DNA of 44,991 nt from contig CAOKVX010000019.1 of NCBI GenBank assembly GCA_948472945.1, positions 1-44,991 on the forward strand, written 5' to 3'. Shown in pieces: positions 1 through 44,991 of this stretch. The DNA comes from an uncultured Clostridia bacterium. GTDB taxonomy: Bacteria; Bacillota; Clostridia; Lachnospirales; Lachnospiraceae. The notes beneath the pieces are model-generated. The model saw only the letters and a program-made list of their open reading frames with translations, was not told where the DNA came from and did not search any database. The translations under genes and the position numbers were made by a program. Every line of letters starts with the position of its first letter. Positions within the stretch are counted from its first letter, which is position 1.

Positions 1-24
1 TGTAATAATGAGTAGTAGTCAAAT

Positions 25-78
25 GGTAGTCAATTTTAAGGATGCAGACTACCAACTTTTTAACGGTATTATCGTTAA
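25..78. repeat. Two short inverted repeats at the left edge
   Basis: The 211 bp left of the DUF4268 gene hold two small inverted repeats: GGTAGTC (25-31) with GACTACC (47-53), and TTAACG (60-65) with CGTTAA (73-78). Neither is followed by a convincing T tract on either strand, so I do not call a terminator. No supported gene is visible in this edge segment. Confidence 0.3.
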
Positions 79-211
79 AGGGGTTTCAAAGGGTGTGCAT
101 AATTTAACAATAACGCACAATAATTCTTCAAGAAATTCGCTATTATGGGACTTCTATTTGCTTGAACACCGATTTTTGTAATATCACCTGCTACCATTTT
201 TAATCATTGTC

Positions 212-1135
212 TCACTCTACAAATCTCTTGACTACCTCTCGTAGCTTTATAGCCTTTTCACAATACCACTCAAAGTATTTATCCCAATTATCAGTATTAA
301 AATCAGCATTATATGTGTCATATCCAAATACCGCATCTATAGAAGCCTCATGCCATGTAATTTCCTCACCCAAAAACTCCTCGATATCTGCTTTCTGCTC
401 TAAAAAGTGGTTATACAAATCCTTATTTTTACTGATATATACCTGAGCCGCAAGACGTTTTTTTGTCATCGTGGCAGTTAATGTAATATGACAATGTCTG
501 TTTCCTACCGAGAGATCATACCACCCTTGTGGATATGCCTTTCTTTCACTAAATATCTTTTTAAACTCTGCCTTGTTGAATGCGTACTTCTTGAATGCTT
601 CCCAATATTCAAGGTTAGTCTTCTTTATATCTGACAGTCCCTCAGAAGCTTTCATTGCCTTTGCCCAATCATTAGGCCGTTCCACTATATTAAAGCGGGG
701 TGCAGGAACAGAACCGTTGATTTTCCACAATTCAATTTCAATCAGAAAGAACCCGATATTCTCATCCGTGTGCTGATTGAGCCATTCCACCGCTTGCCTA
801 TGTTCATCTCGGGCACGTTTGACAATCCATATGATAACAGATGCCTCCTTCCCGGCAGCATATGTTATTATCTTACCAAGATGGTCATGATTTGTATCTT
901 CCAATTGGTTTTCAATGATGATTTTCCTGCCAGTTCCCTCTTCTGTTGCGAAAAGATCAACAGAGAAACTTCCAACAGGAGACTCCCGTTCTTCGAGATT
1001 AATATCAATTCCGACCGCCTCTCCAAGCATAGCAAGATTTTCATCCTGGGCAAGCCATACCGTAAAGTCTCTCGCTTCATTTGGCCATATTTTGTGCAAG
1101 TCTTCTACTCGTTCAATTTTCCCTAACTCTGGCAT
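212..1135 (-). CDS. DUF4268 protein with PD-(D/E)XK-like nuclease core
   Basis: A 307-residue soluble protein of the DUF4268 family. Residues about 55-95 look like a PD-(D/E)XK nuclease core: Asp60 in SVDLFATEE, then the strand KIIIENQLE with Glu75-Asn76-Gln77, followed by a conserved DHLGKIITYAAG helix. The ENQ in place of the usual ExK is, as I recall, typical of this family. The C-terminal half (about 170-307) is the DUF4268 region proper, rich in aromatic residues. The start is fixed by GAGGAGG seven bases before the ATG. The gene stands alone: no methylase, specificity subunit or helicase adjoins it, so a restriction or defence role is only inferred. It is separated from the AbrB-like gene upstream by a terminator and about 300 bp of AT-rich DNA. 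The family call is firm; the substrate is unknown. Confidence 0.8.
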   Translation of the reverse strand: MPELGKIERVEDLHKIWPNEARDFTVWLAQDENLAMLGEAVGIDINLEERESPVGSFSVDLFATEEGTGRKIIIENQLEDTNHDHLGKIITYAAGKEASVIIWIVKRARDEHRQAVEWLNQHTDENIGFFLIEIELWKINGSVPAPRFNIVERPNDWAKAMKASEGLSDIKKTNLEYWEAFKKYAFNKAEFKKIFSERKAYPQGWYDLSVGNRHCHITLTATMTKKRLAAQVYISKNKDLYNHFLEQKADIEEFLGEEITWHEASIDAVFGYDTYNADFNTDNWDKYFEWYCEKAIKLREVVKRFVE

Positions 1136-1447
1136 ATGTACCTCCTCATGTATTTAATATTGTTAAAATTTTTTGCAAATTATGGTGGTCCGTTAGTAGT
1201 AAAACAGGATTCTTACTTTGTTTTGTTACAACCACAATACCCGAAACAGATGGATATATCCATTCACAATAACCAACAAATATATTTCCGAAACTTATGC
1301 AATGCCAACAATAATAAATAGATTTATTTACGTTACTTTCTCACGTTCGCAGGGTAATGCCAAATTGGAATTTAAGCATTCCAACTTGGTTTGTACCTTT
1401 CGCAACAAACGCTGCCACACTCTGTGAGCCAGCTTATTGTAAAAAAA
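1136..1447. other. AT-rich intergenic region with one imperfect palindrome
   Basis: No credible gene lies between the DUF4268 start and the terminator of the next gene. The clearest structure is an inverted repeat at 1360-1389, with arms CCAAATTGGAAT and ATTCCAACTTGG (one mismatch) and a 6-base spacer. It lies about 225 bp upstream of the DUF4268 start and lacks a T tract, so it could be an operator or a relic. I saw no convincing promoter, only weak AT-rich matches near 1165-1180. Confidence 0.4.
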
Positions 1448-1482
1448 ACGGCACTTACTTTTGCGCTAAAAATAAGTGCCGT
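1440..1482 (-). terminator. Rho-independent terminator after the AbrB-like gene
   Basis: Perfect 10-bp arms ACGGCACTTA (1448-1457) and TAAGTGCCGT (1473-1482) enclose a 15-base loop. On the minus strand the stem is followed by a run of at least eight T. It begins about 35 bp after the stop codon of the 58-aa gene and is well placed to end that short transcript. Confidence 0.85.
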
Positions 1483-1516
1483 CTGATATCTTTCTGTCTC
1501 TCACGATTGTATTCCA

Positions 1517-1693
1517 TTATCGTCCTTCAAGTATAAATTCACCAGAATCGTTAGGTCTCTCCCCCTTCTGTTTTGTCAGATATAAAAGACATACCTCATC
1601 TCCCTCATGTAGTCCTGTTGCCTCCAGTTCCTTATCCGGTATCTGGATTACCCCATCCTTTCTCAGTTTTGTTTCAATTTCTACTAAATTCAT
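1517..1693 (-). CDS. Small AbrB/MazE-like swapped-hairpin protein
   Basis: A 58-residue protein starting at the ATG at 1691-1693, preceded by AAAGGAG with an 8-base gap. The first 40 residues fit the AbrB/MazE/SpoVT swapped-hairpin DNA-binding fold: a basic strand (ETKLRKDGVIQIPDKEL), then ATGLHEGDEV, the usual G-x-x-x-GDEV turn, then a hydrophobic strand CLLYLT. The last 15 residues are polar and carry no recognised domain. No toxin gene partners it: it is flanked by its own terminator downstream and a repeat array upstream. It may be a solitary transcription regulator, perhaps acting on the repeats ahead of it, but that is inference. The family call rests on motif pattern only. Confidence 0.75.
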   Translation of the reverse strand: MNLVEIETKLRKDGVIQIPDKELEATGLHEGDEVCLLYLTKQKGERPNDSGEFILEGR

Positions 1694-1756
1694 AATTGTC
1701 TCCTTTCACGCCTTAAGCGATTTTAATAATATTAAAAAAGCAGACGCTCATCATCC

Positions 1757-1876
1757 TGACCAACTTCTGCTTTCCTCTGACCAACTTTTTCTACCATATA
1801 AAAATCATGCAAACTTCGCTTCCAAAGTTGGTCAAAAAATTTTGACCAACTTGCCTGACCAACTTTTGACCAACTT
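1757..1876. repeat. Six copies of a TGACCAACTT decamer, operator-like
   Basis: The decamer TGACCAACTT occurs exactly at 1757-1766, 1778-1787, 1843-1852, 1856-1865 and 1867-1876, and in reverse orientation at 1825-1834. The reversed copy and its neighbour form a near-perfect palindrome (1825-1852, 13-bp arms, 2-bp centre). Start-to-start distances include 21, 13 and 11 bp, close to one or two helical turns. The array lies 64-183 bp upstream of the AbrB-like gene and downstream of the tsf terminator. Dense helically phased copies suggest cooperative protein binding, as in operators or iterons; no replication gene is present. The minus strand here has an open frame ending at about 1734, but it lacks a plausible start and I do not call a gene. 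Confidence 0.8.
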
Positions 1877-1929
1877 TGGTGCAAAAACTTACGATATTTT
1901 GCACGAGATTATGATACCCCCTAAATCGC

Positions 1930-1965
1930 AAAAAACGCTGGAAACATGCGTGTTCCCAGCGTTTT
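1930..1965 (-). terminator. Rho-independent terminator of rpsB-tsf
   Basis: Fifteen-base arms (1932-1946 and 1951-1965) pair with a single A-C mismatch around a 4-base loop, with core AACGCTGG/CCAGCGTT. The minus-strand stem ends in a run of six T. It lies 26 bp after the tsf stop codon. Confidence 0.88.
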
Positions 1966-1990
1966 ATAGGGTTCTTTATAATCAGACGAT

Positions 1991-2923
1991 TTATTTCATC
2001 TGTGCCGCAACCTCAGCTGCAAAGTCCTCATTCTTCTTCTCAAGACCCTCTCCGGTCTCATAGCGGATGAAATCTACAACCTGTAAACTGCATCCTTCGC
2101 TTTTTGCAACAGATGCAACGTACTGTCCAACAGTCTCCTTATCATCTGTCTTAACATATTCCTGCTCAAGAAGGCAAACTTCCTTAAGTTCCTTGTTGAG
2201 ACGGCCCTGTACCATTTTTTCTAAAATGTTTTCAGGCTTATTTGCATTTTTAGGGTCATTCTTTGCCTGCGCGATGAGAATCTCAAGCTCGTTCTTCTTG
2301 TAGTCCTCTGACACATTATCAGCAGAGACATACTTTGGAGACATAGCTGCAACCTGCATAGCAACATTTTTAAGGCACTCTTTTACCGCATCACCGGTAT
2401 TGTCTGTCACGGCCTTTACGAGAACTCCAATCTTACCGCCTGCGTGAATGTATGAAACAATCATACCGTCCTCTGCCGACACTTTCTCAAATCTTCTAAT
2501 ATTCATGTTCTCGCCGATAGTAGCAATCATTCCTGCAAGTTTTTCGTTAACAGTCATGCTTGCATCCTCACTCCACTTTTCAGCGAGGAATCCCTCAACG
2601 TCAGCTGCCGGAGTTGACGCTGCCTGAGCTGCAACACCTGCAACAAATGTACGGAACACTTCGTTCTTTGCAACGAAGTCAGTCTCACTGTTAACCTCTA
2701 CTATTGACGCAGTCTTACCGTCTGCGCTTACGTAGGTATCAACAATACCCTCTGCTGCAATTCTTCCGGCTTTCTTTGCTGCCTTAGCAAGTCCATTCTC
2801 CCTGAGGAACTCCATAGCTTTATCCATATCGCCATCCGTATTTGTAAGTGCTTTCTTACAATCCATCATACCGGCGCCTGACATTTCTCTTAACTCTTTA
2901 ACCATAGCTGCTGTTATATTCAT
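1991..2923 (-). CDS. tsf: Translation elongation factor Ts
   Basis: EF-Ts, the guanine-nucleotide exchange factor that recycles EF-Tu in the cytosol. The protein is 310 residues when started at the ATG at 2923, which has AAAGGAG 10 bases upstream; the frame is open nine codons further but without a matching ribosome site. The N-terminal UBA-like domain shows MVKELREMSGAGMMDCKKAL, followed by the family hallmark NSETDFVAKNE near residue 80 that contacts EF-Tu. The rest matches the two-subdomain core. It follows rpsB by 91 bp, and a strong terminator closes the unit. At 310 residues it is somewhat longer than the 283-residue E. coli protein, as is common in clostridia. Confidence 0.97.
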   Translation of the reverse strand: MNITAAMVKELREMSGAGMMDCKKALTNTDGDMDKAMEFLRENGLAKAAKKAGRIAAEGIVDTYVSADGKTASIVEVNSETDFVAKNEVFRTFVAGVAAQAASTPAADVEGFLAEKWSEDASMTVNEKLAGMIATIGENMNIRRFEKVSAEDGMIVSYIHAGGKIGVLVKAVTDNTGDAVKECLKNVAMQVAAMSPKYVSADNVSEDYKKNELEILIAQAKNDPKNANKPENILEKMVQGRLNKELKEVCLLEQEYVKTDDKETVGQYVASVAKSEGCSLQVVDFIRYETGEGLEKKNEDFAAEVAAQMK

Positions 2924-3014
2924 TTTAACTGCTCTCCTTTTATAAACCATATATTATAAATTTATATAAAAATGTTAGATTATATAAAATTACCGAACAC
3001 AATCGGCCTGACAA

Positions 3015-3776
3015 TTATTCTCCGGCTGCCTCGTCCAATACCTCTGCATCTTCCCCTGTCTCTGCAGAAGCATCGTTGGCATCTGCCATCGAAACGCCCT
3101 CATTTGCCTCGATTACAGCGTCAGCCATCTTTGATACAATAAGTTTTACCGCACGAATCGCATCATCGTTACCAGGGATAACATAATCTAATTCTTCAGG
3201 GTCACAGTTTGTATCGGCAATACCAATTAAAGGAATACCAAGAATGTGAGCTTCCTGTACACAAATCTTCTCTTTCTTAGGGTCAACAATAAATATTGCG
3301 TCAGGAATCTGCTTCATAGTCTTGATACCACCAAGATTTTTCTCAAGCTTATCCCACTCCTTGCGAAGCTCAATTACCTCTTTCTTAGGAAGAACGTCAA
3401 ATGTACCGTCCTCCGCCATTTTCTCAATATCTTTAAGTCTGTTTATTCTTGTCTGAATAGTCTTGAAATTAGTGAGCATACCGCCTAACCATCTCTCATT
3501 TACGTAGAACATTCCGCAGCGCTCTGCCTCAGTCTTAATGGAATCCTGAGCCTGTTTCTTTGTACCTACAAAAAGAATTTTACCGCCGTTGGCAACAACA
3601 TTCTTAACTGCATTGTATGCTTCGTCGACCTTTCCTACTGATTTCTGAAGGTCGATAATATATATACCATTTCTCTCAGTATATATATACTCTGCCATTT
3701 TAGGGTTCCATCTTCTTGTCTGGTGTCCGAAATGAACACCTGCCTCTAATAACTGTTTCATTGAAATAACGCTCAT
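3015..3776 (-). CDS. rpsB: 30S ribosomal protein S2
   Basis: Ribosomal protein S2, a late-binding component of the 30S subunit. The 253-residue product shows the family landmarks: [20 protein letters not shown] at the N-terminus, FVGTKKQAQ near residue 70, and [14 protein letters not shown] near residue 95. The C-terminus carries an acidic extension of about 25 residues. The start has GGAGG 8 bases upstream. With tsf it forms the conserved rpsB-tsf unit that also follows the fla/che operon in Bacillus subtilis. Here a promoter and about 130 bases of leader precede it, and a terminator plus a pseudogene separate it from the flagellar cluster, so it is probably transcribed on its own. Confidence 0.98.
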
Positions 3777-3938
3777 TTTTCTTACCTCCGTTTGGTTAAT
3801 AATCTTCCACGTACATCAACCTGAATGTAATCACACTACGCTTCGCGTCAAAGCATAACATGACACCAACATACAGTCCGCACATGTGTTTTCTATAAAA
3901 TACTGAAATATTTTACCATGATGCAATCAAATTTACAA
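3777..3938 (-). promoter_or_regulatory. Putative rpsB promoter and leader
   Basis: On the minus strand TTGTAA (3933-3938) and TAAAAT (3910-3915) are 17 bp apart, a fair sigma-A promoter that would give a leader of about 125 bases. The leader can fold into short stems, including GCTT/AAGC around 3841-3855. Ribosomal protein S2 represses its own mRNA in several bacteria, so an autoregulatory leader is possible, but I cannot match it to a known leader class. Confidence 0.5.
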
Positions 3939-4272
3939 GACCTAAATTTATATTTATACAAAATTTTTATGCATTGGTGATTTGCAAAACTGAATTCCAC
4001 CCCTCTTTCTTCTAACCTTGGATATTATCCTTACAAATGAATGGATGGATTTTATCTTTACAACTTTTCTACTCCCCACAGGCTGCCCAATTCCCCAATA
4101 CATGAGACTAAAAGCTGCGAGCTATCATCAAAAATTGATGAATATTTATTTTCAACAAAAAATACATGACTTATCAATAGTGATTGACAGTTAAATATTA
4201 CAACAATTAATATAAACGCAAAAAATATTCGTTCAATATATTATTTATACTCTCATACGATTTATGTTGCTC
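3939..4272. other. AT-rich intergenic region, no gene seen
   Basis: This stretch between the rpsB promoter and the GNAT pseudogene has stops in all frames and no supported gene. It holds small inverted repeats only, such as CATCA/TGATG around 4131-4145. A plus-strand promoter-like pair, TTGACA (4184-4189) and TAATAT (4208-4213) 18 bp apart, points towards the 3' end of the pseudogene with no open frame behind it. It looks like decayed DNA. Confidence 0.4.
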
Positions 4273-4713
4273 TCATTTTATCATACCCTTATTTAATATA
4301 TCATCGTAAAGCAGCCCATATATATTATAATCACAATACACAGATACCATTTTACCCTGTCTTACAGTTCCCTCTTTTATAAAACCACATTTTTCAAGTA
4401 CCCTGTTAGATGCCGTATTCCTAACATCAGCATTTGCATTTAAACGCTTCATTTCAGTTTTTGTAAAAATAAACTCTACTACAGCAAGAAGGCTTTCTGT
4501 AGCAAATCCCTTTCCCCAATACTTAGGGTTAAACCTATATCCTATATTTCCCATTCTGCGGTTCTCAATATCAAATACCTGTAGTTCGCCTATGACCTTT
4601 TTATTATCTTTAAAGACAACCGACTAGCGGAAATCAAACGTAGGCTTTCTTTTAACCCAAGGCCTGCGCTCAATAAACATCTCCTCCGGAAAATCACTTG
4701 GGATGTTTATAAA
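4273..4713 (-). pseudogene. GNAT N-acetyltransferase remnant with in-frame stop
   Basis: The intact 3' portion (from about 4554) encodes the acetyl-CoA-binding half of a RimJ/RimL-type GNAT acetyltransferase: IGYRFNPKYWGKGFATESL with the motif A glycine pattern, then RNTASNRVLEKCGFIKEG. The same frame continues upstream and still looks like GNAT (SVVFKDNKKVIGELQVFDIE), but a TAG stop interrupts it at 4624-4626, where relatives usually have an aromatic residue. Further upstream the frame encodes about 28 more plausible residues and ends at another stop at 4714-4716. The usual N-terminal 30-40 residues are missing. A single nonsense change plus loss of the 5' end explains this. A restarted 93-aa fragment would lack the first strands of the fold, so activity is unlikely. 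Confidence 0.85.
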
Positions 4714-4888
4714 TCAATAAGTATTAAACATATATTATTACTGATAATATCACTTATAATTTTAAATTTAATATGTAAAATGTAGCAAATGCACACAAAT
4801 TATCCTCTGGTCATTGAGATTCCTACAGCTGTAAAATACATTAAAGATATTTTGTTATATCATAATATTATTAAAGATTTGCTTTACA

Positions 4889-4931
4889 GATAAAAGCAGG
4901 ATGAAAACTTAACAAATTAGTTTTCATCCTG
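4889..4931 (-). terminator. Terminator at the end of the fla/che cluster
   Basis: A perfect 13-bp stem (4897-4909 with 4919-4931, core AGGATGAAAACT) encloses a 9-base loop. On the minus strand it is followed by GCTTTTATC, a short T run. It lies 17 bp after the stop of the YceG-like gene, the last gene of the flagellar cluster. Confidence 0.8.
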
Positions 4932-4947
4932 TCTGAAAGATTTTTTC

Positions 4948-5538
4948 TCAACGAGATATCATCTTAGCAATCTCTTCATGTGACATTCCTTTTTCTGCAG
5001 TGAAATCCCCTACCTTGATACGTACAGAATATCCATTGTCTGAAAGATACCTGTTAAACTCTCTGGCATCTTTTATTAAACCGAGTTTTTCGAGTTGTTT
5101 TGAGACGGAACTTGCCAAGTCACCGCTCTTAATCGAAAACTTAATCTTCTTGTCAGAGCCGGGCTTAGAGTCAGCCCCCTTGCCCGAACCATCTCCCGAT
5201 TTGTCTGACTGAGCGGGTTTGTCTGACGGCTCGGGCGTTTCATTTGCCTCATACACATCTGCGGGCTCCTTACCCGGATCGTCCGTATTATCTGCGTCAG
5301 GCTCATCCGTCGTATCCGACGCGGCCGGTACATCGTCTTTTACAACAGGCTCGGACGTTTGTCTTTTATCAAGCTCTATTGCGGAACCCGAGACATCTTC
5401 AGCAAATACCATGCCAAGCTTTTTTGCCCTAAGGATAATATCCTCGTCTAAGTTTTTGGATTTGTAAGATGCTCCAAGAATTATAGCAGTTATAAGGATT
5501 CCAAAACCTAATCCCCTGACAAAATACTTTACTCTCAT
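4948..5538 (-). CDS. Membrane protein with YceG/MltG-like N-terminal domain
   Basis: A 196-residue protein. Residues about 8-25 form one membrane anchor (GFGILITAIILGAS), followed by a roughly 75-residue acidic, Pro/Ser/Asp-rich linker, then a C-terminal domain of about 60 residues (KIKFSIKSGDLASSVSKQLE, GLIKDAREFNRYL, GMSHEEIAKMI). That domain resembles the LysM-like subdomain at the start of YceG/MltG endolytic transglycosylases. The catalytic half of MltG is absent, so it probably binds or senses peptidoglycan rather than cutting it. The start overlaps the preceding gene by 4 bases (ATGA), implying translational coupling, and AGAGG lies 9 bases upstream. As the last gene of the fla/che transcript it may link flagellar assembly to the cell wall; that role is inferred. 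Confidence 0.65.
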   Translation of the reverse strand: MRVKYFVRGLGFGILITAIILGASYKSKNLDEDIILRAKKLGMVFAEDVSGSAIELDKRQTSEPVVKDDVPAASDTTDEPDADNTDDPGKEPADVYEANETPEPSDKPAQSDKSGDGSGKGADSKPGSDKKIKFSIKSGDLASSVSKQLEKLGLIKDAREFNRYLSDNGYSVRIKVGDFTAEKGMSHEEIAKMISR

Positions 5539-6296
5539 ATTTTATTACCTCTGTATAAATCAACTACAAGCTTAACTTCTCCCTGCCCTATGCCAAGCTG
5601 TTTTGAAATTTCAATTAAAGATTTTCCCGAATTAAATAATTCAAGAATTTTCTCATTTTTATTCGGCATTGACGATGTCTGCAAACTGTTTGAATCATTT
5701 TTATCTAAAAATGTATTAACTTTGTTCTCATCTTTCATTTCTTCTTTTTTTGCAGAATATTCATCGGCTGTATCTGATTTTATATTAAATCCGGCAGTTT
5801 TTAGATTTTTAGCGTCACTATCAAATGAATATTTTTTATCTATCACCATATCTGCTAAATCGGGGAATTTATCCATATTAACCATTTCATCTATTGAATT
5901 GAACTCATCTTTTATCCCCGCATACTTTGAATCAAGCTCGGCTATCCACTCTTTCATCTCACTCTGCTTCTCCGTAAGCATCTTGTACAAAAAAACAGAC
6001 TGATTGTGGTTTTCATTCAACTTTTCATTTATTTGGTCGGCAAACTCCTGAAACTCCATTATTTTCTCATTTGATAGATGGCACAGCCTGTCGTCAGTAT
6101 CATTTACAATCTGCTCGGATCTACCGGAAAGTACAATATTAATCCTGTCCTTTATTGCCTCTTCATCTCTATCAGACCATATCTCCCTGCCGTTAGCCGT
6201 TTCGCTTGCATTACCTGAAACCTTTTCCGAGATAACGAAACTAACAATAACAAGTATTGCACCTATAACAATAAGCAGTACATCTATGCCTGTCAT
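5535..6296 (-). CDS. DUF6115/SwrB-like membrane-anchored coiled-coil protein
   Basis: A 253-residue protein with a single N-terminal membrane segment (residues about 4-23), a long charged region with helical, coiled-coil character (about 45-140), a polar linker, and a C-terminal helix-turn-helix-like motif (SGKSLIEISKQLGIGQGEVK). This layout matches DUF6115 proteins of clostridia. In B. subtilis the gene between sigD and rpsB is swrB, encoding a membrane-anchored activator of basal-body maturation; this gene lies in the same interval and has a similar plan, so a SwrB-like role is a reasonable inference, not shown by sequence identity. GGGAGG precedes the ATG. It overlaps the next gene by 4 bases. 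Confidence 0.65.
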   Translation of the reverse strand: MTGIDVLLIVIGAILVIVSFVISEKVSGNASETANGREIWSDRDEEAIKDRINIVLSGRSEQIVNDTDDRLCHLSNEKIMEFQEFADQINEKLNENHNQSVFLYKMLTEKQSEMKEWIAELDSKYAGIKDEFNSIDEMVNMDKFPDLADMVIDKKYSFDSDAKNLKTAGFNIKSDTADEYSAKKEEMKDENKVNTFLDKNDSNSLQTSSMPNKNEKILELFNSGKSLIEISKQLGIGQGEVKLVVDLYRGNKI

Positions 6297-6315
6297 AAAG
6301 CATATATCCTCCCAA

Positions 6316-6633
6316 TTATATTTTTATATCAAACCCACCGGAATATGATTCTTTCTTGTCAGTACTTTCATTCTCTTCTTTCTTTATTTTTCTTTTCCCT
6401 GAGTTTTTCTTATATCCTTTACCGTTTCCGTCCTTAGCGTCAAATTTGTATTCCTGCGTATCGCTCTTGCTAAGCTCAACCGTCCTCTGCTGGTTTTTTA
6501 TCTCATTGCGCTCAAATACATGGCTCGCATTCATTTCCGCATGCTCCCTACCTCTTAGGTTGTTTGCCTGCATATGTGAGGCTTCCTGGGATTTCGGCGC
6601 AACCGTAACAATATCAATAGGTCTTATAGACAT
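6316..6633 (-). CDS. Small hydrophilic protein of the flagellar cluster
   Basis: A 105-residue protein without a signal peptide or membrane segment. It is highly charged (many Lys, Glu, Asp, Asn), probably disordered, with a hydrophobic N-terminal motif MSIRPIDIVTVAPK and a short ordered C-terminus GGFDIKI. I do not recognise a domain. AAGGAG lies 8 bases before the ATG. It lies 12 bp after the fapA-like gene and 19 bp before the DUF6115 gene, so all are presumably cotranscribed with sigD. The two short conserved-looking ends around a disordered middle suggest an adaptor or a partner of FapA or the DUF6115 protein. No function can be assigned. Confidence 0.6.
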   Translation of the reverse strand: MSIRPIDIVTVAPKSQEASHMQANNLRGREHAEMNASHVFERNEIKNQQRTVELSKSDTQEYKFDAKDGNGKGYKKNSGKRKIKKEENESTDKKESYSGGFDIKI

Positions 6634-6645
6634 ATATTCATCTCC

Positions 6646-8244
6646 TTAAAGCGGCAGCATTCTTATATCTGCACCATCTTTTACAAACTTAGTATATGTA
6701 ATATCGTCTTGAATTCTTTGTTTCGCCCTGGCTATAGTTATTGTGACACCTGAATGGGTGACGCCGGTAATTGCAATCTGGCCGCTCTTTACACTTTCTA
6801 TCTCGGCAACAATCATCTCAAGCTCATGCTGAGCCTCCTTGATAAATTCAGTGTTATCTGCATACGCCGTCTTTGCATCCTGAATTTTCTTTAATTTGTC
6901 CATATCCATCTTAACGCCGGCCTTTACTTTCCTCTGGAATGTTTCAAACATTTTGTTGAAGTCTTCAACATCCTTTTTTCTCTCCTTAATTTCATTTTCG
7001 AGGATATTAGACCTCTCCATCCTGTCAGGGTCAATACCCACCTCAAGAAGAGTCTGCGTCTCCATTCCGGAACCTACCGTTTTCGCAAAAATTGATGTTC
7101 CGGATATAACTTTACCGCCAGATATAAGTCCTCTCTTACCTTTAACGATAATCTCGCCCTTTGCACGTACTTCGCTGTGCAAAATAGCATCGGTGGATAC
7201 CATACCGTCAGCTTTCACAAGTTCACAGTTTTCAATAAATCTGGAAACTATATTTCCGTTTGCGGTAAGTCTCGCACGAAACATACCCTGAACTCCCAGT
7301 CTCAGCGTTATATCCCCTCCGGCTACTATGGTTGCTCCCTCGACAATACCCTCGACAACGACATCACCCGTAGCCCTTACCGCGTAACCTGTATTGACGT
7401 TTCCTTTTATCGTAACATTTCCGTTATAGTTTATGTCGCCTGTTGAAGCATCTATGTTATTTGGAACCTCGTACACGTCGGAAACATATACCGTTCCCTC
7501 AATAAGCGTCGCATGTCCCGACACATCAGCAAACATGTCAAGTTTATCTTCAGACAGCGATATATTGCGGCCATGCCTAAGAATCTTCTTTACAACTTTC
7601 TTTGCGGGAATAACCTTTCCGAATACATCCTTACCCGGTTTTCCATAATCAACAGGCGTAAGATGAGCAAGCCTTTCACCCTTTGTGACATGCGATATAT
7701 TTCCAAGCTCATGAAAATCAACAGTTCCGTCATCATTAAGCTTTGGCTTTGCGACCGCATGAGTATCAAAGAAATATTCTATTGACGCATCATGCCCGTG
7801 TATCGGCTTTATCGCTTTCGCAATCAAAATATCTGTACAGTATAGTCTCGCCTTTACATGTATCTGTATATTTTTCAGCACGTACCCGGAGACAATATTA
7901 TTGCGCCTCATCTCCTCAATTATGTCCTCGAGAGTTAACTCTGATCCGTTATTGGTAGGCGCATAAAATCTTCCAACGACCCTCATTCCATATCTGTCAA
8001 TATCGAGCTTTAGATGCTCATTCTGAGGCAGACCCCTCCTGTTGTTGAGCCTCAGCGGTCTGTCGTAAACACCTAGAGCAATATAGCTGTTCAGGCTCTG
8101 TATATCATAATCTATCCGTTTTGTATCAAGATAGTACATTACATCATCAATTTTAAGAGGCGCACCCCTGTTAATGGAATCCACTACCTTGAGATATGTT
8201 CCGTCATACTCATTATTCACAATAAAATATGCATTTCTGTCCAT
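6646..8244 (-). CDS. fapA: FapA family (DUF342) protein
   Basis: A 532-residue DUF342/FapA family protein. The middle (about 170-390) has the repeating short-strand, Gly-rich pattern of a right-handed beta-helix (INYNGNVTIKGNVNTGYAVR, VVVEGIVEGATIVAGGDI, GKRGLISGGKVISG). Residues about 400-490 are predicted coiled coil (ENEIKERKKDVEDFNKMF). The end returns to a beta-rich segment (GVTHSGVTITIA). In the family, FapA of Vibrio vulnificus binds PTS enzyme IIA-Glc and affects flagellation or cell shape; that link may not hold here. I start at the ATG at 8244, which has GGGGGA 6 bases upstream, rather than at 8259. It follows sigD by 17 bp, a common neighbour in clostridial flagellar clusters. Confidence 0.8.
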   Translation of the reverse strand: MDRNAYFIVNNEYDGTYLKVVDSINRGAPLKIDDVMYYLDTKRIDYDIQSLNSYIALGVYDRPLRLNNRRGLPQNEHLKLDIDRYGMRVVGRFYAPTNNGSELTLEDIIEEMRRNNIVSGYVLKNIQIHVKARLYCTDILIAKAIKPIHGHDASIEYFFDTHAVAKPKLNDDGTVDFHELGNISHVTKGERLAHLTPVDYGKPGKDVFGKVIPAKKVVKKILRHGRNISLSEDKLDMFADVSGHATLIEGTVYVSDVYEVPNNIDASTGDINYNGNVTIKGNVNTGYAVRATGDVVVEGIVEGATIVAGGDITLRLGVQGMFRARLTANGNIVSRFIENCELVKADGMVSTDAILHSEVRAKGEIIVKGKRGLISGGKVISGTSIFAKTVGSGMETQTLLEVGIDPDRMERSNILENEIKERKKDVEDFNKMFETFQRKVKAGVKMDMDKLKKIQDAKTAYADNTEFIKEAQHELEMIVAEIESVKSGQIAITGVTHSGVTITIARAKQRIQDDITYTKFVKDGADIRMLPL

Positions 8245-8261
8245 ACAGGATTCCCCCATCT

Positions 8262-9032
8262 TTAGGTAAATAAACTAAGCAGTTCAACATCTTCCCCAAG
8301 CTTTAATTTCATTTTAGAAAGAGATTTCGTATGGAGCTGCGACACCCTCGACTCGGACACCTCAAGCACATTGCTTATCTCTTTCAATGTCAATTCTTCA
8401 TAATAGTACAACAGAATAACTTTTCTCTCATTCTCCGTAAGTGATTCAAGCGCCTGTTTAAGCCTAACTTTAAGCTCTTCTTTCTCAATCTGTACCTCAG
8501 GCTGCGTAAATTTCGGCCTCACTGAAGGGTCGACCTTAACTTCGGCTCCCTGTTCAATATAGTCGTCCAGCGAAATTATGTTCGCTATCTCCACCTGATT
8601 CTTCCAATCCACCAATTCCTCAAGCGTAATTTCAAGCTCGCCCGCAAGTTCAGCGTCCGTCGCATTTCTTCCATGTATACCCTCAAGCTTTGCGTACGCC
8701 TGCTCTATTTTCTTCTGCTTCTGCCTGAGTGTACGCGGAATCCAATCCATTTTTCTAATCTGGTCAAGTATCGCCCCTCTTATCCTAAGGCTTGCATATG
8801 TTTCAAACTTAACTCCCTTAAAGTAATCAAACTTATCTATAGCATCAATAAGTCCAAACACACCGTAACTTACCAAATCATCAAACTCAACTGTATATCC
8901 AAGATACATGTTGAGCCTGCCCGCAACAAGCTTTACAAGTCCTGCATATTCAATTATTAACTTTTCACGCATATCTGAAGTTTTATGAGCAGAATAGGCC
9001 TCCCAGAGCTCATCTCGTTCATTTTCCTTCAT
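8262..9032 (-). CDS. fliA: Flagellar sigma factor sigma-D/FliA
   Basis: RNA polymerase sigma factor of the sigma-28 group that drives late flagellar, motility and chemotaxis genes. The 256 residues contain region 2 (LVSYGVFGLIDAIDKFDYFK followed by VKFETYASLRIRGAILDQIR), the FliA signature RKMDWIPRTLR, region 3, and region 4 with the helix-turn-helix LTLKEISNVLEVSESRVSQL. AGGTG lies 7 bases before the ATG. It stands near the end of the cluster as sigD does in B. subtilis, where distance from the main promoter limits sigma-D level in the cell. A near-consensus sigma-D promoter before fliK in this window would let it stimulate its own operon. Its anti-sigma factor FlgM is not encoded here. Confidence 0.96.
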   Translation of the reverse strand: MKENERDELWEAYSAHKTSDMREKLIIEYAGLVKLVAGRLNMYLGYTVEFDDLVSYGVFGLIDAIDKFDYFKGVKFETYASLRIRGAILDQIRKMDWIPRTLRQKQKKIEQAYAKLEGIHGRNATDAELAGELEITLEELVDWKNQVEIANIISLDDYIEQGAEVKVDPSVRPKFTQPEVQIEKEELKVRLKQALESLTENERKVILLYYYEELTLKEISNVLEVSESRVSQLHTKSLSKMKLKLGEDVELLSLFT

Positions 9033-9042
9033 ACTTTATCAC

Positions 9043-9375
9043 CTACTTTTCGTTAATAATTTCTTCCTCAGAAGCAGTTTCATCTTCCTCACTGTCCTCA
9101 GCGTCGTCAAGCTGCAGGTTTTCTTCTTCCTCTTCCCTGCGCATACGCTCAAGCTCCTGTTCCTGTCTCGCCCTCTCTATATTCTCTTTCTTAATACTAT
9201 ATAATATTCTTCGAACTATTCTTCCGATAATAAAGAATAAAACTATAGCAAAAAGAAGCACAACAAGGGCAAAGTTAATATCTACCTGATGTGTAAATAC
9301 CCTGTATGCCATTATAATACTGACAACCGCTCCGCCGAGCAGCGTCACAAACTGAACAATATATTTCTCATCCAT
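9043..9375 (-). CDS. Small two-helix membrane protein with acidic tail
   Basis: A 110-residue protein of unknown function. Two membrane segments (about residues 6-24 and 34-54, the second with VVLLFAIVLFFIIG) are followed by a basic stop-transfer stretch (RRILYSIKK), a charged helix rich in Arg, Gln and Glu, and a very acidic C-terminal tail of about 35 residues. The tail probably lies in the cytoplasm. It sits 6 bp after cheD and 10 bp before sigD. I recognise no domain. Position suggests a role in motility control, for example regulating sigma-D or the motor, but nothing in the sequence proves it. Confidence 0.65.
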   Translation of the reverse strand: MDEKYIVQFVTLLGGAVVSIIMAYRVFTHQVDINFALVVLLFAIVLFFIIGRIVRRILYSIKKENIERARQEQELERMRREEEEENLQLDDAEDSEEDETASEEEIINEK

Positions 9376-9381
9376 TGATTT

Positions 9382-9867
9382 CTAAATTTCCTTTTCAGCC
9401 TTGCCGACAACCCTTATTTTCAAAATACAGTCCGCAGGACTGAATATAATTGTTCGGCCATAATTTAATCCTGTATCCTCTGCGACAATCGGTATGCGAA
9501 GCTTAGTAAGAGCCTCCTTAACTGCGTGTACGTTGCTTTCACCAACACGCATCATCTCCAAATTGGTATTAAATGAAAACATCTGGGCGCCGCCGGCTAT
9601 CTTTGCTTTCATTCTAAACCTGTCGGCCCCTCTTTTCACCATACCTTCATACAATGCAACAACGCCTGTATCGGCAAATTTTGCTAAATTATCATTATTT
9701 CGTATTTTAGAACTGTCCGGTAACATGACATGAACCATCCCGCACATTTTAAGTGCCGAATCATACAATACAACACCGACACACGAACCAAGTCCGAGCG
9801 TCGTTATTGAATCGTCCCCTTTGCAGTAGTTCATGTCAGCTATCCCGACTCGAATAACACTTGACAT
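9382..9867 (-). CDS. cheD: Chemoreceptor glutamine deamidase CheD
   Basis: CheD deamidates glutamines on chemoreceptors and, in Bacillus and Thermotoga, binds CheC to raise its phosphatase activity. The 161-residue protein has the catalytic Cys29 in LGLGSCVGVVLYD and His46 in GMVHVMLP, 17 residues apart as in Thermotoga CheD (Cys27, His44). The start chosen is the ATG at 9867, with GGAGG 5 bases upstream; an in-frame TTG four codons earlier overlaps that ribosome site. It follows cheC by 26 bp, and pairing with cheC is the rule. No receptor gene is present in the window, so its substrates are encoded elsewhere. Confidence 0.95.
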   Translation of the reverse strand: MSSVIRVGIADMNYCKGDDSITTLGLGSCVGVVLYDSALKMCGMVHVMLPDSSKIRNNDNLAKFADTGVVALYEGMVKRGADRFRMKAKIAGGAQMFSFNTNLEMMRVGESNVHAVKEALTKLRIPIVAEDTGLNYGRTIIFSPADCILKIRVVGKAEKEI

Positions 9868-9893
9868 ATGACCCTCCAAGAAAAACGTACTTT

Positions 9894-10502
9894 CTACATC
9901 CCAAACACTGCCATTATTTTTTCGTATGATTCAATTGACGGAAGCATTATAAAATGCCCTCCAAGCTCAACTCCATTACATAATATATATGATTCCATGA
10001 ACAATACATTGTCTCCATACCGTCCAATCTCAGACACGGGCACGCTCAAAATTGAAGCTGCCATATCTATAGCTGCAAACGGCTCGGAAACCCTGATTGA
10101 AAAGTTTGTCATCGACGCCATTGAACCCACATAAGAACTCACAATAATATTTCCAATTTCTTTCATGGCTGACAAATCCATCTCATCAAATTCAGTATCG
10201 TCAGTATACGAACGCCCAAGAAGCGGACCTATCATTCTTCCAATTGAACTTTTTGGCAACATAAATATCATAGAGCCCGATATATCGCCGCTGTACAATA
10301 TCATTACACCTAAAACCACTTCCTCCTCATCACCGAATATCCTCAGCAGGTCGTTAAAATCGACAACCGAAGCATTAGGGACACGCATTTCAACTTTCTG
10401 ACCAAGTATCTGAGACAGAGAAGTAGCAGCATTTCCAGCTCCTATGTTACAGATTTCCTTAAGGACATCCAGATGAATCGTGGTAATACCCGAATAATCC
10501 AT
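9894..10502 (-). CDS. cheC: CheY-P phosphatase CheC
   Basis: CheC removes phosphate from CheY-P and interacts with CheD in adaptation. The 202-residue product has two copies of the ExxN active-site pattern: LKEICNIGAGNAATS near residue 15 and MKEIGNIIVSSYVGSM near residue 115. Both helices are intact, as in B. subtilis CheC. AGGAGG lies 6 bases before the ATG at 10502, which I prefer to the longer open frame. It lies between cheW and cheD. FliY in this window carries the same pair of motifs, so the cell has two CheC-type phosphatases acting on one locally encoded CheY. Confidence 0.95.
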   Translation of the reverse strand: MDYSGITTIHLDVLKEICNIGAGNAATSLSQILGQKVEMRVPNASVVDFNDLLRIFGDEEEVVLGVMILYSGDISGSMIFMLPKSSIGRMIGPLLGRSYTDDTEFDEMDLSAMKEIGNIIVSSYVGSMASMTNFSIRVSEPFAAIDMAASILSVPVSEIGRYGDNVLFMESYILCNGVELGGHFIMLPSIESYEKIMAVFGM

Positions 10503-10512
10503 ACAATTCCTC

Positions 10513-10992
10513 CTATTGTGATATCTGGCCCTCATCAACCACGGCGTTCATATCAAGAATGGAAATTAGTATATCGTTATGCTTTCCTATTCCTATAATA
10601 TATTTGTTAGTATCAGCCGCTTTGCTGAATGAAGGGCTTTCTAGCTCATCATCTTTAATAGTTACAATCTGCATAACCTCATCAACTATAAACCCAACAA
10701 ACGCATTTGCGTCAAACTTTGTTATGATTATCCTAGTCGAATTGGTGTAATCAATCTCACCCATATCAAGCTTTGTGCGCAGGCTCATGACCGGCACAAC
10801 ATCCCCGCGCAGGTTTATAACTCCTTTATAATAAATCTGCGATTTCGGTACACGGGTTATCCTCTGCATTTTGACAATATTGTCTACTATGCCTATATCA
10901 ATGCCGTACTGTTCGTTTCCAACTTTCACTACTATGTACTGCGTGCCGTCAATATTAACATTTGAACTTTTATTATATTCCAACTCTGCCAT
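10513..10992 (-). CDS. cheW: Chemotaxis coupling protein CheW
   Basis: CheW scaffolds receptors and CheA into signalling arrays. The 159-residue product is a single CheW domain: strands IDGTQYIVVKVGNEQYGIDI, the conserved VPKSQIYYKGVINLRGDVVP, and DEVMQIVTIKDDELE. The start at 10992 has AGGAGG 9 bases upstream; the frame is open 16 codons further into cheA but without a ribosome site. It follows cheA by 13 bp. About 15 polar residues precede the first strand, which is slightly long for the family. Confidence 0.95.
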   Translation of the reverse strand: MAELEYNKSSNVNIDGTQYIVVKVGNEQYGIDIGIVDNIVKMQRITRVPKSQIYYKGVINLRGDVVPVMSLRTKLDMGEIDYTNSTRIIITKFDANAFVGFIVDEVMQIVTIKDDELESPSFSKAADTNKYIIGIGKHNDILISILDMNAVVDEGQISQ

Positions 10993-11005
10993 CTGTTCAT
11001 ACCTC

Positions 11006-13075
11006 CTAAACAAGTGTATTAACGTCAAGAATAAGAGCAACCTCGCCGTCGCCGAGTATCGTAGAACCGCTTATCATCTTGGCATTGTTAATGTATTGTC
11101 CGATTGACTTGATAACTATCTCCTGCTGTCCAATAAGATTGTCAATGACCAGCCCGGCCTGCTTATCACCTTTGTTTACGATGACAGCCGTAATATTGCT
11201 GTTTTCATTCTCTTCATCTACAACGTCAAGAACCTCTCTTAATCGGATAATCGGTATTACATTTCCTCTGAGGTTGATTACCTCTTTTCCGTGTATATAC
11301 TTAATATCCTTAGGCTCAACATCCTCAATAGTCTGTATGCTTCCGAGCGGAATTGCATATTTTTCGTGCCCCACCTCCGTCATAAGCGCCTGTATGATTG
11401 CAAGCGTGAGCGGAAGTCTTATAATAAATGTACTGCCGACCCCAAGCTCAGTCTTAGCCTCAATGTTTCCTCCGAGCGCCTCGACATTGGTTCTGACAAC
11501 ATCCAGACCGACTCCTCGACCCGATATATCGGATATCTGCTCTGCAGTAGAAAAGCTTGGCTTAAACAGAAGGTCGATTGCCTCCTTTTCAGACATCTTG
11601 TCTGCCTGTTCATATGTTATGTGACCTTTTTCCACGGCCTTTGTCTTAACTTTCTCGACATCAATGCCAGCGCCGTCGTCACGCACCTCTATCACGACGT
11701 TATTGCCGTCCTGATATGCATCGAGGAATATTGAACCCACCTCAGGTTTGCCTTTCGCTATTCTGTCATTATTATTCTCAAGACCGTGGTCGGCTGAATT
11801 CCTGAGAAGATGCATGAGCGGGTCTCCAATTTCATCAATTACCGTTCTGTCGAGCTCCGTCTCCTCTCCCGACATATACAGCTCCATTTTCTTGTTGAGC
11901 TTTTTGCTCAAATCCCTTATCATCCTTGGGAATCTGTTTACAACGCTCTCAATTGGAACCATTCTCACCTTCATGACAGACTCATGCAGATTGGTAGTTA
12001 CCCTCTCAAGATACTCAATCTGCTCTTTAAATACCATCTCTGTCTGCGATTCGACACCGCTGAAAGATACGAGACCGTTCTTTGCTATTATAAGCTCACT
12101 GACAAGATTCATGAGCGTATCCAGTTTCTCTATGTCAACTCTGACCGAGCGTGCGGTATGCTTTGCCCCGGCCTTTGTCTGCTTTGCAGGAGCTTTGTTT
12201 TCAGTCTTTGCCGCCGTCTGCTTTACTTCGCTGCTCTTGTCGGTTACTTCCGCAACGGTTTCCTCAATCTCAGCCGCAGGCGGTTTCTTGTAATTGGAGT
12301 AAGGTTCCAAATATACCTCAACAATCTCGGATACATTGAGAATCATACTCTTTACGCTGTCAGCGGATTCCTCCGTAACAAAAAGAAGACTGAAATCAAA
12401 CTCAAATTCCTCGTCCTCTATCTCCTCGGCCGACGGCATTGACCTGATTATCTCTCCTTTCTCCTCAAGAGCCCTGAACACTAAAAACGCCCTTGCAGAT
12501 TTGAGAATACAAGTCTCCGACAGCCACACCGTTATTCCAAAAAGATTCTTGTGCTCATCCCTGACCTTGTCAATTACAGACTTCTCAGAATCTCCTATTT
12601 CTATATTTCTGTATTTGCATTTGTCAGTCCTTATAGGTACTGAAGCCTTAGGCTTTTCCAATTCGGAATTATTCTGAACCGGCTTGCCCGTACCTTCACT
12701 TAAAACCTCGCTCAGGCCTTTTATAATATCTTCATTTTCTTCTTCTCCCTCGTCAGAGGTTTCCTGTACATTTTTAAGATAACTTTCCAGAGCGTCAAGG
12801 CCTCTGAAAAGAATGTCTACAAGTTTTGATGATACGGTTATGTTTCCGTTTCGCACTTCCTGAAAAAGATTTTCCATGTCATGGGTAAGTCTCTGCATGC
12901 GCTTAAATCCCATCGTACCCGCCATTCCTTTTAGTGAATGCGCGGCACGGAATATCTCATTGATGGTATCCTCATTGTCGGGCTCCTTTTCAAGCACAAG
13001 AAGAAATTCATTGAGATTCTGTAAATGTTCCCTTGTTTCATCAATAAAAATATCGAGATATTGACTTGTATCCAT
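11006..13075 (-). CDS. cheA: Chemotaxis histidine kinase CheA
   Basis: CheA autophosphorylates on His and passes phosphate to CheY and CheB. The 689 residues show all domains in order: P1 HPt with the phospho-acceptor His46 in RAAHSLKGMAG; P2 CheY-binding domain (about 150-275); an Ala/Lys/Thr-rich linker; P3 dimerisation (VDIEKLDTLMNLVSELI); P4 ATPase with N box (DPLMHLLRNSADHGLE), G1 (DDGAGID) and G2 (GRGVGLDVVRTNVEALGG); and the C-terminal CheW-like P5. Its ATG follows the cheB stop by one base, so the two are translationally coupled. Domain composition and length are normal. Confidence 0.98.
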   Translation of the reverse strand: MDTSQYLDIFIDETREHLQNLNEFLLVLEKEPDNEDTINEIFRAAHSLKGMAGTMGFKRMQRLTHDMENLFQEVRNGNITVSSKLVDILFRGLDALESYLKNVQETSDEGEEENEDIIKGLSEVLSEGTGKPVQNNSELEKPKASVPIRTDKCKYRNIEIGDSEKSVIDKVRDEHKNLFGITVWLSETCILKSARAFLVFRALEEKGEIIRSMPSAEEIEDEEFEFDFSLLFVTEESADSVKSMILNVSEIVEVYLEPYSNYKKPPAAEIEETVAEVTDKSSEVKQTAAKTENKAPAKQTKAGAKHTARSVRVDIEKLDTLMNLVSELIIAKNGLVSFSGVESQTEMVFKEQIEYLERVTTNLHESVMKVRMVPIESVVNRFPRMIRDLSKKLNKKMELYMSGEETELDRTVIDEIGDPLMHLLRNSADHGLENNNDRIAKGKPEVGSIFLDAYQDGNNVVIEVRDDGAGIDVEKVKTKAVEKGHITYEQADKMSEKEAIDLLFKPSFSTAEQISDISGRGVGLDVVRTNVEALGGNIEAKTELGVGSTFIIRLPLTLAIIQALMTEVGHEKYAIPLGSIQTIEDVEPKDIKYIHGKEVINLRGNVIPIIRLREVLDVVDEENENSNITAVIVNKGDKQAGLVIDNLIGQQEIVIKSIGQYINNAKMISGSTILGDGEVALILDVNTLV

Positions 13076-13076
13076 T

Positions 13077-14177
13077 TTATCGCACCCCCGTTATTCTTAT
13101 AATAGCATCAGATATCTTTCTAAGCGGTACAACCTCATCCGTCAGTCCCGCGTCGCGTATCATTTTGGGCATTCCATAAACTGTTGAGGTTGCCTCGTTC
13201 TGTGCTATTACGTATACATTCTTTTTTGTTTTTAAATGTCCAATGCCCTTAGTGCCGTCACTCCCCATTCCTGTCATGACAACACAAGTTATTTGTTCAT
13301 ACCCTGAATCAGCCAGCGATTCATACAAAATATCCGCGCAGGGCTTAAGCCCTGCTCTGGGCGGGTCGTCAAGTATTTTAATAATGTGCCTGTCTCTGCC
13401 CTTTTCCACCACGGTCATGTGGTATCCGCCCTTCGCTATATATACCACACCCTTTTCCAAAATATCGTTTTCCTTTGCCTCTCTGACTGTCAGTTCACTT
13501 AGAGAATCAAGCCTCTCCGCAAGAGAGCTCGTAAATACCTTAGGCATATGCTGTACTATAAGGATAGGGGCGTCTATATTTGCGGGTATATATGGAATAA
13601 CATCCTGCAGCGCTTTCGGGCCGCCGGTTGAACATGCGATTGCTATCAGTTTACGCACACCGCGGTCAGCAGTGTATACGCTTTTTTTATAATTATTGAC
13701 TGGCTTATCATGCATGACTTTATCCTTTACCTTTGCTGAGACAGCTCTTACGTAAGCGGTTGATACCCCCTTTTTGTCTGCCTCTAATGCACTGTGCAGG
13801 ATACTAATTACGGTATCCTTAAAATCTGCGCGCTTCATATCCTGATACAAATGTGGAATCTTAATAAATTCAAACGCGCCTGCCTCAAGACATTTCAGCG
13901 TCTCAATATTGTCCTCATCGTTGACATCACTGAGTACAACAACTGCGCTGTCCACGTTCATTTCAGAAATGCGTCTGAGGAACTCAGCGCCCCTCATCTT
14001 AGGCATTACGCTGTCAAGGACAATACAGTCATACTCCCGGGACTCAAGAAGTTTTATTGCCTCAAATCCGTCTTTTGCTCCATCCGCAACTTCAAGTTCC
14101 CCGTCTCTATTAATTATATCAGATATGACACTTCTCATGAGTGCAGAATCATCAATTATTAATATTTTTTTAACCAT
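13077..14177 (-). CDS. cheB: Receptor methylesterase/response regulator CheB
   Basis: CheB demethylates (and can deamidate) chemoreceptors when phosphorylated by CheA. The 366-residue protein has an N-terminal receiver with Asp9-Asp10 and phospho-acceptor Asp55 (VLDSVMPKM), a linker of about 45 residues, and a C-terminal esterase with the Ser (ACSTGGPKAL), His (VQHMPKVFT) and Asp (MTGMGSDGTKG) of the catalytic triad. The ATG has only a distant AAAGGAT about 17 bases upstream, a weak site compared with its neighbours, and no alternative start is available. cheR, the matching methyltransferase, is not in the window. Confidence 0.96.
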   Translation of the reverse strand: MVKKILIIDDSALMRSVISDIINRDGELEVADGAKDGFEAIKLLESREYDCIVLDSVMPKMRGAEFLRRISEMNVDSAVVVLSDVNDEDNIETLKCLEAGAFEFIKIPHLYQDMKRADFKDTVISILHSALEADKKGVSTAYVRAVSAKVKDKVMHDKPVNNYKKSVYTADRGVRKLIAIACSTGGPKALQDVIPYIPANIDAPILIVQHMPKVFTSSLAERLDSLSELTVREAKENDILEKGVVYIAKGGYHMTVVEKGRDRHIIKILDDPPRAGLKPCADILYESLADSGYEQITCVVMTGMGSDGTKGIGHLKTKKNVYVIAQNEATSTVYGMPKMIRDAGLTDEVVPLRKISDAIIRITGVR

Positions 14178-14237
14178 GTTATGAATTACGGTTTATCCTT
14201 TCTAATTATTTGTTCCACCCTTCCCAAACAACAAGTA

Positions 14238-14999
14238 TTAAACCAATTTTTTTATTCTCCTGCGCTGTTCTTCAAATATATACTTAATAAGATTTTCCCG
14301 CATAACATTGTTTATGTCCACAAATTCACCGCGTATATCGAATGTGCCTCCGGATGGAAACTCTTTTTTTGCCGACTGGATAATACGCAGGTTGACAACG
14401 CATTCCTCGTCGTCAAGTCCGGCAGTAGAAATTTTTAGTACAATAATATCGCCATTTTCATATTTTACCGGACTGTTAAACTTGATTCCGCCTCCGCTTA
14501 TATCGACGACACGGCCTTTCTCCCAGTCAAATACCATATTGGACAGTTCATCTATGCACTCCTGCTTCTCCAAAGGCGTCTCAAAATCGTCGGCCACAAG
14601 CTTATCCTGCAGCCTGATTTCCTCCTCCGACTGCGGCCTGTGCGCGACAGTCATATCACAAATAAGCCTGTAATACTGCCTGCGCTGATATTTTTCAAGC
14701 TTTCCAACAAACTGTATGTCAAGAACATACAAGCTGTTTTCCTTATATCTCTTTAAGATTTTTGACATACACTGATACAGCCCCTTGGAAGTATATATGA
14801 CAATCTTGTATATATCGCCTATCTCCAGCGGAACTATTACCTTATTTTCAATCGGCATTGATATTTTAGCTGATTTTTTTTCGGCTTCTATATCAAGCAG
14901 CTGGCTTACATACTGCTTAGGCTGTGTTCTTATTCCGAGCGAGTCCTCCATACGGACCATATTTATCTTATTGCCGATTCCTAAACCACTATAATCCAT
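14238..14999 (-). CDS. PilZ-domain c-di-GMP-binding flagellar brake protein, YcgR/YpfA-like
   Basis: A 253-residue protein with an N-terminal YcgR-like domain (about 1-110) and a C-terminal PilZ domain. The c-di-GMP contacts are present: RRQYYR near residue 113 (RxxxR type) and DISGGGIKFNSP near residue 185 (D/NxSxxG type). YcgR and B. subtilis YpfA/DgrA slow the motor when c-di-GMP rises by acting at the stator or switch. Here the gene lies between flhG and cheB, 14 bp after flhG, so the brake is made together with the machine it probably controls. GGAGG precedes the ATG. The function is inferred from the family. Confidence 0.88.
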   Translation of the reverse strand: MDYSGLGIGNKINMVRMEDSLGIRTQPKQYVSQLLDIEAEKKSAKISMPIENKVIVPLEIGDIYKIVIYTSKGLYQCMSKILKRYKENSLYVLDIQFVGKLEKYQRRQYYRLICDMTVAHRPQSEEEIRLQDKLVADDFETPLEKQECIDELSNMVFDWEKGRVVDISGGGIKFNSPVKYENGDIIVLKISTAGLDDEECVVNLRIIQSAKKEFPSGGTFDIRGEFVDINNVMRENLIKYIFEEQRRRIKKLV

Positions 15000-15013
15000 A
15001 ATTCCTCCCCCAT

Positions 15014-15904
15014 TTATCTCTGATACTTCATTTTAACAATATTTGAAAACAATGAACGTATACCTCTTGATTTTTTCGCACCGGACTTGCCTCCCGACGC
15101 AAGGTTAAGCTTATATGCGATATTCTCATATGACTTTGACGCCGCCGCGTTAGGATATTCAAGTGATACCGGTTTCTGCTTCATAATTGATTTCTGGCAC
15201 TTTTCGTCGTACGGAATTAATCCGAGAAGTGAAAATTCTATCCCAAGAAACTTCTTTACAACTACGCTTAGTTTCTCAAACAGTTCTATTCCGTCCTCAT
15301 ACTTTGTCACACGGTTTCCAACCATCTTTATTGACACGTTTTTTTTGTCAAATCCGCCCCTGCGGTTTAATGTTTTTAACAGAGCATAAGCATCGGTAAT
15401 CGAAGTCGGCTCTGGAGTCGCAACCAACAGAAGCTCCTGACTGGCAACGACGAATTCCATAACCGAGTCGGATATTCCCGCGCCTGTATCTATTATTATA
15501 ATATCTGCCATCTGGTCAAGTTCGTACAGTTTTGTTATAAAACTTACCACCTGGTCTTTGTTCATGTTAGAAAGCTCTCTTATTCCGGAACCTCCAGATA
15601 AAAAACCTATATTCTCAGGGCCCGTCGTTATAACGTCGCTCAGGCTCTTTCCTTTGAACATAACATCGGCAAGCGTATACTTTGGCCTGATTCCAAGCAT
15701 AACTTCAACATTGGCAAGGCCGAAGTCCGCATCTATTATAATAACCCTGTTGCCCAGTCTTGATAAATGTATGGCAAGATTGACGGCAGTGCTTGATTTT
15801 CCAACTCCGCCTTTACCGCTTGTAACAGTAATCACTCTGGCAAGGCTTTCTTTGGACATTGCATTATTCTTTATGATACGTCTTAAATTTTCAGCCTGAT
15901 CCAT
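15014..15904 (-). CDS. flhG: MinD-like ATPase FlhG (FleN/YlxH)
   Basis: A ParA/MinD-type ATPase that, with FlhF, sets flagellar number and position. The 296 residues contain the deviant Walker A KGGVGKSS near residue 30, switch I/Walker B-like IDADFGLANVEVML, and IIIDTGAGIS. The N-terminal QAENLRRIIK segment resembles the activator helix that stimulates FlhF GTPase in B. subtilis. The C-terminal tail is basic (KKSRGIRSLFSNIVKMKYQR) and could be the amphipathic membrane-targeting helix. GGAGG lies 7 bases before the ATG at 15904, inside the end of flhF (14-base overlap), so the pair is coupled. Confidence 0.95.
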   Translation of the reverse strand: MDQAENLRRIIKNNAMSKESLARVITVTSGKGGVGKSSTAVNLAIHLSRLGNRVIIIDADFGLANVEVMLGIRPKYTLADVMFKGKSLSDVITTGPENIGFLSGGSGIRELSNMNKDQVVSFITKLYELDQMADIIIIDTGAGISDSVMEFVVASQELLLVATPEPTSITDAYALLKTLNRRGGFDKKNVSIKMVGNRVTKYEDGIELFEKLSVVVKKFLGIEFSLLGLIPYDEKCQKSIMKQKPVSLEYPNAAASKSYENIAYKLNLASGGKSGAKKSRGIRSLFSNIVKMKYQR

Positions 15905-17222
15905 CAAGTTTACCTCCCAGTAATTTTTTTGCGATATACTGTGTATCTATCTTTGAGAAATCATCCGGAACATTCTGGCCGTTTGTCACATATGACAGTC
16001 TGGCTCCGGTATTCCTTCTCACATTATATATATTTCCAATACACTTTGTCTCGTCCAGCTTTGTAAAAATAATATTGTAATCCGCAATATCGTTGTATAT
16101 CTCCACCAGCTCCAGCAAATCCACATATTTAGTAGTTATGCTAAGCGTCAAATAAACCTCTTTATCCTCAATTTTATCAAGCAGATTTTTTAAATCTTTC
16201 CGCTGATCAATGTTAAGGTGCGACCTTCCGGCAGTATCAATGAGAACATAGTCATAATCCTCAAATTCCCCAACCGCCTCCTCAATCTCCTCAGGAGAAT
16301 AAACAACCTTAAGCGGTACGTCAAGTATATTTGCGTAAGTTCTAAGCTGCTCAACCGCCGCTATTCTGTACGTGTCGGCGGTAATCATGGCAACGCTCAC
16401 TTTTTTATTAAGCTTTAAATCCGACACAATTTTGGCGATTGTAGTTGTCTTTCCGACACCTGTAGGCCCGATAAAAAACGAGTATTTGGGATTTCTCTCA
16501 TCTTCGCTGTAAATAAGCCGCGGCTGTCCAAGCCTTAACACAATTTTCTGATATATAAAACTAAGTACGGAGTTAATCGTCGTATCCGGCGATATCATAT
16601 CTTCAATTTCGTCGACAAGCTCTCTGGCGTACTCACTTGTAACCTCGGCATTTACAAGTTGCTCATAAATAAGCTCCCTGCAGGCATCAAGCTTCTGAAC
16701 CTTTTCACGCGATTCCCTGTCCGCCTCGTCTTCCTCCCCGCTGCCGGCGGAATCGGATGAAACTGTCTCTTTTTCCAGCTCCGACTTAATCCTGCTCTCG
16801 ATTAGATTCTGCAGACTATTATTCATGGAATCTAGTTTCTTTTCAAGATTCTTTACCTCGTCGTTTATAACAGCCTTCTCCTCTTTATTCTTGTCAGCTT
16901 TCCGCACTTTACGTCCCGCGTTTAACTCACCGCTCTTCATTGCCTGCTCAAGCGCATCGAGCGTATTGCTGTTAGGCACCAGCGGATTAGAGTTATCCTC
17001 CGGCTTTTCCCTGACCATATCAAATTTTTTTGCCGCCGGTTCCGCGGCAAGGTTGTCGTCAATAGCCGCAGTAACTTCAACTCTCGGCTTTAAGAATAGT
17101 CTCATAATACCCCTTGGCTGTATCTTTTTAATATTCATCACAACAGCGTCATTACCCAGCTCATTTTTTGCCAGCATAATAGCGTCAGTCTCAGTATCCG
17201 CAACATATTTCTTGATTAGCAC
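15891..17222 (-). CDS. flhF: SRP-type GTPase FlhF
   Basis: FlhF is a signal-recognition-particle family GTPase that marks the site of flagellar assembly at the membrane. The N-terminal domain (IKKYVADTETDAIMLAKNEL) is followed by a charged linker, then the NG domains with P-loop GPTGVGKTTTIAKI, DTAGRSHLN and TKLDETKCIG. I start at the GTG at 17222 because AAGGAGG lies 8 bases before it; a GTG six codons earlier would put that site inside the gene. This gives 443 residues and the usual N-terminus. It follows flhA by 20 bp and overlaps flhG. Confidence 0.95.
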   Translation of the reverse strand: MLIKKYVADTETDAIMLAKNELGNDAVVMNIKKIQPRGIMRLFLKPRVEVTAAIDDNLAAEPAAKKFDMVREKPEDNSNPLVPNSNTLDALEQAMKSGELNAGRKVRKADKNKEEKAVINDEVKNLEKKLDSMNNSLQNLIESRIKSELEKETVSSDSAGSGEEDEADRESREKVQKLDACRELIYEQLVNAEVTSEYARELVDEIEDMISPDTTINSVLSFIYQKIVLRLGQPRLIYSEDERNPKYSFFIGPTGVGKTTTIAKIVSDLKLNKKVSVAMITADTYRIAAVEQLRTYANILDVPLKVVYSPEEIEEAVGEFEDYDYVLIDTAGRSHLNIDQRKDLKNLLDKIEDKEVYLTLSITTKYVDLLELVEIYNDIADYNIIFTKLDETKCIGNIYNVRRNTGARLSYVTNGQNVPDDFSKIDTQYIAKKLLGGKLDGSG

Positions 17223-17242
17223 AACTGCTTCCTCCTTCACAC

Positions 17243-19282
17243 TTATGTCTGCGCCGTCACCATACCTACGGACTGCAGTTCAACATCTGTCTCTATCTCA
17301 TTATATGATATAACAATCAAATCTCTGAACTGCTCCTCTGTAAGTTTCTTAAAGTACATTCTGACTATAGGCGAGGTAATAATAATCGGGCTCTTGCCAA
17401 GGTCCTCAAGTTTACCTGATTCCACCCTCAGTGAATCGAAGATTCCTCTTGTAATGTCAGGGTCAAGCGCAAGATACGAGCCCTGCTCCGTCTGTTTTAC
17501 GGAATCCATTATCTTCTGTTCAATAACCGGGTCAAGCGTAATAACGCTAGTCATTTCATTCTTAGGGAAAAACTTATTTGAAATAGCCCTCTTTAAACTC
17601 TGCCTTGCATATTCCGTGAGAACATCAGTATCCCTTGTGGTAGAGGCAAAGTCCGCTATCGTTTCAAATATTGTTACAAGGTCCCTTATAGAGATACCCT
17701 CGTCAAGGAGATTCTGCAGAATCTTCTGAATCTCACCGACACTTAAACACTTAGGCACAAGCTCGGTGATAAGCGTTGCATGCGACTCCTGAACATTGTT
17801 GATAAGGTTCTGAACATCCTGTCTCGTGAGAAGCTCTCCGAGATGTGCCCTTATAACCTCTGTAAGGTGTGTTGCGATAATTGATGGAGGGTCGACAACC
17901 GTATATCCGAGCGATTCCGCACGCTCCCTCTGACTCTCTGTTATCCACAGGGCAGGCAGATGGAACGACGGCTCAAACGTAGGGATACCTGATATTTCTT
18001 CCTCAACATATCCCGGACTCATGGCCATATAATGGTCAAACAATATCTCCCCCTCGCTTACCGGCACTCCTTTAATTTTAATTACATACTGGTTCGGGTT
18101 AAGCTGTATATTATCTCTAAGGCGAATCATTGGAACTACGCTTCCCAGCTCAAGGGCTATCTGCCTTCTTATCATTACAACCCTGTCGAGAAGGTCACCT
18201 CCCTGATTGACATCCGCAAGAGGGATAATTCCATAACCAAACTCAAGCTCAATAAAGTCAACCTGCAGAAGCGAAGTGACGTTTTCCGGTCTCCTTATCT
18301 CATCTGCAGAACTCTCCTCCTCGCTTATCTCAGACTCAATCTCCCTGATGCCCATATTGTCTGCCATCTTTCGTCCCACGATAATAAATATAATACCGTA
18401 TAATACGAATATATACCACTGCAGAGGCGTGAATATTCCAAGACCTATAAGGCTGCCTCCGACAATGTAGAGAACTCTAGGCGCTGAAAACAACTGTCCG
18501 AGTACAAGCTGGCTGACATCGGATTCCTTTGAAGCCTTTGTTACAAGAAGTCCTGTTGCAAGCGATATCATAAGTGAAGGAATCTGGCTGACAAGACCGT
18601 CTCCTATAGTCAGCAGCGCATACTTTCCCAGCGCGTCGTTAAATGTTCCTCCCTGATAAACCATACCGAGCGCAATACCGCCGATAAAGTTGAGAAATGT
18701 AATTATAAGACCTGCCGTAGCATCTCCCTTTACATACTTTGTAGCACCGTCCATAGAACCGAAAAAAGCCGCCTCGTCCTGAATCTTTTGGCGTCTCTCC
18801 CTAGCCTCGGCGTCCGTTATGGCTCCTGTATTGAGATCAGCGTCAATTGCCATCTGCTTACCCGGCATAGCGTCGAGCGTAAATCTTGCGGTTACCTCGG
18901 ACACTCGCTCCGAACCCTTATTGATAACCATAAACTGAATTATTATAAGTACTATAAATATAATTGCCCCGACTACGAGGTTTGAGCCTCCGACAAAATG
19001 ACCGAATGTTTCAACGACATTTCCGGCATACCCGGTAAGAAGAATATTTCTCGTAGAGGATACGTTAAGCGAAAGTCGGAACAGCGTCGTCATAAGCAAA
19101 AGCGTCGGAAAACTCGACATATTAATGGCTTCCGTAGAGAAAAGCGAGCTGAAAAGCGTCAGCATGGCAATTCCCATATTTATTGCAATAAGGAAGTCAA
19201 GAACTACAGGACTCATCGGAATAATCAAGAATAATATCGGACATAAAACAAACAATCCAATAATCATATCCTGTCTTTTCAT
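17243..19282 (-). CDS. flhA: Flagellar export gate protein FlhA
   Basis: FlhA forms the nonameric ring of the flagellar type III export gate. The 679-residue protein has about eight membrane segments in the first 310 residues and the FHIPEP signature RFTLDAMPGKQMAIDADLNT in the cytoplasmic loop. The C-terminal half is the soluble chaperone- and substrate-docking domain. GGGAGG lies 6-7 bases before the ATG at 19282, preferred over the ATG at 19297 that overlaps that site. Unlike most genes here it is separated from its upstream neighbour by about 150 bp holding structured DNA and a sigma-D-like -10 box. Confidence 0.97.
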   Translation of the reverse strand: MKRQDMIIGLFVLCPILFLIIPMSPVVLDFLIAINMGIAMLTLFSSLFSTEAINMSSFPTLLLMTTLFRLSLNVSSTRNILLTGYAGNVVETFGHFVGGSNLVVGAIIFIVLIIIQFMVINKGSERVSEVTARFTLDAMPGKQMAIDADLNTGAITDAEARERRQKIQDEAAFFGSMDGATKYVKGDATAGLIITFLNFIGGIALGMVYQGGTFNDALGKYALLTIGDGLVSQIPSLMISLATGLLVTKASKESDVSQLVLGQLFSAPRVLYIVGGSLIGLGIFTPLQWYIFVLYGIIFIIVGRKMADNMGIREIESEISEEESSADEIRRPENVTSLLQVDFIELEFGYGIIPLADVNQGGDLLDRVVMIRRQIALELGSVVPMIRLRDNIQLNPNQYVIKIKGVPVSEGEILFDHYMAMSPGYVEEEISGIPTFEPSFHLPALWITESQRERAESLGYTVVDPPSIIATHLTEVIRAHLGELLTRQDVQNLINNVQESHATLITELVPKCLSVGEIQKILQNLLDEGISIRDLVTIFETIADFASTTRDTDVLTEYARQSLKRAISNKFFPKNEMTSVITLDPVIEQKIMDSVKQTEQGSYLALDPDITRGIFDSLRVESGKLEDLGKSPIIITSPIVRMYFKKLTEEQFRDLIVISYNEIETDVELQSVGMVTAQT

Positions 19283-19307
19283 TATCTTTCCTCCCATCAG
19301 TTAATCT

Positions 19308-19315
19308 ATATCGGC
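19308..19315 (-). promoter_or_regulatory. Sigma-D-like -10 element before flhA
   Basis: The minus strand reads GCCGATAT here, a full match to the sigma-28/sigma-D -10 box. The expected TAAA -35 box 15-16 bases upstream is not present (AACG/GAAC instead), so a working promoter is doubtful. It lies 26 bp upstream of the flhA ATG. Confidence 0.3.
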
Positions 19316-19347
19316 TGTCAAAAAAACTGACCGTTCAATATAATGTG

Positions 19348-19427
19348 ATGCGCACAGCCGCATATGGATTTTTGCCGCTTTGCGGCTGCGGTTAGCGCAT
19401 GCTCACGGCAAATCAATAGACCGTGAG
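19348..19427 (-). other. Structured RNA island between flhB and flhA
   Basis: Two stem-loops fill most of this gap. The first (19402-19427) has perfect arms CTCACGG/CCGTGAG around 12 bases and begins 6 bp after the flhB stop. The second (19348-19400) pairs CAGCCGCA with TGCGGCTG around an 18-base loop, extended by ATGCGC/GCGCAT with an asymmetric bulge. A competing hairpin GCCGC-TTT-GCGGC (19374-19386) excludes the long one. No T tract follows, so simple termination is unlikely; mRNA processing, stability or regulation of flhA are possible. Confidence 0.6.
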
Positions 19428-19433
19428 ATATAA

Positions 19434-20552
19434 TTATGCCGTACCTTTCAGCCCATATACAAAGGCCAAAACTTCCGCAACCATCTGATACAATTCAGGC
19501 GGAATCGGCGAATCAAGCTCAACATTAAAGTATAACATACGGGCAAGCGGCTTATTTTCCACAATTTCAATTCTGTGATTCCTCGCCTCGGCTTTAATCT
19601 TTTCAGCGAGGAAATCGGCGCCCTTAGCAATTACGACAGGAGCGTCGTCAATGTCTCGGTTATATCGCAGCGCAACGGCAAGATGAGTAGGGTTTGTGAT
19701 GACGACATCAGCTTCCGGCAGACTCTGCATCATTCTTCTCTGTGACGCAGCCAGCATCTTATTCTTAATCTGTCCCTTTACCTGAGGGTCTCCCTCTGAG
19801 TTTTTGTACTCGTCCTTAACCTCCTGCTTTGACATCTTCATATCTTTTTTAAATTTAAGTTTCTGATATATAAAGTCTATAAATGCTATTACCAAAAATA
19901 TGACGCTAATCTTTAGTCCAAGCGAAACTACAATGTTGCTCACAAGCGCAACAGCCGAAAACAAATCAATCCTGTACAGCTCTGTGAGCAGTCCGCCCTC
20001 TGATTTCAGTGTTCCGACTATAACATACGACAAAATCGCAATCTTAACTATTGATTTTACCAGCTCGAACACCTTAGATTTTGAAAACATGTTCTTAAAT
20101 CCACTGATTGGGTTAATATTGCTGAGCTTTGGCTTCAAAGGCTTGGACGTAACTTTCCATTTTGCCTGAAGGGCGTTTGACAACACGGCCACAAAAAGAA
20201 TAACCATTATAAACGGCCCTGCAATTAATATAATTCTAAAAATACCGTATTTTAATATCTCTAGCGCCGAGTTCGTTGTAAATTCATCCGAAGTATATTT
20301 TTCAAACGACTCAAACGCAAACTTATACACACCTACAAAAGAATTAAGCAGATATCCCGCTCCAATCTTAAGAGCAAGAAACACAACAATAAGCGAAACA
20401 GCAATAGGTATATCTTTACTCTTTGCAACCTTTCCCTCATTTCTGGCATCCTGAAGCTTTTTAGTCGTAGGCTGTTCTGTTTTCTCTCCGCCCTCATCAT
20501 TCGCAAAGAGCTGAAGATTATACTTTATAATATAAACATTGTTATATTCCAT
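19434..20552 (-). CDS. flhB: Flagellar export switch protein FlhB
   Basis: FlhB is the export-gate component that switches substrate class from rod/hook to filament. The 372 residues comprise a short N-terminal segment with the family motif GGEKTEQPTTKKLQDARNEG, four membrane helices (about residues 45-230), and a cytoplasmic domain with the self-cleaving NPTH site near residue 287 (VVITNPTHLAVALRY). I start at the ATG at 20552, preceded by AGGTGG at 5 bases, instead of an upstream in-frame codon that would overlap fliR. The gene follows fliR by about 30 bp. Confidence 0.96.
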   Translation of the reverse strand: MEYNNVYIIKYNLQLFANDEGGEKTEQPTTKKLQDARNEGKVAKSKDIPIAVSLIVVFLALKIGAGYLLNSFVGVYKFAFESFEKYTSDEFTTNSALEILKYGIFRIILIAGPFIMVILFVAVLSNALQAKWKVTSKPLKPKLSNINPISGFKNMFSKSKVFELVKSIVKIAILSYVIVGTLKSEGGLLTELYRIDLFSAVALVSNIVVSLGLKISVIFLVIAFIDFIYQKLKFKKDMKMSKQEVKDEYKNSEGDPQVKGQIKNKMLAASQRRMMQSLPEADVVITNPTHLAVALRYNRDIDDAPVVIAKGADFLAEKIKAEARNHRIEIVENKPLARMLYFNVELDSPIPPELYQMVAEVLAFVYGLKGTA

Positions 20553-20583
20553 AAAGACCACCTGAACCACAAAATCATTATAC

Positions 20584-21360
20584 CTATGAATCCGGCGTAA
20601 TTGCACGCATCATAATACCAAGATATTCCCTCATCTCATCAAAAATGTAATCCGACACCATAGGCAGCGTTCCAACAATGATGAGCAAAACAATAAGCCC
20701 TGCAAAAACCTTAAGCTGCATACCGACAACAAACATATTCATCTGCGGCGCTATCTTAGTCAGCATTCCTAACACAATGTTCACTACGAGCATCACTGCA
20801 AAAATCGGAAGAACTATCCTGAACCCTATAATAAAAAAATCGACTATGAAAGTCTGCAGAATCTCATAGAGTGTTCTGTGGATAATAGCCTTTCCTACAG
20901 GCGCATATTTAAACGAATCAATTATTGCCTTGACTGTGTAATAGTGCATATTTGAAACTAAAAACAAAATTGATATCATCTGCGTATAATACGCTCCTGT
21001 AATTGATGTCTGCAGTCTGGTTGACGGGTCCATCATATTTGCCATTGAAAGACCAATATCCATATCAATTATCCTACCGGAGAAATTAACTATATAAAGG
21101 CAGGCGTTAGTTATGAACCCTAAAACCAACCCTACAATGCTTTCCTGTAAAATCAGTATAGAATAACTGATAAGTCCCGCTGTCTCGGGCAGTTCAGCCG
21201 GAACCATATAATACACAAGTACGCCAAGAAATACAGCAAGTCCTACCTTAACCTTTGCGGGAATACGGGTAATGCTGAATATCGGCGCACTGTATATGAA
21301 TGCGGCCAGCCTTACGACTACCAATAAAAAAAATTCCAGATTCTCTACTGTAAACGTCAT
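20584..21360 (-). CDS. fliR: Flagellar export gate protein FliR
   Basis: FliR is a multi-pass subunit of the FliPQR export channel. The 258-residue protein has about six hydrophobic segments, the N-terminal FFLLVVVRLAAFIYSAPIF and the conserved region NFSGRIIDMDIGLSMANMMD near residue 95. It lies directly after fliQ and before flhB in the standard order. The upstream ribosome site is weak (GGATAG and GATGTGA only), so expression may depend on coupling with fliQ 12 bp upstream. Confidence 0.95.
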   Translation of the reverse strand: MTFTVENLEFFLLVVVRLAAFIYSAPIFSITRIPAKVKVGLAVFLGVLVYYMVPAELPETAGLISYSILILQESIVGLVLGFITNACLYIVNFSGRIIDMDIGLSMANMMDPSTRLQTSITGAYYTQMISILFLVSNMHYYTVKAIIDSFKYAPVGKAIIHRTLYEILQTFIVDFFIIGFRIVLPIFAVMLVVNIVLGMLTKIAPQMNMFVVGMQLKVFAGLIVLLIIVGTLPMVSDYIFDEMREYLGIMMRAITPDS

Positions 21361-21372
21361 ATACTATCACAT

Positions 21373-21645
21373 CTATCCAATTAATTGCGGAAACAACTCA
21401 CACAGGTTCTGAAAAAAATTAACAATGCTGGTAATAATCCATGAACCGCATATAATCAAAGTCAAAAATATTCCAAGAAGCTTTGGCACAAACGTAAGCG
21501 TCTGCTCCTGTATCGAAGTAACCGTCTGAAATATGCTTATCACAAGACCTACAACAAGCGAAACAATAAGCATTGGCGCTGAACATTTAATAATGCACCA
21601 TACCATTTCCCTCGCAATGTCAATAACAATATCATCTGATATCAC
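21373..21645 (-). CDS. fliQ: Flagellar export gate protein FliQ
   Basis: FliQ is a small two-helix subunit of the FliPQR gate. The 90 residues have hydrophobic segments at about 16-38 and 55-76, with the characteristic SLVVGLVISIFQTVTSIQEQ and TLTFVPKLLG. The start is a GTG at 21645 with GGAG 8 bases upstream; no ATG is available nearby. Length is normal. Confidence 0.95.
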   Translation of the reverse strand: MISDDIVIDIAREMVWCIIKCSAPMLIVSLVVGLVISIFQTVTSIQEQTLTFVPKLLGIFLTLIICGSWIITSIVNFFQNLCELFPQLIG

Positions 21646-21659
21646 TCAACCATCTCCAG

Positions 21660-22499
21660 TTAACCATAAAATGTTCGGACAATCTGCCCTATAACGAGAT
21701 TCCATCCATCCGCCAAAACAAACAGCAGTATCTTAAACGGCATTGATATAGTTGTCGGAGGCAGCATCATCATACCCATCGACATAAGCGTCGAAGACAC
21801 AACCATATCTATTACAATAAATGGCAGATAAATCAAAAATCCCATAATCATGGCTTTTCTAAGTTCGCCAATCATAAAAGCAGGTATCAGCGTACTCGTA
21901 GGTATTTCATTATAATTCTCAAGCTGCTGTTCATTACCTGATATTTCAAGGAAGAGCTTCAAATCTTTTCTGTTTGTCTGCTCAAACATAAACGTTCTGA
22001 GCGGCTCAATACCGGCTTCAATAGCCTGCTCCTGACTGATTTCACCCGCCTCAAAAGGTTTAATAGCATTGTCATTAATCTGCGTAAGCGTTGGGGACAT
22101 GATGAAAAATGTAAGAAACAGCGCCAGTCCGACTAACACCTGATTGGGCGGCGAGCTCTGTAGTCCCATTGCCGTCCTCGTAAAATTGAGGACAATAATA
22201 ATTCGCGTAAACGATGACACCATCAACAATATAGACGGTGCTATCGCCAAAACACTTAAAGTGAGCAGAATCCTGAGTGTAGCGGACATCGACGTACTGC
22301 CGGAGTTTGTTGTTATATCCAGATGGAAATTATCATCCGGAGACGCATCAGAAGCTGTGCTGTCTTCAATCTCATCGACAGACGATGCACTGGCGCTCAC
22401 TGAATTCAGGGTAGCACAAAAAAAGGTTAATAAACAAACCATAACGACAAGACTCAAAACCCTGAATACATTTTTAAGTCTCTTATATGCTACTCTCAT
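21660..22499 (-). CDS. fliP: Flagellar export gate protein FliP
   Basis: FliP is the core subunit of the FliPQR export channel. The 279 residues begin with a cleavable-type signal segment (VLSLVVMVCLLTFFCATLNS), then a short Ser/Asp-rich stretch, and four membrane helices including FTRIIIVLNFTRTAMGLQSS and PNQVLVGLALFLTFFIMSP. The C-terminus has MLPPTTISMPFKILLFVLAD. I use the ATG at 22499, with AAAGG 9 bases upstream, over the TTG three codons earlier. The gene follows fliO by 25 bp and precedes fliQ by 14 bp. Confidence 0.96.
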   Translation of the reverse strand: MRVAYKRLKNVFRVLSLVVMVCLLTFFCATLNSVSASASSVDEIEDSTASDASPDDNFHLDITTNSGSTSMSATLRILLTLSVLAIAPSILLMVSSFTRIIIVLNFTRTAMGLQSSPPNQVLVGLALFLTFFIMSPTLTQINDNAIKPFEAGEISQEQAIEAGIEPLRTFMFEQTNRKDLKLFLEISGNEQQLENYNEIPTSTLIPAFMIGELRKAMIMGFLIYLPFIVIDMVVSSTLMSMGMMMLPPTTISMPFKILLFVLADGWNLVIGQIVRTFYG

Positions 22500-22524
22500 G
22501 ATTACCAACCTTTACTTTTATACT

Positions 22525-22902
22525 TTACTCTTCATTATGTTTTTTTAATTTCTTCATGATATCAGAAAAACTGACCTTTTCAGCAGTCTGACTCTCATCC
22601 CTCAAAATTATGTCTTCCTCTTTCAGCTCTGCAATATAAGTAATATTCTCTTTACTTACGGCTATAACAAAATATCTCCTTGTACCGGCTCTTATAATCT
22701 GTATATATTTTGTCTGCGACAGCCTAAACGTTTCAACAACCTGAATATTGGCTGCTCTCTGCTGTGTAAAGCTGCTTTTGCCAATCCATCTCGACGTATA
22801 GTATGTCGCACACAATATTAAAATAAATACAATAATCAGCCCAATTAACTGAAGAATATTACCGATTGTTCCGCTTAAAAGAATATTACAGTATACATAC
22901 AT
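22525..22902 (-). CDS. fliO: Flagellar biosynthesis protein FliO/FliZ
   Basis: FliO (called FliZ in Bacillus) helps assemble the FliP hexamer of the export gate. The 125-residue protein has one strong membrane segment (about residues 11-33, LIGLIIVFILILCATYYTSR) and a cytoplasmic beta-rich domain (ANIQVVETFRLSQTKYIQII, GTRRYFVIAVSKENITYI). This is the short, variable FliO type. Its start overlaps the last base of cheY. Identification rests on this architecture and on position between cheY and fliP, the same as in B. subtilis. Confidence 0.88.
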   Translation of the reverse strand: MYVYCNILLSGTIGNILQLIGLIIVFILILCATYYTSRWIGKSSFTQQRAANIQVVETFRLSQTKYIQIIRAGTRRYFVIAVSKENITYIAELKEEDIILRDESQTAEKVSFSDIMKKLKKHNEE

Positions 22903-23264
22903 TAACCTACAACCTTTTTAACTGCCTCAAGCACTCTTTCCTGATTAAAAGGCTTAACAATGAAATCCCTGGCACCAGACTGAATTGACTCAATAACCAT
23001 CGCCTGCTGTCCCATAGCAGAACACATAATCACGTTAGCTCCGGCATCAGTTTCCTTAATCTTCTTAAGCGCCTGAATACCATCCATCTCCGGCATTGTG
23101 ATATCCATCATTACAAGGTCAGGACTTGTTTCATTATATTTTTCAACCGCCTTAAGTCCATTCTCCGCCTCACCGGCAACCTCGTAGCCATTCTTTGTCA
23201 GAATGTCCTTAATCATCATCCTCATGAATGCTGCATCATCACAAATTAATACTCTTTTTGCCAT
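22902..23264 (-). CDS. cheY: Chemotaxis response regulator CheY
   Basis: CheY-P binds the motor switch (FliM and FliY) to change rotation bias. The 120 residues are a stand-alone receiver: Asp9-Asp10 acidic pair, phospho-acceptor Asp54 in VMMDITMPEMDG, the Thr/Ser region CSAMGQQ and the Lys of IVKPF. It lies between fliY and fliO as in Bacillus and clostridia. The ATG follows a purine-rich AGGAGAGG. A 67-bp AT-rich gap separates it from fliY; no clear promoter is visible there. Confidence 0.96.
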   Translation of the reverse strand: MAKRVLICDDAAFMRMMIKDILTKNGYEVAGEAENGLKAVEKYNETSPDLVMMDITMPEMDGIQALKKIKETDAGANVIMCSAMGQQAMVIESIQSGARDFIVKPFNQERVLEAVKKVVG

Positions 23265-23331
23265 AGTATTCCTCTCCTATTCACTTTATTAATATTTTAT
23301 AATGTGATTTAACATTAATACCTACAAAAGA

Positions 23332-24501
23332 TTACTGCTTATTGAGTATCTCGGTAACTCTTATACCGAAACTTTCCTCAATAACTACAACTTCACCTTT
23401 TGCTATAAGCTTACCGTTTACCAATACATCCACCGGCTCGCCTGCAAGCTTATTAAGTTCAATAATTGTACCTGGCGAAAAATCAAGTATTTCCTTAATC
23501 GACCTACTTGCCCTTCCAAGCTCAACTGTTACTTCAAGAGGGACATCCATTATCAAATCGATGTTCTCCGGTCCCATAATCGGACTCATCTGTGCAAACT
23601 GTTGGAATTGCGCCGGCTGGACGCCCATCGGCTGCTGTAAACCGGCATCCATCGGCTGAGCATATGCATTGTTCATCATATTTGTCTGAGGTGCACTCAT
23701 CTGTGGCTGCGGTGCCGGCGCAGGGGCCTGTGGCGCACTAACCTGCGGCGAAGCAACTTCTGCCTGTCCGCTGTCCTCACTTGTCAAAGCATTTTCGGTA
23801 ACGGCTTTGAATCCCTCATACATCTCCCGTGCAAAAGAGGCAGGGAACATCTGCATTATCTCACTGTTGATAAGCTCACCAATCTTCATCTTAAATGACA
23901 CTTTGACAAGCGTATCATCAGACAAACTCTTCATATCATCGGATAGTTCGTCAATATTCACATCATACCTTGTCGCTACAGGAGGTGTAATATCAACCTT
24001 TTTATTTAACATAGATGAAAGCGATGTGGAGGCCGAACCCATCATCTGGTTCATTGCCTCTCCGATTGCACTCAAATGCAAATCGGATATATCTCCGGAA
24101 ATATTAGTTCCGTCTCCACCCATCATTAAATCAGCAATAATCTTTACATCGTCTTCCTTGAGAATTAAAATATTGCCTCCGTCAAGTCCCTCGATATAAG
24201 ATATGTAAATAAAAACACACGGTTTCTCATAACTTGATGCAACCTCGTTAAGTGTTGCATATGAAACCTTAGGGGTTGTAATATCAACAACGTCATTGAC
24301 AAGAGTTGCCAATGTCGTCGCCGCAGTTCCCATACTAATATTGGAAATCTCACCCACAGCGTCTTTCTCAACGTCTGTAAGAAGATGTAACTCATCACCA
24401 CTGTTGCCATCATTCCCATCATCAGCCGGAGTCTGAGATTCAGTAGCAGTCATTCCACCAAGAAGCGCGTTAATCTCTTCCTGTGATAACATTCCATCCA
24501 T
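23332..24501 (-). CDS. fliY: Flagellar switch protein and CheY-P phosphatase FliY
   Basis: FliY combines a CheY-P-binding N-terminal peptide, a CheC-type phosphatase domain and a C-terminal FliN switch domain. In the 389 residues these are MLSQEEINALLGG, two ExxN active-site helices (VGEISNISMGTAATT and IGEAMNQMMGSASTS), a low-complexity Pro/Gln/Ala/Met linker (about 220-300), and the FliN domain (DVPLEVTVELGRASRSIKEI). AAGGAGG precedes the ATG. It follows fliM by 7 bp. Both phosphatase sites look intact, so FliY should hydrolyse CheY-P at the switch. Confidence 0.96.
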   Translation of the reverse strand: MDGMLSQEEINALLGGMTATESQTPADDGNDGNSGDELHLLTDVEKDAVGEISNISMGTAATTLATLVNDVVDITTPKVSYATLNEVASSYEKPCVFIYISYIEGLDGGNILILKEDDVKIIADLMMGGDGTNISGDISDLHLSAIGEAMNQMMGSASTSLSSMLNKKVDITPPVATRYDVNIDELSDDMKSLSDDTLVKVSFKMKIGELINSEIMQMFPASFAREMYEGFKAVTENALTSEDSGQAEVASPQVSAPQAPAPAPQPQMSAPQTNMMNNAYAQPMDAGLQQPMGVQPAQFQQFAQMSPIMGPENIDLIMDVPLEVTVELGRASRSIKEILDFSPGTIIELNKLAGEPVDVLVNGKLIAKGEVVVIEESFGIRVTEILNKQ

Positions 24502-24508
24502 ATGTCTT

Positions 24509-25486
24509 CTACTCCTCCTTAATTACTGAAGTAATTCTAACTGCATATGACTCTGTAGTTGCACCGGGCAGTGCAGTGAATTTTTTAAGGTTTCCGACAT
24601 ATATACTAAGTTCGTCATTGACCTTAGAGTCAAGTTTTATTATATCTCCCGGAACAAGATTCATAAAATCATTAACAGAAATCATGCTCTTGCCGAGAAG
24701 TGCGCGAACCGGAACCGAAGCCTTTGAAATGGCTGATTCAATAGCATCCCTATATACATTTTCATCGCTTGACTGCAAGGTAGCATACCAATACTTTGTA
24801 TTAAGCCTGTCAATAAAATCTTCTATACAATTAAACGGTATACAACAGTTCATAAGTCCTTCAACGGAACCTACCTTTATGTTCATTGTAATGATAGCCG
24901 TCATTTCATTTGGCGAAATAATCTGGGCAAACTGTGAATTTGTCTCAATCCTCTCAAGATTCGGCTCAAATTCAACCACACTCTGCCAAGGCTCAATAAG
25001 ATGTTCCGTACAAACCCAAAGTATCTTTTCCAAAATAGTCAGCTCAATCTCAGTAAATTCCCTGTTTTTATCAAGCGGCACACCCTGTCCGCCCAACATT
25101 CTGTCAAGAATTGCATAACCGATACTATCTGCCAGTTCAATTACAAAATTGCCTTTCAACGGTTCAGCGCTTACTATTCCGAGTATAACCGGATTGGCCA
25201 ACGCGTTCGAAAACTCCGAATACGTAGTGGCCTCAGAATGGAGCACCTCAACTTGAACATTTTTTCTGAGATAAACCGGAAGGTTAGTAGACAACAATCT
25301 CGCATAATGTTCAAATATAAAAACTAATGTTCTCAAATGCTCTTTTGAAAATTTTGATGGACGAGCAAAATCATAATCTTTTACAACCTTTTCAGTAGAA
25401 TCAGCCGTATCAGAGACATCAAATTCACCTGTACTGAGAGCTGAAAGAAGATTATCAATTTCACTCTGTGACAATACGTCACCCAT
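24509..25486 (-). CDS. fliM: Flagellar motor switch protein FliM
   Basis: FliM forms the C-ring wall and binds CheY-P. The 325-residue protein starts with the CheY-P-binding peptide DVLSQSEIDNLLSAL, followed by the CheC-like middle domain (without the phosphatase Glu/Asn pairs) and a C-terminal FliN-like domain (SVNDFMNLVPGDIIKLDSKV). The start at 25486 has GAGGTG 6 bases upstream and gives the usual N-terminus; the open frame extends 16 codons further into the leader. An extended -10 promoter and a leader hairpin precede it. Confidence 0.96.
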   Translation of the reverse strand: MGDVLSQSEIDNLLSALSTGEFDVSDTADSTEKVVKDYDFARPSKFSKEHLRTLVFIFEHYARLLSTNLPVYLRKNVQVEVLHSEATTYSEFSNALANPVILGIVSAEPLKGNFVIELADSIGYAILDRMLGGQGVPLDKNREFTEIELTILEKILWVCTEHLIEPWQSVVEFEPNLERIETNSQFAQIISPNEMTAIITMNIKVGSVEGLMNCCIPFNCIEDFIDRLNTKYWYATLQSSDENVYRDAIESAISKASVPVRALLGKSMISVNDFMNLVPGDIIKLDSKVNDELSIYVGNLKKFTALPGATTESYAVRITSVIKEE

Positions 25487-25521
25487 TCCACACACCTCAC
25501 TATCAAAAGACATTATAGTAT

Positions 25522-25594
25522 GTATTAATAACACAAAATGCTGTGTAAGTTAATACGCATAAATACATTATACCACACCTTGTCAAAATTACAA
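25522..25594 (-). promoter_or_regulatory. Sigma-A-type promoter and leader hairpin of fliM
   Basis: On the minus strand TTGTAA (25589-25594) and TATAAT (25567-25572) are 16 bp apart, and TGG directly precedes the -10, making an extended -10 promoter. The predicted leader of about 75 bases contains a stem-loop at 25522-25556 built on GTATTAA/TTAATAC with inner ACAC/GTGT pairs. This would allow fliM and downstream switch, export and chemotaxis genes to be transcribed separately from the flgB end. Confidence 0.65.
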
Positions 25595-25664
25595 AGCATT
25601 TTATTAAGATTTATTAAAATATATTAATTTCCGCAAACCAAACCATTTAAGTCCAAACAGATTA

Positions 25665-26180
25665 TTACTGATACATAAATCCGTCAAGCGAAATGTCAAC
25701 AATACAGCTTGAGCCGCCAAGTTTATCAGCTATCTTCTCCATAGCCTGTTCCTTAACCGCACTCTCTGATATTGTATCAATAGTAAATGAAGCGATAACT
25801 TCTTTTACAACACCTGTAAGTATGGAAGATTTATTATCAACTATGTCTGCAACTTCTTTATAGTCTTCAGCCGTAGTATTCAAATCGAACTTCACACCCG
25901 TAATAATGCCAAAATGACTCTCATCGTCTCCCGATGGCATAAGGTTTATAGTCTGGGAATTACCGCTGGCGTCAAACAAAACTGACTTGACCTCTAAATC
26001 AGCTATCGTATAACTGTTTTCACCGCTCTCAAGCTCAAGGTTGAGAATCGACGAAACCTGAGTAACAATCTTGTTCATACTGGAAAATGCCGGAAACATC
26101 ACAAAAAGCATCACAGATGTAAGCACCATATTAACAACACATAAAGCAATAACAACTATAGTAAGTATATTTTTTTTCAT
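25665..26180 (-). CDS. fliL: Flagellar basal body-associated FliL-like protein
   Basis: FliL rings surround the stator and affect torque. The 171-residue product has one N-terminal membrane helix (about residues 5-28, ILTIVVIALCVVNMVLTSV) and an extracytoplasmic domain of about 140 residues ending in DGFMYQ. Conservation is weak, but this architecture and its place between motB and fliM fit FliL. I use the ATG at 26180, 12 bases after GGAGG; an ATG directly abutting that GGAGG (26192) is too close. The remaining uncertainty is the divergence of the periplasmic domain. Confidence 0.8.
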   Translation of the reverse strand: MKKNILTIVVIALCVVNMVLTSVMLFVMFPAFSSMNKIVTQVSSILNLELESGENSYTIADLEVKSVLFDASGNSQTINLMPSGDDESHFGIITGVKFDLNTTAEDYKEVADIVDNKSSILTGVVKEVIASFTIDTISESAVKEQAMEKIADKLGGSSCIVDISLDGFMYQ

Positions 26181-26238
26181 ATTAAATATCATCCTCCCAT
26201 TATATCACTCAATTATATAAAACTGTTATTTACATCCA

Positions 26239-27060
26239 TCACTCAATTATATCTGTATAAATTTTAAATTCTACCCTTCTGTTTTTAGCGCGTCCTTCTG
26301 CTGTTTTATTGTCAGCAATAGGCACATATTCTCCTCTTCCCGACGCCTCAAGCGTTACCGGGTCTATTTTCTTGCTTTTAAGCATGAACTTGAGTACGCT
26401 TATCGCCCTTGCCGCAGAGAGATCCCAGTTATCGTCAAATTTGCCGCCCGACACCTGTACATTGTCGGTATGTCCCTCTATTTTTTTCAGGCGGTCTCCA
26501 TATGTCTCCAATATATCCCTAACTCTTGACAATATAGAACGGGCTTCTTTTTTTATTTCAGCGTCGCCGGAATTGAACAAAACCGCGCCGCCTATTGATA
26601 TTCTTACATACTGATTGGATTCGTCTTTGTCAACAGTCACAATATCATCAAGCTTTTCCTGCTCGGTTCTTTTAGCAATTTCCTCGTACAGTTCCTCCGC
26701 AGCTTCCTGCTGCTTCTGTTCGAGCTGCTTTTCATATTCTTCGACATTTTCAAACTGTTGTACGCCTTCCTGTCCGCCCTCCTCAGTGAACTCAGCAAAA
26801 TACTTATTGACTTCAACCATCTGGGTGGCCCCGCTGGCAACATAGACGCTGTCTCCCACCATACTGCTTCCGGACTGAAAAACACTGAAATTTCCGGTAA
26901 GCGAGGCAAGCAGCGCCTCATATTTCTCAGCGTCAACAGTTGACATTGAAAACAAGAGCACGAAGAAACAGAGTAACAGGTTCATAAGGTCGGAAAAGGT
27001 AGCCATCCAGGCCGGAGAGCCTCCGCCTCCACCGCTCTCTTCTTTCTTCTTTTTTGCCAT
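26239..27060 (-). CDS. motB: Stator protein MotB
   Basis: MotB anchors the stator to peptidoglycan and carries the proton- or ion-binding aspartate. The 273 residues have a Gly-rich basic N-terminus, a single membrane helix with Asp24 (MATFSDLMNLLLCFFVLLFS), a plug/linker region of about 90 residues rich in Glu/Gln coiled coil, and a C-terminal OmpA-like domain (IEGHTDNVQVSG, NWDLSAARAISVLKFM, RAKNRRVEFKI). It overlaps motA by one base (TAATG), so it is translationally coupled. The ion used cannot be decided from the sequence. Confidence 0.96.
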   Translation of the reverse strand: MAKKKKEESGGGGGSPAWMATFSDLMNLLLCFFVLLFSMSTVDAEKYEALLASLTGNFSVFQSGSSMVGDSVYVASGATQMVEVNKYFAEFTEEGGQEGVQQFENVEEYEKQLEQKQQEAAEELYEEIAKRTEQEKLDDIVTVDKDESNQYVRISIGGAVLFNSGDAEIKKEARSILSRVRDILETYGDRLKKIEGHTDNVQVSGGKFDDNWDLSAARAISVLKFMLKSKKIDPVTLEASGRGEYVPIADNKTAEGRAKNRRVEFKIYTDIIE

Positions 27061-27860
27061 TACTCCTCACCACCTTCGCCTCCGGCTGCCTCTCCGGTTG
27101 CTTTATGTAATGCCGGCGGCAGGAATGCCTTGAGCTTTTCTTCAATAACACGAGGATTCTCTCCTGCCTGTATAGACAACAGACCTTCAATCATTACCTC
27201 TTTCATCATTATCTCGCCGCCGTCTTTTGCCTTGAGCTTGTTTGCAACCGGCGTACACAGCCAGTTAGCGACAAGCGAACCGTATAAAGTAGTAATAAGC
27301 GCAACAGACATGTTAGGTCCGATACTTGCAAAGTCATCAAGAGACTTAAGCATGTTTATAAGTCCGATAAGGGTTCCTATCATACCCCACGCAGGACCCA
27401 TCGCCGCAAAATTATCCCAAAACCCAATTGTTGACTTATGCCTGTCTGATATACATACCATCTCTGTCTCAAGTATATCCCTTACAAGCTCAGGGTCTGT
27501 TCCATCTACTATAAGAAGAACTCCCTTCTTCATAAAATCATCATCAATGCTCGTAGCAGCCTCTTCAAGAGCCAAAAGACCTTCCTTTCGAGCAATATTG
27601 GATAAATCAATTATCTTGCCAATTAATTCTGCTTCATTTGTTTCTTGTGTCTTAGTCACAAGCAGGAATGACTTTAATCCATTAATATACTCCTTTATTG
27701 AGCCCGACATCGTAAGCATACAAAAGAGGGAACCGCCAATGGTAATCAATACCGATGGCGCGTCCATGAAAGCCCCGATAGCCGTAACGTCATCTTTCAT
27801 AATGGAAAAAAGCACGCAGAATATACATCCGCATAAACCAAGTATTGAAGCTAAATCCAA
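27060..27860 (-). CDS. motA: Stator protein MotA
   Basis: MotA surrounds MotB and converts ion flow to torque on FliG. The 266-residue protein has four membrane helices (about 4-22, 32-52, 148-170 and 180-205) and the cytoplasmic loop with EGLLALEEAA and the charged region that contacts FliG. WDNFAAMGPAWGMIGTLIG and the proline-containing last helices match the family. It follows flbD by 34 bp. Placing motAB inside the fla/che cluster differs from B. subtilis, where motAB is a separate locus, but is common in clostridia. Confidence 0.96.
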   Translation of the reverse strand: MDLASILGLCGCIFCVLFSIMKDDVTAIGAFMDAPSVLITIGGSLFCMLTMSGSIKEYINGLKSFLLVTKTQETNEAELIGKIIDLSNIARKEGLLALEEAATSIDDDFMKKGVLLIVDGTDPELVRDILETEMVCISDRHKSTIGFWDNFAAMGPAWGMIGTLIGLINMLKSLDDFASIGPNMSVALITTLYGSLVANWLCTPVANKLKAKDGGEIMMKEVMIEGLLSIQAGENPRVIEEKLKAFLPPALHKATGEAAGGEGGEE

Positions 27861-27894
27861 AATTAAGTCACCGCCTTACATTATGTATATATAT

Positions 27895-28080
27895 TTAAAA
27901 ACACGATATTTTACGCTTGTACTCACAGACAAGCGCAACTATCTCCTCCCTGCTCTCCTTGACAACAAACTTCTTGCCGGAAACCAGAGTTACAACCGTA
28001 TCCGGAGTCTCTTCGACCATTTCAATCAAATCCGAATTAAGCGTATATACCGTGTCGTTCATTCTGGTTAATGTTATCAT
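27895..28080 (-). CDS. flbD: FlbD/SwrD family flagellar protein
   Basis: A 61-residue protein of the FlbD/YlzI (SwrD) family: MITLTRMNDTVYTLNSDLIE, then TPDTVVTLVSGKKFVVKESR. In B. subtilis the homologue SwrD raises motor torque, apparently through the stators. The start chosen is the ATG at 28080, 12 bases after GGAGG; the open frame extends 14 codons upstream into the leader, but the family N-terminus is MITLTR. It directly precedes motAB, which fits a stator-linked role. Confidence 0.92.
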   Translation of the reverse strand: MITLTRMNDTVYTLNSDLIEMVEETPDTVVTLVSGKKFVVKESREEIVALVCEYKRKISCF

Positions 28081-28156
28081 AAACCTAATCATCCTCCACA
28101 GACAGGAAATATGGCTCGCCATATGACCGCCCGGTTATACTCCAAAATTTCAACTA

Positions 28157-28185
28157 ATTATAACATATTATTACACATTTCGCAA
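28157..28185 (-). promoter_or_regulatory. Sigma-A-type promoter for flbD-motA-motB
   Basis: On the minus strand TTGCGA (28180-28185) and TATAAT (28157-28162) are 17 bp apart, and the -10 is preceded by TGT, giving an extended element. The predicted leader of about 70 bases contains the palindrome ATATGGC-TC-GCCATAT at 28109-28124. Together with the stem-loop just upstream, this marks a likely transcript boundary within the cluster. Confidence 0.7.
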
Positions 28186-28218
28186 AGTACATTTTAAAAT
28201 ATTTTTACAGATAATAAC

Positions 28219-28255
28219 GCAACTAAACTCTGAAAAAATTTCAGAGTCTCGTTGC
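28219..28255 (-). terminator. Terminator-like stem-loop after flgE
   Basis: Arms GCAAC/GTTGC (28219-28223, 28251-28255) enclose an inner stem ACTCTGAAA/TTTCAGAGT (28227-28235, 28239-28247). The stem-loop begins about 35 bp after the flgE stop. The T-rich tract that follows on the minus strand (GTTATTATC) is short, so termination may be partial. Confidence 0.65.
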
Positions 28256-28289
28256 ATTAAATTTTAACTAATCAGGCTATAAGCCATAC

Positions 28290-29765
28290 TTATCTCTTGA
28301 GGTTTACAAGTTCCTCAAGAAGCGTATCCGAGGTGGTGATTATTCTTGAATTTGCCTGAAAACCTCTCTGTGTCGTAATCATCGTAGTAAACTCATTTGC
28401 AAGGTCCACGTTTGACATTTCCAGCGCTCCGGTGGTAAATCCCTTAACAGTAGACGGGTCTACTCCTATACCGTCAAACTCTCCCGAGTTAAGCGTAGTC
28501 CTGTACAGACTGTCTCCAACAGCCTCAAGACCCGACGGGTTAGCGAAAGTGGCAACCGCAATCTGTCCAAACAACCTCTCTGAACCGTTGCTGTAAACGC
28601 CGTATATCTTTCCGTCACCCTGAATTGTGAATCCTGAAAGATTTCCCGCAGTGTTACCGGAACCCGTTCCATCCTCCGTGCCTTTCAGTCCGTTAATCTT
28701 TGTAGCCCCGCCGTACATAGTAATCTTTGAAAAGTCTATATTAATACCCTGTATCGGGAATGGATCGTTTCCCTCTCCATTGCCCGCCGCTCCGGGATTA
28801 AATACCAAGTCAACCGTCTCTCCGCCTTCCTCTCCTTCCTTTCCGACAGACATGAACTCGCCGGTCGAGCCGTTGAAAGTGAGGATTATATTAGACTTCT
28901 CAGGATTCCATGTAATCTCTCCGCTGGCCTCGTCAACCGTATAGTCGTATACTTCACCGCCAAACGATATATATTGCTTTGGATTTTTTTCCTTATATAT
29001 CTTATTTCCGAGCTCATCATAATCTACGGTATAAAGCATCGACTCTCCCTTTGAGTTCGTCAAATCCCCAAACGAAACCCTGTAAGTATTCATACTGTTC
29101 GCATCCGCATGCATAAGATTAAGCTTAGCCATATAGCTGTTGCCAAGGTTGTCATAGAAACTGATTGTCATAGGATAACCGTCTGCAGTATCGTCAAAAG
29201 CAACCTGTTTGTCATTCTGGTCGATATTACCGGTAAGCCTTGCCTTTGTAGTAGCCGTAGGCGGCGACGTCATCCTGTCATCCGACATTACGGAAAGCGA
29301 TGAAACCGTATCCTTTATAATATTTCCGTTGTCGTCAGCCTGCCATCCGAGCACAGTTGCGCCGTTTGACACACAGTAAAGCGTTCCGTTCGTATCTACA
29401 TTGAGCGCGCCCGAGCGCGTAAAACATGTCTCTCCGCCGGAATCAACTATAAAAAATGCCTCCCCGTTAATCATAAGGTCAAGATTCCTGTCGGTTCTCT
29501 GTGTTCCTCCTACCGTAGTTATGTTGGAAGTTATTGCCGCAAGGTCCGCACCGAGACCTATCTGCATCGCATTCGTACCTGCCGTACCGGTCTCAAGGTT
29601 AGGTCCCGTAGCGCTCGACGTAGTCTGATAGTAAACGTCAGAAAAATTTGCCACGCTGCCTTTGAATCCAATAGTATTAACATTCGCAATGTTGTTACCG
29701 ATAACATCCATTCTGCTCTGGTGTACTTTAACTCCCGACACACCAGAATAAAGTGCTCTCATCAT
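28290..29765 (-). CDS. flgE: Flagellar hook protein FlgE
   Basis: FlgE polymerises into the hook. The 491-residue protein has the N-terminal flagellar rod/hook signature (LYSGVSGVKVHQSRMDVIGN followed by NIANVNTIGFK), two variable middle domains, and the C-terminal helix typical of axial proteins (NVDLANEFTTMITTQRGFQ, then ANSRIITTSDTLLEELVNLK). It has no signal peptide, as expected for type III export. GGGAGG lies 9 bases before the first of two adjacent ATG codons. A stem-loop follows its stop codon and a 148-bp gap with a hairpin precedes it. Confidence 0.96.
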   Translation of the reverse strand: MMRALYSGVSGVKVHQSRMDVIGNNIANVNTIGFKGSVANFSDVYYQTTSSATGPNLETGTAGTNAMQIGLGADLAAITSNITTVGGTQRTDRNLDLMINGEAFFIVDSGGETCFTRSGALNVDTNGTLYCVSNGATVLGWQADDNGNIIKDTVSSLSVMSDDRMTSPPTATTKARLTGNIDQNDKQVAFDDTADGYPMTISFYDNLGNSYMAKLNLMHADANSMNTYRVSFGDLTNSKGESMLYTVDYDELGNKIYKEKNPKQYISFGGEVYDYTVDEASGEITWNPEKSNIILTFNGSTGEFMSVGKEGEEGGETVDLVFNPGAAGNGEGNDPFPIQGINIDFSKITMYGGATKINGLKGTEDGTGSGNTAGNLSGFTIQGDGKIYGVYSNGSERLFGQIAVATFANPSGLEAVGDSLYRTTLNSGEFDGIGVDPSTVKGFTTGALEMSNVDLANEFTTMITTQRGFQANSRIITTSDTLLEELVNLKR

Positions 29766-29836
29766 AATGAATTTCCTCCCTAATTTTCAGGTTTAACAAT
29801 TCATAATCATTCTATAATAATATTCCATCTGTCAGT

Positions 29837-29870
29837 CAGGAATATGAGCCTCCGTAAGGTCCGGCTCCTG
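29837..29870 (-). repeat. Stem-loop upstream of flgE
   Basis: The arms GAGCC (29846-29850) and GGCTC (29863-29867) enclose 12 bases, extended by CAG/CTG on the outside after a bulge. It lies in the 148-bp gap between the TIGR02530-type gene and flgE, about 70 bp before the flgE start. No T tract follows and no promoter is obvious. Confidence 0.45.
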
Positions 29871-29913
29871 CCGTATAATTATGAATGTATATTTACCTTT
29901 TTACTTATTAATG

Positions 29914-30291
29914 CTAACTTATTACTGCTCCATCAATATTAGTAAACACTGACTTACCGGCATTATTGACCGCCGTCACAACAGTGTTACTTTTTACGTT
30001 TACGATAAACGCAATGTTGTCAACCATCACTAACGGGTCTTTAAGACCTTTTTCCCTCGCCTTGTTCATTCCATCTTCAAGCCTTTCAATCTGGCTGTCA
30101 TCAAGCTCAATATTTCTCATTGCCAGCCTTTCGTTGGCATGCTTAGAAAATTTCACCTGTGCGCTGCCAAACACCTCGCCAAATGAAACCTCCGGTTTAA
30201 CATTAGCGCTGTTTGCTTTTCCCGCAGGCTTATGTTTTATTATGCCGGCCGCCTGTTCAATAGATGAAAACGAACCGCCTGTCAAATTCAT
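29914..30291 (-). CDS. Flagellar operon protein, TIGR02530 type
   Basis: A 125-residue protein of the family often annotated 'flagellar operon protein' (TIGR02530), found between flgD and flgE in Firmicutes. The conserved core is FSKHANERLAMRNIELDDSQ, then LVMVDNIAFIVNVKSNTVVT. It has no membrane segment or signal. Its molecular role is not established; position suggests assistance in hook assembly or export. It lies 27 bp after flgD. Confidence 0.85.
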   Translation of the reverse strand: MNLTGGSFSSIEQAAGIIKHKPAGKANSANVKPEVSFGEVFGSAQVKFSKHANERLAMRNIELDDSQIERLEDGMNKAREKGLKDPLVMVDNIAFIVNVKSNTVVTAVNNAGKSVFTNIDGAVIS

Positions 30292-30318
30292 ATAGCAACC
30301 TCCTTGTTATGAATCCCC

Positions 30319-31071
30319 TTACTCAGACTCAGCAGCCTCTGGTTCTTTAACTTCAAGCGTAACCTTATCCGCCACTGTCGTGTAGATTGCATTCGAAAAT
30401 ACAAACGCCACTTTGTAAAGTCCAGACTCAAGGTCTTTCATTGCCTCTTTGTCAATTGTGAGTTTACCGTCATTGTACTTGAGGTACTTTGAATCTATTG
30501 TAGTATCACCAATCAGCACCGCAACTCCCGAAGCCGCATATTCGTCTTTGCCCAAATCAAGAGATATGACAACATCTTCAGGTTTATCCTTTGAATACAC
30601 TGCATCCTGTGCCTCCACGGTCGGCAGTTTCTTTGATACAATATACATATCGTCATATATTGAAGATACGTCCTCAGCATCATACAGTTTTCCGTCAATA
30701 CTAACTTTCATCTTACTGCCCTGCTTTGTAACAAAATCTACAACGCCGGTAACAGTGCGCTCCCTGCCGTCTGAGTCCTCCCATTTCACGGTTGCTGTCT
30801 TGCCTACCATATTGAGGGCTCCCGTATCGGAAAACGACTGGTTAAGGTTCTGAAGCTGTTCCAAAGATGAGAACTGTGCCAGCTGCGCAATAAAATCAGT
30901 ATCGTCTGCCGGATTAAGCGGGTCCTGATACTTCATCTGTGTTACAAGCAGCTGCAGAAAAGCCTCTTTGCCGAGCGTATTATCTTTTTTTTTCGCCTCT
31001 GCCTCCTGTGAAGACTTATCAACAAGTGTTCCATTCACAATAGAATTCACATCTGATGCCGAAAATGCCAT
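30319..31071 (-). CDS. flgD: Hook capping protein FlgD
   Basis: FlgD caps the growing hook and is needed for FlgE assembly. The 250 residues start with the export/cap motif LGKEAFLQLLVTQMKYQDPL followed by NPADDTDFIAQLAQFSSLEQ, then the core beta domains and an acidic C-terminal tail. It lies between fliK and the TIGR02530-type gene, the usual order. Length is typical for clostridia. Confidence 0.96.
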   Translation of the reverse strand: MAFSASDVNSIVNGTLVDKSSQEAEAKKKDNTLGKEAFLQLLVTQMKYQDPLNPADDTDFIAQLAQFSSLEQLQNLNQSFSDTGALNMVGKTATVKWEDSDGRERTVTGVVDFVTKQGSKMKVSIDGKLYDAEDVSSIYDDMYIVSKKLPTVEAQDAVYSKDKPEDVVISLDLGKDEYAASGVAVLIGDTTIDSKYLKYNDGKLTIDKEAMKDLESGLYKVAFVFSNAIYTTVADKVTLEVKEPEAAESE

Positions 31072-31086
31072 AACATTTCCTCCTTT

Positions 31087-32511
31087 CTATGCAGTTATAT
31101 TAATACCCTGTTCAATTTGTTCCGTCTGCGTTTCACTGTTTTCGTCTGCCGCCGCATTTTCTTCAGCCAATTCCACTCTGCCCGCGTCGACACGTCTCTT
31201 TCCATTCCTGCCGCCTCTTTCATTTTCCTGTTCCGCAAAGGTCTGTCTCCTCTGCTCAAACGAAAAATCTGAAACGGTAACCGAAACAGCCTCAACCTTA
31301 AGGCCCTGTTCCTCAAATGCATCTTTAAGCGTCTGAAGCTGGCTTTCAACCGCAATTCGCGCCATCTCGTTTCTGACAATAAAATTGGCAGTCGCAATGC
31401 CGTCTTTAAGTTCAAGAGCAACATTAACCTTACCTAACGATTCAGGATTAAGCTGAATTTCAATCGACGACGCGCCCGCCTTGACATTAGCCTTTACGCC
31501 CTCAACTATCTGAAAAGCTACATCCCTTATCTGACGTATCTGATTATGGTCAAACTTTTCCGAATCTGCAACGCTCTCCTGCACATTGTTTATAAATGTT
31601 TCAAACAAACTTTCATTAAACGCCGCCGGCTGTCTGTTGTTTTCTCTCTCTACTCCCGAATTCAATTCAGATTCGCCGAAACCTCCGGATAATCCCTCTC
31701 CGCCGCCGTCAGCAGCGTTCATCTGCATATTACCGTCAATTGCGTTATTCTGCACAGCGTTCTCCGATACATTTATATTCCCGGAAATCTGCGTATCCTC
31801 AGTTCCCGTTTTTGACATCTCAGCAAGATATTTTCTGACTGCCTCAAAAATATTATCATTCTCAGACAATTTTCCAAGTACAGACGCATCCACCGCCGCT
31901 CCGCCGCCAAGCATAAGCTTGAGCTCCGTCATATCGGCAACGAGACTGTTCCACGCATCGGACAGCGCGCTGTCTGTCAACACCTCAGAAAAGTCTTCCA
32001 TCCCGTTGAGCCTGACAAAAAACTGTTGCAGGTTATCCATATTCAGTAACGAAAAAGCGTTTAGTCCGCTCTCATAAAAAGCTCTCTCTATTTCTTTTTC
32101 AGATATATCCATCCTGCTGTTGAGATAGTCTTTTATCTGCTTCAACAGTTCGTCAATATCTGCTCCGAATAGATTAAGCTCGTCGTCGCCGTCCTCAATC
32201 TCAATGGACACCGTAATTCTGCCATCCATAAAATCTACTTTTATTACATTAAGCTCTTCATTCATGGCTTTTATTTCTTCCGCCGCAAATGAATCTTTTT
32301 GTGCCGGCACTTTATCTGTGGCCACAAACTTATTTATTCCGCCGCGGTTTCCGGGCGCCGCATCAGATTTTGAATTGTTGCCGACACCGTTCCTGCTCAT
32401 ATATTTGTCAAATGCTTTTCCGCTTCCCGTGCGCTCAACGCGCGCAGATCCTGAACCGCCTGCATCCACAAAACTGACAAAACCTTTTCCTGTAACTCCC
32501 TGTGCCGTCAT
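31087..32511 (-). CDS. fliK: Flagellar hook-length control protein FliK
   Basis: FliK measures hook length and triggers the FlhB specificity switch. The 474 residues have a long, poorly conserved N-terminal region rich in Asn, Ala, Glu and Asp, and the conserved C-terminal FliK domain (about 330-425: SSIEIQLNPESLGKVNVALE, then IVRNEMARIAVESQLQTLKD). The end is acidic and probably disordered. I start at the ATG at 32511, 5 bases after GGAGGGG; an ATG six codons earlier overlaps that site. A sigma-D promoter lies about 50-80 bp upstream. Gene identity is clear from the C-terminal domain and position. Confidence 0.92.
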   Translation of the reverse strand: MTAQGVTGKGFVSFVDAGGSGSARVERTGSGKAFDKYMSRNGVGNNSKSDAAPGNRGGINKFVATDKVPAQKDSFAAEEIKAMNEELNVIKVDFMDGRITVSIEIEDGDDELNLFGADIDELLKQIKDYLNSRMDISEKEIERAFYESGLNAFSLLNMDNLQQFFVRLNGMEDFSEVLTDSALSDAWNSLVADMTELKLMLGGGAAVDASVLGKLSENDNIFEAVRKYLAEMSKTGTEDTQISGNINVSENAVQNNAIDGNMQMNAADGGGEGLSGGFGESELNSGVERENNRQPAAFNESLFETFINNVQESVADSEKFDHNQIRQIRDVAFQIVEGVKANVKAGASSIEIQLNPESLGKVNVALELKDGIATANFIVRNEMARIAVESQLQTLKDAFEEQGLKVEAVSVTVSDFSFEQRRQTFAEQENERGGRNGKRRVDAGRVELAEENAAADENSETQTEQIEQGINITA

Positions 32512-32563
32512 CCTCTCCCCTCCTTTCATACATATATATCAAAATATACTTAATACATGCATT

Positions 32564-32591
32564 ATATCGGCAAGTCTTTTATAAAACTTTA
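32564..32591 (-). promoter_or_regulatory. Sigma-D (sigma-28) promoter before fliK
   Basis: On the minus strand TAAAGTTT (TAAA at 32588-32591) and GCCGATAT (32564-32571) stand 12 bases apart, matching the flagellar sigma consensus TAAAGTTT-N11-GCCGATAA almost fully; the TAAA to GCCG distance is 16 where 15 is usual. It lies between motE and fliK. B. subtilis has a comparable sigma-D promoter inside fla/che (PylxF3). Confidence 0.85.
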
Positions 32592-32620
32592 GCCCAAAAC
32601 ATATTTTTAACAAACATTTA

Positions 32621-32680
32621 ACACATTCGCAGCCGCACGGCTCTTTATCCTCACGCGTACGGATGTATATGCGAATATGT
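32621..32680 (-). other. Long stem-loop at the motE stop codon
   Basis: Eleven-base arms ACACATTCGCA (32621-32631) and TGCGAATATGT (32670-32680) pair throughout with one G-U wobble in RNA. The second arm touches the motE stop codon. The enclosed 38 bases can form two more short stems (ATCC/GGAT and GCC/GGC), giving a three-way junction. No T tract follows, and the sigma-D promoter begins 30 bp further on. Confidence 0.6.
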
Positions 32681-33420
32681 CATTTTGTATATGTCATCTT
32701 CTTCGTTATCTGAGCTGCCGTCTCAGCCTCCATCTCGGCGAGAATAAGCGAACTCTTCGACGAACTCATACCGCTGAGTATTCCTGCCACAAGGTCAAGG
32801 TCTCCCGCAGTCATTCCTGAAAGTATGCGCGCCGCATCCGCAGGCTCCATCTTTCCGTATGTCTCGGCCTGAGATTTTACTCTGGCGTCATACTGGTACT
32901 GTTCAACTACCTGTGCATATATCTCCTCCGCATTTTCAGGCGATATCTCCTCATAATATTTCTTATACTCCTCTATATCCGGAGCGTTATTGCCGAACAC
33001 TACCTCGTTATCAAATTCAAGCACTCTCTGTTCGAACGCTTCCTGACTGTCACGGTACACTTTAAGGTTACTTACTTCCTGCTCCAGCTGTTCTATGTAA
33101 TCCGTATTGGCTGCCGTGTTACTTCCCTGGGAGGCCAGTATGTTTTCAAGCTCGTTAATACGTTCAATCGCCTGTGCCAGATTCGTATATTTCCCATTGT
33201 TATTTGTACTCTGCGAATTGTCGTCCTGTACTTCAGGTAAAATCTTGTTAACTATAGGAACGTCCTTTAAGACAGGATATAATATATCGCTTCCGAATCC
33301 CCCTACGTCAAATTTAATCAGGGCTGCAAATATAGCAAGCCAAACAAAAACTATTACAAGCACTATAACAGCTGAAACTATTCCGCCGCTTTCTTTTTTT
33401 TCTTTATCTTCTTTTGCCAA
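32680..33420 (-). CDS. MotE/YlxF-like flagellar coiled-coil protein
   Basis: A 246-residue protein with a basic N-terminus, one membrane helix (about residues 14-36, AVIVLVIVFVWLAIFAALI), a coiled-coil region (about 80-140) and a C-terminal MgtE-N-like helical domain (PADAARILSGMTAGDLDLVA). This is the plan of MotE/YlxF proteins between fliJ and fliK. In other bacteria MotE is a chaperone of MotC; in Bacillus, YlxF lacks a well-defined role. It directly abuts fliJ. The gene symbol is left blank because orthology to either is uncertain. Confidence 0.82.
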   Translation of the reverse strand: MAKEDKEKKESGGIVSAVIVLVIVFVWLAIFAALIKFDVGGFGSDILYPVLKDVPIVNKILPEVQDDNSQSTNNNGKYTNLAQAIERINELENILASQGSNTAANTDYIEQLEQEVSNLKVYRDSQEAFEQRVLEFDNEVVFGNNAPDIEEYKKYYEEISPENAEEIYAQVVEQYQYDARVKSQAETYGKMEPADAARILSGMTAGDLDLVAGILSGMSSSKSSLILAEMEAETAAQITKKMTYTK

Positions 33421-33879
33421 TTATCTCACCTCTGATATTGTATTTGGAGAATATTTATAACTAACAAGCTCGTCAATCTCCAGACTTTCTTTTTTCTGCA
33501 TCTCCTGCTTGTATCTTTCAAATTCATTTTCCTTAAGCTTCTCATAGATTTTGCGATCTGTCATCGCCTCTTCAAGCTTAATTCTCGCCTCTTCAACATT
33601 TTTTTCCTCCTGCCTTACTTTCATAAGCTGCGTCCGGCAGTACATTTTTATTATGCTGACGCCGCTCTCTGCCTGTCTTATGTCGAGAACCGACGCACAC
33701 TCATTTAACATATTTCTCAGATTGTTCTCGGCCCCGTCTTTTCTTTCAAGAAGCTCCTCGTACAAATCAACAGCTTCGTCGAGAACAGCCTGAGCATTTC
33801 CAAAGTTAATCTTTTCCTGTTCCTCAACTTTCTCCTTGAGCCTCAGTATATTATCAAGCCTGAAAACAAACTTTGACAT
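33421..33879 (-). CDS. fliJ: Flagellar export chaperone FliJ
   Basis: FliJ is the coiled-coil stalk of the flagellar ATPase complex and an export chaperone escort. The 152 residues are almost entirely helical and charged with heptad character (FRLDNILRLKEKVEEQEKIN at the N-terminus). There is no membrane segment. Sequence conservation is low in the family, but the length, the N-terminal motif and position after fliI support the call. It lies 21 bp after fliI and its stop adjoins the start of the MotE-like gene. Confidence 0.9.
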   Translation of the reverse strand: MSKFVFRLDNILRLKEKVEEQEKINFGNAQAVLDEAVDLYEELLERKDGAENNLRNMLNECASVLDIRQAESGVSIIKMYCRTQLMKVRQEEKNVEEARIKLEEAMTDRKIYEKLKENEFERYKQEMQKKESLEIDELVSYKYSPNTISEVR

Positions 33880-33900
33880 CTAACCATCTCCCACAATCCG

Positions 33901-35214
33901 TCACTCGGCAAAAATCTCATTCATCTGACTTACAGCGTCGTCAAATCCGACTTTTTCATAAGTCTGCTGACATAAAAATGCATTAACCTCATCAATTTTA
34001 CTTATCGCATAATCTATTTTGGGGTTCGACCCCGCTTTGTAGGCTCCTATATTTATCAAGTCCTCGGCGTCATTGTATGAGGCCAAAACCTCTCTCATAA
34101 TACCTGCATTTTTCTTGTGGTTATCAGAAGCAATTGAAGACATTACACGGGAAATGCTCTGAAGCACATCTATAGCCGGATAATGATTCTTCTGGGCCAT
34201 TTTTCTTGACAGAACTATATGACCGTCAAGAATACCCCTGGCAGTATCGGAAATAGGCTCGTTGAAATCATCTCCGTCAACCAGTACCGCATATATTCCG
34301 GTTATGGAACCTTTTTTTCCGTTGCCGGCCCTCTCAAGCAGTTTAGGCATCTCCGCATAAACGCTGGGCGGATATCCCCTTGTAACAGGCGGCTCTCCCG
34401 ACGCAAGTCCAATCTCTCTCTGCGCCATTGAAAACCTGGTAAGGTTATCCATCATAAGCAGGACGTCCTTGCCCTGATCCCTAAAATATTCGGCTATTGC
34501 GGTTGCAGTTTTAGCCGCCTTATTTCTGATTAGCGCAGGCTTATCCGAGGTTGCCACTACGACAACCGAACGCGACATTCCTTCCGGACCTAGGTCCCTC
34601 TCTATGAATTCACGCACCTCCCTGCCTCGCTCCCCGATAAGTGCTATGACGTTGACATCCGCCTTAGTATTTCTCGCAAACATTCCCATGAGCGTACTTT
34701 TACCTACGCCGCTGCCCGCAAATATTCCGATACGCTGCCCTTTTCCAATAGTAATAAGTCCGTCTACGGCTTTTACGCCAAGCGACAGTTCATTTTCAAT
34801 TAATTGTCTGCTCATTGGGTCCGGCGGCGATTCTTCCACCGAATAATATTCCGAAGTGTTTATTTCCGTGCCGTCAATCGGATTGCCGAGTCCGTCAAGC
34901 GCCTTGCCAAGAAGCTCATCACTTACGGACACCTTAAGCGGCTCGCCCGTGTTTTCAACCCGACTGCCCGGGCCAACTCCGGTCGTCTGTCCGAACGGCA
35001 TCAGCAATACTCTGTCGTCACGGAAACCTATAACCTCTGCCTCGACAAACTGGCTTCCGTCCAAAGATATAATATGACATAAATCATTAAGTTTTGCAGC
35101 AGGGCCAATCGACTCTACTGTAAGACCGACAACCTTGACTACTTTGCCAAGTTTTGTTTCATATGTACGGTTAACTAATTGACGATATTTATCCATCATA
35201 ATTATTTGTTGCAA
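33901..35214 (-). CDS. fliI: Flagellum-specific ATPase FliI
   Basis: FliI is the hexameric ATPase that energises flagellar export. The 437 residues have Walker A GSGVGKSTLMG near residue 170, Walker B VLLMMDNLTRFSMAQREI, and the type III ATPase motif GYPPSVYAEMPKLLERAG. The start listed is a TTG at 35214, because AAGGTGG lies 9 bases before it and overlaps the fliH stop codon. Adjacent ATG codons five and six positions in (35199, 35196) would have a spacing above 20 bases. The exact start is therefore uncertain. Confidence 0.96.
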   Translation of the reverse strand: MQQIIMMDKYRQLVNRTYETKLGKVVKVVGLTVESIGPAAKLNDLCHIISLDGSQFVEAEVIGFRDDRVLLMPFGQTTGVGPGSRVENTGEPLKVSVSDELLGKALDGLGNPIDGTEINTSEYYSVEESPPDPMSRQLIENELSLGVKAVDGLITIGKGQRIGIFAGSGVGKSTLMGMFARNTKADVNVIALIGERGREVREFIERDLGPEGMSRSVVVVATSDKPALIRNKAAKTATAIAEYFRDQGKDVLLMMDNLTRFSMAQREIGLASGEPPVTRGYPPSVYAEMPKLLERAGNGKKGSITGIYAVLVDGDDFNEPISDTARGILDGHIVLSRKMAQKNHYPAIDVLQSISRVMSSIASDNHKKNAGIMREVLASYNDAEDLINIGAYKAGSNPKIDYAISKIDEVNAFLCQQTYEKVGFDDAVSQMNEIFAE

Positions 35215-35229
35215 ACTTAATGACCACCT

Positions 35230-36003
35230 TTAACTAATAGATAATAAACGCAGCTCCTGTTTCAGGTTGTTCAGCTGCGTATCAAGGCTGCAATCAATCA
35301 TGTGCGTAGAAGTCTCGACCACACACTTGTTCCTTGTAAGGGCAGCGTCCTCAACAATATCAAATACCGAAGTCTCGGGAACAAACGCCCTGAGACTGTC
35401 CTTATATGCCGCAAGAGTCGCATGGTCCTCAGGACAGACATGTACATAATAAACATCTGACACAGGCATATTCTTTACAGTTCTGTCAACAAGATAATGA
35501 AGCACATCAGTCTCCTCTATAATTACACCGGTTATTTTTTCAATTAAATCACCTATAATAACAGCAAACTGCGGCTCTATCTCATTAATAATATCATCAT
35601 ACTCCTGCTGCATGACAGATTCCCTGTCCGCGAGCTCCTGTTTCATAACCTCCAGCTCGTCAGACGCCTTGACAATCCCCTCATTATACCCGTTCTTGTA
35701 TCCTTCTTCATGAGCAGCGCTCTTTATTGCCTCGGCCTCTGCTTTCGCCTCCTCAATAATCCTGTCAGCCTCACTCTTTGCATCAGAGATAATTCCCGAG
35801 GCGTTGGCCTCGACATTGTTTTTCTGTTCTTCTATAATGTCATCAATGTTAATCACATTGATTCCGGGCACAAACTCAAACCCTTCAGGCAGTTCTTTGT
35901 TTTCAGAAAATTCAGGCAGTTCTTTCAAAATGTGGTCTGTCTCTATAACCTTTTTGGCAGTTCTGTCCACATTAAAATACACAGGTTTAATGACATTAGA
36001 CAA
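35230..36003 (-). CDS. fliH: Flagellar assembly protein FliH
   Basis: FliH binds and restrains FliI and links it to the C ring. The 257 residues have a variable N-terminus, an Ala/Glu/Lys-rich helical middle (SDAKSEADRIIEEAKAEAEA) followed by GYKNGYNEGI, and a C-terminal FliH/V-ATPase E-type domain (EPQFAVIIGDLIEKITGVII). It overlaps the end of fliG by 8 bases. Primary sequence is poorly conserved, but the helical EA-rich core and position make the assignment secure. Confidence 0.93.
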   Translation of the reverse strand: MSNVIKPVYFNVDRTAKKVIETDHILKELPEFSENKELPEGFEFVPGINVINIDDIIEEQKNNVEANASGIISDAKSEADRIIEEAKAEAEAIKSAAHEEGYKNGYNEGIVKASDELEVMKQELADRESVMQQEYDDIINEIEPQFAVIIGDLIEKITGVIIEETDVLHYLVDRTVKNMPVSDVYYVHVCPEDHATLAAYKDSLRAFVPETSVFDIVEDAALTRNKCVVETSTHMIDCSLDTQLNNLKQELRLLSIS

Positions 36004-37012
36004 CTATCTCGTCACCTCCGCCTCTGGAGATAATAATCTCACCGGTATCTTCAAGTTTCCTGATTATATTAACAATCTTCTGCTGCGCATCTTCAACATC
36101 TTTCATACGAACAGGACCCATGAAGTCCATATCCTCCTTAATCATAGTAGCAAGACGTTTTGAAAGGTTATTAAATATAACATCCTTAACATCATCATTT
36201 GAAGCTTTAAGGGCGATTGCAAGCTCGTTATTGTCAACCTCCCTGAGAACACGCTGAATCGACCTGTCGTCGAGTGAAAGGATATCCTCAAATACGAACA
36301 TCTTCTTCCTGATTTCATCTGCAAGTTCAGGCTCTTCAATTTCAAGGGTTTCCATAATATGTTTTTCTGTACCCCTGTCGACTGTATTAAGTATATCTAC
36401 GATAGAATCCACTCCGCCGACTATCGTGTAATCCTGATTTACAAGCGACGCAAGCTTCTGCTCAAGAACATTTTCAACCTCGGTAATTACATCTGGCGAT
36501 GTTCTATCCATCTGCGCTATACGCTTTGCAACATCAGTCTGCTTATCCGGCGCAAGCCCTCCTATAATTACGGCAGCCTGTGATGCGGACAGATATGATA
36601 AAATGAGCGCAATTGTCTGCGGATGCTCATCCTGTATAAAGTTCAAAAGCTGACTTGCATCCGTCTTTCGCACAAACTCGAAAGGACGAACCTGAAGTGA
36701 AGCCGTGAGCTTTCCGATAACTTCATTAGCCTTTTCTGAACCGAGAGCTTTTTCAAGAAGGTCTTTGGCGTATCCGATACCGCCCTCCAAAATATACTGC
36801 TGGGCAAGGCATATTTCATAAAACTCGTCTACGACCTCCTCCTTAACCTGCGGAGACACGCTTCTTATATTCGCTATTTCAAGGGTAAGCATCTCAATTT
36901 CATCTTCCTTGAGGTGCTTAAACACCTCAGACGCTTTTTCCGGACCAAGCACGATAAGCAGTACTGCGGCTTTCTGTACTCCGGTTAAATCCTGTATCTT
37001 CATGCCTGCCAT
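35996..37012 (-). CDS. fliG: Flagellar motor switch protein FliG
   Basis: FliG couples stator force to the rotor. The 338-residue product has the three armadillo-like domains: N-terminal MS-ring-binding region (LTGVQKAAVLLIVLGPEKAS), the middle EHPQTIALILSYL motif, and the C-terminal torque helix (EDILSLDDRSIQRVLREVDN). Length is standard. It follows fliF by 6 bp, with GGGGG near the start codon, and overlaps fliH. Confidence 0.97.
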   Translation of the reverse strand: MAGMKIQDLTGVQKAAVLLIVLGPEKASEVFKHLKEDEIEMLTLEIANIRSVSPQVKEEVVDEFYEICLAQQYILEGGIGYAKDLLEKALGSEKANEVIGKLTASLQVRPFEFVRKTDASQLLNFIQDEHPQTIALILSYLSASQAAVIIGGLAPDKQTDVAKRIAQMDRTSPDVITEVENVLEQKLASLVNQDYTIVGGVDSIVDILNTVDRGTEKHIMETLEIEEPELADEIRKKMFVFEDILSLDDRSIQRVLREVDNNELAIALKASNDDVKDVIFNNLSKRLATMIKEDMDFMGPVRMKDVEDAQQKIVNIIRKLEDTGEIIISRGGGDEIVV

Positions 37013-37018
37013 TATTAA

Positions 37019-38638
37019 TTACCCCCAATCCTCAGTGAACCAGTTCCTAAGCAACTGCGCAACGGCATCCGGTTTTTCATCCACAAATTTTTCAATAAGA
37101 GTTCTAGCCTCTGATTTTTCATTAAATTCAATATCCTCAAGCGGCTGATTTTCTTTTGTCGCTGTCAGAAGCTCCTCGACAGAAAGCTCAGGCTCAAGCT
37201 CTGTAACTTCCATCGGAGCAGTTCCTTTCAGAACAACAAATACAAGAAGCGCAACAATAAGGATTGCAAGAACTATCATCAAAATGTTCTGTGACGACAG
37301 CACGCTGGAGGTTTCCTCTTTCGCCTCAAACATAGGCATTGTATACGCTGACACAGCAATGTTATTTGCCGCTATTCCCGTAGTCTGTCTGACAAGGTCA
37401 ACTACATTTTCAGGCACTTCCACCTCTGTTTTTACACTGTTCGCCTCACAGTACTCCTCAAAAGTCATATCTTCAAGAAGACCCTGTTCCTCAAGAGCTT
37501 CTTCATGTACAATGTTGTATGTCGTAAGAACAATTGCCATAGACGACTCGGCAGGCTTTACGGCCCCAACCTCAAATTCACTGTTAGTCTGTCTCTCATT
37601 AGGGAGATAATCCGCTTTGTCAAGCGTAACCTGTGTGTTAGATGAACCGTCGTTCATAAGCATTGTGTCTGTGTCGTCATCATTAGGATCAGTTCCGGGA
37701 ATACCCCCGCTCGTCTGATTTCCTGTCGACTTATAATTGTATGTATGTCCGTAATAACCCTGTTCCATTCCCTCGGCAACGGAATACTCCGTGTAAAGCT
37801 CAGTGACCTTATCCATATTAAATACAATGTTGCTTGAACCTATTTCAACGTCGCTGTAACCGCATTTTAAAAGCACAGTCTCCACATCGTTAGCTATCTG
37901 GTTCTGAAGCTTCAGCTTATACTCTGCAGCGCTCTCAATATCACCGCCAAGCCCGCTGTCGTCAAGACCGCTGAACAGTTTGTTGCCCGCGGTATCAATA
38001 ATTACGATATTGTCAGTCGAGGTATTTCCAACCGCGTTTGCAAGGAAAAGAGCCATTGCATTAGCTGTTGCAACACTCATTTTAGAATCGGTATCAAGTG
38101 TAAGCGTAACCGCAACAGAAGTATCCTTATCCTGTGCAAGAACAGTGTAATCCTCCTCAGGAACCGATATCATAACAGATGCATCCTGTACCCCTTCATA
38201 CTGCATAAGGGCTTTCCTCAACGACGTCTGCATTGCAAGTTTAGTCTTGGTCCTTTTTTCGGATGTTGTCGTCGACATATCATTGTCAAGGGCATCCTCC
38301 CAAGTCATTCCGCTGCTGAGCGCATCGCTGCTCTCAATAAGAAGCGTTGCGTCGGACAGACTTCCCTGTTCAACCTCTATAGTCGTAAAATTTTCATTGG
38401 CGCTGTATCTGTGCTTTATATTCTGTCCTTCAAGCGCCTCAATTATCTCACTAGCTGCTTTTGCATCATCTACCTTAGCCAGCTGTACATATACGGGCCT
38501 GGATGAAAAGTAACTCACCAAAAGAATGGCAATCGCTATGGCTGCTATCAGCGAGCCGACAATAACCTTCTGCTTTAATGTATACTTTTTCAGCATGTCC
38601 ATTATCTTTTCTTTTATCTGATTCACTCTATCAGTCAT
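37019..38638 (-). CDS. fliF: Flagellar MS-ring protein FliF
   Basis: FliF forms the MS ring and houses the export gate. The 539 residues have an N-terminal membrane helix (about 26-45, VGSLIAAIAIAILLVSYF), the YscJ/RBM domains (VYVQLAKVDDAKAASEIIEA), an extracytoplasmic region with a Ser/Thr/Asp-rich insertion near residues 310-340, a second membrane helix (about 445-468) and the cytoplasmic tail that binds FliG, ending at a short acidic stretch. GGGGGA precedes the ATG at 38638, chosen over the adjacent TTG codon. Confidence 0.96.
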   Translation of the reverse strand: MTDRVNQIKEKIMDMLKKYTLKQKVIVGSLIAAIAIAILLVSYFSSRPVYVQLAKVDDAKAASEIIEALEGQNIKHRYSANENFTTIEVEQGSLSDATLLIESSDALSSGMTWEDALDNDMSTTTSEKRTKTKLAMQTSLRKALMQYEGVQDASVMISVPEEDYTVLAQDKDTSVAVTLTLDTDSKMSVATANAMALFLANAVGNTSTDNIVIIDTAGNKLFSGLDDSGLGGDIESAAEYKLKLQNQIANDVETVLLKCGYSDVEIGSSNIVFNMDKVTELYTEYSVAEGMEQGYYGHTYNYKSTGNQTSGGIPGTDPNDDDTDTMLMNDGSSNTQVTLDKADYLPNERQTNSEFEVGAVKPAESSMAIVLTTYNIVHEEALEEQGLLEDMTFEEYCEANSVKTEVEVPENVVDLVRQTTGIAANNIAVSAYTMPMFEAKEETSSVLSSQNILMIVLAILIVALLVFVVLKGTAPMEVTELEPELSVEELLTATKENQPLEDIEFNEKSEARTLIEKFVDEKPDAVAQLLRNWFTEDWG

Positions 38639-38672
38639 CAATTATTCCCCCTGCGCATTAATCCACAATTAA

Positions 38673-38984
38673 TTAGAACTGTAAGTTCATCAGCTCTTTA
38701 TATGCATCAAGCACAGCATTCCTGACTGCAACTGTATACTGGAGTGAAAGAGTAGCTTTTCTCTGAGCCGCCTGCAAATCCACAATACTGTCGGACATAC
38801 CCATCGCAAACTTTATTTCTTCCTCCTCAGCCTTGTTAGACAAGCCGTTCGTCTCTTTCACAAGACCCATCGCTGACTGAAACAATGATTCAAACGAAAC
38901 ATTTGAGGCTTTATCTGACACGCCATTAACCTTATCCGGATATCTTGAAACACTTTCAAGTCCGTTAACAGCCATTACATTCAT
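38673..38984 (-). CDS. fliE: Flagellar hook-basal body protein FliE
   Basis: FliE joins the MS ring to the rod. The 103-residue protein shows the family C-terminal half VDLQAAQRKATLSLQYTVAV followed by RNAVLDAYKELMNLQF and no signal sequence. AAGGAG lies upstream of the ATG. It lies between flgC (14 bp upstream) and fliF in the canonical flgB-flgC-fliE order. Confidence 0.96.
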   Translation of the reverse strand: MNVMAVNGLESVSRYPDKVNGVSDKASNVSFESLFQSAMGLVKETNGLSNKAEEEEIKFAMGMSDSIVDLQAAQRKATLSLQYTVAVRNAVLDAYKELMNLQF

Positions 38985-38998
38985 ATTTTATTCACTCC

Positions 38999-39436
38999 TT
39001 ATTTTCCAAGTTCAATTGCTTTTTGTATCATAGCTTTTGTTGCGTTAAATGAAGTCACATTAGCCTCATATGACCTGCTTGCGTCGATAAGGTTAGTCAT
39101 CTCAGTCACCGTGTTGACATTAGGGTATGTAACATAACCGTCGTCGTCCGAATCCGGATTGGACGGGTCATACACTTTCCGGCACGCAGTCTCATTGTCC
39201 TCCACAATCTTCTGTACCTTTACGCCCTTACCTATGTTAGCTGTCGCACCTCCAAGCACATCGCTGAAACTGGTAAAATCTTTTTCATGGAAAACAACAG
39301 TTTTTCTCTTATAAATATTGCCGTCGGCATCACGCGTCGTGTTAACATTTGCTATATTCTGCGATATGACGTCAAGCCTCGTCTGCTGTGCCGTCATTCC
39401 CGTAGCGCTTATATTCATTGTTCCAAATACTGACAT
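38999..39436 (-). CDS. flgC: Proximal rod protein FlgC
   Basis: FlgC is a proximal rod subunit exported by the type III system. The 145 residues contain the axial-protein motif GMTAQQTRLDVISQNIANVN and the C-terminal helix (VTEMTNLIDASRSYEANVTS). I use the ATG at 39436, with GGGAGG 7 bases upstream, not the ATG at 39451 that overlaps the ribosome site. It follows flgB by 90 bp. Confidence 0.96.
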   Translation of the reverse strand: MSVFGTMNISATGMTAQQTRLDVISQNIANVNTTRDADGNIYKRKTVVFHEKDFTSFSDVLGGATANIGKGVKVQKIVEDNETACRKVYDPSNPDSDDDGYVTYPNVNTVTEMTNLIDASRSYEANVTSFNATKAMIQKAIELGK

Positions 39437-39526
39437 AATAATTCCTCCCATTATGAAATATAAGCAAAACTAAAAGTTCTGCTCAATCTAATATTGTTAA
39501 GCTCTTATCTTACCAAGCCAAGCCTG

Positions 39527-39916
39527 TCAGGTTCTTGCCATAGCTTCCTTAAGTCTGTTAAATTCCTGCGACATGGAGTCAAGAAGAGTATAATATCTCA
39601 GCTGATTTTTTGCAAGTTCCGCCGATTCAGTGTTGATGTCAACATTGTTGCCGTCAAGCCTGTAGCTCAAATTAGACTGGTCTACATATGTAGTAGGCTG
39701 AAGTTCATCCAAATCTGCATTTGCTATATTCGAATCAAGAGAATCCCCTCCACTAAGGGAAGTTATCAGATATGTTTCAAACTGAACATCTTTCCTTTTA
39801 TAATTAGGCGTGTCAACATTAGCAATATTGTTTGCCAAAACGTCATTGCGGTACCACGATGCGTCAGCAGCTTTCTGCAGCACATTGACGTAATTAAAAG
39901 CATCTGTCCTTATCAT
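39527..39916 (-). CDS. flgB: Proximal rod protein FlgB
   Basis: FlgB is the first proximal rod subunit and the first gene of the fla/che cluster. The 129 residues include WYRNDVLANNIANVDTPNYK near residue 22 and a C-terminal helix with LRYYTLLDSMSQEFNRLKEA. GGGGGA lies 9 bases before the ATG. The 90-bp gap to codY contains no sigma-D promoter and no clear sigma-A promoter, so the main fla/che promoter is not resolved; read-through from codY is possible. Confidence 0.96.
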   Translation of the reverse strand: MIRTDAFNYVNVLQKAADASWYRNDVLANNIANVDTPNYKRKDVQFETYLITSLSGGDSLDSNIANADLDELQPTTYVDQSNLSYRLDGNNVDINTESAELAKNQLRYYTLLDSMSQEFNRLKEAMART

Positions 39917-40006
39917 ATTACATAATCCCCCTTAAAATCTAATCACAAACAAAGGACTCATGAGCTGACTTTCCCATAAATCCTTTTATAAAAAATCTGA
40001 ATCCAT

Positions 40007-40780
40007 TCATTCTTTCTTTTCCAAGCTCAGTTCGGAAAACACTGCATCATTAATCACTTTTATATATGTACCTTTCATACCTGATGAGTGTGATTCTATC
40101 ACTCCGGCACTTTCAAACTTTCTCAGAGCATTAACTATAACCGAGCGGGTAATTCCAACCCTGTCTGCAATTTTGCTGGCGACAAGGACTCCTTCCTTGT
40201 TGCCAAGCTCCTCAAAGACATGGGATATAGCCTCGATTTCAGAGTATGACAGCGTTCCGATAACCGATTTTACTATCTGTTTCTTCCTGATGTTTTCAGC
40301 ATCCTCTTCCTTGACAGACCTCATCATCTCAAGACCAACAACAGTCGTGCCATACTCGCTCAATATAATATCATCAATTGTAAATTCACTGTTAATTCTG
40401 TATATGAATAACGTACCAAGCCTTTCACCTGATATGTCGATAGGAACTATAATAGCATTATATCCATTCTCTCTTGCTCTTTCAAATCCAAATGTAGCCA
40501 AATTGACATTTTCCATTGTTGAAAGCACATTAAGAAAACGTTCATTGAGAGTGACATCAATAAGCCTGCCAACCTGATTCTGTAAAAGTTCCTGAAGACA
40601 TTCCACATCATCTCTGTTATATATTCCGAGAATCTTTCCCTTCTTGCTTAAAACGATAATATTAGAATGTAAAACATCCCCCAAAACCGCACATATGTCG
40701 TCAAAAACAAACTTACCGGATGTATTATTGTGTAACAACTTATTGATTTTTCTTGTCCTATCCAACAATTGAACACTCAT
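40007..40780 (-). CDS. codY: GTP- and branched-chain amino acid-sensing repressor CodY
   Basis: CodY represses many nutrient-limitation genes when GTP and branched-chain amino acids are plentiful. The 257 residues have the N-terminal GAF domain (LLDRTRKINKLLHNNTSGKF) and a C-terminal winged helix (ASKIADRVGITRSVIVNALR, then GMKGTYIKVIN). In B. subtilis CodY represses the fla/che promoter and lies directly upstream of flgB, as here. The gene has a good promoter with a repeated element. I see no exact copy of the CodY box AATTTTCWGAAAATT in the codY-flgB gap. Confidence 0.97.
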   Translation of the reverse strand: MSVQLLDRTRKINKLLHNNTSGKFVFDDICAVLGDVLHSNIIVLSKKGKILGIYNRDDVECLQELLQNQVGRLIDVTLNERFLNVLSTMENVNLATFGFERARENGYNAIIVPIDISGERLGTLFIYRINSEFTIDDIILSEYGTTVVGLEMMRSVKEEDAENIRKKQIVKSVIGTLSYSEIEAISHVFEELGNKEGVLVASKIADRVGITRSVIVNALRKFESAGVIESHSSGMKGTYIKVINDAVFSELSLEKKE

Positions 40781-40813
40781 ATCTCATGCTCCTGTTCGTT
40801 CAAGCTATTCCTT

Positions 40814-40870
40814 AGTATATCATAACAAGCAGTTAAATTCAACAAAATAAACAGCTAAATTCAACAAAAT
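40814..40870 (-). promoter_or_regulatory. codY promoter with 22-bp direct repeat
   Basis: TTGAAT (40837-40842) and TATACT (40814-40819) are 17 bp apart on the minus strand. A 19-base element occurs twice, at 40830-40848 and 40852-40870, with one mismatch and a 22-bp period; the downstream copy covers the -35 box. The period, two helical turns, suggests a dimeric or paired operator. Confidence 0.7.
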
Positions 40871-40887
40871 GTATCAACAATAACATA

Positions 40888-42954
40888 TCAATTCGGCTTT
40901 TTTTCTATATAACCGCATGTATTATCCATGCAGACAAGTTTGTTTCCTTTTTCTACCATAACTTTTCCACATTCAGGGCAAAGTTTTCCTGACGGTTTCT
41001 GCCAAGACATGAAATCACATTCAGGATGATTAAGGCACCCGTAATACTTCCTGCCTTTCTGCGTCTTCTTAATTGCTATTTCACCGCCGCACTCCGGGCA
41101 AGTGACTCCTATTTTTTCAAAATAAGGCTTAGTGTTTCTACAATCAGGAAATCCCGGACATGCCAAAAACTTACCATGCGGACCGTATTTTATAACCATA
41201 TTCCTTCCACAGTTATCACATATGTCATCCGTGACCTCGTCCTCAATTTTAATTTCCTGAAGCTCCTCCTCAGCCTTTTCCACTGCAACCGCAAGGTCGG
41301 GATAAAAATTCCTGACAACAGTTTTCCACGCGACAGTCCCCTCCTCAACACAGTCGAGAAGTCCTTCAAGGTTGGCCGTAAAATTAGCGTCCACTATCGA
41401 GGCAAATTCACTTACCATAATCGAGTTGACAATCTCGCCCAATTCGGTTACATAAAGGTTCTTTTTTTCTTTTGCAACATATCTTCTTGAAATAATCGTA
41501 GTGATTGTAGGCGCATAAGTACTCGGACGCCCTATACCAAGCTCCTCAAGCGTCTTTACAAGCGATGCCTCGGTGAAATGGGCCGGCGGCTGTGTGAAAT
41601 GCTGCTGTTTTTCAAATTCACCGGCGTAAAACTTCATTCCCTTTTCAATCTTGGATGAAATGACATCTGACTCTTGCCTGTCTTCATCAGACTGATAGAC
41701 TGAAAGATAACCTGCAAATTTCACCTTAGATGCGACAGCAGTAAATCTGTAACCTCCGCCGTCTATTTTTATTGACGTTGTCTCATATTTTGCATATTCC
41801 ATCCTGCTCGCAACAAATCTCTTCCAAATCAGTTGATAAAGCCTAAACTGTTCTCTGGACAACTGTTCTTTTATTTTCACAGGGGTTAAATCAACATAGG
41901 TCGGCCTGATAGCCTCATGTGCGTCCTGTATTTTCCTTTTGCTCTTTTCTTCCCCGCTGCCGGTTATGACATATTCTCCGCCATAATTCTCTGAAATAAA
42001 TTCCCTGCACAGACTGTCGGCCTCCTCTGATATTCTTGTCGAGTCCGTACGGAGATATGTTATAAGTCCTATAGTTCCGTAACCCTTTATATTAACTCCC
42101 TCATATAGCTGCTGCGCTATACGCATTGTCTTCTGTGTTGAAAAGTTGAGCGTCTTTGCCGACTCCTGCTGAAGCGTACTTGTAGTAAACGGTTTTGGAG
42201 ACTTTTTAACCCTCTCCGAAATCTTTATATCGCCCACCTCAAACTCGGAGCCCTTTATTTTATCGATAATGTCGTTAACCTGCTTCTCGTTGTCAAGCTC
42301 AATCCTGCCGTCTGCATTTCCGTAAAAGTGAGCCTTAAACGGTTTTCTGTCTCCCGACTTGCCAAACAGCCCATCAAGGCTCCAGTATTCTTTCGGTATA
42401 AATGAGTCTATCTCTTTTTCCCTGTCGCATATAAGCCTCAGGGCCACAGACTGCACTCTTCCCGCACTAAGTCCGTTTTTTACCTTTGCCCACAGAAGAG
42501 GGCTAATCTTATACCCTACCATCCTGTCCAGCATACGTCTTACCTGCTGTGCGTCGACAAGGTTCATGTCAATGTCTCTGGCATCCTTTATCGACTGTTT
42601 TACAGCATTTTTTGTAATCTCATTAAATGTTATCCTGCTTGTTTTGCTGTTGTCCAGCCTAAGAGCTTCAAGAAGATGCCACGATATAGCCTCCCCCTCA
42701 CGGTCCGGGTCAGTCGCCAGATACACTTTATCTGCTTTCTTTGCCGCTTTGCGAAGTTTTGCAAGCAGTTCTCCCTTTCCTCGTATAGTAATATATTTTG
42801 GCTCGTAATCATTTTCCACATCTACGCCAAGCCTGCTCTTTGGTAAATCCCTGACGTGCCCGTTAGACGCCATAACTTCATAGTTCTTTCCCAGAAATTT
42901 TTTGATTGTTTCAGCTTTAGCCGGTGACTCAACAATAACAAGGTACTTAGACAT
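40888..42954 (-). CDS. topA: DNA topoisomerase I
   Basis: Type IA topoisomerase that relaxes negative supercoils. The 688 residues comprise an N-terminal TOPRIM domain (VIVESPAKAETIKKFLG, LATDPDREGEAISWH), the catalytic region with the active-site Tyr in GLITYLRTDSTRIS near residue 300, and three C-terminal four-cysteine zinc ribbons (starting CDNCG, CPECGGE and CPECGK). CAGGAG precedes the ATG. It follows dprA as in many Firmicutes; here codY comes directly after, without the trmFO, xerC and clpQY genes that intervene in B. subtilis. Confidence 0.98.
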   Translation of the reverse strand: MSKYLVIVESPAKAETIKKFLGKNYEVMASNGHVRDLPKSRLGVDVENDYEPKYITIRGKGELLAKLRKAAKKADKVYLATDPDREGEAISWHLLEALRLDNSKTSRITFNEITKNAVKQSIKDARDIDMNLVDAQQVRRMLDRMVGYKISPLLWAKVKNGLSAGRVQSVALRLICDREKEIDSFIPKEYWSLDGLFGKSGDRKPFKAHFYGNADGRIELDNEKQVNDIIDKIKGSEFEVGDIKISERVKKSPKPFTTSTLQQESAKTLNFSTQKTMRIAQQLYEGVNIKGYGTIGLITYLRTDSTRISEEADSLCREFISENYGGEYVITGSGEEKSKRKIQDAHEAIRPTYVDLTPVKIKEQLSREQFRLYQLIWKRFVASRMEYAKYETTSIKIDGGGYRFTAVASKVKFAGYLSVYQSDEDRQESDVISSKIEKGMKFYAGEFEKQQHFTQPPAHFTEASLVKTLEELGIGRPSTYAPTITTIISRRYVAKEKKNLYVTELGEIVNSIMVSEFASIVDANFTANLEGLLDCVEEGTVAWKTVVRNFYPDLAVAVEKAEEELQEIKIEDEVTDDICDNCGRNMVIKYGPHGKFLACPGFPDCRNTKPYFEKIGVTCPECGGEIAIKKTQKGRKYYGCLNHPECDFMSWQKPSGKLCPECGKVMVEKGNKLVCMDNTCGYIEKKPN

Positions 42955-43020
42955 ATCTACACTCCTGATTAATACTTACTTTCATCATTATCATGTTCGT
43001 CCACAGAACAAACATAGATT

Positions 43021-43049
43021 AGCATACACTATTTTTTCCCTGCTTGCAA
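43021..43049 (-). promoter_or_regulatory. Putative topA promoter
   Basis: On the minus strand TTGCAA (43044-43049) and TATGCT (43021-43026) are 17 bp apart in the 132-bp gap between dprA and topA. A small imperfect hairpin (GTTTGTTC/GACGAAC) follows in the leader. The -10 is moderate, so the call is tentative. Confidence 0.5.
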
Positions 43050-43086
43050 GAAAATTATTAATTCCTTGTCCTCATAAATATATTCA

Positions 43087-44322
43087 CTAACTCAAAATAA
43101 AATAATTATTATCTGCATGTTTTATAAGATTTTTTAATTCAAGCCTGCATACTATCCGCATAACCTCATCAATTCCAACGCCTGTCTCACGCGCTATCAT
43201 ATCAATATGCTTTGGAAGAACACCTACCGCTGAATATACTTTTTTTTCATTCAAAACCTCAGCGTCCGTATAATATCCCATAGCTTCCAGTCGTTTAAGA
43301 TTGTCGTTCACGGTTTTTGTATTTTTCTCTCCTGTGCCGTTTTGCAAACCGTTTATCAAATAATCTTTATTCATTGCGCTTTCCAAATTCTTATCTAAAA
43401 TACGATTATGTTCCCTATATTTTTTGTTTGCATCTTGAACATATTTTACCACATCATCCAAATTCAAAAATACATGAGCGCCCTGAGATATAAGGCTGTT
43501 GCATCCACTGCTCTGCCCGTCCGTAATTCTTCCCGGAACCGCGTACACTTCCTTACCCTGTTCAAGCGCCATATCAACTGTTATAAATGTCCCGCTTTTG
43601 ACACCGGCTTCCACGACTATAAGAACATCTGCAAGTCCCGAAATCAATCTGTTTCTCTCCGGAAAAAATCCCCGCAGCGGAGCGGTCCCCGGCGAATATT
43701 CTGACATTATTACACCCTTTCTGCATATATCCGAATATAAGTTTATGTTACTTTGCGGGTAACATATGTCAACCCCGCAGCCAAGCACAGCCACAGGAAG
43801 ACCTCCGGCGTCAACGCAGCCTCTTAGGGCAGCCGAATCTATTCCCTTTGCCATTCCGCTTACTACGGCAATCCCTGCCACCGCAAGCCCATATCCAATC
43901 CTATACGCCGTCTCATATCCGTATCTTGTACATTTCCTCGATCCCACAACCGCGGCTGACGGCATATCAAATATACCGGAATATGAACTTTCGCGACAGA
44001 AAGCGCCTTTTAGATAAAGTGCATGCGGCATATCAGGTATATCCTTAAATTTTGAAGGGTAGTCCGGTGAGTCTCTGTGCATAAAACTAATGCCCAATTT
44101 TATTATATCCTCAAGTTCATTTGTTTTAAATTGTTTCATAGACTCTGCCAGAGCTTTTCTCTTCTTTACCTCGATAACAGTTATCTTATCTATAGTTTCA
44201 TCGTCCGAACCATAAAGATGTTTGGGTGAGCTAAATATGTCAAGAAGTCTATTGCGCGTTTTCCTGCCGATGCCCTCAATGTTTGTGAACCAGTACCATA
44301 ATTTATCGTCCTCAGTTATCAT
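43087..44322 (-). CDS. dprA: DNA processing protein DprA (Smf)
   Basis: DprA loads RecA on incoming single-stranded DNA during natural transformation. The 411 residues have an N-terminal helix-hairpin-helix region (IEGIGRKTRNRLLDIF), the Rossmann-like DprA core (AAVVGSRKCTRYGYETAYRI, then SGMAKGIDSAALRG and AVLGCGVDICYP), and a C-terminal winged helix (MIARETGVGIDEVMRIVCRL). GGAGGG precedes the ATG. It overlaps the yifB/comM-like fragment by 11 bases, the usual operonic pairing. Natural competence in this lineage is not implied by dprA alone. Confidence 0.96.
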   Translation of the reverse strand: MITEDDKLWYWFTNIEGIGRKTRNRLLDIFSSPKHLYGSDDETIDKITVIEVKKRKALAESMKQFKTNELEDIIKLGISFMHRDSPDYPSKFKDIPDMPHALYLKGAFCRESSYSGIFDMPSAAVVGSRKCTRYGYETAYRIGYGLAVAGIAVVSGMAKGIDSAALRGCVDAGGLPVAVLGCGVDICYPQSNINLYSDICRKGVIMSEYSPGTAPLRGFFPERNRLISGLADVLIVVEAGVKSGTFITVDMALEQGKEVYAVPGRITDGQSSGCNSLISQGAHVFLNLDDVVKYVQDANKKYREHNRILDKNLESAMNKDYLINGLQNGTGEKNTKTVNDNLKRLEAMGYYTDAEVLNEKKVYSAVGVLPKHIDMIARETGVGIDEVMRIVCRLELKNLIKHADNNYFILS

Positions 44323-44878
44323 CTTTTAACCCTCCGCTGAAAAAAGACAACCTGTCCGTGCATCTGTACATAACCGCTTCCTCTATATGTTTTTGCTCGA
44401 TAATTTCTTTACATTCAATATCCGCTATTGTCCTCGCAACTTTCAGTATTTTATGATACCCCCTTGCGGACATCGACATTTTTTCATACATCTGCGCAAG
44501 ATACTCTTTTGTTGCCGAATCAACCTTGCAGTATTTTTTAACCTGCTTTGCGCTCATATCCGCATTTCTGTAAATATTTTCCCCTTTAAATCTTTTCTCC
44601 TGTATATGTAAAACACTTTCAACCCGTTTCCTTATCTGTGCACTCGACTCCCCGTACCGGTTCTTTATATTAATTATGCTGCCGTACTCCACAGTATGTA
44701 CCTGAGTTATTATATCTATTCTATCTAGCAGCGGATAACTTAATTTGCCCAGATATTTTTTTATCTGAAGAGGGGTGCATGTACATTTAAGCCTGTCGGG
44801 ATAATAACCGCAAGGACACGGGTTCATCGGTACAACGAAATTGATACAATTCAACGATGCACCCCTAAATGCACCCCC
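44312..44878 (-). pseudogene. 5'-truncated YifB/ComM-like Mg-chelatase family gene
   Basis: The open frame encodes the C-terminal part (about 180 residues) of a YifB/ComM-type AAA+ protein: MNPCPCGYY, LSYPLLDRIDII, and the Mg-chelatase C-terminal region (ARGYHKILKVARTIADIECK). Full proteins are about 510 residues; the Walker A and B motifs are missing. Homology stops abruptly just before FVVPMNPCPCG, and the frame meets a stop at 44879-44881. There is no ATG or ribosome site, only a TTG at 44854. A terminator and tandem ATGCACCCC-like sequences replace the 5' part. Insertion, deletion or an assembly join could each explain this. The intact 3' end still overlaps dprA. Confidence 0.85.
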
Positions 44879-44885
44879 CTAAACC

Positions 44886-44921
44886 TAAAAAATGCGGGCC
44901 GGAAACTGATTATTCCGGCCC
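44886..44921 (-). terminator. Terminator hairpin upstream of the yifB fragment
   Basis: Perfect 9-bp arms GGGCCGGAA (44896-44904) and TTCCGGCCC (44913-44921) enclose an 8-base loop. On the minus strand the stem is followed by GCATTTTTT. On the plus strand AT-rich sequence also follows, so it could work both ways. It implies a gene ending just right of the window and blocks read-through into the fragment. Confidence 0.8.
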
Positions 44922-44991
44922 ATAAAAAATTTTTCTTTCTATATTAAATAGCAAAATTTACACATTTTTACCTATCCATCAACTTTCACTT

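What the first reader, a model, noticed from the sequence alone, without database searches (positions are those of the whole stretch)
32564..32591. Sigma-D promoter inside the fla/che cluster, ahead of fliK
The sequence shows TAAAGTTT-N12-GCCGATAT on the minus strand in the motE-fliK gap, a near-perfect flagellar sigma site. sigD itself lies about 23 kb downstream in the same direction, so this would form a positive feedback loop. B. subtilis has an analogous internal promoter (PylxF3), here shifted by one gene. It suggests that hook-length control and later genes are boosted after sigma-D becomes active.
Basis: partly seen in the sequence, partly recalled or inferred. Interest (0 to 1): 0.7.

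Follow-up and report, generated by a model that had tools for sequence, protein, structure and literature searches.

The report
Flagellar sigma promoter ahead of fliK
Midway through a long flagellar operon there is a clear start site for the flagellar sigma factor, just before the hook-length gene; related gut bacteria keep it in the same place, so the factor probably boosts the half of the operon that contains its own gene.

Summary
In detail: TAAAGTTT-N12-GCCGATAT is exact at 32564-32591, minus strand, in the motE-fliK gap; sigD lies 23.5 kb downstream on the same strand. Comparison makes it a sigma-D promoter. Among 96 operons, the stretch after motE holds a 10-of-12 or better match on the sense strand in 37 and antisense in 1; the other gaps give 0 to 15%. 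A matrix built only from motE gaps finds sites ahead of 7 of 8 flgM and 9 of 30 flagellin loci. Matrices trained on one clade recover 12 of 15 and 14 of 16 of the other. The window's clade has the site in 14 of 14 genomes, a second clade in 14 of 16; in the second, 12 of 16 leaders also carry a boxA-like element resembling the rRNA-spacer boxA. The window lacks boxA. Against: 60 of 96 operons lack the site, and most other late genes of this genome showed no close match nearby. Internal sigma-D promoters are known in B. subtilis, so this is a new variant. Feedback onto sigD is inferred from geometry, not shown.

The parts
32564..32591 (-). Sigma-D promoter: -35 TAAAGTTT (32591-32584), N12, -10 GCCGATAT (32571-32564); predicted start about 7-8 nt downstream (near 32556)
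   Evidence: Exact match; matrix score 28.1, the highest of the 6 window hits at 12 or more; 1 difference in 28 against the close relative G008, in the spacer
32680..33420 (-). motE/ylxF-like gene (E-ring/collar protein) just upstream
   Evidence: MgtE_N 1.2e-4, below its cut-off; collar_FlbB 4.2e-8, below its cut-off
31087..32529 (-). fliK, hook-length control; probable start 32511 rather than 32529
   Evidence: Flg_hook PF02120, 68.7 bits; ribosome-binding site before ATG 32511
30319..31071 (-). flgD, next gene downstream
   Evidence: FlgD PF03963, 86.1 bits
8262..9032 (-). sigD (fliA/whiG family), presumed distal target of the internal promoter
   Evidence: TIGR02479, 257 bits, over its cut-off
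32619..32682 (-). Hairpin from the motE stop codon, upstream of the promoter; not conserved in G008
   Evidence: -27.4 kcal/mol for the 91-nt stretch, z -2.67, 1 of 200 shuffles as good; columns 10-76 of the alignment differ in 45 of 67 from G008
40007..40780 (-). codY, directly upstream of flgB and the early part of the operon
   Evidence: CodY PF06018 and HTH_CodY PF08222

Best explanation
The site is a sigma-D (sigma-28 type) promoter inside the long fla/che operon. Early transcription from upstream of flgB makes the basal-body genes and a first amount of SigD. Once SigD is free of FlgM, its polymerase starts about 45 nt ahead of fliK. It then re-transcribes fliK, flgD, flgE, motAB, the export and che genes, and at the far end sigD itself, giving a positive feedback boost to the second half of the operon. 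Shown here: the sequence, its strong preference for this place in two clades, its likeness to the motif ahead of flgM and part of the flagellin genes, and the same-strand order of genes down to sigD. Inferred: the start point, the dependence on SigD, read-through over 23.5 kb, and the feedback.
For: Exact match. Consensus-only test: 37 of 96 motE gaps have 10 or more of 12 letters on the sense strand against 1 of 96 antisense; the other 21 gap types give 0 to 12 genomes each. In the first 39 genomes no permuted motif of 300 reaches the observed 9. The motE-gap matrix has a hit of 14 or more within 300 nt ahead of the match in 7 of 8 flgM loci and 9 of 30 flagellin loci; one random draw of the same 241,715 bp gave 1 hit in all. 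Cross-clade training recovers 12 of 15 and 14 of 16. Over 1,885,148 bp of operon stretches, matrix score 17 or more occurs 66 times sense and 4 times antisense; 34 of the 66 lie between motE and fliK (the motE count is circular, the rest is not). On the tree the trait changes 10 times against 28.5 for shuffled labels, minimum 22, and it marks two clades with local support 1.0, 14 of 14 and 14 of 16. SigD is in the operon and FlgM in the genome. In the terminator scan each minus-strand terminator-like site between fliK and sigD fell inside an ORF, none in a gap.
Against: No transcript data. 60 of 96 operons have no motE-gap site scoring above 12, so the location is not required for flagella. 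In this genome, of 22 late-gene starts examined, 6 had 10 or more of 12 letters within 350 nt: one flagellin (53 nt ahead) and five of 16 chemoreceptor genes (219-320 nt ahead); the flagellin with the best family match (C34) and flgK had none that good, and flgM had 9 of 12. Gaps with a site are longer (median 101 against 70.5 nt), although the consensus test used stretches of fixed length. The site overlaps a perfect TATAAT, so some SigA use cannot be excluded.
Confidence: 0.85

Rival explanations
1. The promoter is real and used by sigma-D, but its transcript is a local boost for fliK and its near neighbours (hook-length control and export switching). It does not reach sigD in useful amounts, so there is no feedback loop.
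For: sigD is 23.5 kb away. In B. subtilis a defect in completing the fla/che transcript without NusG lowers sigD more than flgC (PMC8060035, passages). In one clade the leader carries a boxA-like element, as if read-through needed help, and the window lacks it.
Against: No terminator-like site in the gaps. B. subtilis PylxF3 is said to govern sigD expression in part (PMC3865298, passages).
Confidence: 0.35
2. A housekeeping (sigma-A) promoter using the overlapping TATAAT, or a dual sigma-A/sigma-D start site.
For: Perfect TATAAT overlapping the -10. [quoted passage not shown]
Against: Best -35 at the right spacing matches 1 of 6. Only 8 of 36 conserved sites hold an overlapping TATAAT, while GAT of the sigma-D -10 is kept in 35 or 36 of 36.
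Confidence: 0.08
3. Chance resemblance or a decayed, unused site.
For: The 2.7-Mb genome holds two other exact TAAA-N16-GCCGATAT matches, inside ORFs.
Against: Expected 1.5e-7 in the gap; a site in this gap in all four genus members in which the operon was found; 1 difference in 28 against G008 while 67 columns upstream differ in 45.
Confidence: 0.03

Closest known systems
Bacillus subtilis PylxF3, internal SigD promoter of the fla/che operon
   Same: SigD promoter inside the long flagellar operon with sigD near its end; named after the ylxF/motE gene; partly governs sigD (PMC3865298, passages)
   Different: Here the site is after motE/ylxF and before fliK; the exact B. subtilis position was not read (recalled); spacing here is TAAA-N16-GCCGATAT
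Proposed SigD promoters inside the Clostridioides difficile early flagellar operon (upstream of motA and fliQ)
   Same: Internal SigD-type sites downstream of the first genes of the operon, proposed in silico (PMC3865298, passages)
   Different: Other positions; the main text of that paper has 0 occurrences of fliK
Sigma-28 promoters of Lachnospiraceae flagellin genes (Eubacterium, Roseburia, Butyrivibrio fibrisolvens)
   Same: Same sigma factor family and consensus, TAAA N16-17 MCGATAa or TAAA N15 CCGATAT (PMC3720852, passages)
   Different: Those precede fliC genes; the main text of that paper has 0 occurrences of fliK
E. coli sigma-28/MotR/S10-NusB antitermination of long flagellar operons
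   Same: A proposed help by NusB-S10 to sigma-28 transcription of long flagellar operons (PMC10578931, passages)
   Different: boxA has 0 occurrences there; in the second clade here a boxA-like element lies in the leader itself; the window has none

Membership tests
Sigma-D (sigma-28) promoter | -35 TAAA and -10 (G)CCGATAT at 15-17 nt | tested here: met
   All 12 letters, spacer 16, the best-scoring spacer among the conserved sites
Sigma-D (sigma-28) promoter | Same motif ahead of flgM and of at least one flagellin gene of the same genome | tested here: met
   flgM (16.2) and one flagellin (20.4) of G000 hit by a matrix built only from motE gaps. Misses: the flagellin on C34, the two flagellins behind the hit one, flgK, and 11 of 16 chemoreceptor genes below 10 of 12 letters
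Sigma-D (sigma-28) promoter | Transcription start that needs SigD | not testable with these tools
   Needs 5'-end mapping in wild type and a sigD mutant
Internal SigD promoter of a fla/che operon (PylxF3 type) | Lies inside the operon with sigD downstream on the same strand | tested here: met
Internal SigD promoter of a fla/che operon (PylxF3 type) | Lies upstream of ylxF/motE (position in B. subtilis recalled, from the name) | tested here: not met
   It lies downstream of the motE-like gene
Internal SigD promoter of a fla/che operon (PylxF3 type) | Contributes to sigD expression | not testable with these tools
   Needs a promoter mutant
boxA-containing leader | rRNA-type boxA between promoter and fliK | tested here: not met
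   Not found in the window's gap; the motif is in 14 of 96 motE gaps, none of them in the window's clade
Sigma-A promoter | TTGACA-like -35 at 16-18 nt from TATAAT | tested here: not met
   1 of 6 letters at best

The most novel reading that the evidence does not exclude
The motE-fliK gap is a conserved relay point of the flagellar operon in Lachnospiraceae. Sigma-D re-initiates there, and in one clade the new transcript carries a rRNA-type boxA that loads NusB-S10. This would make the polymerase processive over more than 20 kb so that it reaches sigD (or would repress fliK translation, as reported for suhB in E. coli). The window belongs to the clade that has the promoter without boxA.
Probability: 0.35. 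Interest if true: 0.75.

Novelty: new variant of a known kind. Interest (0 to 1): 0.5.

Why it matters
In B. [quoted passage not shown] A sigma-D promoter kept in place mid-operon would be another way to set that switch in common gut bacteria. It splits the operon into an early part and a part that answers to SigD. The boxA-like element in a second clade would, if functional, be a cis-acting counterpart of the NusB-S10 effect proposed for E. coli sigma-28 flagellar operons. Both can be tested with one promoter or boxA mutation and RNA sequencing.

Tried and rejected
Rejected: sigma-A promoter (no -35). Rejected: an intrinsic terminator that separates early from late genes; the hairpin before the promoter is followed by no T-run and is not kept in G008. 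Rejected: a rRNA-type boxA in the window's own leader (not found). Not used as evidence: the seven sites inside fliJ, which may be coding sequence. A stable hairpin in the window's own predicted leader was not supported (z -0.62). A first alignment of the genus members used wrong coordinates for G008 and was replaced. A family-wide pattern for promoter plus boxA gave matches in 15 of 397 genomes, of which 2 (G386, G477) were at motE-fliK and 13 were not; the reversed pattern had 9 matches, so this adds two cases and no statistic. The 17-letter boxA with up to 3 mismatches gave 8 sense and 5 antisense hits in 1.885 Mb, and 12 permuted patterns gave 0 to 6 on one strand, so the number is not remarkable; the place is (6 of the 8 sense hits at motE-fliK).

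Limits: flgC, fliE, fliF, fliG, fliH and fliI, and most genes between fliL and cheA, are named from gene order and collinear tblastn with window proteins; they were not checked by profile. The 27895-28122 ORF is called FlbD-like from position and recall. Of 61 other genomes with flgD, 52 were fetched. 96 of 101 stretches gave a motE window. Three of 96 (L146, L152, L294) were left out of the tree for too few residues. The 37 genomes of the consensus test and the 37 of the matrix overlap but are not the same set. The matrix counts for motE are circular and are used only outside motE or across clades. Of 30 loci made, 18 were scanned for RNA families; 2 of the 18 held rRNA next to the boxA-like sequence. 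Passages of PMC2245950 and PMC12826050 were looked at and are not used.

Full report
What is there. On the minus strand the gap between the motE-like gene (stop at 32680) and fliK reads ...GGGCTAAAGTTTTATAAAAGACTTGCCGATATAATGCATG.... An order-0 estimate gives 1.5e-7 expected exact matches in the gap. The first ATG of the fliK frame is 32529, but the ATG with a Shine-Dalgarno sequence is 32511. The -10 therefore ends 52 nt before the likely start codon, and a transcript starting 7-8 nt after it would have a leader of about 45 nt. FliK, FliJ, FlgD, FlgE, CheW, CheC, CheD, MotA, MotB and CodY were identified by profile. sigD is 8262-9032 on the same strand, 23.5 kb downstream.

Is it a sigma-D site? 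The argument is comparative. I fetched 100 stretches of up to 20 kb around flgD from other genomes, which with the window makes 101; 96 gave a usable stretch from -60 to +200 around the motE stop. With the plain consensus TAAA-N14-17-GCCGATAT, 37 of 96 have at least 10 of 12 letters on the sense strand, 16 at least 11 and 4 all 12; on the antisense strand 1, 0 and 0. The other 21 gap types of the same operons have 0 to 12 genomes at 10 or more (fliE 12 of 79, flgD 11 of 100, codY 9 of 69, fliH 8 of 92, the rest lower). In the first 39 genomes, 300 permuted motifs never reached the 9 observed, mean 1.5, maximum 6.

A matrix built from the motE-gap sites has the form TTAAGTTT-N11-TGCCGATATAA, best spacer 16 between TAAA and GCCGATAT. 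Best scores in motE gaps fall into two heaps: 36 genomes at 16 or more and 60 at 11.6 or less. On DNA it was not trained on, the matrix has a hit of 14 or more within 300 nt ahead of the match in 7 of 8 flgM loci and in 9 of 30 flagellin loci of six to eight genomes; in the window's genome these are flgM (16.2) and one flagellin (20.4). One random draw of the same 241,715 bp gave 1 hit of 14 or more. Some loci overlap and share a site. Trained on one clade alone, the matrix recovers 12 of 15 (window's clade; the three misses score 11.3 at a threshold of 11.6) and 14 of 16 (second clade) of the other at a 99% antisense threshold. In genomes outside the training clade the other gaps tested gave at most 8 of 76 (fliH), against 19 of 80 and 21 of 81 for motE. 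In 1,885,148 bp of operon stretches, scores of 17 or more occur 66 times on the sense strand and 4 times antisense; 34 of the 66 are between motE and fliK.

Results against. 60 of 96 operons have no motE-gap site scoring above 12. In this genome 22 late-gene starts were examined within 350 nt: 6 had 10 or more of 12 letters, namely one flagellin and five of 16 chemoreceptor genes, the latter 219-320 nt ahead; the flagellin on C34, flgK, flgM and two further flagellins had 8 or 9. So either other late genes use weaker or more distant sites, or their starts were taken wrongly, or not all are under SigD.

Where it occurs. A fliI match at 1e-60 or better, taken as a sign of the operon, was found in 4 of 10 genomes of the window's genus. 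All four have a site in this gap, scores 28.1, 28.1, 26.5 and 24.4. Against the nearest (G008) the 28-nt site differs in 1 position, in the spacer; the 124 columns around it differ in 8, while 67 columns upstream differ in 45. On a tree of 93 genomes from six concatenated flagellar proteins (FastTree) the site is in 35; it changes 10 times against a mean of 28.5 (minimum 22) for shuffled labels. Two clades, each with local support 1.0, hold 28 of the 35. The window's clade (14 of 14) has Roseburia- and Eubacterium-named MAGs among its members; the second (14 of 16) includes Parablautia muri and Lachnospiraceae bacterium IMSAGC_005. Names come from the contigs through the handles. Other lineages may place a sigma-D site elsewhere: five (Acetivibrio ethanolgignens, Mobilitalea sibirica, a Lachnoclostridium MAG, a Clostridiales MAG and a Herbinix MAG; L281, L284, L285, L290, L292) between fliH and fliI, and three between codY and flgB.

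A second element in other genomes. Shortly before fliK, 14 of 96 motE gaps hold AC[CAT]TTGAAAA, in most of them directly ahead of the Shine-Dalgarno sequence. Random versions of the gaps gave a mean of 0.41 (maximum 2), and the other 21 gap types gave 3 of 1710. Of the 14, ten also have the sigma-D site; 12 are in the second clade, two elsewhere, none in the window's clade. A nearly identical sequence, GTACCTTGAAAACCGAA, lies between a tRNA and the 23S rRNA in G143 (L368, about 160 nt before the 23S) and about 120 nt before the 23S in G147 (L347). From that place, and from its likeness to the B. subtilis boxA as I recall it, I take it as the rRNA-type boxA of these bacteria; only 2 of 18 scanned loci held rRNA beside it, and several other matches lie at contig ends. 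boxA binds NusB-S10, and in the E. coli suhB leader this represses translation (PMC10931766, passages). In E. coli, MotR, which raises S10, raises transcript levels of sigma-28 flagellar operons in a nusB-dependent way, which its authors take as antitermination (PMC10578931, passages). The reading that a boxA-bearing leader helps the sigma-D transcript reach sigD, or represses fliK, is an inference. The window itself has no such element.

How it most likely works. See the best explanation: a mid-operon sigma-D promoter that re-transcribes fliK through sigD once SigD is free. The loop is drawn from gene order; no transcript data were available here. A perfect TATAAT overlaps the -10, but there is no matching -35, and only 8 of 36 conserved sites share it.

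Compared with what is known. B. subtilis fla/che has internal SigD promoters, PylxF3 and a PsigD whose activity is not clearly demonstrated, and C. difficile has proposed ones before motA and fliQ (PMC3865298, passages). YlxF is the MotE/FlgY homologue (PMC13023049, passages). The kind is therefore known; the position ahead of fliK, its maintenance in two clades, and the boxA neighbour are what is new to me. Searches of the held library showed me no paper on a fliK-proximal sigma-D promoter in Lachnospiraceae or on a boxA in a flagellar operon. I saw capped listings, abstract beginnings and the passages named, not whole papers; most subscription papers are not held.

Noticed in passing
L348:1243-1517, L357:1243-1517, L367:1501-1766: A boxA-like sequence lies about 190 nt upstream of a pemK RNA match (RF02913) in all three of the 18 scanned loci that have one (genomes G143 and G147); by eye an integrase-like ORF follows in L348 and L367: possibly an antitermination leader of integrative elements.
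   Followed up: partly
L281, L284, L285, L290, L292: A sigma-D-like site in the fliH-fliI gap of other lineages, scores 18.7-25.4: the internal promoter seems to change place between lineages.
   Followed up: partly
L139, L308, L317, L319, L322 (also L144, L148), inside fliJ: Sigma-D-like sequences inside fliJ, upstream of motE, the place that the name of B. subtilis PylxF3 suggests; may be only conserved coding sequence.
   Followed up: no
window 39917-40780: codY sits about 90 nt upstream of flgB on the same strand, so early flagellar genes may be co-transcribed with codY. codY precedes flgB in most of the 40 relatives shown.
   Followed up: no
L206:about 879 (G000:C6:17236-17263), minus strand: A sigma-D site (20.2) about 120 nt ahead of a 212-aa ORF of unknown function beginning MKEVNTMDVNAVNNSYAY, next to a chemoreceptor gene: candidate SigD regulon member.
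   Followed up: partly
L123, L128, L141, L294-L297 (leaders of fliK): Several leaders downstream of the promoter contain inverted repeats, seen by eye in the output; structure was not tested.
   Followed up: no
window 32619-32682: Stable hairpin starting at the motE stop codon, z -2.67, absent from the near relative G008.
   Followed up: partly
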